The translations under genes were made by a program, and so were the position numbers. Below, one piece after another: positions 1 through 64,000 of a stretch of DNA of 64,000 nucleotides (the stretch's first letter is position 1; each line of letters starts with the position of its first letter). The stretch is from positions 1 through 64,000 of the forward strand of contig NZ_JAACYI010000006.1 of NCBI RefSeq assembly GCF_009996735.1. Direction: 5' to 3'. The notes under the pieces are model-generated. The model was not told the DNA's origin and did no database searches. It worked only from the letters and a program-made list of their open reading frames with translations. The stretch is from Cellulomonas sp. APG4. Its GTDB lineage: Bacteria > Actinomycetota > Actinomycetes > Actinomycetales > Cellulomonadaceae.

Positions 1-19
1 AGATGTGTATAGGAGACAG
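1..19. other. Residual Tn5/Nextera mosaic-end adapter
   Basis: The first 19 bases match the 19-bp Tn5 mosaic end used in tagmentation libraries at every base except one (G for A at position 12). This is library sequence, not genome. It supplies a false ATG at position 3 that reads into the following gene, so the first coding region has no genuine start here. Confidence 0.93.
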
Positions 20-20
20 G

Positions 21-1715
21 GCCGACGCCCTGGAGGCGGCGGCCGACCTCGCGACCGCAGAGGCGGGGCGGCGCGGGTCACCGTCGGGCTCGTCGACGGC
101 GGAGGTGCCGGCACGTGCGGGGGCGGACCGCGGGGACGGTCTGAGCCCCCGCGCCGCGCAGGTCCGCGACGCCTACCGAGCCGACGGTCCGGTGCTCCCG
201 CTGGGCGCGCTCGTGGAGGCGGGCACGGCCGAGCCACGTGCACAGGTGGGGCTTCCGCTGCGGTCGATGAACAGGCACGGGCTGGTCGCCGGGGCCACGG
301 GCACCGGGAAGACGCGCACCCTCCAGCTCATGACCGAGGGCCTCGCACGCGCCGGCGTGCCGGTCTTCGTCACCGACCTCAAGGGTGACCTCTCGGGTCT
401 GGCGTCCCCCGGCACCGACGGCGACCGGCTGCGTGAGCGCGCCGCGAGCGTCGGCCAGGAGTGGACGCCGACGGTGTTCCCCGTCGAGCCGTACACCCTC
501 GGCGGCCTGGGCACCGGGACCCCGATCCGCACCACGGTGACCGACTTCGGGCCGTTGCTCCTCGCGAAGGTGCTCGGGCTCAACGCGACGCAGGAGTCGA
601 GCCTGGGGCTGGTCTTCCACTGGGCCGACCAGCAGGGTCTCGCGCTGCTCGACCTCAAGGACCTCCAGGCCGTCATCGGGCACCTCGTCTCGGAGGAGGG
701 CAGAGCCGAGCTCCAGGACATCGGTGGGCTGTCGCGCGCGACGGCGGGAGTGATCCTCCGGGAGGTCGTGGCCCTTCAGGCCCAGGGCGGGGACGTCTTC
801 TTCGGCGAACCCGCCTTCGACACGGCCGACCTGCTGCGCACCACCGACACGCCGGCCGGGAGGTGGGGCGTGGTCTCGGCACTCGAGCTCCCGGGGGTCC
901 AGGACCGGCCCGCGCTGTTCTCCACGTTCCTCATGTGGCTCCTCGCCGACCTCTTCCAGAGCCTGCCGGAGGTCGGCGACCCCGAGCGGCCGGCCCTCGT
1001 CTTCTTCTTCGACGAGGCGCACCTGCTGTTCTCGGACGCGTCGAAGGACTTCCTCGCGCAGGTCACGCAGACCGTGCGGCTCATCCGCTCCAAGGGCGTG
1101 GGCGTCGTTCTCGTGACCCAGACGCCCAAGGACGTCCCACCCGACGTCCTCGCCCAGCTCGGCAACCGTGTGCAGCACGCCCTGCGTGCCCACACCCCCG
1201 ACGACGAGGCCGCGCTCCGGGCCACCGCGCGGACCTTCCCACGGTCGGACCTCGACCTGGCCGAGCTGCTGACCACGCTCGGGACGGGCGAGGCCCTCAT
1301 CACGGTGCTCTCGGAGGACGGCGCGCCCACACCCGTCGCGCACACGCGGCTGCGGGCCCCCGAGTCGTCCATGTCCCCCGCGCCCGAGGAGCGGCTGCGC
1401 GAGCTCGTGGCGGCCTCACCCGTGGCAGCTCGGTACGGGAGCCCGGTCGACCGCGAGTCCGCGTACGAGCTCCTGACCGCGCGCACCGCTCAGGCGCGCG
1501 CCGACGCCGCGGCCGACCAGGACGCCGCGCGCCGCGCCGCGGAGCTCGAGGAGGTCGAGCGGTCGATGCGACGCGAGCCCGGCACCGTGCCTCGACGGGC
1601 CCCCCGGGCCGCCCGGCGACGCGACGACGGACCGCTCGACGCGCTGCTGAGGTCGGCCGGCACCGCGCTCGGCCGTGAGATCACGCGCACGATCTTCGGC
1701 ACGCGCCGTCGCTGA
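21..1715 (+). CDS. HerA-like helicase/ATPase, DUF853 family, 5' truncated
   Basis: This is a P-loop ATPase of the DUF853 (YjgR/HerA-like) family. Walker A is GATGTGKT, about 98 codons in, and is followed by a VTDLKGDLSG stretch. A Walker B LVFFFDEAHLLF occurs near residue 338 and an ARTFPRSDLDL region later. The long basic, Arg/Ala-rich C-terminal tail is common in actinobacterial members. The N-terminus is missing because the contig begins in adapter sequence; the Ala/Glu-rich part before residue 60 looks like the end of a helical N-terminal extension. The cellular role of the family is not established; a DNA-translocating ATPase is the usual guess. It converges on the yceI-like gene. Confidence 0.85.
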   Translation, partial: ADALEAAADLATAEAGRRGSPSGSSTAEVPARAGADRGDGLSPRAAQVRDAYRADGPVLPLGALVEAGTAEPRAQVGLPLRSMNRHGLVAGATGTGKTRTLQLMTEGLARAGVPVFVTDLKGDLSGLASPGTDGDRLRERAASVGQEWTPTVFPVEPYTLGGLGTGTPIRTTVTDFGPLLLAKVLGLNATQESSLGLVFHWADQQGLALLDLKDLQAVIGHLVSEEGRAELQDIGGLSRATAGVILREVVALQAQGGDVFFGEPAFDTADLLRTTDTPAGRWGVVSALELPGVQDRPALFSTFLMWLLADLFQSLPEVGDPERPALVFFFDEAHLLFSDASKDFLAQVTQTVRLIRSKGVGVVLVTQTPKDVPPDVLAQLGNRVQHALRAHTPDDEAALRATARTFPRSDLDLAELLTTLGTGEALITVLSEDGAPTPVAHTRLRAPESSMSPAPEERLRELVAASPVAARYGSPVDRESAYELLTARTAQARADAAADQDAARRAAELEEVERSMRREPGTVPRRAPRAARRRDDGPLDALLRSAGTALGREITRTIFGTRRR

Positions 1716-1754
1716 GCCCTCCGCGGTCGGGCCCGCCCCCCGCGACCCGCACGC

Positions 1755-2516
1755 TCACCGGCTCAGCAGCAGCCGCATCTCGACGAGCCCGGCGGGCTGG
1801 ACCGTCACGAAACCCAGGTCCGGTGCGGTGAGGCCGAAGTCCGTGAGGGTGACCGGGATGCTGCCGGCGACCTCGACGCCGGCGGCGGTGCGGCGCATCT
1901 CGAGCTGGGCGGTCACGGGCCTGGTCACCCCGTGCAGGGTCAGCGCTCCGACGGCCTCGACCGGCACCGCCTCCGCCGTCGCCGCGAGCGCCTGCACGTC
2001 CACGGGCTGCTCGAGCACGAACGTCGCCTCGGGGTTCGCGGTCGTGTCCATCGCCCGCCGGAAGTAGGCGTCACGCGCGGACTCGTCGGTCGCGATCGAG
2101 GCGACGTCGACCGTCACCTGGGCCGCGGTGAGCGAACCGTCGGCCACCGTCATGCTCCCCGCGACCTCGGTGGTGCGCCCGACGACCGTGACGTCCTGCC
2201 CCGAGAGCACCTCGTCGAGCCGGTAGCCGGCCTCGGAGTCGGGCTGCACCGTCCACGCGCCGTCGAGGTCCGCAGGGGCGACGCTCGGCGCGACCTCACG
2301 CGCCAGCGTGGGCGCCGGGGTCTGCAACGCGAGCGGTGCAGCCGCCTCGGGGGCGAGCAGCTGCGCGTACACCCACGGGCCGCCGGCGATCAGGCCGAGC
2401 ACCACGGCCACGGCGACCACCGTTCGCACGAGCCAGCGGCGCCGGTGCTCGGGCGGGAGCGTCGGGGAGGGGCCCGGGACGTCCGGTGCGTGCCGGTCCC
2501 GCCGCGCGGCGCTCAC
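1755..2516 (-). CDS. YceI family protein with N-terminal membrane anchor
   Basis: The 253-residue protein has a cytoplasmic basic N-terminus, one transmembrane segment at about residues 27-50 and an extracytoplasmic YceI-type lipocalin-like beta-barrel (about 85-250). Supporting motifs are SGSMTVADGSL-like strands, FRRAMDTTANPEATF and LTLHGVTRPVTAQL. YceI domains bind isoprenoid-type lipids; the substrate here is unknown. The GTG start overlaps the stop of the upstream copC-like gene (GTGA), so the two are probably translationally coupled. Together with the upstream phosphoesterase it forms a three-gene envelope group. Function beyond the family is not inferable. Confidence 0.85.
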   Translation of the reverse strand: MSAARRDRHAPDVPGPSPTLPPEHRRRWLVRTVVAVAVVLGLIAGGPWVYAQLLAPEAAAPLALQTPAPTLAREVAPSVAPADLDGAWTVQPDSEAGYRLDEVLSGQDVTVVGRTTEVAGSMTVADGSLTAAQVTVDVASIATDESARDAYFRRAMDTTANPEATFVLEQPVDVQALAATAEAVPVEAVGALTLHGVTRPVTAQLEMRRTAAGVEVAGSIPVTLTDFGLTAPDLGFVTVQPAGLVEMRLLLSR

Positions 2517-3148
2517 GACCGCCGCCTGCGCACGAGGAGCGCGACGGCCGCGCCGACCACGCCGAGGCCCAGGGCGCCGAGCACGAGCGGCAGGGCCGGT
2601 CCCCCTCCGCCGTCGGCGGTGCCCGCGTCAGCCGGCGCGTCGGTCGTGGTCGGCTCGGGTGTCGGGTCGGCCGTGGGCCCGGTGACCGGCTCGGTGGGTG
2701 CTGCCGTGGTCACCTCGGGCGTCGGCTCGGCAGGGGGCTGCTCCGCGGCACCGGCGACCTCGAAACCGAAGGCGCCGTCGAGCGTGTGGCCGTCGCTCGA
2801 GACCGAGCGCCACACGACCTCGTACGTCCCCGGAGCCAGCGGGGTGAGCGGCTGCACGACCGTCGGGCCGTCCACCCGAGGTGCTCCGTCCGCGTGGTCC
2901 TGCCCCGCCGCGTCGACGACGCGGACGGCCGTGCCCACGTCGATCTGGTCCGCCGAGAACGTCAGCATGATCTGCGTGGGCGCCTCGTCGAGCGTCGCGC
3001 CGTCCGTGGGGTCGGTCGCCAGCAGCACGTCGTGGGCCGCCGCGGGACCGGCCGGGCCGAACGTCCCGAGCAGAAGTACGAGTACCAGCGCCACCGACCG
3101 GAGGCGGGCGGTGGCCGCCCGGGCCACGGGACGGTCGTTGCGGGGCAC
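2513..3148 (-). CDS. CopC-domain copper-binding protein, membrane anchored
   Basis: The product is 211 residues from a GTG start preceded by a GAGGAGAGGAGAG ribosome-binding site; an upstream in-frame ATG at 3208 lacks one. A signal peptide ends in GPAAA before HDVLL, so the mature protein would begin with histidine, the N-terminal copper ligand typical of CopC. The CopC beta-sandwich follows, with VWRSVSSDGHTLDGAFGF as its C-terminal signature. After a Pro/Thr-rich linker a C-terminal transmembrane helix ends in RRRRS. A role in periplasmic copper handling is known for the family; delivery to a particular partner is not shown. It is coupled to the YceI gene downstream. Confidence 0.88.
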   Translation of the reverse strand: MPRNDRPVARAATARLRSVALVLVLLLGTFGPAGPAAAHDVLLATDPTDGATLDEAPTQIMLTFSADQIDVGTAVRVVDAAGQDHADGAPRVDGPTVVQPLTPLAPGTYEVVWRSVSSDGHTLDGAFGFEVAGAAEQPPAEPTPEVTTAAPTEPVTGPTADPTPEPTTTDAPADAGTADGGGGPALPLVLGALGLGVVGAAVALLVRRRRS

Positions 3149-3235
3149 CGGCTCTCCTCTCCTCGGCGCGGCACGCCGGTCGACGGGGTCGTGCGGTCGG
3201 GTCCGCACCCGCGTCGGCCCTGCCGACGCCGCCCC

Positions 3236-5170
3236 CTACCGTACGACGGCCGCGGGAGTGCCCGGTCCACCCACGGCGCCTCGCGCGACCGGGGGCCCCA
3301 CCGGGCGGCGGGGCGGGTCGGGCTCCGCCGGGCCGTCGGGCCACCGCACGGCGAACCCGACGTCGACCGACGCGTCCGGGTGCACCCGCACGAGGCGGTA
3401 GTCGACGATCCGGCGCGTCGTCGGGTCGAACCGCAGCACCGTCATCTCGGCGATGCCGCTGAGCGGCCCGACGGTGGGTCGCCCGAGCGCGGCCCCCGCG
3501 GTGCTGGCGCTCACGTAGCGCACCCCCTCGCCCTCGCGGCTGGGACCGACCCTGCGGTGCATGTGCCCCGACACCTGCGCCGGCGCGCAGCCGCGACCGA
3601 GGGTCTCCTCGCCCATCACGGGGTCGTGCACGAGCAGCAGGTCGACCCCGTCCGGGTCCTCGCACGCCACCTCGGCGAGCCGGGCGGACACCTCGAGCAT
3701 CGTCTCGTCCCCGCGCAGCGTGGTGCCCGCACCGATGCGCGTCGCCCGTGGGTCGGTGTCCCCGAGGAAGCGCAGGCCCGCGACGTCCACCACCTCGCCG
3801 TCGAGCACGACGGCGCCCGCGCCGCGGTACTGGTCCTCGGTCTCGGTCGAGTCGTGGTTGCCGCTCGCGACGACGACGTCGACGCCGGCGGGCACGGCCG
3901 AGGCGAACGCGGTCACGCAGTACGACTCGACCGCGGTGCCGTTGACGGTGGTGTCACCGCCGTCGATCAGCACCTGCGCACCCGAGAGCTGCAGGGCCTC
4001 GCCGATCACGGGCGCCATGCCGACGTTGCAGTGCAGGTCGCTCACGACGAGCAGCGTCACGAGCTCGGACGCAGGCTCGACGTCGACGGGCACCTCGGTC
4101 GGCTCGCCCGTGGGCTCGTCGCTCGGCTCGCTGGTCGGCCCACCCGGTGGCTCGCCGGTCGGGTCGGCTGTGGGCTCCGTCCGTGCCGGCGGGGGCGTCG
4201 GCGTCGCCCCGCGGGCGGCGTCGGCCGGGCCCGTGCGCTCCGTCCCGCCCTCCACGGCCGCGTCGTCGGCGGCATCGCCGGGCGCGCTACGCGCGTCGGC
4301 GCCCTCGGCGTCTCGTCGGTCGCCGAACGGACGCTCACCTCGGATCGCCGCGAGCGCGGCGTCGCTCGCGCGGCGCGCCTCCCAGGCCGCCGTGAGGTTC
4401 CCGCGCGCCGCCGCGTAGAAGGCGTCGTTGTCCCGCACGGCGTCGACCACGTAGCCGCCGTAGGTGTCGATGACCCCCGCCAGGCGCCCGGTGATCCGGG
4501 CCCCCTCGAGCGGGGTCCCGTCGAAGACGGCTGACGCCTGCCGGTCGTCGGCTGCCACGGTGACGCGGTGGTCGCTCGCAGTCACGGTGCCGACCACCAC
4601 GAGTGCGAGGGCCGTGCCGCCCGCGAGCGCCGCGGTGTGCGGCCGCAGCTCGCGCGCGACCTCGCGTCGTCGTGCGGGACCGAGCAGGGCTCGCAGCGCG
4701 AGCACGGTGACCGCGACGAGGCCCGCGGCGAGCAGCGTGCGCCTCACGGCGTCCGCGACCAGCGCCCACACGGCGTCCTCGAGCGTCGCCGAGGGTGACC
4801 CGAAGAACTGGACGTAGCGCTCGAGGTCGGCGCTGAGCGCCTCGAGGGTGTCCACGCCCTGGAGGGCGGTGACCTCGCGCGGGATCTCCTGGACGACCAC
4901 CCTGGCCCCGAGGGTGAGGGGCAGCGGGGAGTCGATGACGAGCGTGCCCAGGGGGCCGAGGTCCACGGTGATCTCGTGGTCGAGCGTCACCTCGTAGCGC
5001 GCGACGTGCGGCCCGAGGGACGCCTGGGCCGAGGCGGTCGCGACGCCCCAGGCCGCGCTCGGCACCAGCACGAGCAGCGCGACGAGCAGCCACCGCAGCA
5101 CGCGTCGACCCTCGACGCGTCGCCGTCCGAGCGCGGCGAGACGGGTCGGCAGACCACGCGACTCAGGCAT
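3236..5170 (-). CDS. Membrane-anchored calcineurin-like metallophosphoesterase
   Basis: The 644-residue protein has hydrophobic segments near the N-terminus (VLRWLLVALLVLVPSAAWGV) and two more around residues 150-200. A Pro/Thr/Glu-rich spacer leads to a C-terminal calcineurin-like phosphoesterase domain. The metal-site motifs are all present: SDLHC, GGDTT, GNHDS, LLVHDPV and SGHMHRR. The domain probably lies outside the membrane, tethered by the repetitive spacer. The ATG at 5170 is preferred over one at 5206 because AGGAG lies upstream. The substrate is unknown. It precedes copC and yceI on the same strand with an 87-base gap. Confidence 0.83.
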   Translation of the reverse strand: MPESRGLPTRLAALGRRRVEGRRVLRWLLVALLVLVPSAAWGVATASAQASLGPHVARYEVTLDHEITVDLGPLGTLVIDSPLPLTLGARVVVQEIPREVTALQGVDTLEALSADLERYVQFFGSPSATLEDAVWALVADAVRRTLLAAGLVAVTVLALRALLGPARRREVARELRPHTAALAGGTALALVVVGTVTASDHRVTVAADDRQASAVFDGTPLEGARITGRLAGVIDTYGGYVVDAVRDNDAFYAAARGNLTAAWEARRASDAALAAIRGERPFGDRRDAEGADARSAPGDAADDAAVEGGTERTGPADAARGATPTPPPARTEPTADPTGEPPGGPTSEPSDEPTGEPTEVPVDVEPASELVTLLVVSDLHCNVGMAPVIGEALQLSGAQVLIDGGDTTVNGTAVESYCVTAFASAVPAGVDVVVASGNHDSTETEDQYRGAGAVVLDGEVVDVAGLRFLGDTDPRATRIGAGTTLRGDETMLEVSARLAEVACEDPDGVDLLLVHDPVMGEETLGRGCAPAQVSGHMHRRVGPSREGEGVRYVSASTAGAALGRPTVGPLSGIAEMTVLRFDPTTRRIVDYRLVRVHPDASVDVGFAVRWPDGPAEPDPPRRPVGPPVARGAVGGPGTPAAVVR

Positions 5171-5220
5171 CGTCCCCCGTCTCCTCTCCCTCGTCCGGTC
5201 GGCCACCTGCGGAGCACCCC

Positions 5221-5245
5221 GCGTGTTCGCCGTGAGCGAACACGC
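5221..5245 (-). terminator. Hairpin terminator after the LLM oxidoreductase gene
   Basis: A perfect 9-bp inverted repeat GCGTGTTCG/CGAACACGC with a 7-base loop begins one base after the stop of the gene ending at 5246. There is no clear U-tract, which is common in high-GC actinobacteria. Confidence 0.6.
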
Positions 5246-6031
5246 TCATGGGCGCTGGTGCGCGTCGCGCCACCTGAGCCACGTCCGCAGACGGTCGAGG
5301 TCGTGCTCCGGTCCCGACGTGTCCACGGTGAACAGCGTCGCACCTGCGGCGACGAGCGCCTCGGCGTCGGCACCGGGCGGGCCGCTGTGCCCGACGGCGA
5401 CCGACCGCTCGATGTCCCCCGGGTCGCGGCCCACCTCGGCGCACCAGCGGTCCAGGACGGCACTCTTGTGCCGGAACGTGTCGACGTCACCGAACGCGTG
5501 CCACACCGTCGCGTGCTCGGCGACCACACGCAGCGTCTTGCGCTCTCCCCCGCCGCCGATCAGCACCGGGATCTCGCGCGTGGGCGGTGGCACGATCCGC
5601 TCCCACCGCGCCTTGATCCGCGGCAACGCGTCGGCGAGGTCGGCGATGCGCGAGCCGGCCGTCCCGAAGTCGTAGCCGTACTCGACGTAGTCCCGCTCGA
5701 ACCACCCTGCCCCGATCCCCAGCACCAGCCGGCCGTCGCTGACGTGGTCGACCGTGCGCGCCATGTCCGCGAGCAGGTCGGGGTTGCGGTAGCTGTTGCA
5801 CGTCACGAGGGCGCCGATCTCGACCCGTTCGGTCTGCTCGGCCCACGCGGCGAGCGTCGTCCAGCACTCGAAGTTCGCACCGTCCGGATCGCCGCTCAAG
5901 GGGAAGAAGTGGTCCCACGTGAACAGGACGTCGGCACCGAGGTCCTCCGCCTCGGCGACGACGTCGCGGATGCGCGCGTAGGGCGCGTGCTGCGGCTGGA
6001 TCTGCAGGGCGATGCGCAGGGGGCGGGTCAT
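5246..6031 (-). CDS. LLM-class F420-dependent oxidoreductase
   Basis: The product is 261 residues with the luciferase-like TIM-barrel signature: IALQIQPQHAPYARIRDVV at the N-terminus, VLFTWDHFFPL, GALVTCNSYRNP and LVLGIGAGWFERDY. It resembles the Rv1855c-type F420-dependent oxidoreductases, which use reduced F420 rather than FMN; the cofactor assignment is by family. Start is the ATG at 6031 with GGAG six bases upstream; the longer frame to 6316 has no homology-like sequence. The substrate is unknown. A hairpin follows the stop. The 160 bases upstream, to the permease, hold no gene that I can see. Confidence 0.87.
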   Translation of the reverse strand: MTRPLRIALQIQPQHAPYARIRDVVAEAEDLGADVLFTWDHFFPLSGDPDGANFECWTTLAAWAEQTERVEIGALVTCNSYRNPDLLADMARTVDHVSDGRLVLGIGAGWFERDYVEYGYDFGTAGSRIADLADALPRIKARWERIVPPPTREIPVLIGGGGERKTLRVVAEHATVWHAFGDVDTFRHKSAVLDRWCAEVGRDPGDIERSVAVGHSGPPGADAEALVAAGATLFTVDTSGPEHDLDRLRTWLRWRDAHQRP

Positions 6032-6191
6032 CGGGGGCTCCGGGTGGGCACTGACCGGGCCGTCGCACGGACCGGGTCGTCGACGGGGGGGACACCGGAA
6101 CCCTAAGGCGGTCCGAGCGGGTGGTGCACGACGAGCCGGTGCGGCGACGCGCGGAGAGGCGACGGGCGGGGACGCCCCCGGCGTGGACCCG

Positions 6192-7520
6192 TCAGGCGCC
6201 GTGGCCCGCTGCGCCGCCCTCGTCCTCGTGGGCCCTCCGGCGTCGGACCACGAGGGCCTGGGACGCGAGCACCACGACCGCCACCCCGACCCCCGCCACG
6301 ATCGTCGCGGGTTCACGCTGCAGCTTGAGCACCACGAAGGCGGCGAGCACGACGACGTCCAGCACGATCGCGACGGCGGGGATCCACCGCTTGGCGCCGA
6401 TGTCGGCCGCGAGACGGCGCAGGACGCCCCACTGGACCGCGACGTCCATCGTCAGGTACAGGATCGCGCCCATCGACGCCATCTGCGTGAGGTCGAAGAA
6501 GACGGTGGTGAGCATCGCGAGGCCCGCCGTGAGGAGGACGGGCTGGCGGTGGACCGACACCGGCAGCAGGGGTACCTGCCCCATGCTGTGCAGCATCGAG
6601 TAGAGCCGCGACACCGCGTAGATGCTGGCGAGCAGGCCGGAGAACGTCGCGACGACGGCGAGCCCGATGGTGAGCCGCACGCCCCACACGCCCAGCAGCG
6701 GTTCCGCGGCAGCAGCGATCGCGTAGTCGCGGGCGTCCGCGATCTCCGCCGGGGTGAGCGCTGCCGTCACCGCGACGGTGAGCAGCAGGTAGACCACCGC
6801 ACACGCCACGATGGACCACAGGATCGACCGCGGGAGCTGTCGCTCCGCGTCGCGCAGGTCGTCGCCCTGGTTGGTGATCGTCGTGAAGCCCTTGTACGCG
6901 AGCACGCACAGGGTGGTCGCCGCCGCCAGCCCGAACCAGCCGGCCCCCGTGCCGTCGTCGGTGCCGGCAGCCGGCAGGAGCGCCGTCGCGACCGAGCTCC
7001 AGCCCGCAGCGGCGAGGCCGGCCACGGCAAGCACCGCGAGTCCGACCACCTTGATGGCCGCAGACGTCGCTGCCGAGCCCTCGACGAAGCCGATGCCCTT
7101 GACGTTGATCACCGCCGCGACCGCGATCAGGCTCACGCCGAGCGCGGGCACGAGGACGGCCGAGTCCTGCAGCCCCCACGGCTGCAGGAGGTACGTCCCG
7201 AAGGTGCGCGCCAGCAGGCTCTGCGCGATCACCATCGACACGTACATGAACAAGGAGAACGACCCGGCCACGAAGCCCGGGCCGTAGGCGGCCTTGAGCA
7301 GCATCGCGATGCCGCCCGACGTCGGGTTCGCGGCCGAGTAGCGCGCGTACGCGTACGCCGCGAAAGCCGTGACCACGGCACCGAGCAGGAAGGCCTCGGG
7401 TACCCGCGGCCCGGCGAGCTCGGCCACCTGCCCGACGAGCGCGAAGATGCCCGCACCCACCATGACGCCGGTACCGAGAGAGACCGAGCCGACGAGGGAC
7501 AGCTGCCGTTCGTCGCTCAT
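6192..7520 (-). CDS. APC family amino acid permease
   Basis: A 442-residue integral membrane protein with about 12 transmembrane helices. The first carries the APC signature VSLGTGVMVGAGIFALVGQV, which contains the substrate-binding unwound segment. Conserved interior elements include NVKGIGFVEGSAA and YKGFTTITNQGDDL. It probably imports an amino acid or polyamine by proton coupling; specificity cannot be read. The ATG at 7520 has no ribosome-binding site but has TACGGT ending six bases upstream, suggesting leaderless translation. The C-terminus is Arg/His/Glu-rich and cytoplasmic. No operon partner is evident. Confidence 0.88.
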   Translation of the reverse strand: MSDERQLSLVGSVSLGTGVMVGAGIFALVGQVAELAGPRVPEAFLLGAVVTAFAAYAYARYSAANPTSGGIAMLLKAAYGPGFVAGSFSLFMYVSMVIAQSLLARTFGTYLLQPWGLQDSAVLVPALGVSLIAVAAVINVKGIGFVEGSAATSAAIKVVGLAVLAVAGLAAAGWSSVATALLPAAGTDDGTGAGWFGLAAATTLCVLAYKGFTTITNQGDDLRDAERQLPRSILWSIVACAVVYLLLTVAVTAALTPAEIADARDYAIAAAAEPLLGVWGVRLTIGLAVVATFSGLLASIYAVSRLYSMLHSMGQVPLLPVSVHRQPVLLTAGLAMLTTVFFDLTQMASMGAILYLTMDVAVQWGVLRRLAADIGAKRWIPAVAIVLDVVVLAAFVVLKLQREPATIVAGVGVAVVVLASQALVVRRRRAHEDEGGAAGHGA

Positions 7521-7625
7521 CCGGCCACCGTAGGGAGTCCGGTGCGAGCCCGCAGCGCGACCTCCCGAACGCGGTGGCCAGCACTCGCGCCGCGCCGTTC
7601 CCACCGCGCCGCCCGAGACGCACGA

Positions 7626-7666
7626 AGGCCACGCCGAACCCTCGTTCAAGGGTCCCGACGTGGCCT
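7626..7666 (-). terminator. Hairpin terminator downstream of tRNA-Ala
   Basis: AGGCCACG pairs with CGTGGCCT at the two ends, and an inner ACCCT/AGGGT pairing closes around a short loop. It lies 18 bases beyond the 3' end of the tRNA on the same strand. Confidence 0.55.
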
Positions 7667-7683
7667 CTGAGCTCTGTCCTCGG

Positions 7684-7756
7684 TGGAGCTGAGGGGACTC
7701 GAACCCCTGACCCCCTGCATGCCATGCAGGTGCGCTACCAGCTGCGCCACAGCCCC
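7684..7756 (-). tRNA. tRNA-Ala (anticodon GGC)
   Basis: The 73-base cloverleaf has a 7-bp acceptor stem GGGGCTG/CAGCTCC. The anticodon stem CCTGC/GCAGG closes a loop ATGGCAT that holds GGC, which reads GCC. The T-arm contains GGTTCGAGTCC. The 3' CCA is not encoded (the bases after the discriminator A read CCG). Confidence 0.95.
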
Positions 7757-7849
7757 GGTGCCCCGGAGGGCTCGGTCAGTCTAGGGGCAACCACGCCCCG
7801 AACTCCAATCGGCCCGACCTCGCGGCGGCCCGCCCACGGCGGGGCGTGC

Positions 7850-8539
7850 TCACGTCCGGAGCGCGTCCGCGGTCGTGCTCGGCACCTGCTCGCTCGGACC
7901 GTCGTTCCACTCGTCGAGGTCGACCGCCGGGCCCAGGTTGTGACCCGCGAGCCGCCACGGCGGGACGGCGTCGCCCGCACTCGCGCGCAGCACCGCCCAG
8001 TGCGCGTTGTGGAGCCCGACGATGCCGCGCCACTCGTGCGCGTCGAGCCCCAGCAGCGCGGTCAGCGCGAGCGTCACCGCCGCCCCGTGCGAGACGCACA
8101 CGAGCGTGCCGTCCGTCGCCACGGCGTGCTCACGCACCGCCGCCGACATCCGATCGGCCACCTGCGCGCGCGTCTCGGCACCCACGCGCTCGGGGTCCCG
8201 TCCGGCACGCCAGACGCCGTACGCCTCGGGCCACCGGACGGCGATCTCGTCCGCGGTGAGGCCCTCCCACTCGCCGAAGCTGCGCTCGCGCAGCCGCACG
8301 TCGGTCTCGACCGGCACCCCCGTGAGCTCGGCGAGCGCCTGTGCGGTCTCCCGCGCGCGCCCGAGGTCGGAGCTCAGCAGCCGGGCCGGGCGGTGCTGCA
8401 CCGCGAGCACCTCGGCCGCCCGGCCCGCCTGCCAACGACCCACGTGGTCGAGGTCGATGTCCACCTGCCCCTGCAGGCGCGCCTGCGCGTTGTAGGCCGT
8501 GCGGCCATGACGCCACAGGACGACGGTCCCGGCGCTCAC
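7850..8539 (-). CDS. Histidine phosphatase family protein (phosphoglycerate mutase-like)
   Basis: A 229-residue member of the histidine phosphatase superfamily. The catalytic LWRHGRTAYN sits at the N-terminus (RHG), SSDLGRARETA supplies the second Arg, ERSFGEWEGL follows, and VCVSHGAAV supplies the second catalytic His. The family ranges from broad phosphatases to cofactor-dependent mutases; this length and context suggest a small-molecule phosphatase, not glycolytic mutase. The GTG start overlaps the rsfS stop (GTGA), so it is the last cistron of the nadD-to-phosphatase operon, an order seen in many actinobacteria. Confidence 0.88.
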   Translation of the reverse strand: MSAGTVVLWRHGRTAYNAQARLQGQVDIDLDHVGRWQAGRAAEVLAVQHRPARLLSSDLGRARETAQALAELTGVPVETDVRLRERSFGEWEGLTADEIAVRWPEAYGVWRAGRDPERVGAETRAQVADRMSAAVREHAVATDGTLVCVSHGAAVTLALTALLGLDAHEWRGIVGLHNAHWAVLRASAGDAVPPWRLAGHNLGPAVDLDEWNDGPSEQVPSTTADALRT

Positions 8540-8928
8540 GTCTTGTCGGGTGCGCCGTCACCGTCGCGCACGTCTGCAGGCAGCTCGACCACGGGGCAGT
8601 CCGCCCACAGCCGCTCGAGCGCGTAGTACACGCGGTCCTCGGCGTGCTGGACGTGCACGACGACGTCGCCGTAGTCCAGCAGGGCCCAACGCCCCTCACG
8701 GACACCCTCGCGCCGGAGCGCCTTGACGCCGTGCGCGTGCAGCGCCTCCTCGACCGCGTCGACGATCGCCCCGACCTGCCGTTCGTTGGTGCCCGAGGCG
8801 ATGAGGAAGACGTCCGTCAGGACGAGACGCTCGCTCACGTCGAGCGCGATGATCTCCTCCGCCTTGCGGCTGGAGGCGGCGCGCGCTGCGGCGTAGGCGA
8901 GCTCGAGGGCACGGTCGGTCGCGGTCAC
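8536..8928 (-). CDS. rsfS: Ribosomal silencing factor RsfS
   Basis: The 130-residue RsfS/Iojap protein binds uL14 on the 50S subunit and blocks subunit joining in starvation. Family features are EEIIALDVSERLVLTDVFLI, ASGTNERQVGAIVDAVEE, GRWALLDYGDVVVHVQH and YYALERLWAD. The GTG start overlaps the upstream gene's stop (GTGA), and its own stop overlaps the phosphatase start in the same way. It follows nadD after one intervening gene, the usual genomic company. Confidence 0.95.
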   Translation of the reverse strand: MTATDRALELAYAAARAASSRKAEEIIALDVSERLVLTDVFLIASGTNERQVGAIVDAVEEALHAHGVKALRREGVREGRWALLDYGDVVVHVQHAEDRVYYALERLWADCPVVELPADVRDGDGAPDKT

Positions 8929-10547
8929 AGGATCCCTGTCTGGTCGAGGCCGCCCACGGGCGGTGAGGTGAGGACGGAGGCGGTGCTGGTCGCGGCGTCG
9001 GCGAGGGCCTCTGCCCCGGCAGAGTCCTGGAGCACGACCATGACGATGAGCATGCCCAGCACGAACGCGACGAGCAGCAGGACGGCGAGATGCTTCCACG
9101 TGTACGGCTGGTGGCCGGCCTCGGCCGCCGGCTGGGGCTCGTGATGCTCGTCCGGGTCCGTGGCCTCGGCCTCGGACGGCTGGGGCAGGTGCTCGACCGG
9201 CGCAGCGGCCTGCGGACTGGGCACGGGTGCACCGTGCTCCACGGGGCGCCACGACGGGGTCGCGTCGACCGTGGGCTCGGCCGCGGTCGGACCCGGCGGA
9301 GCCGCAGGCACCGGCGTGGCGGAGCCCGGTGGCGCTGTTGCGACCTTCGCCGCCGGGGCCGGCTGTCGCACGGACTCGCGCGCCTCGCGCGGAGCGTGCG
9401 GGGTCGCGGGGACGGGCGCCCAACCCTGCGGCGCGGCCGGCGCCGCCTGCGGCGCGCGGACGACGGCGACCGGGCTGCCGATCGGCGGGACCTGCTCCGC
9501 GGGCACGACGCTCGAGACGCTCGCCGGCCCCTGCCGGGTAGCGGGCTCGGTGACGATCCGCACCGTCGGCCGCTGGGGCTGCGCCGGCCACTCGCTGGTG
9601 GGCCAGGAGGCGAGCCGGCTGCGCGCGGGCTCGGTCGGCCGCACGCCGTCGACCGCGGGGGCGGCATCGGGCAGACCTGCGGCCTCGGGAACGCCGCCCG
9701 GACCGGACCTGCCTGCCACGTGCGGTGCGGGAGCCTGCCCCGGGGCGCGTGAGGCACCCGGGCGCGCCTCCGACGCCTGTCGCTCGTCGTGCGCACGCTG
9801 GGCGTGGACCCGCTGGGTCTGCGTGCGCTGCGCCTGTGCCCGCTCGGCCTGCCGGCGCGCGGCGTCCTCGCGCTCGGCCTGGGCGCGCGCCGCCTGCGCA
9901 CGCAACGCGTCCGCACGTGCCTGGGGCGTGAGGCTCGCCGCGCTCGCGGGCTGTGCCGCGGCTCCCGTCGGCGCGGCCGAGCCGCCCGCGTTGCGGCGCG
10001 CGCGCTCGTACAGCGCGCGGCTGCTCGACGCCGGGGCCTCCTCGGTGGCACGTGCGGGAGCAGGACCGCTCCCCGACGTGGCGGATGCGTCCGCCCGCCC
10101 TGCGGGCTCCTGCCGGGGGGCCTCGACGGGCGTCAGGTGCCCGGTCGCGTCGACCCTGCGGATCCCGCCGGTCGCCGCGGGCGGCGTGACACGCGGCGAC
10201 GGGGTCGACGTGACGGTCGGCGGCGGGCCGGACTCGCGCAGTGCGCGCCGTGACGGTGCTGCGGGTGCGCCACGCACGGTGTCTGCTGTGGTCGACGAGG
10301 CAGACGGCGCGACGGCCCGCTCCTCGGCCGCCGCGCGCCGGGCCGCCTCGGCCTCGGCACGCTCACGCAGCTCGCGTCGCGACAGCGGTCGGGACTGCGT
10401 GGGTGCGGGCTGAGCGGGTGCGGGCTGGTCGGGTGCGGGGTGTGCAGCCGCGGGCTGTGCGGGCGCGGCGTCGGACTGGGCGGCCAGGGCCCGCAGACGC
10501 TCCTCCTCACGGCGACGGCGGCGCTCCCCCATGCTGGCGTCAGTCAT
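8925..10547 (-). CDS. Ala/Pro-rich, single-pass membrane protein of unknown function
   Basis: The 540-residue product is low complexity for most of its length: Ala/Pro repeats, several SRRELRE- or SRRALRE-like motifs and a highly charged region of [17 protein letters not shown]-type heptads near the middle that may form a coiled coil. The only clear domain is a C-terminal transmembrane segment ([20 protein letters not shown]) followed by about 35 outside residues. A cytoplasmic, intrinsically disordered protein tethered to the membrane is the likely topology. It sits between nadD and rsfS, overlapping nadD by 8 bases and rsfS by 4, so it is co-translated with both. I do not recognise a function. 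Confidence 0.75.
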
Positions 10548-11142
10548 CGTGACCTCGATACAGACGGTGCTTGGCGATGTACTGGACGACGCCGTCCGGC
10601 ACGAGGTACCAGACCGGCTGGCCCGCGCGGGCACGCTCGCGGCAGTCCGTCGACGAGATCGCGAGCGCGGGCACCTCGAGCACGGAGACGGCGTCGCGCG
10701 GGATCCCCTCGATCGACAGCGTGTGTCCCGGCCTGGTCACGGCGACGAAGTGGGCCATCGACCACAACCGATCGGCGTCCTTCCAGGTGAGGATCTGCTC
10801 GATCGCGTCAGCACCCGTGATGAAGAAGAGGTCGGCGTCGGGCCGCTGGGCGCTCAGGTCCGCGAGCGTGTCGACCGTGTACGTCAGCCCGGGGCGGTCG
10901 ACGTCCACCCGGCTCACCGTGAAGCGCGGGTTGGAGGCCGTCGCGATCACGGTCATCAGGTAGCGGTGCTCCGCTGCGGTGACGCCCGGGTGCTGCTTGA
11001 GCGACGGGCGTCCGGTCGGCACGAACACGACCTCGTCGAGGTCGAGCTTGGCCGCCGCCTCGCTCGCGGCCACCAGGTGGCCGTGGTGGACGGGGTCGAA
11101 CGTCCCGCCCATCACCCCCAGCCGGGGCCGGTGCGTTGCCAT
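10540..11142 (-). CDS. nadD: Nicotinate-nucleotide adenylyltransferase
   Basis: NadD adenylates nicotinate mononucleotide in NAD synthesis. The 200-residue protein shows the nucleotidyltransferase motifs [15 protein letters not shown] and, near the end, [15 protein letters not shown] (the ISST motif), plus [17 protein letters not shown]. The ATG at 11142 is chosen; GGAGG lies 11 bases upstream, and the GTG at 11160 would include that site in the coding sequence. The stop overlaps the next gene by 8 bases. A 58-residue membrane protein gene lies just upstream. Confidence 0.95.
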
Positions 11143-11210
11143 GCCGTCGCGTTCCTCCACGCAGGTCGGGGCCGGCCTGGCTGCCGGCTCGTGCGGTGCT
11201 GGGGCCGTCC

Positions 11211-11387
11211 TCAGGGGTGACGGTCGTGGTCGTCAGGGCTGTGCCGCTGACCGACGCTGCGGAACGACCACGTGACGCCGAGCAGGGCGAGCAGCACCGC
11301 GAGCGTCACGACGCCGAAGCCGACCGGCGGCATCGCCAGGTGCCCGCCCTCGGCGGCAGCCTCGGCAACGATCTGGGCAGCGTGCAC
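11211..11387 (-). CDS. Small single-pass membrane protein (58 aa)
   Basis: A GTG start at 11387 follows AGGAGG by five to six bases, the strongest ribosome-binding site in this neighbourhood, and opens a 58-codon frame ending in TGA at 11211. The product has a short Ala/Glu-rich N-terminus, one transmembrane helix ([19 protein letters not shown]) and a His/Asp-rich cytoplasmic tail (SPDDHDRHP). Small membrane proteins just upstream of nadD recur in actinobacteria, but I know no function. It reads in the same direction as nadD, 68 bases upstream. Confidence 0.78.
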
Positions 11388-11508
11388 GTCGACCTCCTGG
11401 CGATCGTCCTCACCCGGCGGCGCCGGTGCGCCGCGCAGGTCCTCCAGTGTCGCACGGTTCGCGGGCCGATCCCTTCAGCGACCCGAGGCCGGCGTACGAA
11501 CGGGTGAC

Positions 11509-12837
11509 TCAGGCGCGCACGTGCCCGTCGCCGTTGACGACCCACTTGGTGGTCGTGAGCTCGGGCAGCCCCATCGGGCCGCGCGCGTGCATCTTCTGGG
11601 TCGAGATCCCGATCTCCGCGCCGAGGCCGAACTGTCCGCCGTCGGTGAAACGCGTCGAGGCGTTGACCATGATCGCGGCCGAGTCGAGCTCGGCCACGAA
11701 GCGCTCGGACGCCGCGAGGTCGCGCGTGACGATGGCCTCGGTGTGACCCGACGACCAGGTGCGGATGTGCTCCATGGCCTGCTCGATGTCGTCCACGACC
11801 CGCACCGCGAGGTCGAGCGAGAGGTACTCCGTCGCCCAGTCCTCGTCGGTCGCGGGGACCACCGTGACGCCGTCGGGCGCGAGCTCGGCGGTACGGGCGT
11901 CCCCGTGCACCGTGACGCCGGCGGCCTGCAGCGCGTCCAGCGCGGCGGGGAGGAACCGTTGCGCCGCGTCCACGTGCACCAGCAGGGTCTCGGCCGCGTT
12001 GCAGACGCCCACGCGCTGGGTCTTGGAGTTCATCAGGATCGGCAGCGCGACCTCCGGGTCGGCGGAGGCGTCCACGTAGACGTGGCAGTTGCCCACGCCT
12101 GTCTCGACGACGGGGACCGTCGCCTCGCGCACCACCGTCTGGATGAGGTCCGCGCCGCCGCGCGGCACGAGCAGGTCGACCAGGCCACGCGCCCGCATGA
12201 GGGCGACGGCCCCTGCGCGGCCGTGGCCGTCGACGGACTGCACGGCGTCGGCCGGCAGCCCCACCTGCTCGAGGGCCTCCCCCAGCACGCGGACGATCAC
12301 CGTGTTCGAGCCCGAGGCCGCCGACCCTCCGCGCAGGATCGCGGCGTTGCCGCTCTTGAGGGCGAGCCCCGCGGCGTCGACGGTGACGTTGGGCCGGGCC
12401 TCGTAGATCATCCCGACGACGCCCATCGGTACGCGCACCTGCCGCAGCCGTAGCCCGTTCGGCAGGGTCGAGCCCCGGACGACCTCGCCCACGGGGTCCG
12501 GCAGCGCCGCGAGCTCGCGGAGCGCGTCCGCGATCGCGCGGATCCGCTCGGGCGTGAGGGTCAGCCGGTCGAGCAGACCCGCGGAGATGCCTGCGGCCTG
12601 ACCGCGCTCGAGGTCCACCGCGTTGGCAGCCACGACCTCGGGGGTCGCGGCGACGAGGGCGTCGGCCATCTCGTGCAGCGCGGCGTCCTTGGTCGCACGC
12701 GTGGCGCGGGCGAGCACGCGGGACGCGACGCGCGCACGCTCGGCGATCACGCGGACGGCGTCCTGGACGTCGTCGGAGGGCACCTGGGCACGCGCGCCGC
12801 CGCCGGTGGCGGGTGCGTCGGGGGTCACCGCTGTCAT
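11509..12837 (-). CDS. proA: Glutamate-5-semialdehyde dehydrogenase
   Basis: ProA reduces glutamyl-5-phosphate to the semialdehyde in proline synthesis. The 442-residue protein has the aldehyde dehydrogenase fold and family motifs: [34 protein letters not shown], and the catalytic cysteine in [15 protein letters not shown]. The C-terminus holds [19 protein letters not shown]. The ATG at 12837 has TATCCT six bases upstream and no ribosome-binding site, so a leaderless transcript beginning at the end of proB is possible besides read-through. proB ends 13 bases upstream. Confidence 0.96.
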
Positions 12838-12850
12838 GCAGCGAGGATAG

Positions 12851-14020
12851 TCAGCGCGTCGCCGTCCGGGCAGGGGGCGTCCGACGTGCGGCCGTGCGCG
12901 GCGCCCGGACGAGCACGATGTCGTCGCGGTGAGCGAGCTCACGGTCGTACCCGGCGCCGAGCTCGGCCCGCAGCTCGTGCGTCGAGCGCCCGAGCAGCTC
13001 GGGCACCTCGGCCGCGTCGTAGGCGACGAGGGCCCTGGCCACCACCCGTCCCCGCGGGTCGACGAGGTCCACCGGGTCACCGGCCTCGAAGCTGCCCTCG
13101 ACCGCCGTGACGCCCGCCGGGAGCAGCGACGTGCGACGCTCGACGACCGCACGCACCGCACCGTCGTCGAGCACCAGGCGGCCCTCGGTGCGGGCCGCGT
13201 GCTCGAGCCAGAGCATGCGGGTCGGACGGCGTCGTCCGGTCGCGGTGAACCACGTACCGACGCGGTCTCCCGCGAGGGCGTCCGCGGCGCGCGCGGCACT
13301 CGTCAGCACGACCGGGATCCCCGAACCCGTCGCGATCGCGACCGACGCGAGCTTGGTGACCATGCCGCCCGTGCCGACGCCGCTGCCGCGGGCCGTGACC
13401 GCGACGCCCTCGAGGTCCTCGGGACGCCGCACCTCCTCGACCCGCTGCGCACCGGGCCTGCTGGGCGGACCGTCGTAGAGGGCGTCGACGTCGGTGAGGA
13501 GCACCATCGCATCGGCCCGGACGAGGTGCGAGACGAGCGCCGCGAGCCGGTCGTTGTCGCCGAAGCGGATCTCGTCGGTCGCGACCGTGTCGTTCTCGTT
13601 CACCACGGGCACCACGCCGAGCCCCAGGAGCCGGGCGAGCGCTCGCTGGGCGTTGCGGTAGTGCCCGCGCCGGATCGTGTCCTCGGCCGTGAGGAGCACC
13701 TGGCCCACGCGCATGCCGTGGCGCGCGAACGCCTCCGTGTACCGCGCGACCAGGAGCCCCTGGCCCACCGACGCCGCGGCCTGCGCGGTCGCGAGGTCGC
13801 GTGGCCGGACCGCCAGCCCGAGTGGGCCGATCCCTGCCGCGATCGCGCCCGAGGTCACGAGCACCACCTCACCGCCGGACGCACGCCGCGCGGCGAGCAC
13901 GTCGACGAGCCGACCGAGCGCCGCGACGTCCAGGTGACCGTCCGCGCCCGTGAGCGAGGACGACCCGACCTTGACCACGACCCTGCGGGCCGTCGCGAGC
14001 CCCGAGCGGTCGGTGATCAT
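12851..14020 (-). CDS. proB: Glutamate 5-kinase
   Basis: ProB phosphorylates glutamate, the first and feedback-inhibited step of proline synthesis. The 389-residue protein has an amino acid kinase domain ([67 protein letters not shown]) and a C-terminal PUA domain (about 280-375). The ATG overlaps the obgE stop as ATGA, so obgE and proB are coupled. A further frame upstream to 14068 is obgE shadow. Confidence 0.96.
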
Positions 14021-15540
14021 GCCTCGCCGTCCGGGTCGGTCCAGTGACCGGCCTCGCGCTCCGTCCACAGCTCGGCGCGTGCCTCGGCCTTGGCGTCCAT
14101 GCGCTCCTTGTGCTCCTGGCGGCGCTCGGCGCGTGAGGCCCGCGTACGGTCCTCGAGCCGCAGGTCCGTCCCGCGGGGTCCGGTGAGCAGCTCGGAGCCG
14201 GTCATCATCGTGGGCTCCCAGTCGAAGACCACGGCGTCGTCACCGGCCCCGATGACCACCTCGGCCCCCGGGGTGGCGCCCACGGCGAACAGCTGCTCCT
14301 CGACGCCGAGGCGGGCGAGCCGGTCGGCGAGGTAGCCGACGGCCTCGTCGTTGCTGAACTGGGTCTGGCGCACCCACCGCTCGGGCTTGCTGCCGAGCAC
14401 CTGGAACCAGGTGCGACCGCCGCTCTCCTGACGGGTGACGGTGAAGCCGGCGTCGTCGACCGCCGGGGGCCTGAGCACCACACGCGGCGCCTCGACCGTC
14501 TCGGTCCGTGCACGCACCTGGGCGACGAGCTCGGCGAGCGCGAAGGTCAGCGGACGCAGACCCTCGTGGCTCGCGGCAGAGATCTCGAACACGCGCAGGC
14601 CCCGCGCCTCGAGGTCGGGGCGGACGAGGTCCGCGAGGTCACGGGCCTCCGGGACGTCGACCTTGTTGAGCACCACGACGCGCGGCCGCTCGGTGAGCGG
14701 CACCTCGCCGCCCGCGATCTCGAGGTCGCCCGCGTAGGCCGCGAGCTCGGCCTCGATCACCTCGAGGTCCGTGAGCGGGTCGCGTCCGGGCTCGAGGGTC
14801 GCGCAGTCGAGCACGTGCACCAGGACGGCGCACCGCTCGACGTGCCGGAGGAACTCGAGCCCCAGGCCCTTGCCCTCACTCGCACCGGGGATCAGTCCGG
14901 GGACGTCCGCGACGGTGAAACGCGCCGATCCCGCCTGCACGACGCCCAGGTTCGGCACCAGCGTGGTGAACGGGTAGTCGGCGATCTTGGGGCGGGCCGC
15001 CGAGATCGCCGCGACGAGGCTGGACTTGCCCGCGCTCGGGAACCCGACGAGGGCGACGTCGGCGATCGTCTTGAGCTCGAGCACGACGTCGCGCTGCTCC
15101 CCCGGCTCGCCGAGCAGCGCGAACCCGGGTGCCTTGCGCCGCGGCGAGGCGAGGGCGGCGTTGCCGAGGCCGCCCCGCCCACCCGCGGCGACCACGAAGC
15201 GTGTGCCGTCACCCACGAGGTCGGCGAGCACCTCGCCGCCGGTGGCCTTGACGACGGTGCCCCCGGGCACCTTGAGGACGAGGTCCTGCCCGTTGGCGCC
15301 GTGCCGGTTGTCCCCCATGCCCTGCGTGCCCGACGTCGCGCGGCGGTGCGGGGCGTGGTGGAAGTCGAGCAGCGTGGTGATCTGGCGGTCCACCTCGAGG
15401 ACGACGTCGCCGCCGTCGCCACCGTTCCCGCCGTCGGGACCGGCGAGCGGCTTGAACTTCTCGCGCCTGATGGAGGCGACGCCGTGGCCGCCGTCACCGC
15501 CGGTGGCGTGCAGCACGACCCTGTCCACGAACGTGGCCAC
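14017..15540 (-). CDS. obgE: GTPase ObgE/CgtA
   Basis: Obg is an essential GTPase linked to 50S assembly and stringent control. The 507-residue protein begins [20 protein letters not shown], the glycine-rich Obg fold. The G domain carries [10 protein letters not shown] (G1), [16 protein letters not shown] (G3) and NKVD (G4). A C-terminal OCT domain and an actinobacterial acidic/basic tail follow. It lies downstream of rplU-rpmA, separated by a strong terminator, and is coupled to proB. Confidence 0.96.
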
Positions 15541-15601
15541 GGTGGGCTCCTCTCAGAGCGATCGGCGACGGGTCACGCACGGAGCGTCGTCACCCGGGAC
15601 G

Positions 15602-15635
15602 ACGAAGGGGCGCACCCAACGGTGCGCCCCTTCGT
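15602..15635 (-). terminator. Strong hairpin terminator after rpmA
   Basis: ACGAAGGGGCGCACC and its perfect reverse complement are separated by a 4-base loop, 13 bases after the rpmA stop. It should end rplU-rpmA transcripts before obgE. Confidence 0.8.
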
Positions 15636-15647
15636 GGAGGTCGAGGA

Positions 15648-15905
15648 TCAGGCGTCGACCGTGACGATGTCGATGACCTTGCGGCCACGGCGCACGCCGA
15701 ACTGCACCGAGCCGGGGGCGAGGGCGAACAGGGTGTCGTCGCCACCGCGGCCGACGTTGACGCCCGGGTGGAAGTGCGTGCCACGCTGGCGGACGATGAT
15801 CTCACCCGCGTTCACGAGCTGACCGCCGAAGCGCTTGACGCCCAGACGCTGCGCGTTCGAGTCGCGACCGTTCCGCGAGGAGCTCGCGCCCTTCTTGTGT
15901 GCCAT
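15648..15905 (-). CDS. rpmA: 50S ribosomal protein bL27
   Basis: This 85-residue protein is bL27, whose N-terminus reaches the peptidyl transferase centre. It begins [16 protein letters not shown] and contains the signature [18 protein letters not shown]. There is no cleavable N-terminal extension of the Firmicutes type. GAAAGGT lies upstream of the ATG. It follows rplU by 51 bases and is closed by a terminator hairpin. Confidence 0.98.
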
Positions 15906-15956
15906 GACTGACCTTTCTTGGTGCTGGAGAACCGGGAGGGCCCGCAGGCCCGGCGA

Positions 15957-16277
15957 TCACTTGATGCCGGTGACCTTGAGACGGGTCAGCTTCTGGCGGT
16001 GGCCCTGACGGACGCGGTAGCCCGTCTTGTTCTTGTACTTGAGGATGTCGATCTTGGGGCCCTTCTCGTCCCGCACGATCTCCGCCGTGACGGTGACCTT
16101 CGCGAGCGAGGCGGCGTCCGACGTCACCGTCTCCCCGTCGACGAGCAGGACGGCCGGCAGCTGGACGGTCGAGCCGGCCTCGCCGGACAGCCGGTCCACG
16201 ACGACGACGTCGCCGACCGACACCTTCTCCTGGCGGCCACCAGCCTTGACGATCGCGTACACCACGTTGCTGCTCAT
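15957..16277 (-). CDS. rplU: 50S ribosomal protein bL21
   Basis: The 106-residue protein contains [22 protein letters not shown] and ends [20 protein letters not shown], typical of bL21. The start is not certain: ATG 16277 (MSSNVVYA) is used here, but an ATG at 16298 or the GTG giving VYAIVKAGG is possible, because no clear ribosome-binding site distinguishes them. It forms an operon with rpmA and has its own promoter after rne. Confidence 0.96.
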
Positions 16278-16349
16278 CTCTACTCGGTTCTCACGCATAT
16301 GACGTGCGAAGCGCTCTCGGGGAGTCCCGGCGCCCGGGGCACGTGGAAG

Positions 16350-16370
16350 CGGTGCGCTCACGGCGCACCG
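16350..16370 (-). promoter_or_regulatory. 5' leader hairpin of the rplU-rpmA transcript
   Basis: CGGTGCGC and GCGCACCG form a perfect 8-bp stem with a 5-base loop. It lies at the very start of the predicted rplU transcript, since the -10 is at 16378-16383. It may protect the 5' end, act as an attenuator, or terminate rne transcripts. Confidence 0.45.
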
Positions 16371-16377
16371 ACGTTCC

Positions 16378-16407
16378 AGGGTACGGAAGGCGCCCACCTC
16401 CGGTCAA
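16378..16407 (-). promoter_or_regulatory. Predicted rplU promoter
   Basis: On the minus strand, TTGACC (16402-16407) and TACCCT (16378-16383) are separated by 18 bases, close to the housekeeping sigma consensus. The site starts just after the rne stop, so ribosomal protein genes can be transcribed independently of rne. Confidence 0.6.
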
Positions 16408-16422
16408 ACGGGCGCGAGCACG

Positions 16423-19400
16423 TCAGTCCTCGGACTCCTCGGTCTCGACCGCGGCCACGCTCGCGACAGTGGCGTCGAGCTCGGCGGCCGCGGCCTCGCC
16501 GCCCGAGGGCACCGCGGCCTCGCCGCCCGAGGGCACCGCGGCCTCGCCGCCCGAGGCGACCGCCGCGTCGCCGTCCGAGGGACCGTCGCCGTGCTCGGAC
16601 TCCGTCACGGCGTCGTGCTCGTGCTCGTGCTCGTGGGCGTGCGCCGCCGCGGCGGCGATCGTCGCGAGGGTCGCCTTGACGGCCTCCCGCGCGGCGGGCA
16701 GCACGGGCACGGCCGGCACGGGCGCGGCGGACGGCGCCCCGGACGCGCTTGACGAGCCGCCCTTCTTGCGCCGCGAGCGCTTCGACGAGCCACCCTCGGA
16801 CTCGGTGTCCTGGCTCCCGCCGCCCTTGGCCTCGACCGGGTCGCTGTGCACGAGGAAGCCGCGCCCGTGGCAGTGCTCGCAGGTCTCGCTGAAGGCCTCG
16901 ACGAGCCCCTGGCCCACGCGCTTGCGAGTCATCTGCACGAGGCCCAGCGACGTCACCTCGGCCACCTGGTGCTTGGTCCGGTCCCGACCGAGGCACTCGA
17001 CGAGGCGACGCAGCACGAGGTCGCGGTTGGACTCGAGGACCATGTCGATGAAGTCGATCACGATGATCCCGCCGATGTCGCGCAGCCTGAGCTGGCGCAC
17101 GATCTCCTCGGCGGCCTCGAGGTTGTTGCGCGTGACCGTCTCCTCGAGGGTGCCGCCCGCGCCCGTGAACTTGCCCGTATTCACGTCGATCACCGTCATG
17201 GCCTCGGTGCGGTCGATCACCAGGGAACCACCCGACGGGAGCCAGACCTTGCGGTCCATGCCCTTGGCGAGCTGCTCGTCGATGCGGTGCGCCGAGAAGA
17301 CGTCACCCTCGCCGGCCCACCGCGAGACACGGTCCGCGAGGTCCGGCGCCATCGCCTGCACGTAGTCGGAGATGGTCGACCACGCGTCGTCGCCCTGGAC
17401 CACGAGCGAACGGAAGTCGTCGTTGAAGATGTCGCGGACCACACGGATCGCGAGGTCCGGCTCGCCCTGCAGGAGCGCAGGGGCGGACGCCGTCCTCGCC
17501 TTCTTCTCGATCGCGGCCCACTGGTCCTGGAGCCGCTGCACGTCACGCCGCAGCTCCTCGTCCGAGGCACCTTCGGCCGCGGTGCGCACGATCACGCCCG
17601 CGGCGTCGGGAACGATCTCCTTGAGCAGCTTCTTGAGCCTCGACCGCTCGTTCTCGGGCAGCTTGCGCGAGATGCCCGTCATGCCGCCGCCCGGCACGTA
17701 CACGAGGTACCGGCCCGCGAGCGTGATCTGCGACGTCAGGCGCGCACCCTTGTGGCCGATCGGGTCCTTGGTCACCTGGACGAGCACGGAGTCACCCGAC
17801 TTGAGCGCCTGCTCGATGCGCCGCGGCTGCCCCTCGAGGCCCGCGGCGTCCCAGTTGACCTCACCGGCGTACAGCACGGCGTTGCGGCCCTTGCCGACGT
17901 CGACGAACGCCGCCTCCATGCTGGGCAGCACGTTCTGCACGCGGCCCAGGTAGACGTTGCCCGCCATCGAGCTCTGGGCGTTCTGGGCCGAGCGCGAGAC
18001 GAAGTGCTCGACGAGGACGTTGTCCTCGAGGACGGCGATCTGCACGCGCCCCGCCTGCTCGCGCACGATCATCGCGCGCTCGACCGCCTCACGGCGGGCG
18101 AGGAACTCGGCCTCGGTCACGACGGTCCGGCGGCGCCCGGCGTCCCGGCCCTCGCGGCGACGCTGACGCTTGGCCTCGAGCCGCGTCGAGCCCTTGAGCG
18201 CCGTCACCTCGTCGGACGACGTACGGCCGGAACGGGTCGACCGGCTGGGTCGCTCGTCCGTCTGCCCGCCACCGCCCGAGCGACGCCGACGTCGACGACG
18301 GCGGCTCGAGGAGCCGCCCTCCTCCCCGTCCGACTCGTCGCCCGCGTCGTCCTCTGACGCGGCACCTCCCTGCGGGGCGTCGCCATCGGCGTCGTCCCCC
18401 GCGTCGGCATCGCCGTCGCCGTCCTCGCCGCGGTCACCGCCCCGGCTGCGCCGGCCGCGTCCACCGCGGCGCCGGCGGCGGCGACGTGCGCCCGCCGACT
18501 CCTCGTCCTGCTCGTCCTGCTCGTCCTGGCCCTCGTCGGGCGTCGTGTCCTCGGACGCGCCCTCGCCCTCCTGCGCGGCGTCGGCCGTGGTCGTCTCCTC
18601 GACGTCCTCGTCGGCGACCTCCTCGCCGGTGATCTCGGCGTCCTCGACCGGCACGGGCGGGCCCGCGGGGGCCTGCGCGCGACGACGACGGGGACGGTCG
18701 GGCTCGGGGGCCTGGAAGAGCAGCGCCGTGGTCGCGAGCCGCGGGCTCTCGCCGGCCCGCGGCGTCGTCCGGCCACCCAGCTCGGCCATCACGTCGAGCG
18801 GCGCCTCCCGCTCGGCCGGGGAGCCCGGGGGCGTCGCAGCCTCAGCCGTGGCCGTGTCGGCAGCCTTGCGCTTGGTCGTGCCGCGACCCTTGCGGGCGCG
18901 CGGCGCCTTCTCGTCCTCGGCGGCGGACTCCCCGGGCGGTACCTCCTCGGACGACGTCGCGGTGGCGGCGCCCTCCGTCGCCTCGGTGGCGGGCTTCTTG
19001 CGTCGGGCTCCGCGACGCGCCGGGGCGCCGCCCTCGGCAGGAGCGGTCGACCCGGGTGCCGCGTCCGCGGCCGGTGCGGTCGTGGCTTCGGTGCCCGCGG
19101 CGTCGTCGGCGGCCGCCGTCGCCTTCGCGGTCGCCTTGCGTCGCCGGGTGCGGGGCGCGGGCGCCTCCGCGGGGACGGGCGCCTCGGAGACCTCGCTCGA
19201 GGCCTCTGCCGTGTCGTTGGCGCCCCGGCCGGCCTCCTGGTGGGCGGCGTCGGCCGTCGGGGCGGTGGCCGGACTCGTGGCCCGGCGGCTGCGGCGCGCC
19301 CGGGCCGGGACCTCAGGGGCCTTCTCGGCCGGAGCGGGAGCGGCGGGGGTGCCGGTGGACGCGTCATCGGCCTGCGCCGCGGGGACGTCGGCTGCCGTGA

Positions 19401-19533
19401 CCACGGGAGCGGCGGGCGCGGGGGTCGTGGACGCGCTGGTCGCGCGCCGTGAGCGGCGACGCGGCTGCGCACTCTCGGGCGTCGTCGCGGCGTCGGCGGT
19501 CGGGCTCTCGCCCTGGGTGTTCTCGGTCGTCAC
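16423..19533 (-). CDS. rne: Ribonuclease E/G family endoribonuclease
   Basis: A 1036-residue RNase E/G with the catalytic core in the C-terminal half, as in actinobacteria. There is an S1-like RNA-binding part (NVYLGRVQNVLPSMEAAFVD), the metal-binding catalytic motifs VIDVNTGKFTG and GGIIVIDFIDMV, and the Zn-link CEHCHGRG. The N-terminal 500 residues are disordered, Ala/Glu/Asp- and Arg-rich, with RRRRRGGRGRR clusters that may bind RNA. The C-terminus has three SGGEAAVP-type repeats. GTG 19533 (GGAG seven bases upstream) is chosen; GTG at 19593 is an alternative. It should process rRNA and mRNA. It diverges from cydA. Confidence 0.93.
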   Translation of the reverse strand: MTTENTQGESPTADAATTPESAQPRRRSRRATSASTTPAPAAPVVTAADVPAAQADDASTGTPAAPAPAEKAPEVPARARRSRRATSPATAPTADAAHQEAGRGANDTAEASSEVSEAPVPAEAPAPRTRRRKATAKATAAADDAAGTEATTAPAADAAPGSTAPAEGGAPARRGARRKKPATEATEGAATATSSEEVPPGESAAEDEKAPRARKGRGTTKRKAADTATAEAATPPGSPAEREAPLDVMAELGGRTTPRAGESPRLATTALLFQAPEPDRPRRRRAQAPAGPPVPVEDAEITGEEVADEDVEETTTADAAQEGEGASEDTTPDEGQDEQDEQDEESAGARRRRRRRGGRGRRSRGGDRGEDGDGDADAGDDADGDAPQGGAASEDDAGDESDGEEGGSSSRRRRRRRRSGGGGQTDERPSRSTRSGRTSSDEVTALKGSTRLEAKRQRRREGRDAGRRRTVVTEAEFLARREAVERAMIVREQAGRVQIAVLEDNVLVEHFVSRSAQNAQSSMAGNVYLGRVQNVLPSMEAAFVDVGKGRNAVLYAGEVNWDAAGLEGQPRRIEQALKSGDSVLVQVTKDPIGHKGARLTSQITLAGRYLVYVPGGGMTGISRKLPENERSRLKKLLKEIVPDAAGVIVRTAAEGASDEELRRDVQRLQDQWAAIEKKARTASAPALLQGEPDLAIRVVRDIFNDDFRSLVVQGDDAWSTISDYVQAMAPDLADRVSRWAGEGDVFSAHRIDEQLAKGMDRKVWLPSGGSLVIDRTEAMTVIDVNTGKFTGAGGTLEETVTRNNLEAAEEIVRQLRLRDIGGIIVIDFIDMVLESNRDLVLRRLVECLGRDRTKHQVAEVTSLGLVQMTRKRVGQGLVEAFSETCEHCHGRGFLVHSDPVEAKGGGSQDTESEGGSSKRSRRKKGGSSSASGAPSAAPVPAVPVLPAAREAVKATLATIAAAAAHAHEHEHEHDAVTESEHGDGPSDGDAAVASGGEAAVPSGGEAAVPSGGEAAAAELDATVASVAAVETEESED
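16490..16561. repeat. 24-bp tandem repeat (3 copies) in the rne 3' end
   Basis: Three consecutive 24-base units, the last slightly diverged, encode GGEAAVPS-type octapeptides in the disordered C-terminal tail. The repeat keeps frame and is likely to vary in copy number between strains. Confidence 0.85.
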
Positions 19534-19815
19534 GGAGGTGCTCCGGCCCGAGGCCGTCCACACTCGCCGGCCTGCGGGCGGTTCGGTCGTCACGGGTGCG
19601 CGCACCTCGCGACGGAAGTCGTCGGGTCGTCTGCCTGGGCGGGCGGGCGGCACCGGCGCCTGCCGGTCACCTGGGAGGTGAGGCGGCGCGCGGCGAGCCG
19701 CGGACCTCGTCCAGCGGAACGTCGTCGGCGGAGGGAGCCGGTGTGGCGACCCCAACCACCGGCGTCAGTATCGCACAGGGGCTCTCGCGGACCACGCGAC
19801 ACGACGGGAGCGGAG

Positions 19816-19830
19816 GTGACGAGCCGTCAC
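19816..19830. promoter_or_regulatory. Palindrome GTGACG-AGC-CGTCAC upstream of cydA
   Basis: A perfect 6-bp inverted repeat with a 3-base centre lies six bases upstream of the DevR-like box. The GTGA...TCAC arms recall CRP/FNR sites, but the spacing is seven instead of six, so the cognate regulator is not identified. Confidence 0.4.
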
Positions 19831-19836
19831 GAAACC

Positions 19837-19850
19837 GGGACCAAGGTCCC
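19837..19850. promoter_or_regulatory. DevR/DosR-like box in the cydA promoter
   Basis: GGGACCAAGGTCCC is a perfect 14-bp palindrome and fits the core GGGAC-N4-GTCCC of the mycobacterial DosR consensus (TTSGGGACTWWAGTCCCSAA). The outer flanks (ACC and AGA) do not match. Its centre is about 43 bases upstream of the transcription start predicted from the TACCGT hexamer, the usual place for an activator overlapping the -35. The devS and devR genes lie at the end of the same locus. Confidence 0.65.
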
Positions 19851-19874
19851 AGAGACGTCCCATGACCCGCTCCG

Positions 19875-19880
19875 TACCGT
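19875..19880 (+). promoter_or_regulatory. Predicted cydA -10 element (TACCGT)
   Basis: TACCGT fits the TAnnnT pattern of actinobacterial -10 elements. No good -35 is seen at 17-18 bases, which suits a promoter that needs an activator. The start would fall near 19887, giving a 29-base leader that includes GGAGG. Confidence 0.45.
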
Positions 19881-19915
19881 CGGAGGACCCCGCATCGAGA
19901 ACCCCGGAGGCGAGC

Positions 19916-21415
19916 GTGGAGGCACTCGAGCTGGCCCGGTGGCAGTTCGGCATCACGACGGTGTACCACTTCATCCTGGTGCCGCTGACCATCGGCCTGT
20001 CCCCGCTCGTCGCGATCATGCAGACGGCATGGGTACGCACGGGCAACGAGCGCTGGCTGCGCCTGACGAAGTTCTTCGGCAAGCTCCTGCTCATCAACTT
20101 CGCGCTCGGCGTCGCGACCGGCATCGTCCAGGAGTTCCAGTTCGGGATGAACTGGAGCGAGTACTCGCGGTTCGTCGGCGACGTGTTCGGCGCGCCGCTC
20201 GCGATGGAGGCCCTCGCCGCCTTCTTCGTCGAGTCCACCTTCCTGGGGCTCTGGATCTTCGGCTGGGACAAGCTGCCCAAGCGCATCCACCTCGCGTGCA
20301 TCTGGGCCGTCGCGATCGCGACGACGCTCTCGGCCTACTTCATCCTCGCGGCGAACTCGTGGATGCAGCACCCCGTGGGCGCCGTGTTCAACACCGAGAC
20401 CGGCCGCGCCGAGATGGTGGACATCGGCGCCGTGCTGACGAACGTGACGCTGCTGGCCGCCTTCCCCCACACCATCACGGCCGCACTCCTGACGGGCGGC
20501 ACCTTCGTCGCGGGCATCGCCGCGTGGTGGATGGTGCGGCTCGTGCGTGCGGGTCGCGCCGAGGAAGCCCGTGACGTGTACCGCCCCGCCGTCATGCTCG
20601 GGGTGGTGACGATGATCGTCGCCGGGATCGGCATCGGCGCGAGCGGCGACTGGCAGGCCAAGCTGATGTTCGACCAGCAGCCGATGAAGATGGCGTCCGC
20701 CGAGGCGCTGTGCGAGAGCGAGGACGGTGCGTCGTTCTCGATCCTCACGATCGGCGACCTCAGCAACAGCTGCGACGGCGTCGCGCACGTCATCGAGATC
20801 CCCGGACTGACCTCCTACCTGGCCACCGGCGACTTCAGCGCACCGATCGAGGGCGTCGAGGACCTCCAGGCCCGCTACGAGGCCGAGTACGGCGAGGGCG
20901 TGGACTACCGCCCGAACCTTCTGGTCACGTACTGGAGCTTCCGCCTGATGATCGGCCTCGCGGCGGGCAGCGTCGCCCTCTCGCTCGCGGCGCTGTGGCT
21001 GACCCGCCGCGGGCGTGTCACGGGCAACGTGTGGTTCGCGCGCCTCGGCATCTGGGCGATCCCCATGCCGTTCCTCGCGTCGTCGTTCGGCTGGATCTTC
21101 ACCGAGATGGGTCGCCAGCCGTGGGTCGTCGTGCCCAACCCCAACCCGACGGGCGTCGACGGCGTCTGGATGCTCACCGCTCGCGGGGTCTCGACCGCCG
21201 TGGGCCCGGGTGCCGTGCTCGCGTCGATGATCACCTTCACCGTCATCTACGGGGTGCTGGGCGTGATCTGGTTCCGGCTGATCCGCCGCTACGCGGTGCA
21301 GGGCGTGGCCGACTCGGAGGTCGACCCGAGCCCCGACGGGCCGAACGGACGGCGCCCGGACCACCCCGACGAGCCCGACGACGCGTCCGACCGGCCGCTG
21401 TCCTTCGCGTACTGA
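19916..21415 (+). CDS. cydA: Cytochrome bd ubiquinol oxidase subunit I
   Basis: CydA carries the haems b558, b595 and d of the high-affinity quinol oxidase in the cytoplasmic membrane. The 499-residue protein starts VEALELARWQFG at a GTG with GGAGG six bases upstream, a better fit to the family than the ATG at 19862. Haem-ligand regions are visible: TTVYHFILVPLTIGLS (His18), AAFPHTITAALLTGG and the MGRQPWVV motif. The Q-loop is of the short type (about residues 250-310). The tail is acidic and hydrophilic. First gene of cydABDC-devS. Confidence 0.97.
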   Translation: MEALELARWQFGITTVYHFILVPLTIGLSPLVAIMQTAWVRTGNERWLRLTKFFGKLLLINFALGVATGIVQEFQFGMNWSEYSRFVGDVFGAPLAMEALAAFFVESTFLGLWIFGWDKLPKRIHLACIWAVAIATTLSAYFILAANSWMQHPVGAVFNTETGRAEMVDIGAVLTNVTLLAAFPHTITAALLTGGTFVAGIAAWWMVRLVRAGRAEEARDVYRPAVMLGVVTMIVAGIGIGASGDWQAKLMFDQQPMKMASAEALCESEDGASFSILTIGDLSNSCDGVAHVIEIPGLTSYLATGDFSAPIEGVEDLQARYEAEYGEGVDYRPNLLVTYWSFRLMIGLAAGSVALSLAALWLTRRGRVTGNVWFARLGIWAIPMPFLASSFGWIFTEMGRQPWVVVPNPNPTGVDGVWMLTARGVSTAVGPGAVLASMITFTVIYGVLGVIWFRLIRRYAVQGVADSEVDPSPDGPNGRRPDHPDEPDDASDRPLSFAY

Positions 21416-21425
21416 GGAGACGACC

Positions 21426-22445
21426 ATGGAGCTGTCGACCGTCTGGTTCATCCTCATCGCCGTGCTGTGGACCGGCTACCTCGTGCTCGAGGGCTTCGAC
21501 TTCGGCGTCGGCATGCTGCTGCCCGTGCTGGGCCGCGGCGACAAGGACCGCCGTCTGATGATCAACACCATCGGCCCGGTCTGGGACGGCAACGAGGTGT
21601 GGCTGCTCACCGCGGGTGGAGCGACCTTCGCCGCGTTCCCCGAGTGGTACGCGACGATGTTCTCGGGGTTCTACCTGCCACTGCTGCTGATCCTGCTCGC
21701 CCTCATCGTGCGGGTGGTCGCGTTCGAGTGGCGCGGCAAGATCGACGACCCCGCGTGGCGCGCCTGGGCCGACCGCGCCCTCGTCGTGGGGTCGTGGGTT
21801 CCCGCAGTGCTGTGGGGCGTCGCGTTCGGGAACCTCGTGCGGGGCGTGCACCTCGACGCCGACCACCAGTACGTGGGCACGTTCTTCGACCTGCTCAACC
21901 CCTACGCCCTGCTCGGCGGCGCGACCACGGGCCTGATCTTCCTCACCCACGGGGCCGTGTTCCTCGCGCTCAAGACCCAGGGCGACATGCGGCACGCCGC
22001 GGGCGCCCTCGCGCAGCGGCTCGCCCTGGTCACCGCGGGCGTCGCCGGGGCGTTCGCCGTGTGGACCCAGGTCGCGTACTCGGTGGGCTGGACGTGGGTC
22101 GCCACCGCGGTCGCCGCGGCCGGGCTCGCCGCCCTCGTCGTCACGACGCGGCTGCGCCGCGAGGGCCGGGCGTTCCTCGCGTCGGCCGTGACGATCGTCG
22201 CCGCCGTCGTGCTCATCTTCGGCTCGATGTACCCCGACGTGATGCCCGCTCTCGACCCGGCCAACTCGCTCACCGTGGACAACGCGTCGTCGACGCCGTA
22301 CACGCTCACGGTCATGACCTGGGTCGCCGTGGTCCTCACACCCGTGGTGCTGCTCTACCAGGGCTGGACCTACTGGGTGTTCCGCAAGCGGATCTCGACG
22401 GCCCACATCCCCGAGCACACCGGCCTCACGTTCGAGCGGGTGTGA
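21426..22445 (+). CDS. cydB: Cytochrome bd ubiquinol oxidase subunit II
   Basis: CydB is the 339-residue partner of CydA. It has about eight transmembrane helices and the family motifs LVLEGFDFGVGMLLP, NTIGPVWDGNEVWLL, GGATFAAFPEWYATMFSGFYLPL and FEWRGK. GGAGACGACC precedes the ATG, ten bases after the cydA stop. Its last codon and stop overlap the GTG start of cydD (GTGA), so assembly transporter and oxidase are made from one message. No short CydX-like frame is evident between cydB and cydD. Confidence 0.97.
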   Translation: MELSTVWFILIAVLWTGYLVLEGFDFGVGMLLPVLGRGDKDRRLMINTIGPVWDGNEVWLLTAGGATFAAFPEWYATMFSGFYLPLLLILLALIVRVVAFEWRGKIDDPAWRAWADRALVVGSWVPAVLWGVAFGNLVRGVHLDADHQYVGTFFDLLNPYALLGGATTGLIFLTHGAVFLALKTQGDMRHAAGALAQRLALVTAGVAGAFAVWTQVAYSVGWTWVATAVAAAGLAALVVTTRLRREGRAFLASAVTIVAAVVLIFGSMYPDVMPALDPANSLTVDNASSTPYTLTVMTWVAVVLTPVVLLYQGWTYWVFRKRISTAHIPEHTGLTFERV

Positions 22446-24127
22446 GGCCGCTCGACCCGCGCCTGCTGCGTCGCGCGCGCGACGCCCGCCGCTACGTCCT
22501 GCTCACGGCCGCGCTCGGTGGCCTCACCGCGGCGCTGGTCGTGGCCCAGGCGATGCTCCTCGCGCGCGCGCTCGCACCGGTGGTCGAGGGCACCGCGGCC
22601 TGGGGCGACGTCGCGGGGGTGATCGGCTGGCTCGCCCTCGTCGTCGCGGCCCGCGCGCTGGCCGTGGGGCTGCAGGAGCGCTGGGCGCACCGCGCGGCGA
22701 ACCGGACGATCGCCGACCTGCGCGGTCAGGTGCTCCGGCACGCCGTCGCGCTGGGACCGCGGCGCGACGGCGAGGGCCCGGCCCTCGCGACCCTCGTGAC
22801 ACGCGGTCTCGACGCCCTCGAGCCGTACTTCGTCCGGTACCTGCCCCAGCTCGTGCTCGCCGCGACGGTCACGCCGGCGACGCTCGCCGTCGTGCTCGGG
22901 CTGGACTGGATCGCGGCGGCCACGATCGCGTTCACGCTCCCGCTCGTACCCGTGTTCATGTGGCTCGTCGGGGTCGCGACGCAGACGTACGCCCAGCGGC
23001 GGCTCGTGGTGCTGCAGCGGCTGGGTGACCAGGTGCTCGACCTGCTCGCGGGCCTGCCCACCCTGCGCGCGTTCGGCCGCGAGCGAGGCCCCGCCGAACG
23101 TGTCCGCGCGCTCGGCGAGGCGCACGCGCGCGCGACCATGAGCACGCTCCGGGTCGCCTTCCTCTCGGGCATGGTGCTCGAGCTGCTGACCACGCTGTCG
23201 GTCGCACTGGTCGCCGTCGGCGTCGGGTTCCGTCTGGTCCACGGCGACCTCGACCTCCTGACCGGCCTCACCGTCCTCGTGCTGGCTCCCGAGGTGTTCG
23301 CACCCGTGCGGCAGGTCGGCACGCACTTCCACGCGTCGTCCGACGGCGTCGCGGCGGCCGAGCAGGCGTTCGACCTCCTCGAGCGCCCCACACCGCCCTC
23401 GGGCACGCTCGCGGCGCCCGACCTGCGGACGACGTCCGTGGCGCTCTCCGGGGTGGGGGTCGTCGCGCCCGGACGCGGTGCGCTCGCGCCCGCGGGCCTC
23501 GACCTCGACGTACGGCCCGGCTCGGTCGTCGCGCTCGCCGGCCCCAACGGCGTCGGCAAGACCACCGCGGCGCTCGTCGTCCTCGGGCTGCTCACCCCTG
23601 ACCAGGGCCGGGTGGTGCTGCAGCCGGCCGGCGCTCCTCCCGTGGACCTCGCCGACGTCGACCGCACCTCTTGGTGGGCGCAGACGGCCTGGGTCCCGCA
23701 GCGCCCGACTCTCCTGCCGGGCTCGCTCGCCGCAGCCGTCGCCGCGGACCGCGAGGTGGCCCCGGACGCGCGTGCCCGGGCGGCCCGGCTGACCGGTCTC
23801 GACGAGGTGGTCGCCGCGCGGGAGGACGGCTGGTCGCACGTGCTGGGCCACGGCGGAGCAGGGCTGAGCCTCGGTGAGCGCCAGCGCGTCGCGCTCACGC
23901 GCGCCCTCCTGGGCGACGAGCAGCTCGTGGTGCTGGACGAGCCGTCGGCCCACCTCGACCACGATGGCGCCGCCGTCGTGCACCGGGTGGTCGACGAGCT
24001 GCGACGGCAGGGCCGCACCGTGCTGCTGGTCGCCCACCGCCGCGAGCTCCTCGCGACCGCCGACGTCGTGGTGACCGTCGGCGCCTCGGCCACGGAACCC
24101 GCGCGCGAGGAGGGTCGGGATGACTGA
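22442..24127 (+). CDS. cydD: Cysteine/glutathione-type ABC exporter subunit CydD
   Basis: CydD, with CydC, forms the ABC transporter needed to assemble cytochrome bd; in E. coli it exports cysteine and glutathione. The 561-residue protein has an N-terminal six-helix domain (about 15-300) and a C-terminal ATPase with GPNGVGKTT (Walker A), LSLGERQRVALTRALL (signature, slightly divergent) and LVVLDEPSAHLD (Walker B). The GTG start overlaps the cydB stop. The reading frame is open much farther upstream, but that part is shadow of cydB. Confidence 0.95.
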   Translation: MRPLDPRLLRRARDARRYVLLTAALGGLTAALVVAQAMLLARALAPVVEGTAAWGDVAGVIGWLALVVAARALAVGLQERWAHRAANRTIADLRGQVLRHAVALGPRRDGEGPALATLVTRGLDALEPYFVRYLPQLVLAATVTPATLAVVLGLDWIAAATIAFTLPLVPVFMWLVGVATQTYAQRRLVVLQRLGDQVLDLLAGLPTLRAFGRERGPAERVRALGEAHARATMSTLRVAFLSGMVLELLTTLSVALVAVGVGFRLVHGDLDLLTGLTVLVLAPEVFAPVRQVGTHFHASSDGVAAAEQAFDLLERPTPPSGTLAAPDLRTTSVALSGVGVVAPGRGALAPAGLDLDVRPGSVVALAGPNGVGKTTAALVVLGLLTPDQGRVVLQPAGAPPVDLADVDRTSWWAQTAWVPQRPTLLPGSLAAAVAADREVAPDARARAARLTGLDEVVAAREDGWSHVLGHGGAGLSLGERQRVALTRALLGDEQLVVLDEPSAHLDHDGAAVVHRVVDELRRQGRTVLLVAHRRELLATADVVVTVGASATEPAREEGRDD

Positions 24128-25922
24128 GCCGTTCCGCACGCGCGTGCGCCGGGACCCCCTCGTGCGCGCCATCGCCCTGCTCGGGGTGCGCTGGCCCCGC
24201 GTCGCCCTCGCGGTCCTCACCGGCGCGGGGGCCCTCGGCAGCGCCGTCGCGCTCGCCGCCGTCTCCGCGTGGCTCATCGCGCGCGCGTCGCAGATGCCGC
24301 CCGTGCTGCACCTGTCCGTCGCGGCCGTCGCCGTGCGGACGTTCGGCATCTCGCGCGGGCTGCTGCGGTACCTGGAGCGCCTCGTCTCGCACGACCTCGC
24401 GCTGCGCGGCATGGCGCACCTGCGCACCGAGGTCTACCGCCGGCTGGCCGACGGCCGCACCGCGCCCCTCGTCGCCCTCCGTCGCGGTGACCTGCTCGGC
24501 ACCGTGGGCGCCGACGTCGACGCCGTCGGCGACGTCGTGGTGCGCGGCCTGCTGCCCGCGGCGGTCGCGGGCGTGGTGGGACTCGGCAGCGCGGTCCTCG
24601 TCGGCGTCCTGCTGCCCGCGGCCGGCGCGTGGCTCGCCCTGTGCCTGCTGCTCGCGGGCATCGTCGCGCCGTGGTGGGCGGTGCGCGCCGCACGTCGCAC
24701 CGAGCGGCGCGCGCGGGCCGCCCGCACCGAGGTGGACGCGCTGACGCTCACCGCGCTCGAGGGCGGGGCCGAGCTCGCGGTCGCGGGCCAGGTCGACCCT
24801 CTGCTCGACACTCTCGCTCGACGCGAGCGCGAGGTCGCGCGCGCGGTCGACGCGGGTGCGCGTCCCGCGGCGGTGGCGGCTGCGACGGGAACGGCGGCGA
24901 TGGGTCTCGCCGTGCTCGGCTCCCTCGTGCTGGGCATCCCCGCCACGGCCGCCGGAGCGCTCACGCCGGTCGAGCTCGCCGTCGTCGTCCTCACCCCGCT
25001 CGCGGCGTTCGAGGGTGCGGCTCTGCTGCCCGCCGCGGCCGTCCAGGTGCTGCGTTCGCACCACGCGGCCGCCCGCATCCTCGACCTGCTCGACGCCGCG
25101 GCGGAGCCGGTCCGCGCGGCATCCGTCCCGACGGCGCCCGGAGCCACGCCGTCGGGCGCGTCCGGCACGGGGGCGCAGACGCTGAGGGCGCGACGCCTCG
25201 CCTGCGCCTGGCCCGGCTCTCCGCCGGTGGTCCGGGGCCTCGACCTCGACATCGCCCCCGGGCGGCGGATCGCCCTGGTCGGCCCGAGCGGAGCCGGGAA
25301 GACGACGGTGCTGCTGACGCTCGCCGGCCTGCTCCCCCCGGCGGCGGGCTCGGTGACGCTCGACGGGCGGGACGTCGGTGCCCTCACACGTGCGGAGGCC
25401 GCCAGCGGCGTCGCGATGACGGCCGAGGACGCCCACGTCTTCGACACGACCGTGCTCGAGAACCTCCGCGTGGCCCGCGGCGACGTGACGCCCGACGAGG
25501 CGGCCGCCACCCTGGACGCCGTCGGGCTCGGTCCGTGGCTCGCGCGGCTGCCCGAGGGGCTCGACACGGTCCTCGGCCCCGACGCGCGACGCCTCTCCGG
25601 TGGCGAGAGGCGCCGCGTGCTGGTCGCCCGCGCACTCCTCGCCCCGGCGCCGCTGCTCCTCCTCGACGAGCCCACCGAGCACCTCGACGACGTCGACGGC
25701 GCCGTGCTGCGTGGCCTGCTCGACGGTTCGCTGACCCCGGGACGGGGTGTGCTGGTCGTCACGCACCGCCTCGCGGGCCTCGAGCGCGCGAGCGAGGTGA
25801 TCCTGCTGGACCGGACGGGTAGCGTGCGAGCACGCGGTACCCACGACGAGCTGCTGGCCTCCCCCGCGGCCGACGCCTACCGCGCCGCATGGCAGACCGA
25901 GGTGCACCAGGAGACCCGATGA
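24120..25922 (+). CDS. cydC: ABC exporter subunit CydC
   Basis: CydC is the second half of the CydDC exporter. The 600-residue protein has a membrane domain with VSAWLIARASQMPPVLHLSVA and FGISRGLLRYLERLVSHDLAL, both typical of CydC. Its ATPase has GPSGAGKTT, LSGGERRRVLVARALL and LLLLDEPTEHLDD. The start lies 8 bases inside cydD, and the stop overlaps the devS ATG (ATGA). A transporter and a sensor kinase are thus translationally coupled. Confidence 0.95.
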   Translation: MTEPFRTRVRRDPLVRAIALLGVRWPRVALAVLTGAGALGSAVALAAVSAWLIARASQMPPVLHLSVAAVAVRTFGISRGLLRYLERLVSHDLALRGMAHLRTEVYRRLADGRTAPLVALRRGDLLGTVGADVDAVGDVVVRGLLPAAVAGVVGLGSAVLVGVLLPAAGAWLALCLLLAGIVAPWWAVRAARRTERRARAARTEVDALTLTALEGGAELAVAGQVDPLLDTLARREREVARAVDAGARPAAVAAATGTAAMGLAVLGSLVLGIPATAAGALTPVELAVVVLTPLAAFEGAALLPAAAVQVLRSHHAAARILDLLDAAAEPVRAASVPTAPGATPSGASGTGAQTLRARRLACAWPGSPPVVRGLDLDIAPGRRIALVGPSGAGKTTVLLTLAGLLPPAAGSVTLDGRDVGALTRAEAASGVAMTAEDAHVFDTTVLENLRVARGDVTPDEAAATLDAVGLGPWLARLPEGLDTVLGPDARRLSGGERRRVLVARALLAPAPLLLLDEPTEHLDDVDGAVLRGLLDGSLTPGRGVLVVTHRLAGLERASEVILLDRTGSVRARGTHDELLASPAADAYRAAWQTEVHQETR

Positions 25923-27613
25923 CATCGATCCGTCAGCACCACGACGGGTCCCTCGCCGCGGCCGACCTGCTGCAGGCCGCCCTCGGGCTCGCGAGCGACC
26001 TCGACCTGCCGACCGTCCTCCAGCGGTTCGTCCAGGCCTCGGCAGACCTCACGGGTGCGCGCTACGCCGCGATCAACGTGCTCGACGCTCGCGGGCGGTC
26101 GACCACGTTCGTCCACACCGGCCTCGCACCCGAGCTCGCGCAGCTGCTCGGTCGGCCCCCGCACGCGATCGGCGTGCTCGCGGCGATCCCCGCGCACGGC
26201 ACCCTGCGGCTGGGCGACCTCATGGAGCACCCCACGTTCCGTGGCTTCCCGCCGCACCACCCGCCCATGGGTTCGTTCCTCGGCACCGCGGTGCGCGTGC
26301 GCGACCGGGTGTTCGGCTACCTCTACCTGTCGGAGAAGCCGGGCGGGTTCACGGACGAGGACGACGAGGCGGTGCTCACCCTCGCGGCCGCCGCGGCGGT
26401 GGCGATCCAGAACGCCCAGCTCTTCGCGCAGGCCGAGCACCGCGAGCGCTGGCTCCAGGCCGGCCAGCAGATCACCACGATGCTGCTCTCGGGTGCCGAC
26501 GAGGAGGACGTGCTCCAGCAGATCGCGGTGTCGTCCCGCGAGGTCGCGCGCGCCGACACGGCCGCTCTCGTGCTGCCGAGCACGGGCGACTCCCTGGTCA
26601 TGGAGATCGTCGACGGGGTCGGCGCCGACGAGCTGCTGGGCACGGTGATGCCGCCCGACGGGCGCGCCCGCACGGTGCTGCGTGACGGCAACGGCCTCGT
26701 GGTCGACTCGCTGTCGCGCAGCCGCGCGATGCGGGTCGAGGCGATGCGGCAGTTCGGCCCGGCGCTCTACGCCCCGATGCAGGCCGACGGCCGCGGCGTG
26801 GGCGTGCTCGTCCTGCTGCGCCGGGTGGGCTCGGCGCCGTTCGACCCGAGCGACCTCACGACCGCCGAGTCGTACGCCGGGCAGGCGGCGATCGCGCTCG
26901 TGCTCGCCGAGGCGCGGCACGCGCAGGACGTCGCCGCGCTGCTCGACGAGCGCGAGCGGATCGCGCGCGACCTGCACGACCTCGCGATCCAGCAGCTCTT
27001 CGCCACGGGCATGCAGCTCGAGACCGTCCGCAGGCGAGCGGCCCGCGGCGTCGACCCGTCCGAGCTCACCGGGATCGTCGAGGACGCCCTCGACAACGTC
27101 GACTCGACGGTGCGCCAGATCCGCTCGATCGTGCACGCGCTGCGCGACCCGGACGCCGCAGCCCCCCTCGCGGAACGCCTGCGCCGCGAGGCCTCCCTCG
27201 CGCGCACGGGCCTCGGTTTCGCGCCGTCGCTGGTCGTGACCGTGGACGGGCGGGTCCTCGACTCCGCCGACGCCCTCGAGGGGGACGCGGGGACGCTCGA
27301 CGACCGCGTGGGCGAGGACATGGCCGACGACGTCGTCGCCGTGGTGCGCGAGGGACTAGCGAACGCCGCACGGCACGCACGGGCGTCGTCCGTCGCGGTG
27401 CGCGTCGACCTCACGGGCGAGGCCCCGGACGGACGGATCACCGTCGAGGTCGAGGACGACGGCGCGGGCCTGCCGCCCGCGCGCGAGCGCAGGTCCGGCA
27501 CGGACAACCTCGCGGCCCGTTCACGCCGGCACGGCGGCTCGTTCACGCTCGGCACGAGCGCCGAGGGCCGCGGCACCCTCCTCGCCTGGCAGGCACCGCT
27601 GCGTTCGCACTGA
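25919..27613 (+). CDS. devS: DevS/DosS-like GAF sensor histidine kinase
   Basis: The 564-residue cytosolic kinase has two GAF domains (about 28-168 and 185-330) and a HisKA_3 dimerisation helix (ERERIARDLHDLAIQQLF, His353). A HATPase domain carries VVREGLANAARHA and VEDDGAGLP. The first GAF shares GFPPHHPPM...FLG..VRVRD..FG.LYL.EK with mycobacterial DosS/DosT, where a His in this region ligates the sensing haem (here His113/114). A haem-based oxygen or redox sensor is therefore likely. GGAG lies upstream of the ATG. The HATPase region has a roughly 25-residue insertion after residue 425. Its partner devR is convergent, six bases away. Confidence 0.88.
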   Translation: MTSIRQHHDGSLAAADLLQAALGLASDLDLPTVLQRFVQASADLTGARYAAINVLDARGRSTTFVHTGLAPELAQLLGRPPHAIGVLAAIPAHGTLRLGDLMEHPTFRGFPPHHPPMGSFLGTAVRVRDRVFGYLYLSEKPGGFTDEDDEAVLTLAAAAAVAIQNAQLFAQAEHRERWLQAGQQITTMLLSGADEEDVLQQIAVSSREVARADTAALVLPSTGDSLVMEIVDGVGADELLGTVMPPDGRARTVLRDGNGLVVDSLSRSRAMRVEAMRQFGPALYAPMQADGRGVGVLVLLRRVGSAPFDPSDLTTAESYAGQAAIALVLAEARHAQDVAALLDERERIARDLHDLAIQQLFATGMQLETVRRRAARGVDPSELTGIVEDALDNVDSTVRQIRSIVHALRDPDAAAPLAERLRREASLARTGLGFAPSLVVTVDGRVLDSADALEGDAGTLDDRVGEDMADDVVAVVREGLANAARHARASSVAVRVDLTGEAPDGRITVEVEDDGAGLPPARERRSGTDNLAARSRRHGGSFTLGTSAEGRGTLLAWQAPLRSH

Positions 27614-27619
27614 GCCGGC

Positions 27620-28294
27620 TCAGTCCTCGCTCGGACGCCAGGCGCTGCGCTTGTGGCCCGCGACCCAGGCAGCGGCCTGGGTGCGTCGCTGCAGGCCCAT
27701 CTTCGCCAGCAGCGACGTGATGTGGTTCTTCACGGTCTTCTCGGCGACGCCCAGACGCTCCGCGATCTCGCGGTTCGACATGCCCTCGCCGATGAGGTCG
27801 AGGACCTTGCGCTCGCTCGGCGTGAGCTCGGACGTCGGGTCGTCGTGGCCCGCACGCCGTCGGGTCACGGTGCGCTCGTCGAGCAGCGTGCGACCGGCCG
27901 CCACCTGACGGATCACGTCGGCGATCTCGGCACCGCGCACCGTCTTGAGCACGTACGCCGCCGCACCTGCCTGCAGCGCCGCGGCGAGGGCGTCGTCGTC
28001 GTCGAACGACGTGAGGACGATCGCTCGGGTCTCCGGGAGCGTCTCTCGCAGGGCCGTCATGAGGTCGATCCCCGTGCCGTCGGGCATCTGCAGGTCGACG
28101 AGCATGACCTGCGGGCGCACGAGGTTGGCGCGCCTGATCCCCTCGGCCACCGAACCGGCCTCGGCGATGACCCCCATGCCCTCGCTGCGGTCGATCACCT
28201 CCGCGATCCCCCGTCGGACCACCTCGTGGTCGTCGACGATCATCACGGCGATGTCAGTGTGCCCGGACGCGGCGGGCGGGACGTTGGCTGCCAC
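27620..28294 (-). CDS. devR: DevR/DosR-like response regulator (NarL/FixJ family)
   Basis: The 224-residue regulator has a receiver domain (MIVDDHEVVRRGI, phospho-acceptor Asp67 in MLVDLQMPDGTG, Lys in AYVLKTVRGAE) and a LuxR-type helix-turn-helix. The latter, SNREIAERLGVAEKTVKNHI with LLAKMGLQRRTQAA, closely resembles DosR, which binds GGGAC-N4-GTCCC. The GTG start has TAGGAT six bases upstream, overlapping the mutM stop, so the transcript may be leaderless. The gene is convergent with devS, and TGAGCCGGCTCA links the two stops. It probably controls the cydA box at 19837. Confidence 0.88.
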   Translation of the reverse strand: MAANVPPAASGHTDIAVMIVDDHEVVRRGIAEVIDRSEGMGVIAEAGSVAEGIRRANLVRPQVMLVDLQMPDGTGIDLMTALRETLPETRAIVLTSFDDDDALAAALQAGAAAYVLKTVRGAEIADVIRQVAAGRTLLDERTVTRRRAGHDDPTSELTPSERKVLDLIGEGMSNREIAERLGVAEKTVKNHITSLLAKMGLQRRTQAAAWVAGHKRSAWRPSED

Positions 28295-28303
28295 GGGCCA
28301 ATC

Positions 28304-29248
28304 CTAGGGAACGCGCGCCCCCAGGGCCGAACCCGGCGCCGCGTGGCGTGGCGGACGCCGCTGGCAGCGGGGGCACGTGAACGACGAGCGGTTCATGAAC
28401 GGCGTGCGCACCACGGGTGTGCCGCAGCGCGGGCAGGGCCGCCCGTGCTGCCCGTAGACCGCCAGGGCCCGGTCGAAGTAGCCCGAGGAGCCGTTGACGT
28501 CGACGTAGAGCGCGTCGAAGCTCGTGCCGCCGACACGCAGGGCGGAGCGCATCACGTCTGCCGCGGCGTCGAGGAGACGGGCGACGTCGCTCGGGCGGAG
28601 CCTGTCCGTCTGCCGTGCGAAGTGCAGCCGGGCGCGCCACAGGGCCTCGTCGGCGTAGATGTTGCCGATCCCCGACACGAGCGTCTGGTCGAGGAGCGCG
28701 CGCTTGACGTCGGTGCGACGTCGACGCAGGCCGCGGACGAGGGCCGCGCGGTCGAGGTGGGGGTCGAGGAGGTCACGCGCGATGTGGGCGACCGGCGTCG
28801 GCACGGCCGCGAGCCCGGAGCCGTGCCCACCCGGGGCGCCGTCGGCGGTGGGCACGAGGTCGGTCACCGCGAGGTGGCCGAACGTGCGCTGGTCCACGAA
28901 GTCGAGGCTCGCGACCGGCCCCTCGTCCAGGTGGATCCTGGCGCGCAGGTGCGGGTGCCCGACCGGGGATGCGGCGCGTCCGCGCACGAGCAGCTGACCG
29001 CTCATGCCCAGGTGCGCCATGAGCGCGTCGTCCTGCGCCGCGTCGTCCAGGACGAGCCAGAGGAACTTGCCGCGCCGGACGGCGGCCGTGAGCGTGCGGC
29101 CCTCGAGCCGGCCACGGAAGTCGGCGGCGCCGCCCTCGTGGCGGCGCACGCTCGAGTCACGACGCACCTCGACGTCGCGCACCCGTGCGCCGACCAGGTG
29201 CCGCGCGAGGCCGTCCCGGACGGTCTCGACCTCGGGGAGCTCGGGCAC
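28304..29248 (-). CDS. mutM: Formamidopyrimidine-DNA glycosylase
   Basis: MutM (Fpg) removes 8-oxoguanine and formamidopyrimidines. The 314-residue protein starts at a GTG giving [13 protein letters not shown], in which Pro2 is the catalytic N-terminus after Met removal. The helix-two-turn-helix ([17 protein letters not shown]) and the C-terminal zinc finger (CPRCGT...CPRC) are intact. The start is one base after the rnc stop. The rnc-mutM order is common in Gram-positive bacteria. Confidence 0.96.
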
Positions 29249-29249
29249 G

Positions 29250-29987
29250 TCAGCCCTCGGTGGCCACCGGGCCGACGGGCGCCCCCGCGGCCTCCTGCAG
29301 GGCACGGTAGGCGTCGGCCGCGGCCTCCTGCTCCGCGACCTTCTTGGCCGTGCCGGTCCCGGTGCCGACGACGTCCCCGTCGAGGACGATCTGCGCGGTG
29401 AAGGTGCGCGCGTGGTCCGGTCCCTCGCCCTCGCACCGGTACTCGGGCACGCCGCGCCCCAGACGGGCCGTGAGCTCCTGGAGCGACGTCTTCCAGTCCA
29501 GGCCGGCACCCAGGTCCGCCGCGTTGGCGAGCGTGTCCTCGACCAGCCGTGCGACGACCTCCCGCGCCGGCTCGAGACCGTGCGTCAGGTACACGGCGCC
29601 GAACAGCGCCTCGAGCGTGTCGGACAGGATCGAGTCCTTGTCCCGGCCACCGGTCGCGAGCTCGCCCTTGCCCAGCAGCAGGTAGGCGCCGAGGTCGAGC
29701 TCGCGCGCGATCGCGGCGAGGGAACGCTGCGACACGGTTGCCGCACGCATCTTCGCGAGCTCGCCCTCCGACAGCTCGGGGTGACGGCGGTAGAGCGTCT
29801 CGGTCACGACGAGACCCAGCACCGTGTCGCCCAGGAACTCGAGGCGTTCGTTCGTGGGGATGCCTCCGGCCTCGTGCGCGAACGACCGATGGGTCAGGGA
29901 CAGCACGAGAAGCTCGGGGTCCAGGTGGACCCCGAGCTTCTCGACGAGCTGGGCAGGCGGTGTCGCGGACGGGCCTGCGTCACGCAC
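29250..29987 (-). CDS. rnc: Ribonuclease III
   Basis: RNase III cleaves double-stranded RNA in rRNA maturation. The 245-residue protein has the catalytic signature [16 protein letters not shown], the second acidic motif [15 protein letters not shown] and a C-terminal dsRNA-binding domain (DWKTSLQEL ... [16 protein letters not shown]). The GTG start is three bases after the rpmF stop. It belongs to the rsmD-coaD-...-rpmF-rnc-mutM run. Confidence 0.97.
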
Positions 29988-29990
29988 GGG

Positions 29991-30188
29991 TCAGTGCGAC
30001 TCGTGCTCGGTGCGCAGCGCCTCGGCGTACTGACGACCCTTGTACGCGCCGCACGACGGGCAGGCCTGGTGCGGGCGCGTCTGCGCCTGGCACCGGGGGC
30101 ACGTGGTGAGGGTCGCGGCAGTCGTCTTCCACTGCGACCGACGCGCACGGGTGTTGCTGCGCGACATCTTGCGCTTCGGAACAGCCAC
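29991..30188 (-). CDS. rpmF: 50S ribosomal protein bL32
   Basis: The 65-residue protein begins [19 protein letters not shown] and has two CxxC pairs (CPRC, CPSC), a zinc-binding C+ form of bL32. It follows the DUF177 gene by two bases, the conserved yceD-rpmF pair. AGAGAG lies just upstream of the ATG. Confidence 0.98.
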
Positions 30189-30190
30189 GG

Positions 30191-30763
30191 CTAGCTCTCT
30201 TTCCTGTCGTCCAACACGTCCTTGATCCGGTCGAGCTCAGCCCACCGGGGGTCCAGCACCTCATGCGAGTGGTCCGCGTTCTCCGGGTCCGCGAGGCGTG
30301 CACCGCACTGCGGGCACAGACCCGGGCAGTCCGGCGAGCAGACCGGGCGGAACGGCAGTGCGGGCACCACCGCGTCCCGGACCACGGGCTCGACGTCGAC
30401 CAGGTCGCCGTCGAGCTCGCGGATCTCCTCCTCGTCGTCCCCGTCCTCGACCGCGGCACGGGCGCGCTCAGGGTAGACGTAGAGCTCCTGGACGGGTGCG
30501 TCGACGTCCTCGACGACCTCCTCCAGGCAGCGCACGCACTCCCCGACGGCCCGGCCCCGGACGCTTCCGGAGACCAGGATCCCCTCCATGACCGCCTCGA
30601 GCCTCAGGTCGAGCTCGAGGTCGCTCCCGGTGGGGACGCCGATCACGGCGGTACCGAGGTCCTCCGGTGCAGGCACGGTGCGTCGCACCTCACGCATCGT
30701 CCCGGGGCGTCGACCGAGCTCGTGGACATCGAGCACGAACGGCGACGGGGGGTCGGCAGTGAT
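30191..30763 (-). CDS. yceD: DUF177 (YceD) family protein, probable non-canonical ATC start
   Basis: YceD/DUF177 proteins accompany rpmF and are linked to 23S rRNA metabolism. The motifs are [47 protein letters not shown] and [14 protein letters not shown] (two CxxC-like zinc sites). Conservation begins at SPFVLD, upstream of the first usable ATG (30697) and including the Val of GTG 30736. The only upstream candidate is ATC at 30763, with GGAG six bases before it. The next in-frame ATG (30922) lies upstream of the predicted promoter (TAGCAT, 30834-30839). The product would have 190 residues. Confidence 0.85.
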
Positions 30764-30833
30764 GGCAGGCTCCGCAGTGGTTCCGGCGTCGAGGGATCTC
30801 GGTCCGCGCCGCGAGCGGCAGGACCAACGGGCA

Positions 30834-30839
30834 ATGCTA
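30834..30839 (-). promoter_or_regulatory. Predicted -10 element upstream of yceD (TAGCAT)
   Basis: TAGCAT matches the TAnnnT pattern and would start transcription near 30827, about 64 bases before the proposed ATC start. This would let yceD-rpmF-rnc-mutM be transcribed apart from coaD. Confidence 0.4.
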
Positions 30840-30873
30840 CGGCATCGCCGGGACCGCCCCCAAACGCCGCAGC

Positions 30874-30913
30874 GCCGACGCAGTGCCGACGCAGTGCCGA
30901 CGCAGCGCCGACA
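30874..30913. repeat. 11-bp tandem repeat in the yceD upstream region
   Basis: GCCGACGCAGT occurs three times in a row (the third ends in C), followed by a 7-base partial copy. It lies in the 192-base gap between the coiled-coil gene and yceD, upstream of the predicted promoter. Confidence 0.85.
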
Positions 30914-30955
30914 CGAGGCCAACCCGCTGAAGACCCGCTGCCGACCCGGCGCCGC

Positions 30956-31480
30956 TCAGCCCTCGGGGCCCTCGAGGCGCCCCGCGAGCTTGGCCCGGCC
31001 TGCCTGGACCTGCGCGATCACCTTCCCGAGGTCGATCTCGAAGTCCGCGAGCCTACGGTCGCAGTAGTCGTCAGCCTCACGGCGCAGGCGCTCGGCCTCG
31101 CGCTCGGCCGCTGCGACGACCTCGTCCGCGCGCACGCGCGCGGCATGCACCACCTGCTCGTGCGCGACGAGCTCCTCGGCGCGTGCCCGCGCGGTGGCGA
31201 GCACGTCGTCGGCCTGGCGGGCCGCACGGGCGAGCACCTCGTCCGCCCGGGCGAGCACCTCGTCGGCACCCGCGAGCTGCGCCGGGAGCATCTCGCGGGC
31301 CTGGGCGAGCAGGTCGAGGAGCTCGGCGCGGTTGACGAGCACCGAGGACGACATCGGCATGGCCCTGCCGTGGCCGACGGCGTCCTCGAGGGCCCCCAGC
31401 ACGCCGGTCAGCCCTTCCCGTGGCTCGTGGGCGCCGGCCCGCTCGCCGGCCCGGCCCACGGGCTCGTGCGACTCGCTCAT
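30956..31480 (-). CDS. Coiled-coil protein, DivIVA/AtpF-like (Rv2927c-type)
   Basis: The 174-residue protein has a low-complexity N-terminus, then LVNRAELLDLLAQAREMLP and a long Ala/Arg/Glu-rich helix (about 70-165) with heptad spacing. It resembles the conserved actinobacterial coiled-coil protein next to yceD, often labelled DivIVA-like or ATP-synthase-b-like. There is no transmembrane segment. Its ATG overlaps the coaD stop (ATGA). A structural role in the cell envelope or division is only a guess from related coiled coils. Confidence 0.75.
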   Translation of the reverse strand: MSESHEPVGRAGERAGAHEPREGLTGVLGALEDAVGHGRAMPMSSSVLVNRAELLDLLAQAREMLPAQLAGADEVLARADEVLARAARQADDVLATARARAEELVAHEQVVHAARVRADEVVAAAEREAERLRREADDYCDRRLADFEIDLGKVIAQVQAGRAKLAGRLEGPEG

Positions 31481-31971
31481 GGCCTCGTCCCTCCCCTCGC
31501 GGCGAGCGCGGCACGCACCGCGTCGCCCACGCCGGGCGGCACCAGGTCGTCGATCTCTCCCCCGTGCCGCGCGACGTCCTTGACCAGCGAGCTCGCGATG
31601 TGCAGCACGGTGCGGCCCGCGGGCAGGAAGACGGTCTCGACGCCCGTGAGGTGCCGGTTCATGAGCGCCATCGGCAGCTCCGCGTCGAGGTCGGACCCGC
31701 CACGCAGCCCTTTGAGGAGCACGTCGGCACCGGCGTCGCGGCAGAAGTCGACCAGCAGGCCGGTGACGGGCGCGACACGCACGTTGGGCAGGTCCGCGAC
31801 CGCGCGGGCGGCGAGCTCGACCCGCTCATCGACGTCGAGGAGCGGCTGCTTCGCGCTGTTGCTCGCGACGGCGACCACCACCTCGTCGAACAGGGCGGCA
31901 CCTCGCCGGACGACGTCGAGGTGGCCGAGGGTGATCGGGTCGAACGACCCCGGGCAGACGGCGGTGCTCAC
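31477..31971 (-). CDS. coaD: Phosphopantetheine adenylyltransferase
   Basis: CoaD makes dephospho-CoA. The 164-residue protein begins VSTAVCPGSFDPITLGHLDVV with the (T/H)xGH nucleotidyltransferase motif, and has VLLKGLRGGSDLDAELPMALMN and FLPAGRTVLHIASSLVKDVA. The GTG start overlaps the rsmD stop (GTGA); the frame farther upstream is rsmD shadow. The stop overlaps the next start. rsmD-coaD is a conserved bacterial pair. Confidence 0.97.
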   Translation of the reverse strand: MSTAVCPGSFDPITLGHLDVVRRGAALFDEVVVAVASNSAKQPLLDVDERVELAARAVADLPNVRVAPVTGLLVDFCRDAGADVLLKGLRGGSDLDAELPMALMNRHLTGVETVFLPAGRTVLHIASSLVKDVARHGGEIDDLVPPGVGDAVRAALAARGGTRP

Positions 31972-32540
31972 CCGGCCACTGTAGGACCGCTCCCGGTCCA
32001 CGTCGCGAAGTGCAGCACGGTCTCGCCGTACCGTCGGTCGCCGTCGCGACGCAGCCCCGCGGGCCAGCGCGGCTCGGGGCTGCGGCTCGAGCGCTCGACG
32101 ACGACCAGCGCGTCCTGCGCGAGCTGGGTGACGAGCACCTCGAGCACCTCGGCGAGGTCGTCCTCGCCGAGGTCGTAGGGCGGGTCGAGCACGGCGAGGT
32201 CCACCGGGTCCCCCGTGCGCCGCCGCAGGTGGGCCAGCACCTTGTCGGGCACGACGACGACTCCGTCGAGCCCGAGGGCCGCGACGTTGCGTCGGCACAC
32301 GGCGGCCGCGGCGCGCGCCGCCTCGACGAGCTCGACCGTCCGCGCGCCGCGACTCGCGGCCTCGAGCCCCAGGGCTCCGGACCCCGCGAACAGGTCGAGC
32401 ACGACGGCGTCGTCGAGCGCGTCGGCGTGCTCGAGCCGGGAGAAGAGCGCCTCGCGGACGCGGTCGCTCGTCGGGCGCGTCCCCCGCGGCGGCACCGCGA
32501 GGCCCCGACCGCCGGCGACCCCGGCCACGATCCTGGTCAC
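31968..32540 (-). CDS. rsmD: 16S rRNA (guanine(966)-N(2))-methyltransferase
   Basis: RsmD methylates G966 of 16S rRNA. The 190-residue protein has RIVAGVAGGRGLAVP, RPTSDRVREALFSRLE, the SAM-binding LDLFAGSGALGLEAASRGA and the catalytic DPPYDLG. The GTG start has TAGGCT six bases upstream and no ribosome-binding site, so leaderless translation is likely; this is probably the head promoter of the rsmD-coaD run. Confidence 0.95.
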   Translation of the reverse strand: MTRIVAGVAGGRGLAVPPRGTRPTSDRVREALFSRLEHADALDDAVVLDLFAGSGALGLEAASRGARTVELVEAARAAAAVCRRNVAALGLDGVVVVPDKVLAHLRRRTGDPVDLAVLDPPYDLGEDDLAEVLEVLVTQLAQDALVVVERSSRSPEPRWPAGLRRDGDRRYGETVLHFATWTGSGPTVAG

Positions 32541-32559
32541 CGCGCCAGCCTAGGCGGGC

Positions 32560-34779
32560 TCACGTGCGATCGAGGAACTCCTCGCGCCGAGGGTCGAGCC
32601 ACGCCTCGATGGCGCGTGCCAGGACGGGCCTGGTCAGCAGCGTGACGTCCTCCCCCACCACGTCGACCGCGTCCTGACGCGCCTCCTCGATGACCTCGGC
32701 GTGGTCGACCACGCGCAGCAGCCGCAACGAGGTCCCCCCGGACTGCGAGGACCCCAGCACGTCGCCCTCCCGTCGCAGCTGCACGTCCACGGTCGCGAGC
32801 CGGAAGCCGTCGCTCGTCTCGGCGAGCGTGCGCAGACGCGTCGCTGCGTCCGTGCCGTCCTCGGCAGAGCTGAGCAGCAGGCACAGGCCCGGGTCGCGCC
32901 CGCGGCCCACCCGTCCACGCAGCTGGTGCAGCTGCGACAGCCCGAACCGCTCGGCGTCCAGCACCACCATGACGGTCGCCTCGGGCACGTCGACGCCGAC
33001 CTCGATCACGGTCGTGGACACGAGCACGGGAGCCCGCCCGTCGGCGAACCTGGCCATCGCCGCGTCCTTCTCCGCCGCGGGCATGCGCCCGTGCAGCACG
33101 CCCACCTCGACCCCCGCGAGCGCGGGGTCGGCGCGCAGCCGCTCCGCGACGTCGAGCACGGCGTGCAGCGGCCGGGCCCCCTCACCCTCCCCCGCGAGCA
33201 GGTCGGCGTCGTCGGTGCCCTCGACCCCCGTCGTGTCGTCGGACGTGATCCGCGGGCACACGACGTAGGCACGCCGTCCGGCATCGACCTCCTCGCGCAC
33301 CCGCCGCCACGTGCGCCCGACCCAGGTGGCGTTGTCGGCCGGGACCACGTGCGTGGTCACGCCCGCGCGCTCGGCCGGGACCTGGGCCAGAGTGGAGGTC
33401 TCGAGGTCGCCGAACACCGTCATCGCGACGGTGCGCGGGATGGGCGTCGCGGTCATCACCAGGAGGTGGGGGGTCGTGCCCGAGCGCGTGCGCAACGCGT
33501 CGCGCTGCTCGACCCCGAACCGGTGCTGCTCGTCCACGACCACGAGGCCGAGGTCGGCGAACTGGACCTTGTCGCCGAGCAGCGCGTGCGTCCCGACCAC
33601 GATCCCGGCCCGTCCCGACGCGGCGTCGAGCAGCGCCTCGCGTCGCTCGGTGGCGCCCTGCGATCCCGTGAGCAGCACGACCCTCGTCGCGGCCTCGGCC
33701 TGGGTGAGCATGCCGGCCTCGGCGAGAGGGCCGAGCAGGGCACGCAACGTGCGCACGTGCTGCGCGGCGAGCACCTCGGTGGGCGCGAGCAGCGCGGCCT
33801 GCCCGCCCGAGTCGACCACCTGGAGCATCGCGCGCAGCGCGACGACGGTCTTGCCCGAGCCCACCTCGCCCTGGAGCAGCCGCTGCATCGGGACGGCCTG
33901 GGCCAGGTCGTGCGCGATCTGCTCACCCACCGTCCGCTGTCCCTCGGTGAGGGTGAAGGGCAGCCGCTCGTCGAAGGCCGCGAGGAGCCCGGGGGCGCCG
34001 TCGGACGCGCCGGGCCGGGCCACGGCACCCAGGGCCGCGGTGATCGCGCGCCTGCGCGCGAGCGCGGCCTGGAGGACGAACGCCTCCTCGTAGCGCAGCC
34101 GGCGTCGCGCGCGCTGCCAGTCGCGCTCGGAGAACGGCTCGTGCACGAGCCGCAGCGCGGTGTGCAGGTCGACCAGGCCCCGACGCTCGCGCACCTCGTC
34201 CGGCAGCGGATCGGGCACGTCGGCCGGGTCGAGCGGGTCGAGGACCGTGCGGACGGCGCGCTGGATGCGCCAGGTCGGGATGGCGGCGCTCGCCGGGTAC
34301 ACGGGGACCGGTCTGCTCGCCTCGAGCATGACGGTCGCCTCGTCGTCCGCGTCGACGCCGACGAGCTGGTACTCGGGGTGGGTCAGCTGGAGCTCGCCGC
34401 GGTACTCGCCCACCGTCCCGGTGAACATGCCCAGGCGCCCGGGGCGCAGGCGGTCCTCGTGCGGCCGCAGGGAGCCGCGGTGCCGTGCGAAGAACGTCAG
34501 GTGCAGCGACCGCACGCCGTCGGTGACCTTGGCCTGGAGCATCGCCCCGCCACGTGAGCGCATGTCGCGCACGGTCGCCTGCTGCACGCGAGCCATCACG
34601 GCCACGTGCTCGCCCACCACGAGCGACGCGAGGTCGCTCATGCGCCCCGGCTCGACGTACCGCCGCGGGTAGTGCCGCAGCAGGTCCCCCGCCGTGACGA
34701 GACCGAGCTTCTCGAGCGCACCGGCCGTGCGCGTCCCGAGCACCTTGCGCAGCGGCTCGGCGAGCCGGTCCTCGCTCAC
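32560..34779 (-). CDS. recG: ATP-dependent DNA helicase RecG
   Basis: RecG remodels stalled forks and Holliday junctions. The 739-residue protein has an N-terminal OB/wedge domain and the helicase core: GEVGSGKTVVALRA (Walker A), DEQHRFGVEQRD, MTATPIPRTVAMT, FVSTTVIEVGVDVP-like sequence and QLRGRVGRGRDPG. The GTG start overlaps the stop of the DAK2 gene (GTGA). The open frame reaching 36279 upstream is shadow. Confidence 0.96.
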   Translation of the reverse strand: MSEDRLAEPLRKVLGTRTAGALEKLGLVTAGDLLRHYPRRYVEPGRMSDLASLVVGEHVAVMARVQQATVRDMRSRGGAMLQAKVTDGVRSLHLTFFARHRGSLRPHEDRLRPGRLGMFTGTVGEYRGELQLTHPEYQLVGVDADDEATVMLEASRPVPVYPASAAIPTWRIQRAVRTVLDPLDPADVPDPLPDEVRERRGLVDLHTALRLVHEPFSERDWQRARRRLRYEEAFVLQAALARRRAITAALGAVARPGASDGAPGLLAAFDERLPFTLTEGQRTVGEQIAHDLAQAVPMQRLLQGEVGSGKTVVALRAMLQVVDSGGQAALLAPTEVLAAQHVRTLRALLGPLAEAGMLTQAEAATRVVLLTGSQGATERREALLDAASGRAGIVVGTHALLGDKVQFADLGLVVVDEQHRFGVEQRDALRTRSGTTPHLLVMTATPIPRTVAMTVFGDLETSTLAQVPAERAGVTTHVVPADNATWVGRTWRRVREEVDAGRRAYVVCPRITSDDTTGVEGTDDADLLAGEGEGARPLHAVLDVAERLRADPALAGVEVGVLHGRMPAAEKDAAMARFADGRAPVLVSTTVIEVGVDVPEATVMVVLDAERFGLSQLHQLRGRVGRGRDPGLCLLLSSAEDGTDAATRLRTLAETSDGFRLATVDVQLRREGDVLGSSQSGGTSLRLLRVVDHAEVIEEARQDAVDVVGEDVTLLTRPVLARAIEAWLDPRREEFLDRT

Positions 34780-36380
34780 TCGACCCCCAGCACGATCCCG
34801 GCTCCGGAGCGACCCGACGGGAGCTCGACCAGCTCGACACCCGGGCACGTCGCCCTCAGGTGCGTCCGGAGCTGCTCGACCGCCGCGGGCGGCGTCTGCT
34901 CGGCCACGAGCACCGTCACGATCGCCGTCGCGTCGTCGACCACGCCGTGCAGCACCTCGACCGGATCGGCGCCCGCGGGCACCTCGACGCAGCGGACGGC
35001 GTCGACCGCTGAGCGCACCTCCTCGAGCAGGGTGTCGGGCGCCAGGCGCGCCCCCGACGCGAGGGTGGCAGCGCCGACCGTGAGCTGCACCTCCGTGATC
35101 GCGTCGAGCACGTCGACGACGACGTCGCCGAGGCCGCCACGGTGCCGCACCTCGCCGAGGCCAGGCGCCGAGAGCACGAGCACGCGGTCGGCTCCCGTGT
35201 CGTCGAGCGCCCGGTCGAGGGCGGCGTCGCTGGGCACGCCGTCGCGCGCGACGACGACGACGGCGCCCGCCCGCGCGAGGTCCGCCGCGAGACCGGGGCA
35301 GGTGGTGACCGCGACCAGGCCGAGCCCCGGTCGGCGCGCACCGTGCACGCCCGACTGGCTGAGCAGGTGCCGCACGCTGACCTGCTCCTGGGTCACGCCG
35401 AGGGCCGCGTACGCACGGGGGACGGCGATCGCCGCGGCGGCGTCGTCGGTGTGGACGTGCGCCTGCCACAGGCCCTCCGCCCCGACGACCGCGACCGAGC
35501 CGCCCACCGCGTCCAGGCCGGTGCGCAGCTCGTGGGCGATGTCGACGGGGGCACCGGCGGGGGCGGCCACGAGGTACATGACCTCGAGGTCGCCGCCCTC
35601 GTCGACGGCGTGCGCGTCGTGCGGGCACTGCGTCGCGTCCCCCTCCGCGGTGGCCAGCGGCTCGCGCGGCGGGTGCGACGAGCCGAGGGCGTGCGCGAGC
35701 GCCTCGAGGATGAGCAGCAGGCCCCAGGCACCCGCGTCGTGCACGCCTGCGGCGGCGAGCACGGGCAGCTGTCCGGAGGTGCGCGCGAGCGCGTCGAGGC
35801 CCTCGTCGAGCGCTGTGTCGAGCACGGCGACGGCGTCGGCGGGCCCCGACGACACGGGCGCGACGAGACGGCCGGCGGCGGCCTCGACCTCGCGCGCGAC
35901 CGTGAGCACGGTTCCCTCGACGGGGTGGGCGACGGCGTCGTGCGCCGCCTCGGCCGCGCGTTCGAGGGCTCGCGCGAGCGCCGCGCCGTCGAGGGCGTGC
36001 CGGCGGCTCGCGGCGGCGAGCTCGGCACACAGCACCGCGACGTACTGCCCGACGATGACCCCCGAGTTGCCGCGGGCCGCGCGGACGGAGGCACGCGCGA
36101 ACCCACGCACGACGTCGGCCGTCGGTGCCCCCGGAGCCAGCCGCCCGACCGCGGCTGCGGCCTCGGCGAACGTGAGGTAGAGGTTCGTGCCGGTGTCGGA
36201 GTCCGCGACCGGGAACACGTTCAGCGCATCGAGCTCGTGCCGCCGGTCGGCGAGTACCTGGCGTGCGCCCTCGGCCCATCGCCGGACGCCGGCGGCGTCG
36301 AGGGATGCGCCGTCACCCGCGGCGTCGACGCGGGCGGCAGGAGTGGCGGCGTCGGCCCGCGCCTGCTCGGCTCGCTGCAC
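34776..36380 (-). CDS. DAK2-domain, FakA-like fatty acid kinase family protein
   Basis: The 534-residue protein has an N-terminal DAK2 domain with ATP/Mg-binding NVFPVADSDTGTNLYLT and RGNSGVIVGQY, then VHDAGAWGLLLILEAL. Its central and C-terminal regions resemble FakA, in which the kinase phosphorylates fatty acids carried by FakB. No FakB/DegV partner is in this window. GTG 36380 has AGGAGGAGG upstream and is preferred over far upstream frames. It is coupled to recG, a common actinobacterial and Firmicutes arrangement. Confidence 0.86.
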   Translation of the reverse strand: MQRAEQARADAATPAARVDAAGDGASLDAAGVRRWAEGARQVLADRRHELDALNVFPVADSDTGTNLYLTFAEAAAAVGRLAPGAPTADVVRGFARASVRAARGNSGVIVGQYVAVLCAELAAASRRHALDGAALARALERAAEAAHDAVAHPVEGTVLTVAREVEAAAGRLVAPVSSGPADAVAVLDTALDEGLDALARTSGQLPVLAAAGVHDAGAWGLLLILEALAHALGSSHPPREPLATAEGDATQCPHDAHAVDEGGDLEVMYLVAAPAGAPVDIAHELRTGLDAVGGSVAVVGAEGLWQAHVHTDDAAAAIAVPRAYAALGVTQEQVSVRHLLSQSGVHGARRPGLGLVAVTTCPGLAADLARAGAVVVVARDGVPSDAALDRALDDTGADRVLVLSAPGLGEVRHRGGLGDVVVDVLDAITEVQLTVGAATLASGARLAPDTLLEEVRSAVDAVRCVEVPAGADPVEVLHGVVDDATAIVTVLVAEQTPPAAVEQLRTHLRATCPGVELVELPSGRSGAGIVLGVE

Positions 36381-36506
36381 GCCACCTCCTCCTGCTCGTC
36401 CGTCATGGTCCCGCGTCCACGACCGGTCGACGACCGGCCCGCGCACCATCGCAGGGCCGCTCGACGCACGGTCGGCGCAGGCCACCGTACGGGCGCCGCC
36501 CGACGT

Positions 36507-36536
36507 TTGGGAGGCTGGCCCGCGATCGGCTACCCT
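36507..36536 (+). promoter_or_regulatory. Predicted rpmB promoter
   Basis: TTGGGA (36507-36512) and TACCCT (36531-36536) are separated by 18 bases. The start would lie about 130 bases before rpmB, giving a long leader that contains an imperfect TGCCCGGG...CCCTGGGCA hairpin. The rest of the 295-base gap between the DAK2 gene and rpmB holds nothing that I recognise. Confidence 0.5.
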
Positions 36537-36675
36537 AGCGAGGTTGCCCGGGTGAGCCCTGGGCAGGTGCGAGACGTCCTCGCGGTCCCCGAGCGGCCGC
36601 CGTGGGACCTCGTACGACCGAGACCGACAGCCGTCCTCGACGTGAGCGCGCGGCATGCACCGATCAGGAGACAAC

Positions 36676-36867
36676 GTGGCTGCGAACTGCGACGTCTGTG
36701 GCAAGGGCCCGGGCTTCGGGCACAGCATCTCGCACTCCCACCGTCGCACCAAGCGTCGCTGGAACCCGAACATCCAGCGCGTGCGCGCGGTCGTGGCGGG
36801 ATCGCCCAAGCGCCTGCACGTGTGCACGTCGTGCCTCAAGGCCGGCAAGGTGCAGCGCACCGCCTGA
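36676..36867 (+). CDS. rpmB: 50S ribosomal protein bL28
   Basis: A 63-residue bL28 with GTG start and AGGAG five bases upstream; the ATG at 36655 would place that site inside the gene. It contains [20 protein letters not shown] and [11 protein letters not shown], the four-cysteine zinc form. It is monocistronic and closed by a strong hairpin. Confidence 0.98.
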
Positions 36868-36875
36868 GTCCCAGC

Positions 36876-36921
36876 ACAGCACAGCGCCCGCGGAGCCCCG
36901 GCCCCGCGGGCGCTGTGCTGT
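36876..36921 (+). terminator. Strong hairpin terminator after rpmB
   Basis: An 18-bp perfect inverted repeat (ACAGCACAGCGCCCGCGG and its complement) with a 10-base loop starts nine bases after the rpmB stop. No U-tract follows. Confidence 0.82.
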
Positions 36922-37025
36922 CCCCGGGCCCGTCGTGCGACGGCGTACGCCTCCCCGTCCGTCGCGGCGACGTCTCCGTCCACGGGTGGTGGCCTCGCCC
37001 GGCTCCAGATGGCATGGTGTCGGTC

Positions 37026-37547
37026 ATGGTGGACGATCTCGCCGACCCGGTGATCCGTAGGGCGACGGTGGACGACGCCGAGCCCATCGCCCGGGTGCAC
37101 GTCGCCTCGGTGCGTCACGCGTACGCGGGTCTCGTCGACGACGCGTACCTCGCGGGGCTCGACGTCGAGGCCCGCGCGGCGTGGTGGCGCGACCTGCTCG
37201 ACAGCCCCGGCGCGGGTACCACGGTGTGGGTCGCCGAGGACGAGAGCGGTGCGGTCGGCTTCCTCTCGCTCGGCCCGAGCGGCGACGAGGACGCCGACCG
37301 CCGCACGATGCAGATCCACACGCTCTACCTGGAGCCGTCGGCATGGGGCCGCGGGATCGCGCGCGAGCTCATGCGGACCGCGCTCGCCGATGTCCCGGAG
37401 GGTGCGCCCGTGACGCTCTGGGTGCCCGACGCGAACGAGCGCGCGCGCCACTTCTACCGCCGCAACGGCTTCACCGCGGACGGCGTGGAGCGCGTCGAGG
37501 ACGTGGACGGCGAGCCGCTGCGCGAGGTGCGCTACCGGCGGGACTGA
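37026..37547 (+). CDS. GNAT family N-acetyltransferase
   Basis: The 173-residue protein is a GCN5-type acetyltransferase: IRRATVDDAEPIARVHV at the N-terminus, the acetyl-CoA motif A in LEPSAWGRGIARELM and the C-terminal NERARHFYRRNGF. The acceptor substrate is unknown. ATG 37026 is used; ATG 37014 is an equal candidate, as neither has a clear ribosome-binding site. Its 3' end overlaps thiL by 16 bases on the opposite strand. Confidence 0.88.
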   Translation: MVDDLADPVIRRATVDDAEPIARVHVASVRHAYAGLVDDAYLAGLDVEARAAWWRDLLDSPGAGTTVWVAEDESGAVGFLSLGPSGDEDADRRTMQIHTLYLEPSAWGRGIARELMRTALADVPEGAPVTLWVPDANERARHFYRRNGFTADGVERVEDVDGEPLREVRYRRD

Positions 37548-38554
37548 CCACCGAAGTGGTCCCAGCCCGGCACGCCCGAGGCGCGGGCGCCGTCGACGAG
37601 CACCCCGGGTCCGTCTCCCGCGAGAGGCGCCCGCGCCCGGCCGATGCGGCGGAAGCCGTCGGGGACGGTCGAGCCCGCGGGCATCGTCGCCAGCAGGCCG
37701 TGGTCCTCACCCCCCGTGAGCAGCCAGGGCCAGGGATCCGTCCCTAGCTCGTCCGCTGCCGCCCCGAGCGGCCCGAGGTCGGCCGCCAGCAGGTCACGCG
37801 AGAGGTCGAGCACGACGCCCGACGCCCGCGCCATCCTCCCGGCGTCACGCAGCAGCCCGTCCGAGACGTCGAGCATCGCGGTCGCACCCGCGCCGCCCGC
37901 CACGCGCCCGGCGTCGACGGGCGGCGCGGGCGCCCGGAACGCCGCGAGCAGATGCGCCACGGCCGCGCCGCCGGGCTCGTGACCGGCGCCCGCGTCGAGG
38001 AGCGCGAGGCCGGCCGCGGACCAGCCGAGGACGCCGGCATGGACCACGGCGTCCCCCGGGCTCGCCCCCGAGCGCAGCACGGGCGCGCGCCCCTCGAGGT
38101 CGCCGTGGACGGTGACGGCCACCACCACCTGGTCCCCGCTCGACAGGTCTCCGCCCACCACCCCCACGCCGTGCGGGCCGCACACGTCGGCGAGCCCGCG
38201 GGCCAGGTCGGTGACCCAGGCGACCGGGAGGCCGACAGGCATCACGAGCGCCACGACCAGTGCCGTGGGCCGGGCACCCATGGCCGCCACGTCCGCGAGG
38301 TTCTGCGCTGCGGCGCGGCGCCCCACGTCCCTGCCACCGGACCAGCCGAGCCGGAAGTGCCGGCCCTCGACGAGGACGTCGGTCGACACCACCACACGTC
38401 CGTCGGGCGCCGCGACCACGGCCGCGTCGTCCCCGGGGCCCAGGAGGGTCGCCTTCCCGACGGGCAGCAGCGGGAACACCCGCGCGAGCAGCTCGTCCTC
38501 GCCCAGGTCACCGACACGCACGCCCTCACCGACCGTGCTGCTCACCCGTTCCAC
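37532..38554 (-). CDS. thiL: Thiamine-monophosphate kinase
   Basis: ThiL makes thiamine diphosphate from the monophosphate. The 340-residue protein has LGPGDDAAVV, VVSTDVLVEGRHF, NLADVAAMGARPTAL, GVGVVGGDLSSGD, the ATP-binding MLDVSDGLLRDAGRMA and LLTGGEDHGLL. GTG 38554 is chosen because TAGCGT lies seven bases upstream (leaderless pattern); GTG 38563 would fall inside that element. It diverges from the DUF3515 lipoprotein gene. Confidence 0.94.
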   Translation of the reverse strand: MERVSSTVGEGVRVGDLGEDELLARVFPLLPVGKATLLGPGDDAAVVAAPDGRVVVSTDVLVEGRHFRLGWSGGRDVGRRAAAQNLADVAAMGARPTALVVALVMPVGLPVAWVTDLARGLADVCGPHGVGVVGGDLSSGDQVVVAVTVHGDLEGRAPVLRSGASPGDAVVHAGVLGWSAAGLALLDAGAGHEPGGAAVAHLLAAFRAPAPPVDAGRVAGGAGATAMLDVSDGLLRDAGRMARASGVVLDLSRDLLAADLGPLGAAADELGTDPWPWLLTGGEDHGLLATMPAGSTVPDGFRRIGRARAPLAGDGPGVLVDGARASGVPGWDHFGGQSRR

Positions 38555-38608
38555 GCCCGCCACGCTACCGAGTCGGTGACCGTCCGCAGGTGTGGCTACG
38601 GTGGCCGT

Positions 38609-39133
38609 GTGCCCCAGCCGACCTCGTCCCCCTCGGCGGTTCGCCGCCCGGCCCGGAACCGCACCGCAGCGGCGAGCGCGGCCGCCGCGCTCGTCGGCCT
38701 CGCGGCGTGCTCGAACCCGGTCCCCGTGGAGGTCGCCCCGTACGCGGCGGACCCGCTCTGCGCGTCCGTCGTGCTCGCGCTGCCGGACTCGCTCGAGGGC
38801 CTCGAGCGGATCGACACGGGCAGCCAGGCGACGGTCGCCTGGGGCGAGCGCGACGCACCCGTCGTCCTGCGCTGCGGGGTCGAACCGCCGGGACCGAGCA
38901 CGGAGCAGTGCGTGACCGCCGACGACGGCACCACGGCCGTCGACTGGCTCGCGGTGCCGGACGACGCCACGGCGGCCGAGGACGAGGTGGGCTGGACCTT
39001 CACGACCTACGGCCGCGCGCCGGCGGTCGAGGTGCGGGTGCCGGCGGAGGTGGTGGGCAGCCGTTCCACGTCGTTCCTGCTCGACCTGGGGCCCGCGGTC
39101 GCTCTCGTCGAGCAGACCCGCGCCTGCCTGTGA
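38609..39133 (+). CDS. DUF3515 family lipoprotein
   Basis: A 174-residue secreted lipoprotein with a basic N-terminus, a hydrophobic stretch and lipobox LAAC (Cys34), so it should be anchored outside the membrane. The rest matches the DUF3515 layout: DPLCASVVLALPDSLEGLER, ATVAWG, VVLRCGVEPPGPS and a C-terminal WTFTTYGRAPAVEVRVP. GTG 38609 has TACGGT six bases upstream. The family commonly sits between thiL and ddl, as here, which hints at a cell-wall-linked role that is unproven. Confidence 0.85.
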   Translation: MPQPTSSPSAVRRPARNRTAAASAAAALVGLAACSNPVPVEVAPYAADPLCASVVLALPDSLEGLERIDTGSQATVAWGERDAPVVLRCGVEPPGPSTEQCVTADDGTTAVDWLAVPDDATAAEDEVGWTFTTYGRAPAVEVRVPAEVVGSRSTSFLLDLGPAVALVEQTRACL

Positions 39134-39152
39134 CCGACGGCGCGAGCCGAGG

Positions 39153-40310
39153 TCAGCGCAGGCCCGTCCCGCGCGCGAGCGCGAGCTGGAGCAGCTCGTC
39201 GATCAGGTCGGGGTAGGCGAGCCCCGTGGCCTCCCACATGCGCGGGTACATCGAGTACGGCGTGAAGCCGGGCATGGTGTTGATCTCGTTGACCACGACG
39301 TCGCCGCCCTCGGTCACGAACGTGTCGACCCGCGCCAGGCCCTCGCAGCCGATCGCCTCGAACGTCCGGGCCGCGAGGTCGCGTACACGCTCGATCACGT
39401 CCTGGGGCAGGTCGGCCGGGCAGCTGAGCGCGACGCCGTCCTCGTCGAGGTACTTGGCCTCGAAGTCGTAGAACGCGTGCTCCGGGTCGAGCACCACGAT
39501 CTCGCCGGGCAGCGAGGTGCGCGGCTGCGCCCCGTCGCGCCCGCCCAGCACGGCGCACTCGACCTCTCGGCCCTGGACGCCCGCCTCGACCAGCACCTTC
39601 GGGTCGTGCTCCTGGGCGGCAGCGACCGCGGCCGGCAGATCGGCGAGGTCGTCGACGCGCGAGATCCCCAGGCTCGAGCCAGCGCGCGCGGGCTTGACGA
39701 ACACAGGGAGCCCGAGCGCCTCGACCGCGGCCGTCCACGGAGCCGGGTCCCGCTCCCACGCGCCAGGTCGCAGCACGGTGTACGGGGCGACGGGAATTCC
39801 CTGACCTGCGAGGACGAGCTTCATGTAGTGCTTGTCCATGCCCACGGCGGACGCGAGCACGCCGGCACCCACGTAGCGCACCCCGGCGAGGTCGAGCATG
39901 CCCTGGAGCGTCCCGTCCTCGCCGTACGGGCCGTGCAGCAACGGCAGCACGACGTCGACCCTGCCGAGCACGCTCGGGACCGCGCCGGCGCGCACGACGG
40001 TCAGCTCGGTGTCCTCCGTCGAGCGCGGGAGCAGCACCTCGGCGCCGTGCGCGTCCGTCACCTCGGGCAGCCGGCCGTCGGTGATGCGCCAGCGCTCGGG
40101 CTCGTCCTCGACGAGGACCCAGCGACCGGTGCGCGTGATGCCGACGGGAACGACGTCATAGCGCTCGCGGTCGATCGCCGCGAGCACGCCGCCCGCGGTC
40201 GCGCAGCTGATGCCGTGCTCGCCCGAGCGTCCGCCGAACACGACGGCGACGCGTGGCCTCCCCTCGGGGAGCGGCGCCGGGACGGGGGCTGGGGCGGTCG
40301 TGGCATCCAT
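39153..40310 (-). CDS. ddl: D-alanine--D-alanine ligase
   Basis: Ddl joins two D-alanines for peptidoglycan. The 385-residue ATP-grasp enzyme shows VAVVFGGRSGEHGISC, LLHGPYGEDGTLQGMLDLAGV, GVLASAVGMDKHYMK, VFVKPARAGSSLGIS and the metal-binding VVVNEINTMPGFTPYSMYP. Where VanA-type lactate ligases differ, this keeps the usual YSMYPR end. ATG 40310 has TAGGGT eight bases upstream. It diverges from the PLP enzyme gene, with the two -10 elements only 14 bases apart. Confidence 0.95.
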   Translation of the reverse strand: MDATTAPAPVPAPLPEGRPRVAVVFGGRSGEHGISCATAGGVLAAIDRERYDVVPVGITRTGRWVLVEDEPERWRITDGRLPEVTDAHGAEVLLPRSTEDTELTVVRAGAVPSVLGRVDVVLPLLHGPYGEDGTLQGMLDLAGVRYVGAGVLASAVGMDKHYMKLVLAGQGIPVAPYTVLRPGAWERDPAPWTAAVEALGLPVFVKPARAGSSLGISRVDDLADLPAAVAAAQEHDPKVLVEAGVQGREVECAVLGGRDGAQPRTSLPGEIVVLDPEHAFYDFEAKYLDEDGVALSCPADLPQDVIERVRDLAARTFEAIGCEGLARVDTFVTEGGDVVVNEINTMPGFTPYSMYPRMWEATGLAYPDLIDELLQLALARGTGLR

Positions 40311-40350
40311 CGTGGCCGACCCTACCGGCGGCCGGGCGTACCCTGCGGCG

Positions 40351-41556
40351 GTGACCTCCGAACCCTCGTCCGACGCCGCCCCCGGCACGGCGGCGCGCGC
40401 CCTGTCCCCCGCGACCCTGGCCGTCACGGCCGGGCGTCCGCCGCACGCGCCCCAGGCCCCGGTCAACCCACCCGTCGTGCTGTCCTCGACGTACGTGTCG
40501 ACGGGCACGCCCGCTCCCGGAGACCTCCTCTACACGCGCAACGGGACGGAGACGTGGTCGGCCTTCGAGGACGCCCTCGCGACGCTCGAGCACGCGGAGC
40601 TGCCTGCGCTCGTGACCGGCTCCGGCATGGCGGCGATCGCGGCGGCGCTGTCGCTCGTCCCGCCGGGCGGCCGCGTGGTGCTCCCGCGGCACAGCTACCA
40701 GATGACCCGCGCGCTGGTGGACGACCTGCGCACGCGCGCGGGGCTCGACGTGGACCTGGTGGACATCGCCGCCACCGACGCGACGCTCGCGGCGGTGCGC
40801 GGCGCGGCCGACGGTCGCGCCGCCGACATGCTCTGGGTCGAGTCGCCCACCAACCCGATGCTCGAGGTGGCCGACCTGCCCGCGCTCGTCGAGGGCGCGC
40901 GGACCGCCGGGGCGCTCGTCGTCGTCGACAACACCTTCGCGACGCCGCTCGGCCAGCAGCCCCTCGTGCTGGGCGCCGACGTCGTCGTCCACTCGGTCAC
41001 GAAGTACCTCGCGGGCCACTCGGACGTCGTGCTCGGCGCGGCCGTCACGTCGGACCCTGAGCTCCGCGCGCGCCTGCACACCTACCGCACCGTCCACGGT
41101 GCCGTCGCGGGCCCGTGGGAGGTCTGGCTCGCGCTGCGCGGGCTGCGGACGCTCGCGCTGCGCGTCGAGCGGTCGCAGGCCAACGCGCTCGAGCTCGCGC
41201 GGCGCCTTGCCGCGCACCCGGACGTGCAGGAGGTGCGACACCCCGGGCTGCCGGGCGATCCGGGCCACGAGCGCGCCGCCCGCCTCATGTCCGGGTTCGG
41301 CTCGGTGCTCGGTGTGCGGCCCCGCGGCGGGGCCGCCGGGGCGGACGCCGTCGTCGACGCGGTGCGGCTGTGGGTCCCGGCGACGAGCCTGGGCGGCGTC
41401 GAGTCGTGCCTCGAGCGCCGACGGCGGTTCTCGACCGAGTCCCCCACGGTGCCCGAGGACCTGCTCCGGCTCGCCGTCGGCGTCGAGGACGCCGAGGACC
41501 TCTGGGCCGACCTGGACCAGGCCCTGCAGCAGGCCGCGCGGACGACGAGCGACTAG
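40351..41556 (+). CDS. Cystathionine gamma-synthase/lyase-type PLP enzyme
   Basis: The 401-residue fold-type I PLP enzyme belongs to the Cys/Met metabolism family. Visible features are YTRNGTETWSAFEDALATLE, the cofactor-clamping GSGMAAIAAAL, WVESPTNPMLEVAD, VVDNTFATPLGQQPL and the Schiff-base lysine in HSVTKYLAGHSDVV. The C-terminal region has SLGGVESCLERRRRF. Whether it is a synthase (MetB), a lyase or a methionine lyase cannot be decided from motifs alone. GTG 40351 with TACCCT six bases upstream is the likely leaderless start. It overlaps gpsA by four bases tail to tail. Confidence 0.88.
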   Translation: MTSEPSSDAAPGTAARALSPATLAVTAGRPPHAPQAPVNPPVVLSSTYVSTGTPAPGDLLYTRNGTETWSAFEDALATLEHAELPALVTGSGMAAIAAALSLVPPGGRVVLPRHSYQMTRALVDDLRTRAGLDVDLVDIAATDATLAAVRGAADGRAADMLWVESPTNPMLEVADLPALVEGARTAGALVVVDNTFATPLGQQPLVLGADVVVHSVTKYLAGHSDVVLGAAVTSDPELRARLHTYRTVHGAVAGPWEVWLALRGLRTLALRVERSQANALELARRLAAHPDVQEVRHPGLPGDPGHERAARLMSGFGSVLGVRPRGGAAGADAVVDAVRLWVPATSLGGVESCLERRRRFSTESPTVPEDLLRLAVGVEDAEDLWADLDQALQQAARTTSD

Positions 41557-42581
41557 GGCTGGACGCGCTCGGGCTTGTGCGGCCGGGCGAGCAGCATCTG
41601 GGCCATCTCGTCGACCGGGAGCCCGTGGTGGAGGACCGCGACCACGGCCTCGGTGATCGGCACGTCGACGCCCACGTGCCGCGCGAGGTCGAGCACGGAG
41701 GTCGACGACTTCACGCCCTCGGCCGTGCCGCCGGTCGCGGTGATCGCCTCGTCGAGAGACGCACCCTGGCCGATGTGCACGCCGAGCGTGTGGTTGCGCG
41801 ACAGGGGCGACGCGCACGTGGCCACCAGGTCGCCCATGCCCGCGAGGCCCGCGAAGGTCGCGGCGTCCGCGCCCAGGGCGAGGCCCAGCCGCGTGATCTC
41901 GACGAGCCCGCGCGTGATGACGGTCGCCATCGTGTTGTGACCGAAGCCACGGCCCTGCGCGATCCCCACGGCCACGGCGATGATGTTCTTGACGGCACCG
42001 GACAGCTCGACGCCCACGACGTCGGTGTTGGTGTAGGGCCGGAAGTACCCCGAGGCACACGCCTCCGCGACGCGTCGGGCGGTGCTCTCGTCGGTGCAGG
42101 CGACGACGGTGGCCGTGGGCTGCCGCTGCGCGATCTCGCGCGCCAGGTTGGGGCCCGAGACCACTGCCACACGCTCGGGCGGCAGGCCGAGCGCCTCCTG
42201 GACGACCTCGCTCATGCGCCGGTCGGACGACAGCTCGACGCCCTTCATGAGCGAGACGACGACGGCGTCGGGCTCGATCAGGCCGCGCAGCGGCTCGAGC
42301 GTCGCGCGCGCGGTCTGCGCGGGGACGGCCACGGCGACGAGCTGCGCGCCCTGCACCGCTGCGGCGACGTCGGTGGTCGCCGTGATCGACGGGGGCAGGT
42401 CGACCCCGGGCAGGTAGCGCTCGTTGCGGTGCTCGAGGTTGACGGCCTCGGCGACCTCGGCCCGGCGACCCCAGAGCGTGACGTCGCACCCCGCGTCCGC
42501 GAGCACCGCGGCGAACGTCGTGCCCCAGCTGCCCGACCCCAGCACGGTGGCTCTCCGCAGCGCACCGGCGCCGCCACTCAT
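41553..42581 (-). CDS. gpsA: NAD(P)-dependent glycerol-3-phosphate dehydrogenase
   Basis: GpsA makes sn-glycerol 3-phosphate for phospholipids. The 342-residue protein has the Rossmann motif VLGSGSWGTTFAAVL, LMKGVELSSDRRMSEV, VVSGPNLAREIA, the catalytic lysine in ELSGAVKNIIAVAVGIAQG and GMGDLVATCASPLSRN. The ATG overlaps the plsC stop (ATGA), so precursor formation and acyltransfer are coupled. Its TAG stop shares the CTAG palindrome with the convergent PLP gene. Confidence 0.96.
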   Translation of the reverse strand: MSGGAGALRRATVLGSGSWGTTFAAVLADAGCDVTLWGRRAEVAEAVNLEHRNERYLPGVDLPPSITATTDVAAAVQGAQLVAVAVPAQTARATLEPLRGLIEPDAVVVSLMKGVELSSDRRMSEVVQEALGLPPERVAVVSGPNLAREIAQRQPTATVVACTDESTARRVAEACASGYFRPYTNTDVVGVELSGAVKNIIAVAVGIAQGRGFGHNTMATVITRGLVEITRLGLALGADAATFAGLAGMGDLVATCASPLSRNHTLGVHIGQGASLDEAITATGGTAEGVKSSTSVLDLARHVGVDVPITEAVVAVLHHGLPVDEMAQMLLARPHKPERVQP

Positions 42582-43300
42582 GCGCGGCCCTGCGGGTCGC
42601 GACGCCACACGAAGCGCTCGGCGGGGGCCCTCTCGCCACGGATCTCCTCGAGCAGGCCCGTGATCGCCGTCATGACGCGCTCGGTCGCCTCACGCAGTGT
42701 CGCGGAGTCGAGCGGCCGGTCGTAGAGGTCTGCGAGGTCGACCGGGGGGCCGGCGACCACGGTGATGCGCTTGGGAGGCACGGGCTTGAACAGCTTCGCG
42801 TAGCGGCCCAGCAGGTCCTGGGCGCCCCACTGGGCGATCGGGACCACGGGGACGCGCGTGGTGAGCGCGAGGCGCGCGATGCCCGTGCGACCGGCCATCG
42901 GCCACAGGTCCGGCTCGCGCGTCAGGGTGCCCTCGGGGAAGACGGCCACGCAGTCGCCGGCCTCGAGCGCCTCGACGGCCGCCTGGAGCGACTGGCCCGC
43001 AGCGGTCGAGTACCTGTGCACCGGGATCTGCCCGGTGGCCCGCAGCACGGCCCCCACGAGCGGCACCTTGAACAGCGACGACTTGGCGAGGATCTTCGGC
43101 GCGATCCCGTTGTCGTAGAGGAAGTGCGCGAACGTGAGCGGGTCCACGTTCGTCATGTGGTTCGCGGCGGCGATGAAGCCGCCCTCGGCGGGCAGGTGCT
43201 CGGTGCCGCGCCAGTCGCGGCGCGTGATCGCGAGCAGCAGGGGTCGCACCACGCGCGCGACGTTGCGGTAGGCGCGGTTCGAGCGTCTGGGTGCCGGCAC
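42578..43300 (-). CDS. plsC: 1-acyl-sn-glycerol-3-phosphate acyltransferase (PlsC-like)
   Basis: The 240-residue acyltransferase carries NHMTNVD (the HxxxxD catalytic box), VAVFPEGTLTREP and VVPIAQWGAQDLL. It should acylate lysophosphatidate or a related lipid at the membrane. GTG 43300 is chosen: TAGCAT lies eight bases upstream, while the ATG at 43336 falls inside the murA terminator hairpin. Coupling to gpsA supports phospholipid synthesis. Confidence 0.9.
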   Translation of the reverse strand: MPAPRRSNRAYRNVARVVRPLLLAITRRDWRGTEHLPAEGGFIAAANHMTNVDPLTFAHFLYDNGIAPKILAKSSLFKVPLVGAVLRATGQIPVHRYSTAAGQSLQAAVEALEAGDCVAVFPEGTLTREPDLWPMAGRTGIARLALTTRVPVVPIAQWGAQDLLGRYAKLFKPVPPKRITVVAGPPVDLADLYDRPLDSATLREATERVMTAITGLLEEIRGERAPAERFVWRRDPQGRA

Positions 43301-43335
43301 GGGAGCCGATGCTACCCGGGGGCCGTCGTCGGGCA

Positions 43336-43370
43336 TCCCGGTGGTCGCACGTCGGGCACGACCACCGGGA
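43336..43370 (-). terminator. Hairpin terminator after murA
   Basis: A perfect 12-bp inverted repeat (TCCCGGTGGTCG) with an 11-base loop lies 12 bases after the murA stop. Confidence 0.75.
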
Positions 43371-43382
43371 CGACGCCGTCGG

Positions 43383-44699
43383 TCAGTCGCGCTCGAACTC
43401 GGCGCCCAGCGCCGCGAGCTTGTCGGTGAAGTGCTCGTAGCCACGGTCGATCAGGTCGATCCCCTTGACCTGCGACGTGCCCTTGGCCGCGAGCGCGGCG
43501 ATGAGGTGGCTGAACCCGCCGCGCAGGTCGGGCACCTCGATCTCGGCGGCCGACAGCGGGGTGGGGCCCGAGACGACGGCGGAGTGGTAGAAGTTGCGCT
43601 GGCCGAACCGGCAGGGGTGACCGCCGAGGCACTCGCGGTACACCTGGATGGTCGCGCCCATGCCGCGCAGCGCGTCCGTGAACCCGAACCGGTTCTCGTA
43701 GACGGTCTCGTGCACGATCGACAGGCCCTTGGCCTGGGTGAGGGCGACGACCAGCGGCTGCTGCCAGTCGGTCATGAAGCCCGGGTGCACGTCGGTCTCG
43801 AGCACGATCGAGCGCAGGTCGCCGCCCGGGTGGTAGAAGCGGATGCCGTCGTCGTCGACGTCGAACTCGCCGCCCACCTTGCGAAAGGTGTTGAGGAAGG
43901 TCGTCATCTCGGGCTGGCTCGCGCCGAGCACCCGGATGTCGCCACGGGTCGCGAGCGCGGCCGAAGCCCAGGACGCGGCCTCGATCCTGTCCGGCAGCGC
44001 CGTGTGGCGGTACCCGCGCAGGCGAGGCACCCCCTCGATCCGGATCACCCGGTCGGTGTCCACGGAGATGATCGCGCCCATCTTCTGGAGCACGTTGATG
44101 AGGTCGAGGATCTCGGGCTCGATCGCCGCGTTGGAGAGCTCGGTGAGGCCCTCGGCCCGCACGGCGGTCAGGAGGAGCTGCTCGGTCGCACCCACGCTCG
44201 GGTAGGGCAGGGCGATCTTCGTGCCCTGGAGCCCCCGCGGCGCGCGGATGTGGATGCCCTGCTCGCGCTTGTCCACGACGGCACCGAACTGACGGAGGAT
44301 GTCCAGGTGGTAGTTGATCGGCCGGTCGCCGATCCGGCAGCCGCCCAGGTCGGGGATGAACGCCTCGCCGAGGCGGTGCAGCAGCGGGCCGCAGAAGAGG
44401 ATCGGGATCCGGCTCGAGCCCGCGTGCGCGTCGATGTCCGCGACGTGGGCGGACTCGACGTTCGACGGGTCGAGCGTCAGCACCCCGGCCCCGGTGTCGG
44501 CGGTCACCGCCACGCCGTGCAGCTCGAGGAGGCCGGTGACCACCGCGACGTCCCGGATCACCGGGACGTTGCGCAGCTCGCTCGGCGTGTCGCCGAGCAG
44601 CGCGGCGACCATCGCCTTCGACACGAAGTTCTTGGCACCGCGGACGGTGATCTCACCGCTCAGGGGCGTGCCACCGTTGATGTGCAGGACGTCGGACAT
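43383..44699 (-). CDS. murA: UDP-N-acetylglucosamine 1-carboxyvinyltransferase
   Basis: MurA commits UDP-GlcNAc to peptidoglycan. The 438-residue protein has GAKNFVSKAMVAALL at the N-terminus, an active-site loop LGGCRIGDRPINYHLD with the catalytic Cys intact (the fosfomycin target), PSVGATEQLLL and DLRGGFSHLIAALAAKG. ATG 44699 is used; a GTG at 44717 just after a TACCCC hexamer is an alternative. It is followed by a terminator and then plsC-gpsA. The 178 bases upstream, to the oxidoreductase, hold promoters only. Confidence 0.95.
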   Translation of the reverse strand: MSDVLHINGGTPLSGEITVRGAKNFVSKAMVAALLGDTPSELRNVPVIRDVAVVTGLLELHGVAVTADTGAGVLTLDPSNVESAHVADIDAHAGSSRIPILFCGPLLHRLGEAFIPDLGGCRIGDRPINYHLDILRQFGAVVDKREQGIHIRAPRGLQGTKIALPYPSVGATEQLLLTAVRAEGLTELSNAAIEPEILDLINVLQKMGAIISVDTDRVIRIEGVPRLRGYRHTALPDRIEAASWASAALATRGDIRVLGASQPEMTTFLNTFRKVGGEFDVDDDGIRFYHPGGDLRSIVLETDVHPGFMTDWQQPLVVALTQAKGLSIVHETVYENRFGFTDALRGMGATIQVYRECLGGHPCRFGQRNFYHSAVVSGPTPLSAAEIEVPDLRGGFSHLIAALAAKGTSQVKGIDLIDRGYEHFTDKLAALGAEFERD

Positions 44700-44877
44700 G
44701 CCCCCATCGTCGCGCACGCGCAGGGGTACGTCATGTCACGGCCACCCGGTGGGCACCGGGTCACCACCGGGGACGCACGTCACCCGCACACACGTCACGC
44801 CGTCGGACGCCGGTCCCGTGTCGGAGGTCACACCTAGCGTGCGTCGCACGGACGGTCGGCCGCGACGGAGGGACACC

Positions 44878-45789
44878 ATGACGCAGGGCTCAGGAGGCAC
44901 GGGGACGGGCGCGCGACCAGCGCGGGCGCGGGACCGGCTCAAGGTGGGGCTCGTGAGCACGTACGGGACCGTCGACCACCACGTCCGGGTGGCTCACGAG
45001 GTCGAGGACGCCGGCTGGGACGGCTTCTTCACGTGGGACGGGATCAGCATCGGCGACGCGGACACGTGGGACCCGTGGGTGCTCCTCGGCGCCGTCGCGG
45101 CGTCGACGCGCCGGGTCGCCCTCGGCGCGCTCGTCTTCCCGCTCGCACGACGGCGGCCGTGGAAGGTCGCGCGTGAGGCGCTCACGGTGGACCACCTCTC
45201 CCACGGCCGCCTCGTGCTCCCCGTCGGCCTCGGCGTCCTCGACGACGGCGGCTTCGGCCGGGTGAGCGGCGAGGCCGCCGAGCTGCGCGTCCGTGCCGAG
45301 CAGGTCGACGAGGCCCTCGCGATCCTCGAGCGCGCCTGGACCGGCGAGGCCTTCTCCTTCTCGGGCCGGCACCACACCGTCGACGGCCTGGTGATCGCCC
45401 CGCGCCCCGTGCAGCGGCCCCGCGTCCCCGTGTGGCCGGTCGCAGGCCTCGGGTCGCGCCGCTCGATGCGGCGCGCGGCCCGCTGGGACGGCGCCGTGCT
45501 CCAGACGATCGGTGAGGAGCGGCCGCTCACGCCCTCCGAGGTGGCCGGCGCCGTCGCGATGCTGGGGGAGCTGCGCGAGGAGCTCAGGGCGGACGGCCAT
45601 GTGCTCTCGGACACGTTCGACGTCGTGGTGCAGGGCGAGCTGCCGACCGACGCCGTGCACGCCCGCGAGCACCTGTCGGCGCTCGCGGAGGCCGGGGCCA
45701 CGTGGTGGGTCGAGGCCCGGTGGGACCCCCGGACGGCGGGCCCCGACGCGATCCTCGGACTCGCGCGTCAGGGCCCGCCGGGGACGTGA
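44878..45789 (+). CDS. LLM-class flavin/F420-dependent oxidoreductase
   Basis: A 303-residue luciferase-like TIM barrel: LKVGLVSTYGTVDHHVRVAHE, WDGFFTWDGIS, TRRVALGALVFPLARRRPWKVAREALTVDHLSHGRL and PRPVQRPRVPVWP. The cofactor (FMN or F420) and substrate cannot be decided. GGAGG lies upstream of the ATG. It ends one base before the stop of leuD on the opposite strand. It is not closely similar to the LLM gene at 5246. Confidence 0.87.
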   Translation: MTQGSGGTGTGARPARARDRLKVGLVSTYGTVDHHVRVAHEVEDAGWDGFFTWDGISIGDADTWDPWVLLGAVAASTRRVALGALVFPLARRRPWKVAREALTVDHLSHGRLVLPVGLGVLDDGGFGRVSGEAAELRVRAEQVDEALAILERAWTGEAFSFSGRHHTVDGLVIAPRPVQRPRVPVWPVAGLGSRRSMRRAARWDGAVLQTIGEERPLTPSEVAGAVAMLGELREELRADGHVLSDTFDVVVQGELPTDAVHAREHLSALAEAGATWWVEARWDPRTAGPDAILGLARQGPPGT

Positions 45790-45790
45790 C

Positions 45791-46456
45791 TCAGGCCAGT
45801 GCGTCGTCGCCGTGCACGGCACCCACGGGGCGCGCCGAGCGGATCTCGACCGGCGGCAGGTGCTTCGCCGGGAGGGTGCGCGGCCGCCACGACGCACGCG
45901 TCTGCTCGAACTCCGTGATCTCGCCCTCGTGCTGGAGCGTGAGGCCGATGTCGTCGAGCCCCTCCATGAGGCGCCAGCGCGTGTAGTCGTCGACCTGGAA
46001 GGGCACCGTCACGTCCGCGCACCGCACCTGACGCTCGACGAGGTCGACGGTCACCTCGGTACCGGGGGCCGTCTCGAGCACCTTCCAGATGAGCTCGATG
46101 TCGTCCTGTGCGAGCTGCGCTGCGAGCAGGCCCTGCTTGCCCGAGTTGCCGCGGAAGATGTCGGCGAACCGTGACGACAGGACGGCGCGGAAGCCGTAGT
46201 CCTTGAGCGCCCAGACGGCGTGCTCGCGCGAGGACCCCGTCCCGAAGTCGGGGCCGGCGACGAGGACGGAGCCGGTGGCGTACGCGGGCTGGTTGAGCAC
46301 GAACTCGGCGTCTCCTCGCCAGGCGGCGAAGAGCGCGTCCTCGAAGCCCGTGCGCGTCACGCGCTTGAGGTAGACGGCGGGGATGATCTGGTCGGTGTCG
46401 ACGTTGCTGCGACGCAGGGGGACGCCGACGCCCGTGTGCTGGCTGAACTTCTCCAT
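45791..46456 (-). CDS. leuD: 3-isopropylmalate dehydratase small subunit
   Basis: LeuD is the swivelling small subunit of isopropylmalate isomerase in leucine synthesis. The 221-residue protein has [37 protein letters not shown] and [21 protein letters not shown] precedes the ATG. It follows leuC by 17 bases in the leuCD operon controlled by ndgR. Confidence 0.97.
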
Positions 46457-46473
46457 GGGACTCTCCTCGCCGT

Positions 46474-47940
46474 TCAGGCGCTCTGCAGGTGGGCGGGCGT
46501 GTCGGTGAGCGGGCTGCCGTCGGGCGCCTCCACGTCGGGGCCCAGGTCGGCGACCGACGAGAGCGTCCCGCGGATGGCGGTCGCGGCGGCGACCAGCGGC
46601 GAGACCAGGTGGGTCCGACCGCCCTTGCCCTGGCGGCCCTCGAAGTTGCGGTTGGAGGTCGACGCGCTGCGCTCCCCCGGGGCGAGCTGGTCGGGGTTCA
46701 TGCCGAGGCACATCGAGCACCCCGCGTTGCGCCACTCGGCACCGAAGTCCAGGAAGATCCGGTCGAGACCCTCGGCCTCGGCCTGGAGCCGGACACGGGC
46801 CGACGACGGAACGACGAGCACGCGCACGTTCTCGGCCTTGCGCCGCCCCCGGATCAGCTTGGCGACCGAGCGGAGGTCCTCGATCCGGCCGTTGGTGCAC
46901 GATCCGATGAAGACCGTGTCGACCGCGACGTCACGCAAGGGCATGCCCGGGGTGAGACCCATGTACTCGAGTGCGCGCTCGGCGGCCACGCGCTCACCCT
47001 CGTCGGCGATCTCGGCGGGTACCGGCACCCGACCCGAGAGCGGCAGGCCCTGGCCCGGGTTGGTGCCCCAGGTCACGAACGGCTCGAGGTCCGCGGCCTC
47101 GAGCACGACCTCGGCGTCGAAGACGGCGTCGTCGTCGCTGCGCAGCGTGCGCCAGTACTCGACCGCGGCGTCCCAGTCGGCACCCTCGGGTGCGTGCGGG
47201 CGCCCCTTGAGGTACTCGAACGTCGTCTCGTCGGGCGCGATCATGCCGGCCCGCGCACCGGCCTCGATCGACATGTTGCAGATGGTCATCCGCGCCTCCA
47301 TCGAGAGCGCGCGGATCGCCTCGCCGCGGTACTCGAGCACGTACCCCTGACCACCACCCGTGCCGATCTTGGCGATGATCGCGAGGATGATGTCCTTGGA
47401 CGTGGTGCCCGCGGGCAGCTGGCCGTCGACGGTGATCGCCATGGTCTTGAAGGGGGCGAGCGGCAGCGTCTGGGTGGCCAGCACGTGCTCGACCTCGCTC
47501 GTGCCGATGCCGAACGCGAGCGCGCCGAACGCGCCGTGGGTCGAGGTGTGCGAGTCGCCGCAGACCACCGTGAGGCCCGGCATGGTGAGCCCGAGCTGCG
47601 GCCCCACCTGGTGGACGATCCCCTGGTCGGCGTCACCCAGCGAGTGCAGCCGCACGCCGAACTCGCGTGCGTTGTCGCGCAGCGTCTGGATCTGGGTGCG
47701 GCTCGTGAGGTCCGCGATCGGACGGTCGATGTCGAGCGTCGGGGTGTTGTGGTCCTCGGTCGCGATCGTGAGGTCCGGCCGGCGCACGGGGCGTCCCGCG
47801 AGCCGCAGACCCTCGAAGGCCTGCGGGCTGGTCACCTCGTGCACGAGGTGCAGGTCGATGTAGAGGAGGTCGGGCGCCCCGTCGGTGCCACGGCGCACGA
47901 TGTGCGCGTCCCAGACCTTCTCCGCCAGCGTGCCGGCCAT
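46474..47940 (-). CDS. leuC: 3-isopropylmalate dehydratase large subunit
   Basis: LeuC holds the [4Fe-4S] cluster of isopropylmalate isomerase. The 488-residue protein has [37 protein letters not shown] and [13 protein letters not shown], giving the three cluster cysteines, and [21 protein letters not shown] 47940 follows AAGGGA and fits the family start [13 protein letters not shown] better than ATG 48012. It is divergent from ndgR, with the operator between them. Confidence 0.97.
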
Positions 47941-48026
47941 GTGCTGCATCCCTTCGTCCGTCGCCCGGATGGGTGGCTCCGGGTGAGCCGTCGGCGGTCG
48001 CGCTCCCACCACTTCGGGGCGGGCAC

Positions 48027-48055
48027 TTGCGTCTCAGCGTGCGAGACGCCAATAT
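48027..48055 (+). promoter_or_regulatory. ndgR promoter with embedded inverted-repeat operator
   Basis: TTGCGT (48027-48032) and CAATAT (48050-48055) are exactly 17 bases apart, with the ndgR ATG six bases on. GCGTCTC-N7-GAGACGC, a perfect inverted repeat at 48029-48049, overlaps the -35 and fills the spacer. This is the expected place for an NdgR/LtbR operator that silences both ndgR and leuCD. Confidence 0.65.
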
Positions 48056-48061
48056 CGACCT

Positions 48062-48781
48062 ATGGACAACTCTAGCGGAGTCGGCGTTCTGGACAAGGCC
48101 GCGTCGGTCCTGAGCGCCCTGGAGGCGGGCCCGGCCACCCTCGCGCAGCTGGTCGCAGCAACCCATCTTGCCCGACCCACCGCGCACCGTCTGGCGGTCG
48201 CGCTCGAGCACCACCGGCTGGTCGCGCGCGACATGCAGGGACGCTTCGTGCTCGGGCCCCGCCTGTCGGAGCTCAGCACGGCCGCGGGCGAGGACCGCCT
48301 GCTCGCGGCGGCCAACCCGGTGCTCACCGCGCTGCGCGACCACTGCGGCGAGAGCGCTCAGCTCTACCGACGTCAGGGCGACCAGCGCATCTGCGTCGCC
48401 GCCGCCGAGCGTCCGATCGGCCTGCGCGACTCGATCCCGGTGGGTGCGACCCTCACGATGCAGGCCGGCTCCGCCGCCCAGATCCTCCTCGCCTGGGAGG
48501 AGCCCGACCGCCTGCACCGCGGCCTGCAGGGCGCCAAGTTCACCGCCACCATCCTGTCGGGCGTCCGACGGCGCGGCTGGGCCCAGTCCGTGTCCGAGCG
48601 CGAGGCCGGCGTCGCGTCCGTGTCGGCCCCGGTGCGCGGCCCGTCGGGACGCGTCGTGGCCGCGGTCTCGATCTCGGGGCCGGTCGAGCGCCTCAGCCGC
48701 CAGCCCGGCCGCCTGCACGCGGGCGCCGTGGTCGCAGCGGCGAACCGGCTGACCGAGGTGCTGCGCCGCACAGCCGAGTGA
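48062..48781 (+). CDS. ndgR: IclR family regulator of leucine synthesis (NdgR/LtbR-like)
   Basis: The 239-residue protein has an N-terminal winged helix (VLDKAASVLSALEAGPATLAQLV, RPTAHRLAVALE) and an IclR effector domain (DSIPVGATLTMQAGSAAQILLAW, SVSEREAGVASVSAPV). Divergence from leuCD is the standard setting of NdgR in Streptomyces and LtbR in Corynebacterium, which repress leuCD. No ribosome-binding site is seen; the -10 is six bases before the ATG, so the mRNA is probably leaderless. It is followed by a strong terminator. Confidence 0.92.
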   Translation: MDNSSGVGVLDKAASVLSALEAGPATLAQLVAATHLARPTAHRLAVALEHHRLVARDMQGRFVLGPRLSELSTAAGEDRLLAAANPVLTALRDHCGESAQLYRRQGDQRICVAAAERPIGLRDSIPVGATLTMQAGSAAQILLAWEEPDRLHRGLQGAKFTATILSGVRRRGWAQSVSEREAGVASVSAPVRGPSGRVVAAVSISGPVERLSRQPGRLHAGAVVAAANRLTEVLRRTAE

Positions 48782-48826
48782 CGTGTGCGCGGGTGCCGAC
48801 CTCCAGGCTCGGCACCCGCGCACACG
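48782..48826 (+). terminator. Strong hairpin terminator after ndgR
   Basis: An 18-bp perfect inverted repeat (CGTGTGCGCGGGTGCCGA and its complement) with a 9-base loop starts immediately after the ndgR stop. Confidence 0.82.
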
Positions 48827-48895
48827 CACCGGGGATGCGCGGTGCGGGACGCCGACGCACGGCCGCCTCGCCGAGGAGCACGTCCCGGGAACGAC

Positions 48896-48926
48896 GAAGG
48901 CCCGGTCGCTGAGCGACCGGGCCTTC
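48896..48926 (-). terminator. Hairpin terminator downstream of tRNA-Glu
   Basis: GAAGGCCCGGTCGCT and its perfect reverse complement flank a single base, so the real loop must open a few pairs. It lies six bases beyond the 3' end of tRNA-Glu. Confidence 0.78.
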
Positions 48927-48931
48927 TGCTG

Positions 48932-49004
48932 TACCCCCAAGGGGATTCGAACCCCTGTTACCGCCGTGAGAGGGCGGCGTCCTAGGCCACTAGACGATGG
49001 GGGC
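48932..49004 (-). tRNA. tRNA-Glu (anticodon CTC)
   Basis: The 73-base cloverleaf has acceptor stem GCCCCCA/TGGGGGT (one G-T pair at the end) and anticodon stem CCGCC/GGCGG around CTCTCAC, giving anticodon CTC for GAG. The T-arm has GGTTCGAATCC. CCA is not encoded. Confidence 0.95.
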
Positions 49005-49128
49005 CTAGATGATCTCTCCCCGTGGGGATCGACCGCGAAGACTCTACCTCATGTTCGAGGCCTGGCTGACCACACTGCGGTGTGACCGTGATCGCACCGC
49101 CCGGTTGCCCGTGGGCCTCCGACCTGCG

Positions 49129-49200
49129 CTGGGGTACCAGGACTCGAACCTAGACTAAGTGAACCAGAATCACTCGTGCTGCCAATTACACCATACCCCA
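49129..49200 (-). tRNA. tRNA-Gln (anticodon CTG)
   Basis: The 72-base cloverleaf has acceptor stem TGGGGTA/TACCCCA with discriminator G, and anticodon stem AGTGA/TCACT around TTCTGGT, giving CTG for CAG. A T1-A72 end pair is usual for tRNA-Gln. The 5' end lies in a perfect 16-bp palindrome, ATACCCCATGGGGTAT (49193-49208), since the upstream bases mirror the acceptor strand. It is 124 bases upstream of tRNA-Glu on the same strand; nothing else is seen between them. Confidence 0.95.
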
Positions 49201-49327
49201 TGGGGTATAACGCCGGGTTCCCTACCGGCTCCCGTGGGAGCTTGGGCAGGTCGCGACCGGACGTCGTACCGGCGGGGAACTCTACCCGAGCGTCCCGGGC
49301 GCGTCCAAACGGGTCCGACGTGCGACC

Positions 49328-51157
49328 ATGCCGCTCGTGACAGCCTTCACCACACGACCCGAGGTGGTCGGCGACCTGGGTGTCGTGGCCTCGACGCACT
49401 GGCTCGCGTCCCAGTCCGGCATGTCCGTGCTCGAGCGGGGCGGGAACGCGTTCGACGCCGCCGTCGCGACCGGCCTCGTGCTGCACGTGGTGGAGCCCCA
49501 CCTCAACGGCCTGGGCGGCGACGTCCCGGTGATCGGCTGCACGGCCGGCGGGTCACCCTTCGTCCTGTGCGGCCAGGGCACGGCACCGGCCGCGGCGACG
49601 CCCGACGCCTTCGCGCGCCTCGGCGTCGACGCCGTCCCCGGCACGGGACTTCTCGCCGCCGTGGTCCCGGGGGCCTGGGGCACCTGGCTCGACCTCCTCG
49701 CGCGCTACGGCACCTGGCACCTGGCGGACGTCGTCGCCCCGGCCCTGGGCTACGCGCGCCACGGTCACCCGCTGCTCGCCCAGGCCGCCACGACCATCAG
49801 CCGGGTCGCCGACCACCTGCGCGAGCACTGGCCGACGTCGGCCCGCACGTGGCTCCCGGACGGGCAGGGCCCACCCGTCGGCGCGCGCTTCACCAACCCG
49901 GACCTCGCCGACACCCTCGAGCGCCTCGTGCGCGCGGGCGAGTCCGCCGGACCGGGTCGCGAGCAGCAGATCGAGGCCGCGCGCCGGGCGTTCTACGAGG
50001 GCTTCGTCGCCGAGGCGGTCGAGCGGCACAGCCGCACCGCGGTCGTCGACTCGACCGGTCGCGCCCACGAGGGCCTGCTCACCGCGGACGACCTCGCGGG
50101 CTGGCGCGTGCGCGAGGAGGCCCCCGTCACGCTCGACGTCTGGGGCCGCACCCTCGCCAAGACCGGTCCCTGGGGCCAGGGCCCCGTGCTCCTGCAGCAG
50201 CTCGCACTGCTCGCAGGCTATGACCTCGCCGACACCGCGCCCGGCTCCGCCGAGCTCGTGCACGTGGCGGTCGAGGCGGCCAAGCTCGCCCTCGCGGACC
50301 GGGACGCCTGGTACGGCGACCCGGACCACACCGACGTGCCGATCGAGCACCTCCTCTCCCCCGCCTACACCGACGCGCGACGTGCGCTCATCGGTGCCGA
50401 GGCGTCGGGCGGGCTCCGCCCAGGAGACCCCGGCGGCCGGGAGCCGCGCCTGCCCCGCAGCGTGCTCGAGGCGCTCATGGCCGGCAGCGCGGCCCCGCGG
50501 TCCGGCAGCGCGGGCACGGGCGAGCCCACCTTCGCCCCGTCCGACGGCGAGGTCGCAGCCGACGGCAGCACCCGCGGCGACACGTGCCACCTCGACGTCG
50601 TCGACCGCTGGGGCAACACCGTCGCGGTCACCCCGAGCGGTGGTTGGCTGCAGAGCTCACCGGTCATCGCCGGGCTCGGGTTCCAGCTGTCGACGCGCGC
50701 CCAGATGTTCTGGCTCGAGGAGGGACTGCCCGGTTCGCTGCGACCCGGCGCCCGGCCCCGGACGACCCTCAGCCCCACGCTCGTGCTTCGCGACGGGGTG
50801 CCCGAGCTCGCGTGCGGAACCCCGGGCGGCGACCAGCAGGACCAGTGGCAGGTGCCGTTCCTGGTCGAGCACCTGGGCCGCGGCCGCGGCCTCCAGGAGT
50901 CGATCGACGCACCCTCGTGGCACACGAACCACCTCGTCTCGTCGTTCGATCCGCGCGTCGTCGAGCCGCGCAGCGTGCACGTCGAGGAACGCCTCGGCGA
51001 GGACGTCGTCGGGGAGCTGCGCGCCCGCGGCCATGAGGTCACGGTGACCGGTCCGTGGTCGCTCGGCCGGCTCACGGCCGCCGGCACGCGTCCCGACGGG
51101 TTGCGTCACGGCGCCGCGACGCCTCGCGGCATGCAGGCCTACGCGGTGGGCCGCTGA
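49328..51157 (+). CDS. Gamma-glutamyltransferase family protein
   Basis: A 609-residue Ntn hydrolase of the gamma-glutamyltranspeptidase family. It shows GVVASTHWLASQSGMSVLERGGNAFDAAVA, the catalytic Thr at the small-subunit start (GDTCHLDVVDRWGN, where T precedes C rather than a second T) and TPGGDQQDQWQ near the end. There is no signal peptide, so unlike periplasmic GGTs it should act in the cytoplasm, as in the YwrD-type group. The substrate is not known. It ends one base into the start of a TauE-type permease gene, suggesting a functional pair. Confidence 0.88.
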   Translation: MPLVTAFTTRPEVVGDLGVVASTHWLASQSGMSVLERGGNAFDAAVATGLVLHVVEPHLNGLGGDVPVIGCTAGGSPFVLCGQGTAPAAATPDAFARLGVDAVPGTGLLAAVVPGAWGTWLDLLARYGTWHLADVVAPALGYARHGHPLLAQAATTISRVADHLREHWPTSARTWLPDGQGPPVGARFTNPDLADTLERLVRAGESAGPGREQQIEAARRAFYEGFVAEAVERHSRTAVVDSTGRAHEGLLTADDLAGWRVREEAPVTLDVWGRTLAKTGPWGQGPVLLQQLALLAGYDLADTAPGSAELVHVAVEAAKLALADRDAWYGDPDHTDVPIEHLLSPAYTDARRALIGAEASGGLRPGDPGGREPRLPRSVLEALMAGSAAPRSGSAGTGEPTFAPSDGEVAADGSTRGDTCHLDVVDRWGNTVAVTPSGGWLQSSPVIAGLGFQLSTRAQMFWLEEGLPGSLRPGARPRTTLSPTLVLRDGVPELACGTPGGDQQDQWQVPFLVEHLGRGRGLQESIDAPSWHTNHLVSSFDPRVVEPRSVHVEERLGEDVVGELRARGHEVTVTGPWSLGRLTAAGTRPDGLRHGAATPRGMQAYAVGR

Positions 51158-51960
51158 TGGAGCTCTGGCAGATGGCCGTCGTCCTGCTCGCAGGGATCGT
51201 GGCCGGGACGGTCAACACCGTGGTGGGCGCGGGGACGCTCATCACGTTCCCGCTGCTGGTGACGCTCGGCATCCAGCCGCTGACGGCCAACGTGTCCAAC
51301 GGGGTAGGCCTCGTCCCCGCGGCCGTCACCGGGGCCTGGGGGTACCGGCGCGAGCTCGCGGGCTGGTGGCCGACCGTCGCCCGGATGGGCGCGATGTCGG
51401 CGGTCGGCGGCGTGCTCGGCGCGCTGCTGCTGCTCGTCGCGCCCGCCGAGACCTTCACGCAGGTGGTGCCCTGGCTGCTCGTCCTCGCCGCCGTGCTCGC
51501 GGCCGCGCAGCCGCGGGTCGGCGCGTGGGTGCGGCGCCGTGCGGCCGAGCGCGCGGCCGGCGCCGACGTGACCGAGACCACCCACACGGATCTCTCGACA
51601 CGCCCGCTCACCCTCGGGCTCGCGCTCGGCATCGCCGCGACGGGCGTGTACGGCGGCTACTTCGGCGCGGCCCAGGGGGTGGTGCTGATCAGCCTGCTGG
51701 GCATCCTCTGGAGCTCGGACCTGCAACGCGCCAACGGCGCCAAGAACGTGCTCGCCGGCGTCGCCAACCTCATCTCGGCGCTCATCTTCATCGTCGGCGG
51801 GCTGGTGGACTGGCGGCTCGCGGGCCTGATCGCCGTGGGGGCCGCGATCGGCGGGGTGATCGGCGCGCGTGTCGGGAGACGGATCCCGGCGGCCCTGCTG
51901 CGCACCCTCATCGTCGTGGTCGCGCTCACGGCCGCCGTCGTCCTCTGGGTCGGCGACTGA
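51157..51960 (+). CDS. TauE/SafE family membrane permease
   Basis: The 267-residue protein has about eight transmembrane helices in the two-repeat TauE/SafE pattern: TVNTVVGAGTLITFPLLVTLG with LTANVSNGVGL in the first half, and GYFGAAQGVVLISLLGI with LQRANGAKNVLAGVANL in the second. The family exports sulfonates, sulfite or related anions. Coupling (TGATG) to the gamma-glutamyltransferase gene hints at sulfur or peptide-derived substrates, which is only an inference. Confidence 0.88.
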   Translation: MELWQMAVVLLAGIVAGTVNTVVGAGTLITFPLLVTLGIQPLTANVSNGVGLVPAAVTGAWGYRRELAGWWPTVARMGAMSAVGGVLGALLLLVAPAETFTQVVPWLLVLAAVLAAAQPRVGAWVRRRAAERAAGADVTETTHTDLSTRPLTLGLALGIAATGVYGGYFGAAQGVVLISLLGILWSSDLQRANGAKNVLAGVANLISALIFIVGGLVDWRLAGLIAVGAAIGGVIGARVGRRIPAALLRTLIVVVALTAAVVLWVGD

Positions 51961-51976
51961 CCGAGGCCGGGCCGCC

Positions 51977-52747
51977 TCAGCCCAGACCGAGCACCCGACC
52001 CAGCCCGACCAGGGACGTGACCACGTGGACGCCGGCCGCACGGGCCGCGGCGACGTCCTCGGCCGGCACCTCGACGCGGCGTGGCCCCGGTCGGTCGACC
52101 CAGACGCCCACGAGCCCGGCAGCGACGGCCGCACGCGCGTCGACGTCGAGCTCGTCGCCGACGTAGGCCGTGCGCGACGGCTCGGTGCCCAGCCGCCGGC
52201 ACGCCTCGAGGAAGACCTCGGGCGCGGGCTTGCCCACGCCGAGGGTGTCGACCCCGACGAGCATCGGGACGCGGTGCGCGAGGCCCGCGCGCTCGAGCTT
52301 GCCCGTCTGGTAGGCGACGCCCGCGTTCGACAGCGCACCCACCGCCAGGCCCGCCGCGAGCAGGTCCTCGACCACGTCCAGAGCCTCGGGATGGGCGGAC
52401 CAGGCCGCGCTGAAGCCCGTCTCGAACACCGTGTCCCACGCGTCGTAGGCCTCGTCGTCGAGCTCGATCCCGCCGAACGCGGCGTGCAGCTCGTTGGCCC
52501 GCCGCATGCGCTGGGTCCGGTAGTCGAGCTCGCCGCGCGTGTAGCGCGCGTAGTGACCGCCCGCGTCCGCCCGCCAGGTCGCGAGGACCTCGGCCGGATC
52601 GTGGTCGGCGTCCAGGTACCGGGCGGCGACCTGGGCGAGGGCAGCCGCGAAGGCGGCGCGCGTGTCGACCAGTGTGTCGTCGATGTCGAAGAGCACGCCG
52701 TCGAGCGGACGCGGGCCGCGGTCCGCCCGTGCGTTCGGATCCGTCAC
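51977..52747 (-). CDS. HAD superfamily hydrolase
   Basis: The 256-residue protein has the HAD motifs [13 protein letters not shown] (nucleophile Asp and DxD), ALSNAG (motif II), [11 protein letters not shown] (Lys motif) and [17 protein letters not shown] (motif IV), with an alpha-helical C1 cap. It probably dephosphorylates a small metabolite, as yet unidentified. The GTG start overlaps the gltX stop (GTGA). Confidence 0.88.
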
Positions 52748-54279
52748 AGGGTCGCGCGCAGCGCCCCGACGCGGGTGAGCGTCGAGGCCTTGCCGAGGAT
52801 CTCGAGCGACTCGAACAGGGGCGGCGAGACGCGCCGGCCCGAGACGGCGACGCGCAGCGGCGTGAAGGCGAGCCGGGGCTTGAGCCCCAGCCCCTCGACG
52901 AGCGCAGCCGTGAGCGCCTCCTGCGTCGCGGCCGTGGTGAACGCGTCGGCCGGGATCGCCTCGAGCGCGGCGGTCGCCGCGTCGAGCACGTCCGCCGCGC
53001 CGTCGCGCAGCGCACCTCGCGCGTCCTCGGTGACCTCCAGGACGTCGTCGGCCACGAGCAGGAACCCGAGCATGCCGACCGCCTCGCCGAGCAGCGTCAC
53101 GCGCTCCTGGACCAGCGGCGCGCCCGCGTCGAGCACGGCGCGCTCACGTGCGTCGAGGCCGTCGTACGCACGCGCGGACACCAGGCCGGCGTCGTTCAGG
53201 TACGGGACGAGCCGGTCGCGGAAGTCCGTCGGCTCGAGCATGCGCACGTGGGCGCCGTTGATCGCCTCGGCCTTCTTGACGTCGAAGCGGGCCGGGTTCG
53301 GCAGCACGTCGGCGACGTCGAAGGCCTCGACCATCTCCTCGACGGTGAAGACGTCCCTGTCCGGAGCGATCGACCAGCCGAGCAGCGCGAGGTAGTTCAG
53401 CAGGCCCTCGCGGGTGAAGCCCCGTTCGCGGTGCAGGAACAGGTTCGACTCGGGGTCACGCTTCGAGAGCTTCCGGTTGCCCTCGCCCATCACGTACGGC
53501 AGGTGGCCGTACACCGGCTCACCCGAGGCGAGGCCGAGCCCGACGAGCGCGCGCTGGAGCACCACCTGGCGCGGGGTCGAGGAGAGCAGGTCCTCACCGC
53601 GCAGCACATGCGTGATTTCCATGAGGGCGTCGTCCACCGGGTTGGTGAGCGTGTAGAGCGGCTGGCCGTTCGCGCGCACGATCACGTAGTCCGGCACCGA
53701 GCCCGCCGGGAAGGTGAGCTCACCCCGCACGAGATCCGTGAAGACGACGTCGTCGTCGGGCATGCGGATGCGCAGCACGGGCTCGCGTCCCTCGTCGCGG
53801 AACGCGGCCTTCTGCTCGTGCGTGAGGTGCCGGTCGAAGCCGTCGTAGCCGAGCTTGGGGTCGCGGCCCGCGGCGCGGTGACGGGCCTCGATCTCCTCGG
53901 GCGTCGAGAACGACTCGTACGCGTGACCGGCCTCGAGCAGACGCCGGGCGACGTCGGTGTAGACCTCCATGCGCTCTGACTGCCGGTACGGCCCGTGCGG
54001 CCCGCCCACCTCGACGCCCTCGTCCCAGTCGAGGCCGAGCCACCGCAGCGCGTCGAGCAGCTGCTCGTAGCTCTCCTGGCTGTCGCGGGCCGCGTCCGTG
54101 TCCTCGATGCGGAAGACGAACGTGCCGCCCGTGTGCCGCGCGTAGGCCCAGTTGAACAGCGCGGTGCGGATCAGTCCGACGTGCGGGGTGCCCGTGGGTG
54201 ACGGGCAGAAGCGCACACGCACGCCCGACGGCGGCTCGCTGGGCAGGGGGGCGGACGGCGTCGCGAGGTTCTCAGGCAC
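52744..54279 (-). CDS. gltX: Glutamyl-tRNA synthetase
   Basis: The 511-residue class I synthetase shows [23 protein letters not shown] (HIGH-type motif), [27 protein letters not shown] and the KMSKS loop as GNRKLSKRD. In actinobacteria GltX usually also charges tRNA-Gln, to be amidated by GatCAB. The GTG start has TAGGCT six bases upstream and no ribosome-binding site, indicating a leaderless message. It is coupled to the HAD gene. FAH, upstream, has its own promoter. Confidence 0.96.
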
Positions 54280-54352
54280 CGGTCCAGCCTAGTGGCGCAC
54301 CACCGACGGCTATCGACGGGCGGGCCGGCCCGTCCCGCCTTCCCGCACCCGC

Positions 54353-55135
54353 TCAGGCCCGACGGATCACGGGGTTGCGCAGCACGCCGATCTCCTCGAC
54401 CTCGCACTCGACGACGTCGCCGTGCACCACCGGGCCCACGCCCGCGGGCGTGCCGGTGAGGATCACGTCGCCCGGGAGCAGCGTGAACACCTCCGAGACG
54501 TAGGAGATGAGGTAGGCGACGTCGAAGACCAGGTCGCGCGTGCGCCCGTCCTGGCGGGTCTCGCCGTTCACGCGGCAGGTGACCGCGAGGTCGTCCACGT
54601 CGAGGCCGGGCACCACCCACGGGCCGAGCGGGCACGAGCCGTCGAAGCCCTTGGCCCGCGTCCACTGCGCGTCGCTGCGCTGGGCGTCGCGCGCGGTGAC
54701 GTCGTTGGCCACGGTGAACCCGAACACGCGATCGAGCGCCTGCTCGGGCGTCACGTCCTTGGCCACCTTCCCGATCACGACGGCGAGCTCGGCCTCGTGG
54801 TGGACCTCCTCCGACCACGGCGGCAGCACGATCGGGTCGTCCGGGCCGATCACGGCCGTGTTCGGGGTGAGGAAGAGCAGAGGCGAGGTCGGCAGCTCGT
54901 TGCCCATCTCGGCCGCGTGGTCCGCGTAGTTGCGACCGACCCCCACGACCTTCGAGCGCGGGATCACCGGGGCGAGCAGACGGACGTCGTCAGCGAGCGG
55001 CACGCGCTCACCGGTCGGCTGCACGGGCATGTAGATCGGGTCGCCCGTGAGGACGACGAGCTCCTCGGCCCCGGGCTCACCCTCGACGAGGGCGAAGCGG
55101 GGGTCTCCTCCGGTGGTGAACCTCGCGATGCGCAT
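54353..55135 (-). CDS. Fumarylacetoacetate hydrolase family protein
   Basis: A 260-residue FAH-fold hydrolase or decarboxylase. It shows VVGVGRNYADHAAEMG, the metal ligands in EEVHHEAELAVVIGK, GFTVANDVTARDAQ, WTRAKGFDGSCPLGPWVV and PGDVILTGTPAGVG. Members act on fumarylpyruvate, oxaloacetate or homoprotocatechuate intermediates; the position next to gltX is conserved in actinobacteria but does not reveal the substrate. ATG 55135 has TACGCT six bases upstream (leaderless). Confidence 0.9.
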   Translation of the reverse strand: MRIARFTTGGDPRFALVEGEPGAEELVVLTGDPIYMPVQPTGERVPLADDVRLLAPVIPRSKVVGVGRNYADHAAEMGNELPTSPLLFLTPNTAVIGPDDPIVLPPWSEEVHHEAELAVVIGKVAKDVTPEQALDRVFGFTVANDVTARDAQRSDAQWTRAKGFDGSCPLGPWVVPGLDVDDLAVTCRVNGETRQDGRTRDLVFDVAYLISYVSEVFTLLPGDVILTGTPAGVGPVVHGDVVECEVEEIGVLRNPVIRRA

Positions 55136-55170
55136 GGGCCCAGCGTAGGGGCGCGACGTACGCTCCCGGG

Positions 55171-56412
55171 ATGGAGCGCGTGGTGGGGGCCGACGTGACC
55201 CGGGGGCTCGCGGTCCTCGGGATGTTCACCGCGCACCTCGGCGCCTCGGGGCCCGACCTCACCTCGCCCCACGGCTACCAGAACCTCGCCGACGGGCGTT
55301 CGGCCGCGACGTTCGCGCTGCTCGCCGGCCTGTCGGCGGCCCTGCTGAGCGGTGGCACGCGGCCGTCCACCGGCCCCCGGCTGCGCTACGCGCGCGTACG
55401 GGTGCTGGTGCGCGCCGCGCTTCTGTGGCCCATCGGCGCGCTCATGATCGCCCTGGGCACACCGGTCGCGGTGATCCTGCCGGGGTACGCGGTGATGTTC
55501 GCGCTGGTCACCGTGGCGATGTCGTGGCGCGTGCGGACCCTGCTGGTCGTCGCCGGGGTCGTGGCCCTGGTGGGGCCCGTGGTGGTCCAGCTCGCGCGCC
55601 CCGTCGTGAGCGGCCCTGACGGCGGCACGCCCCAGCTGCTCGACGTGCTCGTGGGCGAGTACTACCCGGCGGCCGTCTGGATGGCCTACCTGCTGGTGGG
55701 ACTCGCGCTCGGCCGCACCGATCTGCTCGCCCCTCGCGCACCGCTGCGGCTCGGGCTGCTCGGCGTGGCCGCCGCGGTGATCGGCTACGGCGGCGGCCTG
55801 CTCGGCACCGCCGTGCTCGCCCGGGCGCCCGACCGGACGCTGCGCACCGCCCTCACGAGCATCGAGCCCCATGCCGACTCGACGTCCGAGGTGGTCGGCA
55901 ACGTGGGTGTGACGCTCGTGGTGCTCGCGCTCGCCCTGCTCGCGGTCCGGCACGTCCCGGTGCTCGTCGCGCCGCTCGCGGCGACAGGGGCGCTCGCGCT
56001 CACCGCGTACTGCGGGCACCTCGTCGCGATCGCGGCGATCGGCGACGACGCCGTGTGGGACCCGAGCAACGCGCGGCTCGCGGCCTTCGTCGTGGTGACC
56101 CTCGCCGCGACGACGGCGTGGCGGCTCACCCTCGGCCGGGGGCCGCTCGAGCTCGTGCTGCACACGCCGTCGTCGGCCCTCGCCGACATGCTCGTGCCGG
56201 AGGGACGTCGGCGGGGCGACCTCGCTCCCGCGCCGCGGTCAGACGCGCGCGAGCACGTGGCCGTGAAGGATCGCGAACCACCCCCCGGGGGCGCTCCCCC
56301 AGCTGCGCCAGGCCTCGGCGAGGGCCTCGAGCGCGACGTCGTCGGCGAGGCCGTGCTCGACGGCCTGCCGCGCGAAGTCCGAGGACGTGACGCGCTCGGC
56401 CCACAGGCCTGA
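55171..56412 (+). CDS. DUF418/DUF1624-like acyltransferase-type membrane protein with antisense C-terminal extension
   Basis: The 413-residue protein starts MERVVGADVTRGLAVLGMFTAHLG, the heparan-acetyltransferase-like N-terminus (R-G-x-A-V-L-G), and has about ten transmembrane helices to residue 330. Then LGRGPLELVLHTPSSALAD closes the membrane domain. The last 57 residues (from about 357) are Pro/Gly/Glu-rich and are read from the antisense of the neighbouring methyltransferase, a 174-base tail-to-tail overlap. That tail is probably not functional and may show a lost stop codon. ATG 55171 has TACGCT six bases upstream. The substrate is unknown. Confidence 0.78.
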   Translation: MERVVGADVTRGLAVLGMFTAHLGASGPDLTSPHGYQNLADGRSAATFALLAGLSAALLSGGTRPSTGPRLRYARVRVLVRAALLWPIGALMIALGTPVAVILPGYAVMFALVTVAMSWRVRTLLVVAGVVALVGPVVVQLARPVVSGPDGGTPQLLDVLVGEYYPAAVWMAYLLVGLALGRTDLLAPRAPLRLGLLGVAAAVIGYGGGLLGTAVLARAPDRTLRTALTSIEPHADSTSEVVGNVGVTLVVLALALLAVRHVPVLVAPLAATGALALTAYCGHLVAIAAIGDDAVWDPSNARLAAFVVVTLAATTAWRLTLGRGPLELVLHTPSSALADMLVPEGRRRGDLAPAPRSDAREHVAVKDREPPPGGAPPAAPGLGEGLERDVVGEAVLDGLPREVRGRDALGPQA

Positions 56413-57039
56413 CCACCACGCCCGGTCGTCGGACGTCGCGTAGCACCAGGACGAGGCGCCCGGGGTGAGCCTGGTGGCATCGAGTCCCGCCTCGAGGGCC
56501 CAGGCGAGCACGCGTCGGCCCGCGTCGGCCTCGGCCCCGTTGGCCTCCGTGACCTCGTGGTAGAGCTCGAGCCAGTCGTCGAGGCCGCGCGAGGCGGGGT
56601 GCCAGGTCATGGCCGCGTAGTCCGCGTCCTGCACCGCGACGAGCCCACCGGGTCGCGTGACCCGACGCATCTCACGCAGGGCGCCCACCGGGTCGGCCAG
56701 GTGCTGGAGCACCTGGTGGGCGTGCACCACGTCGAAAGACGCGTCCTCGTACGGCAGGGACATGACGTCGGCCACCTCGAAGGTGACGCCGTCGAGGCCG
56801 GCGGCCTCCGCACGCGCGAGGTCGAGCACGGCGGCCGAGCGGTCCACACCGATCACCTCTCCCGGCGTGACGCGGCGCGCCAGGTCGACCGTGAGCGTCC
56901 CAGGGCCGCAGCCCACGTCGAGCAGACGCATGCCGGGCCGCAGCTCGGGCAGCAGGTAGGCCGCCGAGTTCTCGGCGGTGCGCCAGCGGTGGGACCGCAG
57001 CACGCTCTCGTGGTGGCCGTGGGTGTAGGTGGTGCTCAC
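56239..57039 (-). CDS. Class I SAM-dependent methyltransferase
   Basis: The 266-residue protein has the SAM-binding LLDVGCGPGTLTVDLA (motif I), VIGVDRSAAVLDLARAEA (post I), VTFEVADVMSLPYEDASFDVVHAHQVLQHL (motifs II/III) and RVTRPGGLVAVQDADY. It resembles small-molecule methyltransferases of the UbiE type; the substrate is unknown. GTG 57039 gives the family-like VSTTYTHGHHESVLRSHRWRT; GTG 57057, seven bases after TACGAC, is an alternative. Its 3' end overlaps the membrane protein gene by 174 bases. Confidence 0.88.
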   Translation of the reverse strand: MSTTYTHGHHESVLRSHRWRTAENSAAYLLPELRPGMRLLDVGCGPGTLTVDLARRVTPGEVIGVDRSAAVLDLARAEAAGLDGVTFEVADVMSLPYEDASFDVVHAHQVLQHLADPVGALREMRRVTRPGGLVAVQDADYAAMTWHPASRGLDDWLELYHEVTEANGAEADAGRRVLAWALEAGLDATRLTPGASSWCYATSDDRAWWSGLWAERVTSSDFARQAVEHGLADDVALEALAEAWRSWGSAPGGWFAILHGHVLARV

Positions 57040-57124
57040 GGCCCCAGTAACCCGCACGCCGCCGGTCGTATCAAGACACAAGACGATGCGTCTCAGCCAA
57101 TGGTCGGCAGGGACCATCGGTGGC

Positions 57125-57607
57125 TCAGCGAGCGGCGCGTACCTGGTCGACCCCGCGGTTGGCGAGCTGGTCGGCGCGTTCGTTGCCCGGGTCGCCCGAG
57201 TGCCCCTTGACCCACACCCACGTCACCGTGTGCCGGGCGACCTGCTCGTCGAGCGCGCGCCAGAGGTCCTCGTTCTTGACCGGCTTCTTGTCGGCGGTGC
57301 GCCACCCGTTGCGTTTCCAGCCCGCGAGCCAGCGGCTCATCCCGTTCATCACGTACGTCGAGTCGACGTGCAGGGTCACGGCACACGGACGGTTGAGGGC
57401 CTTGAGACCCTCGATGACCGCCGTGAGCTCCATGCGGTTGTTGGTCGTGACCGGGTCACCGCCGAACAGCTCGCGTTCGTAACTGCCCGTGCGCATCCAG
57501 GCGCCCCAGCCGCCCGGGCCCGGGTTGCCCTTGCAGGCCCCGTCCGTCCACATCTCGACGGCGGTGCGCTCGGGAGCCAGCGGGTCGACGGCGTGGGGCT
57601 CAGGCAT
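57125..57607 (-). CDS. rnhA: Ribonuclease HI
   Basis: RNase HI cleaves RNA in RNA-DNA hybrids. The 160-residue enzyme has the four acidic catalytic positions in [41 protein letters not shown] and [13 protein letters not shown] 57607 has TAAGGT seven bases upstream, giving a leaderless start. Upstream lies an array of short repeats shared with the divergent glycosylase-like gene. Confidence 0.96.
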
Positions 57608-57640
57608 GGCGCACACCTTAAGGCCGGCCCGTCGGCCGGG

Positions 57641-57756
57641 TGTGGAGCGTCCCGGACGGGTGTGGAGCGAACCCGACAACTGCGTGGAGCGAACCCGACC
57701 CATGTGGAGCGGACCCGTGCGCCCCGGCGGCGTGTCGCCCCCGGATTCGCTCCACA
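57641..57756. repeat. Array of four direct and one inverted copy of TGTGGAGCGAACCCG
   Basis: Copies start at 57641, 57661, 57683 and 57703 (spacing 20, 22 and 20 bases; units TGTGGAGCGTCCCGGA, TGTGGAGCGAACCCGA, CGTGGAGCGAACCCGA, TGTGGAGCGGACCCGT). An inverted copy, CCGGATTCGCTCCACA, lies at 57741-57756. The inverted copy can pair with any direct copy, so alternative hairpins are possible. The array fills the 207-base gap between the divergent rnhA and glycosylase-like starts. It is not CRISPR: spacers are under 8 bases. The role is unknown. Confidence 0.8.
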
Positions 57757-57814
57757 CACGTGGTGTGGGAGAGCCCCAGCCGCCCCGACGACGTCCCCCG
57801 CCTACCCTGGTCGC

Positions 57815-58732
57815 GTGACCACGCCGACCCTCGCGACGTCCCGGACCCTGGGCCCGGCCGCGTGGCACGAGGCCGCCGCTGCGCACGCCCGCCGAGCCGA
57901 CGAGCTCACGACCGCACGCCGTGAACGCCGCGCCCGCAGCGAGACGCACCCCGTCGACGACTTCCTCTACGACTACTACGGGCTCACGCCCGCGCGCCTG
58001 CGCCGCTGGCACCCCGGCGTCGGTACCGCGCTCGGCCCGGCCCCCGAGGACCCGGCCGACGCCGTTCCTCCGCACGCGGCGTGGCGGTGGTACCGGACCG
58101 ACGACGACGGCGTCGTCTCGCTCGACGTCGCCACGTTCCTCGCCGATCGCGGCAGCACGGTGCGGTACGTGCACCGCCTGCTCGCCGCGACCGCGTCGCG
58201 CCCGGCCTTCGCCGGGTGCTTCGGCCTGCACGAGTGGGCGATGGTCTACCGACAGGCCGAGCACCGTCACCCGCTGCCGCTGCGCCTGGGCCAGGCGGGC
58301 ACCGACGCCGTCGTCGAGACGCACCGGCTGCGGTGCACGCACATCGACGCGTTCCGCTTCTTCACGCCCGACGCCGTACCGCGCAACCAGCTCGCTCCGA
58401 CCCGTGAGACCCAGCCCGAGCTCGAGCAGCCGGGCTGCCTCCACGCGAACATGGACTGCTTGAAATGGGCACTGAAGCTGGGGCCGGCGGTACGGGGTGA
58501 TCTGCTGCTCGACTCCTTCGAGCTCGCACGGGACATCCGCACCCTCGACATGCAGGCGTCGCCCTACGACGTGTCGAGCCTGGGCGAGCGGGCAGTGGCG
58601 ATCGAGACCCCGGCGGGCAAGGCCGAGTACGTCACCCGGCAGCGGGAGTTCGCCGAGCGCGCGAGCGTCCTGCGCAGCCGACTCGTCGCCGTGTGCCGCA
58701 CGCTCGACCCCGGCCTGGACGAGGACGCATGA
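57815..58732 (+). CDS. Actinobacterial protein annotated as 3-methyladenine DNA glycosylase-like
   Basis: The 305-residue protein matches, as far as I can recall, a conserved actinobacterial family usually labelled 3-methyladenine DNA glycosylase: [77 protein letters not shown] and [18 protein letters not shown] see no helix-hairpin-helix or AAG signature, so that label should be treated with caution. GTG 57815 has TACCCT six bases upstream. The stop overlaps the next ATG (ATGA). Confidence 0.68.
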
Positions 58733-59760
58733 GCCTCCGCTACCCGGCGGCGCTCCGCACGGGTGACCTGATCGGCGTGACCGCGCCGTCGTCGGGCGTG
58801 CCGGCGGCGCTGCGAGCGCGCCTCGACGTCGCCGTCGGGCACCTCGAGTCGCGCGGGTTCCGCGTGCGGCTGGGTGGCTGCCTCGACGGCTCCGGACCCG
58901 TGAGCGCGCCCGCGGCCGAGCGCGCCGCCGAGCTCACGGACATGCTGACGGATCCCGAGGTGCGGGCCGTCGTGCCACCGTGGGGTGGCGAGCTCGCCGT
59001 CGACCTGCTCCCCCTGCTCGACTGGGAGCGGATCGCCGCCGCCGAGCCCACCTGGGTGGTCGGTTTCTCCGACATCGCGATGCTCCTGGTCGCCTTGACG
59101 ACGCGCACGGGCGTCGCAACCCTCCACGGCCAGAACCTCATGGACACGCCGTACGCGGTGCCCGCCCCACTGCGCTCGTGGCTCGACGTCGTGACGGCAC
59201 CCGCGGGCGCCGTCGTCGTGCAGGGCCCCTCGCGGCTCCACCGCGCACCCGGTTTCGACGACTGGGTGGCCGACCCGACGACGACGACGTACCGCCTCAC
59301 CGAGCCCGGGACGTGGCGACGGGCCGACGGCGACGGCGCGTTCGCCGCGACCGGACGGCTGCTCGGCGGTTGCATCGAGACGGTGGCGAACCTCGCGGGC
59401 ACACCCGAGGGCGACGTCGCGGGCTTCGTCGCGCACCACGCGCCCGAGGGCCTGCTGCTGCACCTCGAGGCCGCCGAGGCGCCCGCGTTCGAGATCGGCC
59501 GCCGGCTGCACGCGCTGCGCCGCGCGGGATGGTTCGAGCACGCGACGGCGGTGCTCGTGGGACGCACGAGCGCCCCCGGCTCGCCCGGCTACTCCCAGGA
59601 CGACGCCGTGGCCGACGCGCTCGGCGACCTCGGCGTGCCGGTGCTGCTCGACGTCGACTGCGGACACGTCGCCCCGCACCTGGCGCTCGTGAACGGGAGC
59701 CTCGCGACCGTGCGGTGGGCGCCCGACGGCGCCGCGTCCCTCACCCAGGTGCTCGTCTGA
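58729..59760 (+). CDS. Peptidase S66 family LD-carboxypeptidase (MccF-like)
   Basis: The 343-residue serine peptidase has [39 protein letters not shown] and the nucleophile elbow [13 protein letters not shown]. The rest of the triad is in [16 protein letters not shown] (Glu) and [16 protein letters not shown] (His). S66 enzymes trim tetrapeptides of peptidoglycan (LdcA) or inactivate microcin C-type peptides (MccF); the length and GGELA stretch favour the MccF-like branch. It is coupled to the preceding gene by ATGA. Confidence 0.88.
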
Positions 59761-59796
59761 CGCGTCCGCACAGCGGCTCCTGCGAGGATGGGCGCG

Positions 59797-62421
59797 ATGA
59801 CCTCGACGCCCGCCACCCCCACGCAGACCACCGACGCACCGGCCGACCTCGCCTCGCGCGTCCCGGCGGACCCGAGCGACCCCGACGCCCTCTACGAGGC
59901 GTTCGTCGGCTGGGCCGCGGACCAGGGCCTCGAGCTCTACCCCGCCCAGGACGAGGCGCTGCTCGAGCTCGTCACCGGCGCGCACGTGATCCTGTCCACG
60001 CCCACGGGCTCGGGGAAGTCGCTGGTCGCGATGGCCGCGCACTTCGTCGCCCTCGCGCAGGGGCGGCGCACCTACTACACGGCACCCCTCAAGGCCCTCG
60101 TCAGCGAGAAGTTCTTCGACCTCGTGCGCGCCTTCGGCTCCCACAACGTCGGGATGATGACGGGCGACTCGAGCGTCAACCCGGGCGCATCGATCATCTG
60201 CTGCACCGCGGAGATCCTCGCCAACATCGCCTTGCGCACGGGCGACGGCAGCGCCGAACGCCCGGACCACCGCGACGACCCGGCCGTACCCGGCCAGGAC
60301 GCCGTCGGGCAGGTGGTCATGGACGAGTTCCACTTCTACGCGGACCCGCAGCGGGGCTGGGCGTGGCAGGTGCCGCTGCTCGAGCTGCCGCGCACGCAGT
60401 TCTTGCTGATGTCCGCGACGCTGGGCGACGTGGGGTTCTTCGTCGAGGACCTGCAGCGCCGCACCGACCGTCCCGTCGCGGCCGTCACGAGCGCCGAGCG
60501 GCCCGTCCCGCTGACGTTCAGCTACGTGGTCGAGCCGTTGCACGAGGTGGTCGAGGAGCTCGTCGCGACCCGCCGCTCACCCGTGTACCTGGTGCACTTC
60601 ACGCAGAAGGACGCCGTCGAGCGCGCGCAGGCGCTCATGTCGAGCACGCTCGCCTCACGCGAGCAGCGTGACGCGATCGCGGCCGAGCTGGGTGACGTGC
60701 GCTTCGGCACCGGGTTCGGCAAGACGCTCTCGCGGCTGCTGCGGCACGGCATCGGCGTGCACCACGCCGGGATGCTGCCGCGGTACCGGCGTGTGGTCGA
60801 GCGGCTCGCGCAGCGCGGCCTGCTCACGGTCGTGTGCGGCACCGACACCCTGGGCGTCGGCATCAACGTCCCCATCCGCACCGTGGTGCTCACCTCCCTG
60901 GTCAAGTACGACGGCGTGCGGATGCGTCACCTCACGGCGCGCGAGTTCCACCAGATCGCCGGCCGCGCGGGCCGCGCCGGGTTCGACACCCTTGGTGAGG
61001 TGCTCGTCATGGCACCGGACCACGTGATCGAGAACCGCAAGCTGCTCGCCAAGGCGGGTGACGACCCGAAGAAGCTCAAGAAGATCGTGCGCAAGAAGGC
61101 GCCCGAGGGCTCGGTGAACTGGACCGACAAGACGTTCGAGCGCCTACGCGACGCCCCACCCGAACCGCTGACCTCGAGCTTCGCGGTGACCCACGCGATG
61201 GTGCTCAACGTGCTCGCGCGCGGCGACCGCGGCGCCGACCCGGTCGAGGCGATGACGCGCCTGCTCACAGACAACCACGAGCCCGCCGCCGCGCGCGGGC
61301 GCCACGTGCGCCAGGCCGTGCGGATCTACCGGTCCCTGCGCACCGCGGGCGTCGTCGAGCGCGTTCCCCGCCCCGACGGCCACGGGCGCACGGTGCGCCT
61401 CACCATGGACCTGCCGGCCGACTTCGCGCTCAACCAGCCGCTGTCGCCGTTCGCGTACGCCGCCCTCGAGGTGCTCGACGCCGAGGATCCCGCCTACGCC
61501 CTCGACGTGGTCTCGGTGGTCGAGGCGACGCTCGACGACCCGCGCCAGGTGCTCTACGCGCAGGAGAAGAAGGCGCGCGGCGAGGCCGTGGGCGCGATGA
61601 AGGCCGAGGGGTACGACTACACCGAGCGCATGGAGGCCCTCGAGGACGTCACGTACCCGCGCCCCCTCGCCGAGCTGCTCGAGACGACCTTCGCGATCTA
61701 CCGCCGGACGAACCCGTGGGTCGCCGACCACGAGCTCTCGCCCAAGTCCGTGGTGCGGGACATGGTGGAACGAGCGACGACGTTCACCGAGTACGTCTCG
61801 CTCTACGGCCTCGAGCGCACCGAGGGCGTGCTGCTGCGCTACCTCGCCGACGCGTACCGCGCGCTGCGCCAGACGGTGCCGCCCGAGCGTCGCGACGAGC
61901 AGCTCGAGGACCTGGTCGAGTGGCTCGGGGCGCTGGTGCGCGGCACGGACTCGAGCCTGCTCGACGAGTGGGAGCGCCTTCAGCACCCCGACGCCGTCGC
62001 GACCGCACCCGCGGAGGCCGGCGAGCCCGCACCGCCGTCGGTCACCGCCAACCCGCGTGCGCTGCGCGTGCTGGTGCGCAACGCCCTGTTCCGTCGGGTC
62101 GAGCTGGTCGCGCGCGAGCGCTGGGAGGCGCTCGGCGCCCTGGGTGACGTGGACGCCGACGGCGCCCCGTGGACGGCCGAGCGCTGGCGTGACGCGCTGG
62201 ACCCGTACTTCGACCTGCACGACGACGTCGGGATCGGCCCGGCCGCGCGCGGCCCGGCGCTGCTGCGGATCACCGAGCACCCGGGCCGCTGGGAGGTGCG
62301 CCAGGTGCTCGACGACCCGGCGGGCGACCACGACTGGCGCATCGACGCCGACGTCGACCTCACGGCCACCGACGCCGCGGGCGAGGTCACCCTCCGCATC
62401 CTGACCGCAGGCCCCCTCTGA
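59797..62421 (+). CDS. DEAD/DEAH-box helicase with DUF3516 C-terminal domain
   Basis: The 874-residue Ski2-type helicase has a Q-region (ELYPAQDEALLELV), STPTGSGKSLVA (I), TAPLKALVSEKFF (Ia), VVMDEFHFYAD (II, DEFH), LLMSATLGDVGFF (III) and VHFTQKDAVERA. The C-terminal half has GTDTLGVGINVPIRTVV and HQIAGRAGRAGFDTLG (VI), followed by the DUF3516 domain (about 500-874). It probably acts on RNA or DNA duplexes. ATG 59797 is used; ATG 59788 is an alternative. It follows the S66 gene by 36 bases. Confidence 0.9.
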   Translation: MTSTPATPTQTTDAPADLASRVPADPSDPDALYEAFVGWAADQGLELYPAQDEALLELVTGAHVILSTPTGSGKSLVAMAAHFVALAQGRRTYYTAPLKALVSEKFFDLVRAFGSHNVGMMTGDSSVNPGASIICCTAEILANIALRTGDGSAERPDHRDDPAVPGQDAVGQVVMDEFHFYADPQRGWAWQVPLLELPRTQFLLMSATLGDVGFFVEDLQRRTDRPVAAVTSAERPVPLTFSYVVEPLHEVVEELVATRRSPVYLVHFTQKDAVERAQALMSSTLASREQRDAIAAELGDVRFGTGFGKTLSRLLRHGIGVHHAGMLPRYRRVVERLAQRGLLTVVCGTDTLGVGINVPIRTVVLTSLVKYDGVRMRHLTAREFHQIAGRAGRAGFDTLGEVLVMAPDHVIENRKLLAKAGDDPKKLKKIVRKKAPEGSVNWTDKTFERLRDAPPEPLTSSFAVTHAMVLNVLARGDRGADPVEAMTRLLTDNHEPAAARGRHVRQAVRIYRSLRTAGVVERVPRPDGHGRTVRLTMDLPADFALNQPLSPFAYAALEVLDAEDPAYALDVVSVVEATLDDPRQVLYAQEKKARGEAVGAMKAEGYDYTERMEALEDVTYPRPLAELLETTFAIYRRTNPWVADHELSPKSVVRDMVERATTFTEYVSLYGLERTEGVLLRYLADAYRALRQTVPPERRDEQLEDLVEWLGALVRGTDSSLLDEWERLQHPDAVATAPAEAGEPAPPSVTANPRALRVLVRNALFRRVELVARERWEALGALGDVDADGAPWTAERWRDALDPYFDLHDDVGIGPAARGPALLRITEHPGRWEVRQVLDDPAGDHDWRIDADVDLTATDAAGEVTLRILTAGPL

Positions 62422-62471
62422 CCCACTCCCCCGCGATCTGGGTTGGCGGGTCGCGGCCCTAGGGTGGCGGG

Positions 62472-62975
62472 GTGGCACGTCGGGATGGGGGTGGCGGCAG
62501 CGGCGGGACGCCTGCGCTGCGGGCGCTCGAGGCCGCCGGGATCCCGCACACCGTGCACGCGTACACGCACGACGCGTCGTCCGACCTCGGGTACGGGCTC
62601 GAGGCGGCGCACGCACTGGGGGTCGAGCCCGAGCGGGTCTTCAAGACCCTCATGACCACGGTCGACGGCGTGCTCACGGTCGCCGTCGTGCCCGTCACCA
62701 CGACGCTGGACCTGAAGGCCCTCGCGCACGCCGTGGGCGGCAAGCGTGCGGCGATGGCCGACCGCGCGGTGGCCGAGCGGGCCACCGGGTACGTCGTCGG
62801 CGGGATCTCCCCGCTCGGCCAGCGCCAGCGGCACCCCACAGTCGTGGACGAGAGCGTCGAGCTGTTCGACGCGGTGCTCGTCTCGGCGGGACGTCGCGGT
62901 CTCGACGTCGAGCTCGCGCCCGCGGACCTCGTGCGTCTCACGGAGGCGGTCGTGGCCGACATCGCCCGCGGCTGA
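62472..62975 (+). CDS. ybaK: Cys-tRNA(Pro)/Cys-tRNA(Cys) deacylase YbaK
   Basis: YbaK hydrolyses Cys-tRNA(Pro), formed by misacylation. The 167-residue protein has TPALRALEAAGIPHTVHAY, ALGVEPERVFKTLMTTVDG with the catalytic Lys, KALAHAVGGKRAAMADRAVAE and TGYVVGGISPLGQRQRHPTVVD. GTG 62472 has TAGGGT six bases upstream (leaderless). Confidence 0.94.
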   Translation: MARRDGGGGSGGTPALRALEAAGIPHTVHAYTHDASSDLGYGLEAAHALGVEPERVFKTLMTTVDGVLTVAVVPVTTTLDLKALAHAVGGKRAAMADRAVAERATGYVVGGISPLGQRQRHPTVVDESVELFDAVLVSAGRRGLDVELAPADLVRLTEAVVADIARG

Positions 62976-63018
62976 TCGCACCTCGCACGGACGCACCTGC
63001 GTCGTCGGGCTGAGCTCG

Positions 63019-63045
63019 TGTCACATCCGGCGCGTCCGCGTCGTC
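63019..63045 (+). promoter_or_regulatory. ECF41-type promoter (TGTCACA-N16-CGTC)
   Basis: TGTCACA at 63019-63025 and CGTC at 63042-63045 are exactly 16 bases apart, matching the ECF41 motif as I remember it from the literature. The downstream gene is the carboxymuconolactone-decarboxylase-like type that ECF41 factors typically control, and an ECF41 gene lies next to it. Confidence 0.72.
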
Positions 63046-63089
63046 AGGAGGGTGACAGCGCCCCTGCGCACCCGACGACGGAGGTTCCC

Positions 63090-63668
63090 GTGACCCGCAT
63101 ACCCTTCCCCACCCGCCTCGGCCCCGCCCGCCGTGCGGCCCTCGCCGCCTCACGCGCACTGTTCGGCAAGGACCTCGAGCCGAGCCGGCTCGCGGCTCAC
63201 CACGGCGGCATCTTCTGGCGCACCCTCGCGCACGAGGGCGGCCTCATGACGATGCGGCACCGGCTGCCACGCCCTCTGCGCGACCTCGTGCTGCAGCGTG
63301 CGGCCGTGACCATCGGCTGCCCCTGGTGCATCGACTTCGGTGCGATGCTCGCCCTGCGCGAGGGCCTCACGCCCGAGCGCATCCTCGCGGTGCCGGACTA
63401 CGCCTCCTCGGACCTGTTCACCGCGGTGGAGAAGCGCGCGATGGCCTACGCCGACGCGATGACCGCGACCCCGCCCACGGTCACCGACGCCCAGGTGGCC
63501 GAGCTGCGTGAGGACCTGGGCGACGCCGGGGTCGTCGAGCTCACGTTCCTGGTCGCGCTCGAGAACCACCGCTCGCGGATCAACCACGCCCTGGGGCTGA
63601 CGAGCCAGGGCTTCACCGATGCCGCGGTGTGCGCACTGCCGTCGTCGCAGCCGCAGTCGCAGCGATGA
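63090..63668 (+). CDS. Carboxymuconolactone decarboxylase/AhpD-like protein
   Basis: The 192-residue all-helical protein has the AhpD-type redox motif GCPWCIDFGAMLALREG, then EKRAMAYADAMTATPPTVTDAQ and VVELTFLVALENHRSRINHALG. These proteins act as alkylhydroperoxidases or disulfide reductases; the true reaction here is unknown. GTG 63090 has GGAGG upstream. An ECF41-type promoter precedes it and an ECF41 sigma gene converges on it with a 4-base gap, the COE-type target arrangement of that sigma group. Confidence 0.88.
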   Translation: MTRIPFPTRLGPARRAALAASRALFGKDLEPSRLAAHHGGIFWRTLAHEGGLMTMRHRLPRPLRDLVLQRAAVTIGCPWCIDFGAMLALREGLTPERILAVPDYASSDLFTAVEKRAMAYADAMTATPPTVTDAQVAELREDLGDAGVVELTFLVALENHRSRINHALGLTSQGFTDAAVCALPSSQPQSQR

Positions 63669-63672
63669 GCGG

Positions 63673-64000
63673 TCAGCCTCCGCCGAGCCGCGCGAGCGCC
63701 TCGAGGTCGCCGAGCTTCTCGGGGTTGCGCAGCACGTCGATCCCGTGGACGAGCCCGTCGGCGCCCACGTGCGGCACGACGACGCTCACGTCGGGCGGCC
63801 CGGCCGGGTCCGGCCGCACCTGCACCACCAGCCCGATCTCGCCGTTGACGAGCACGGGCCGCCCGCTGAACGGCACGCCCGGGTAGTACCCGGCCAGGCC
63901 GAGGAGGAAGCGTGCGACCTTGTCGGTGCCGTGGATCGGGCGCAGCGCCGCCCGCGCCCGGCCGCCACCGTCGGAGATCAGCACGACGTCGGGCGCGAGG
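63673..64000 (-). CDS. sigJ: ECF41-group RNA polymerase sigma factor (SigJ-like), 5' part beyond window
   Basis: Only the C-terminal 109 residues are in the window. They form the SnoaL-like extension that defines ECF41: APDVVLISDGGGRARAA carries the DGGG(K/R) motif and DVLRNPEKLGDLEAL carries the NPDKL motif. In ECF41 this domain modulates sigma activity without an anti-sigma factor. The sigma2 and sigma4 regions lie to the right of position 64000. It should drive the promoter at 63019. Confidence 0.85.
   Translation of the reverse strand, partial: LAPDVVLISDGGGRARAALRPIHGTDKVARFLLGLAGYYPGVPFSGRPVLVNGEIGLVVQVRPDPAGPPDVSVVVPHVGADGLVHGIDVLRNPEKLGDLEALARLGGG

Follow-up and report, generated by a model that had tools for sequence, protein, structure and literature searches.

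A DosR-type box upstream of a cytochrome bd operon that includes a DosS-like kinase gene in Cellulomonas sp. APG4

Results

A DosS-like kinase gene occupies fifth place in the cyd operon

Within the window, by which we mean the whole 64-kb stretch of Cellulomonas sp. APG4 DNA that was analysed, cydA, cydB, cydD and cydC form a single gene run followed by devS, a gene for a DosS-like kinase (Table 1). Domain searches and gene boundaries both identify a cydABDC operon: cydA and cydB are separated by 10 bases, cydB and cydD overlap by GTGA, cydD and cydC overlap by 8 bases, and cydC and devS overlap by ATGA. The gene for a DosR-like response regulator, devR, converges on devS, the two frames ending 6 bases apart (27613 and 27620). 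The frame upstream of devR, which we take to be mutM from its N-terminal motif, probably has its true start further in and possibly shares a transcript with devR.

The GTG at 19916 is the most likely cydA start, since the relatives compared mostly start there and TACCGT would otherwise lie inside the gene. A further ATG, at 19862, precedes TACCGT; at the point corresponding to 19916, these relatives mostly have GTG or ATG followed by GAx-GCx. For devS, the ATG at 25889 is a possible alternative start. The best named relative of CydA is from a Cellulomonas sp. (79% identity). The same genome has a second, diverged cydA-like match (G000:C11:164977-166068; 48% identity).

Table 1. Features of the cydABDC-devS locus (positions in the window) and linked short kinases in relatives
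Feature	Position or locus	Strand	Remarks
Inverted repeat GTGAC-N5-GTCAC	19816..19830	no strand	second conserved element, upstream of the box
DevR/DosR-type box GGGACCAAGGTCCC	19837..19850	no strand	fits GGGAC-N4-GTCCC; conserved in relatives
Probable -10 hexamer TACCGT	19875..19880	+	starts 24 bases after the box; spacing kept in relatives
cydA, cytochrome bd subunit I	19916..21415	+	PF01654, E 2.4e-159; likely start GTG 19916
cydB, cytochrome bd subunit II	21426..22445	+	TIGR00203 above cut-off; also PF02322
cydD	22442..24127	+	TIGR02857 above cut-off; start GTG 22442 overlaps cydB stop
cydC	24120..25922	+	TIGR02868 above cut-off; start ATG 24120
devS, DosS-like kinase	25919..27613	+	Pfam; likely start ATG 25919, overlapping cydC stop
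devR, DosR-like response regulator	27620..28294	-	receiver and GerE domains; convergent with devS
mutM-like frame	28304..29509	-	open reading frame, 9 bases upstream of devR
Short cyd-linked kinases without haem GAF, box kept	L145, L148, L153, L159, L162, L166, L177, L178, L182, L184, L185, L187, L202

DevS and DevR resemble the mycobacterial DosS/DosT-DosR system

DevS has the Pfam domain order GAF-GAF-HisKA_3-HATPase_c, as in DosS and DosT. Its best solved relative is the GAF domain of mycobacterial DevS (E 5.9e-32), and it has a single other match in its own genome, a weak one (E 4.5e-4). The haem-ligand histidine of DosS, which we take to be H149, has an aligned histidine in the first GAF domain (GAF-A) of DevS, in the motif HHPPM, an alignment checked by the spacing to two other residues. 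At the residue that we presume to be aligned to Glu87 of DosS and Gly85 of DosT, DevS differs from both in having Asn. Among the 42 full-length kinases linked to cyd operons in relatives, described below, 41 have the Asn and 41 keep the haem-ligand histidine, the exception for the histidine being G020.

DevR, like DosR, combines a receiver domain with a LuxR-type helix-turn-helix (GerE) domain, and its best solved relative is mycobacterial DevR (E 5.5e-54). Although DevR has 30 matches in its own genome at E 0.001 or better, its recognition helix, EKTVKN, which is common to DosR, is missing from the seven next-best regulators of this genome. No box with 0-1 mismatch was found near devR in the window, and in relatives a box lies within 300 bases upstream of devR in 2 of 49 cases. 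A TAGGAT just before the devR GTG could be the gene's own promoter. The mutM-like frame and devR, very close together here, are separated by some 50-120 bases in many relatives, while elsewhere the gap reaches about 1 kb or more.

A DosR-type box lies at a fixed distance from the probable -10 hexamer of cydA

The box upstream of cydA consists of 6-base arms, GGGACC and GGTCCC, around a central AA. When the 400-base region preceding cydA was shuffled 5000 times with dinucleotides preserved, an exact box arose in 36 of the shuffles and one with 0-1 mismatch in 630. Across the genome (3.74 Mb in 48 contigs), the exact pattern has 19 matches versus 5 for the reversed pattern, and hand arithmetic from base composition alone gives an expectation of about 20. 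Since the genome count equals this expectation, the pattern is informative by its place and its conservation only.

These observations bear out most of what an earlier note had read from the letters of this DNA: cydA, B, D, C and a kinase gene with overlapping frames and a gap only between cydA and cydB, the kinase gene as part of the cyd operon, a regulator gene converging on it, a DosS-like kinase with a DosR-like regulator, and TACCGT 24 bases beyond the box. The box had also been called a perfect palindrome; its coordinates and its fit to GGGAC-N4-GTCCC hold, but the central AA is not self-complementary.

The box is conserved in relatives with a cyd-linked devS

The same GTDB family comprised 150 genomes, 146 of them with a CydA match, and 120 of those loci were taken. 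Ten were too short for linkage to be judged. The remaining 110 divide into 42 in which cydA is followed on the same strand by a full-length devS, 14 with a short devS and 54 with no devS. A box (0-1 mismatch, at most 300 bases upstream of cydA) is present in 40/42, 14/14 and 19/54 of these classes, respectively. The earlier note had staked its reading on conservation of the box in related cydA promoters, which is borne out by 54 of the 56 devS-linked operons; the reversed-pattern control matches 3/56 linked and 0/54 unlinked loci. Linked operons occur in 11 of the 24 judged genera, and none of these genera is mixed. Thus the arrangement, which had been described as a feature of this organism, is not peculiar to it.

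The position of the box relative to the hexamer is also conserved. Of the 54 boxed linked loci, 53 have a TANNNT, most often TAGCGT, that starts 22-24 bases beyond the box, compared with 1/756 in other windows of equal width. The sole linked boxed locus lacking this spacing (L121) is one of three g1 loci, with L111 and L118, that were counted as boxed on GGGACCTC(C/G)GACCC, probably not the true site. L111 and L118 are among the ten unjudged loci. The box-to-start-codon distance varies from 65 to 145 in relatives, and the spacer is poorly conserved.

Fourteen of the linked kinases, in five genera, have no GAF-A match, and their cydA promoters keep the box (Table 1), so the layout does not depend on haem sensing. 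In G012 the match to the short linked kinase is divided between two frames, and the gene may be disrupted or contain a sequencing error.

Of the 150 family genomes, 70 encode a close DevR (E 1e-60 or better). Among the 120 loci, the box is present at cydA in 63 of 67 with a close DevR versus 18 of 53 without, and 16 of these 18 belong to three genera, g8, g11 and g23. In the eight genomes of these genera that were searched, a DosR-type regulator of lower similarity (43-45% identity) is encoded that has an identical EKTVKN helix, and for seven of the eight there is a DevS-like match nearby. A quick CydA tree of 121 rows requires two changes in the presence of DevR and three in linkage. Given so few changes, the contrasts by DevR and by linkage rest on two to three independent pairs, are not replicated and carry no p-value; the DevR contrast is nearly a contrast of one clade with the rest. 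For the same reason we do not claim co-evolution of the box and devS linkage.

Relatives without a linked devS mostly carry a Rex-type operator

In Streptomyces, cydABCD is controlled by the NADH/NAD+-sensing repressor Rex through TTGTGAA-N4-TTCACAA (PMC5355995). The target operon is the same as the one considered here, and with up to three mismatches the Streptomyces type of operator is found at cydA in 49 of the 54 family operons without devS versus 2 of the 56 with devS. With up to two mismatches, it is present in 2 of 67 loci with a close DevR versus 49 of 53 without. Thus, in relatives that lack devS in the operon, the cydA promoter has in most cases a Rex-type operator instead. A Rex-type protein above the family cut-off is encoded in 129 of the 150 genomes, including that of Cellulomonas sp. 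APG4, so the difference between the two groups lies mainly in the operator. No Rex-type operator is visible by eye upstream of cydA in Cellulomonas sp. APG4, where the promoter has the DosR-type box.

All 16 boxed g8, g11 and g23 loci also have a Rex-type site. These loci (for example, L140, L135 and L122) thus combine a DosR-type box and a Rex-type operator at cydA with no linked devS, and their promoters are possible intermediates of a change from one type of control to the other.

A second inverted repeat accompanies the box

The GTGAC-N5-GTCAC repeat has three sites across the genome and none for the reversed control. In many g1, g2, g13, g16 and g20 loci, an element of the GAC-N5-GTC type precedes the box by about 10 bases, and in g25 such an element lies downstream of the -10. 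We considered the repeat as a second DevR box and rejected this, as its spacing is off by one base and the g25 element is downstream of the -10; binding by another regulator is more likely.

The arrangement extends beyond the family, and the box is rare at mycobacterial cydA loci

Of the best 80 named CydA loci, 62 could be judged and 18 could not. The box is present in 14 of 15 judged loci with a linked kinase, of which at least four (L006, L009, L011 and L016) belong to the family, versus 11 of 47 without; the reversed pattern is found in 1/15 and 1/47. Six of the linked loci are from Pseudonocardiales (Longimycelium, Amycolatopsis, Prauserella, Saccharothrix and two Lentzea). In each of the six the box is exact, the kinase match begins only at residue 187-189, and the opposite strand carries a gene for a regulator of 50-54% identity. 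The arrangement is therefore also present in some other actinobacteria. Among mycobacterial cydA loci, 2 of 19 have a box.

A box upstream of ctaC is conserved, with little sign of a wider regulon

The other 18 exact genomic sites and 11 sites one mismatch from GGGACCWWGGTCCC, one of which was not re-found, were assigned to genes with a crude GC3-based guess. No coherent hypoxia regulon emerged around these sites, several of which are inside genes. Ten neighbouring proteins, classified by Pfam, comprise ArsA, ArsD, two solute-binding types, an AMP-binding enzyme, a TetR protein, a YwiC-like protein, COX2 (ctaC), a class V aminotransferase and GAPDH.

The box upstream of ctaC, which encodes the COX2-domain protein, a part of the aa3 oxidase, has one mismatch (G000:C33:67729-67742, L234). 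A TAGGCT hexamer starts 16 bases before it, so the box probably falls a little beyond the transcription start, a position from which binding would repress. In 40 of the 144 ctaC loci of relatives, which were taken for comparison, a box with 0-1 mismatch is present in 30 of 33 genomes from genera with a full-length linked devS, 0 of 2 from g19 and 0 of 5 others (reversed pattern, 0/40), and in all 30 the hexamer is 15-18 bases upstream. Nine of the ten remaining loci have an element at the same place with 2-3 mismatches, including loci of g7, g8, g21 and g23, four genera without a close DevR. We therefore do not take the ctaC box as proof of DevR action; the element either predates the cyd-linked DevR or is independent of it. 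Control of ctaC by DosR-type proteins in general is possible, since regulators with the same helix are encoded in genomes of those genera.

The YwiC-like gene (G000:C43:114505-114518, L229) has the layout of cydA, with a box, 22 bases and TAGCGT. Of 24 other loci, 4 have a box (0-1 mismatch) near the start, and in one of these 4 a hexamer is suitably placed. We set it aside as a general target because the box is rarely conserved there; it is a lineage-specific candidate only.

Discussion

Our comparison suggests that the cytochrome bd operon of Cellulomonas sp. APG4 is under a two-component system of the DosSR type that acts through the box upstream of cydA, with feedback through the kinase only, a reading we consider likely. 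Its core, a DevR box at cydA and a kinase gene within the operon, is well supported by comparative anatomy. In this model, DevS would sense low O2 or NO/CO through its haem-type GAF domain and phosphorylate DevR, and DevR~P would then bind the box and activate cydA-cydB-cydD-cydC-devS as a class II activator. Assuming a transcription start 6-8 bases after the hexamer, the box centre would lie near -42, the position expected for this class. With devS as the last gene of the transcript, activation would raise the kinase together with the oxidase. DevR would be supplied from elsewhere, probably from the mutM side, and since there is no box near devR, the predicted feedback runs through the kinase but not the regulator. 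The earlier note had proposed a positive loop through the co-transcribed kinase. The presence of devS in the boxed operon fits this proposal, which needs to be narrowed to a loop that omits devR. In general, the observations in that note are confirmed, while its interpretation is supported for the operon kinase and the box conservation and not for uniqueness or the full loop.

Other explanations for the box have to be weighed against this reading. NarL-type regulators are numerous in this genome, and the 16 boxed loci of g8, g11 and g23 have no close DevR. The protein that binds the box could thus be a different NarL/LuxR-type regulator, or a repressor, with DevSR acting on other targets. We think this unlikely, given the EKTVKN helix of the distant DosR-type regulators in the eight genomes of those genera that were searched, its absence from the next-best regulators here, and a fixed box-to-hexamer distance that suits an activator. 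A chance match is suggested by the number of exact sites in the genome and by the frequency of near matches in shuffled sequence, but is highly improbable in view of the conservation of the box and its spacing in relatives of 11 genera.

It is slightly less probable than binding by another NarL/LuxR-type regulator that the operon is mainly under Rex, a CRP-type protein or the factor that binds GTGAC-N5-GTCAC, with DevR only modulating expression. Rex is encoded in the genome, the repeat is rare there and conserved in several genera, and in M. smegmatis cydA is under Crp control (PMC7739888). Against a main role for Rex, its operator type is nearly confined to operons without devS and is not apparent by eye at this cydA. 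We favour control of the operon by DevR as the working model.

The mycobacterial devR-devS genes are co-transcribed and autoregulated, so positive feedback as such is not new. The circuit shares with mycobacterial DosS/DosT-DosR the kinase domain order, the haem-ligand histidine, the EKTVKN helix and the GGGAC-N4-GTCCC box. It differs in that the kinase gene is in the cyd operon and devR is convergent with it, with no box nearby. This suggests a low-oxygen circuit that is self-reinforcing and wired unlike the mycobacterial one. The contrast with Mycobacterium drawn in the earlier note is supported for M. smegmatis, where hypoxia induction of cydA was similar in a devR mutant and the wild type (given as "data not shown" in PMC7739888), and by the scarcity of boxes at mycobacterial cydA loci.

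Two-component control of the balance between oxidases has precedents. ArcAB of E. coli governs the bo/bd balance, and for HrrSA of Corynebacterium glutamicum the kinase gene is outside the oxidase operon. HrrSA controls the balance of aa3-type and bd oxidases and differs from the system proposed here in being haem-responsive and in prioritising the bc1-aa3 branch (PMC7337898). OsdK-OsdR of Streptomyces coelicolor is likewise a DosR-type system with a related palindromic box, for which the consensus AGGGCCGATCGGCCCT was reported; the main text of the report makes no mention of "cyd" (PMC5069765). Among the titles and abstracts listed by searches of open-licence PMC papers, none describes a devS linked to cyd or a DevR box in a cydA promoter.

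The placement of the ctaC box hints at reciprocal control of ctaC and cyd, which we put forward as a hypothesis. More tentatively, we can envisage a reciprocal oxidase switch in which DevR~P would activate cydABDC-devS as a class II activator and repress ctaC by binding shortly downstream of its -10, with feedback through the kinase only. Such a switch might take the place of Rex control of cyd in about half of the sampled genera of the family, and in one sub-lineage the haem domain might have been lost with the DNA logic retained. This broader picture is possible but decidedly less secure than control of the cyd operon by DevR.

If DevR does act at cydA, DosSR, known mainly as a mycobacterial dormancy regulator, may elsewhere in actinobacteria be a direct respiratory switch with its sensor inside the controlled operon. 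Our data also suggest that cyd promoters within one family differ in the sensor they answer to, an NADH sensor (Rex) or a haem-type gas sensor (DevS). The locus offers a testable model in soil bacteria that are harmless, with one promoter, one regulator and one box, together with natural relatives in which cydA has a Rex-type site alone or both sites, or in which the kinase lacks the haem domain.

A separate observation concerns locus L132 of G020, in which the linked DevS is without the haem-ligand histidine and the box at cydA has degenerated; the circuit may have been lost naturally there.
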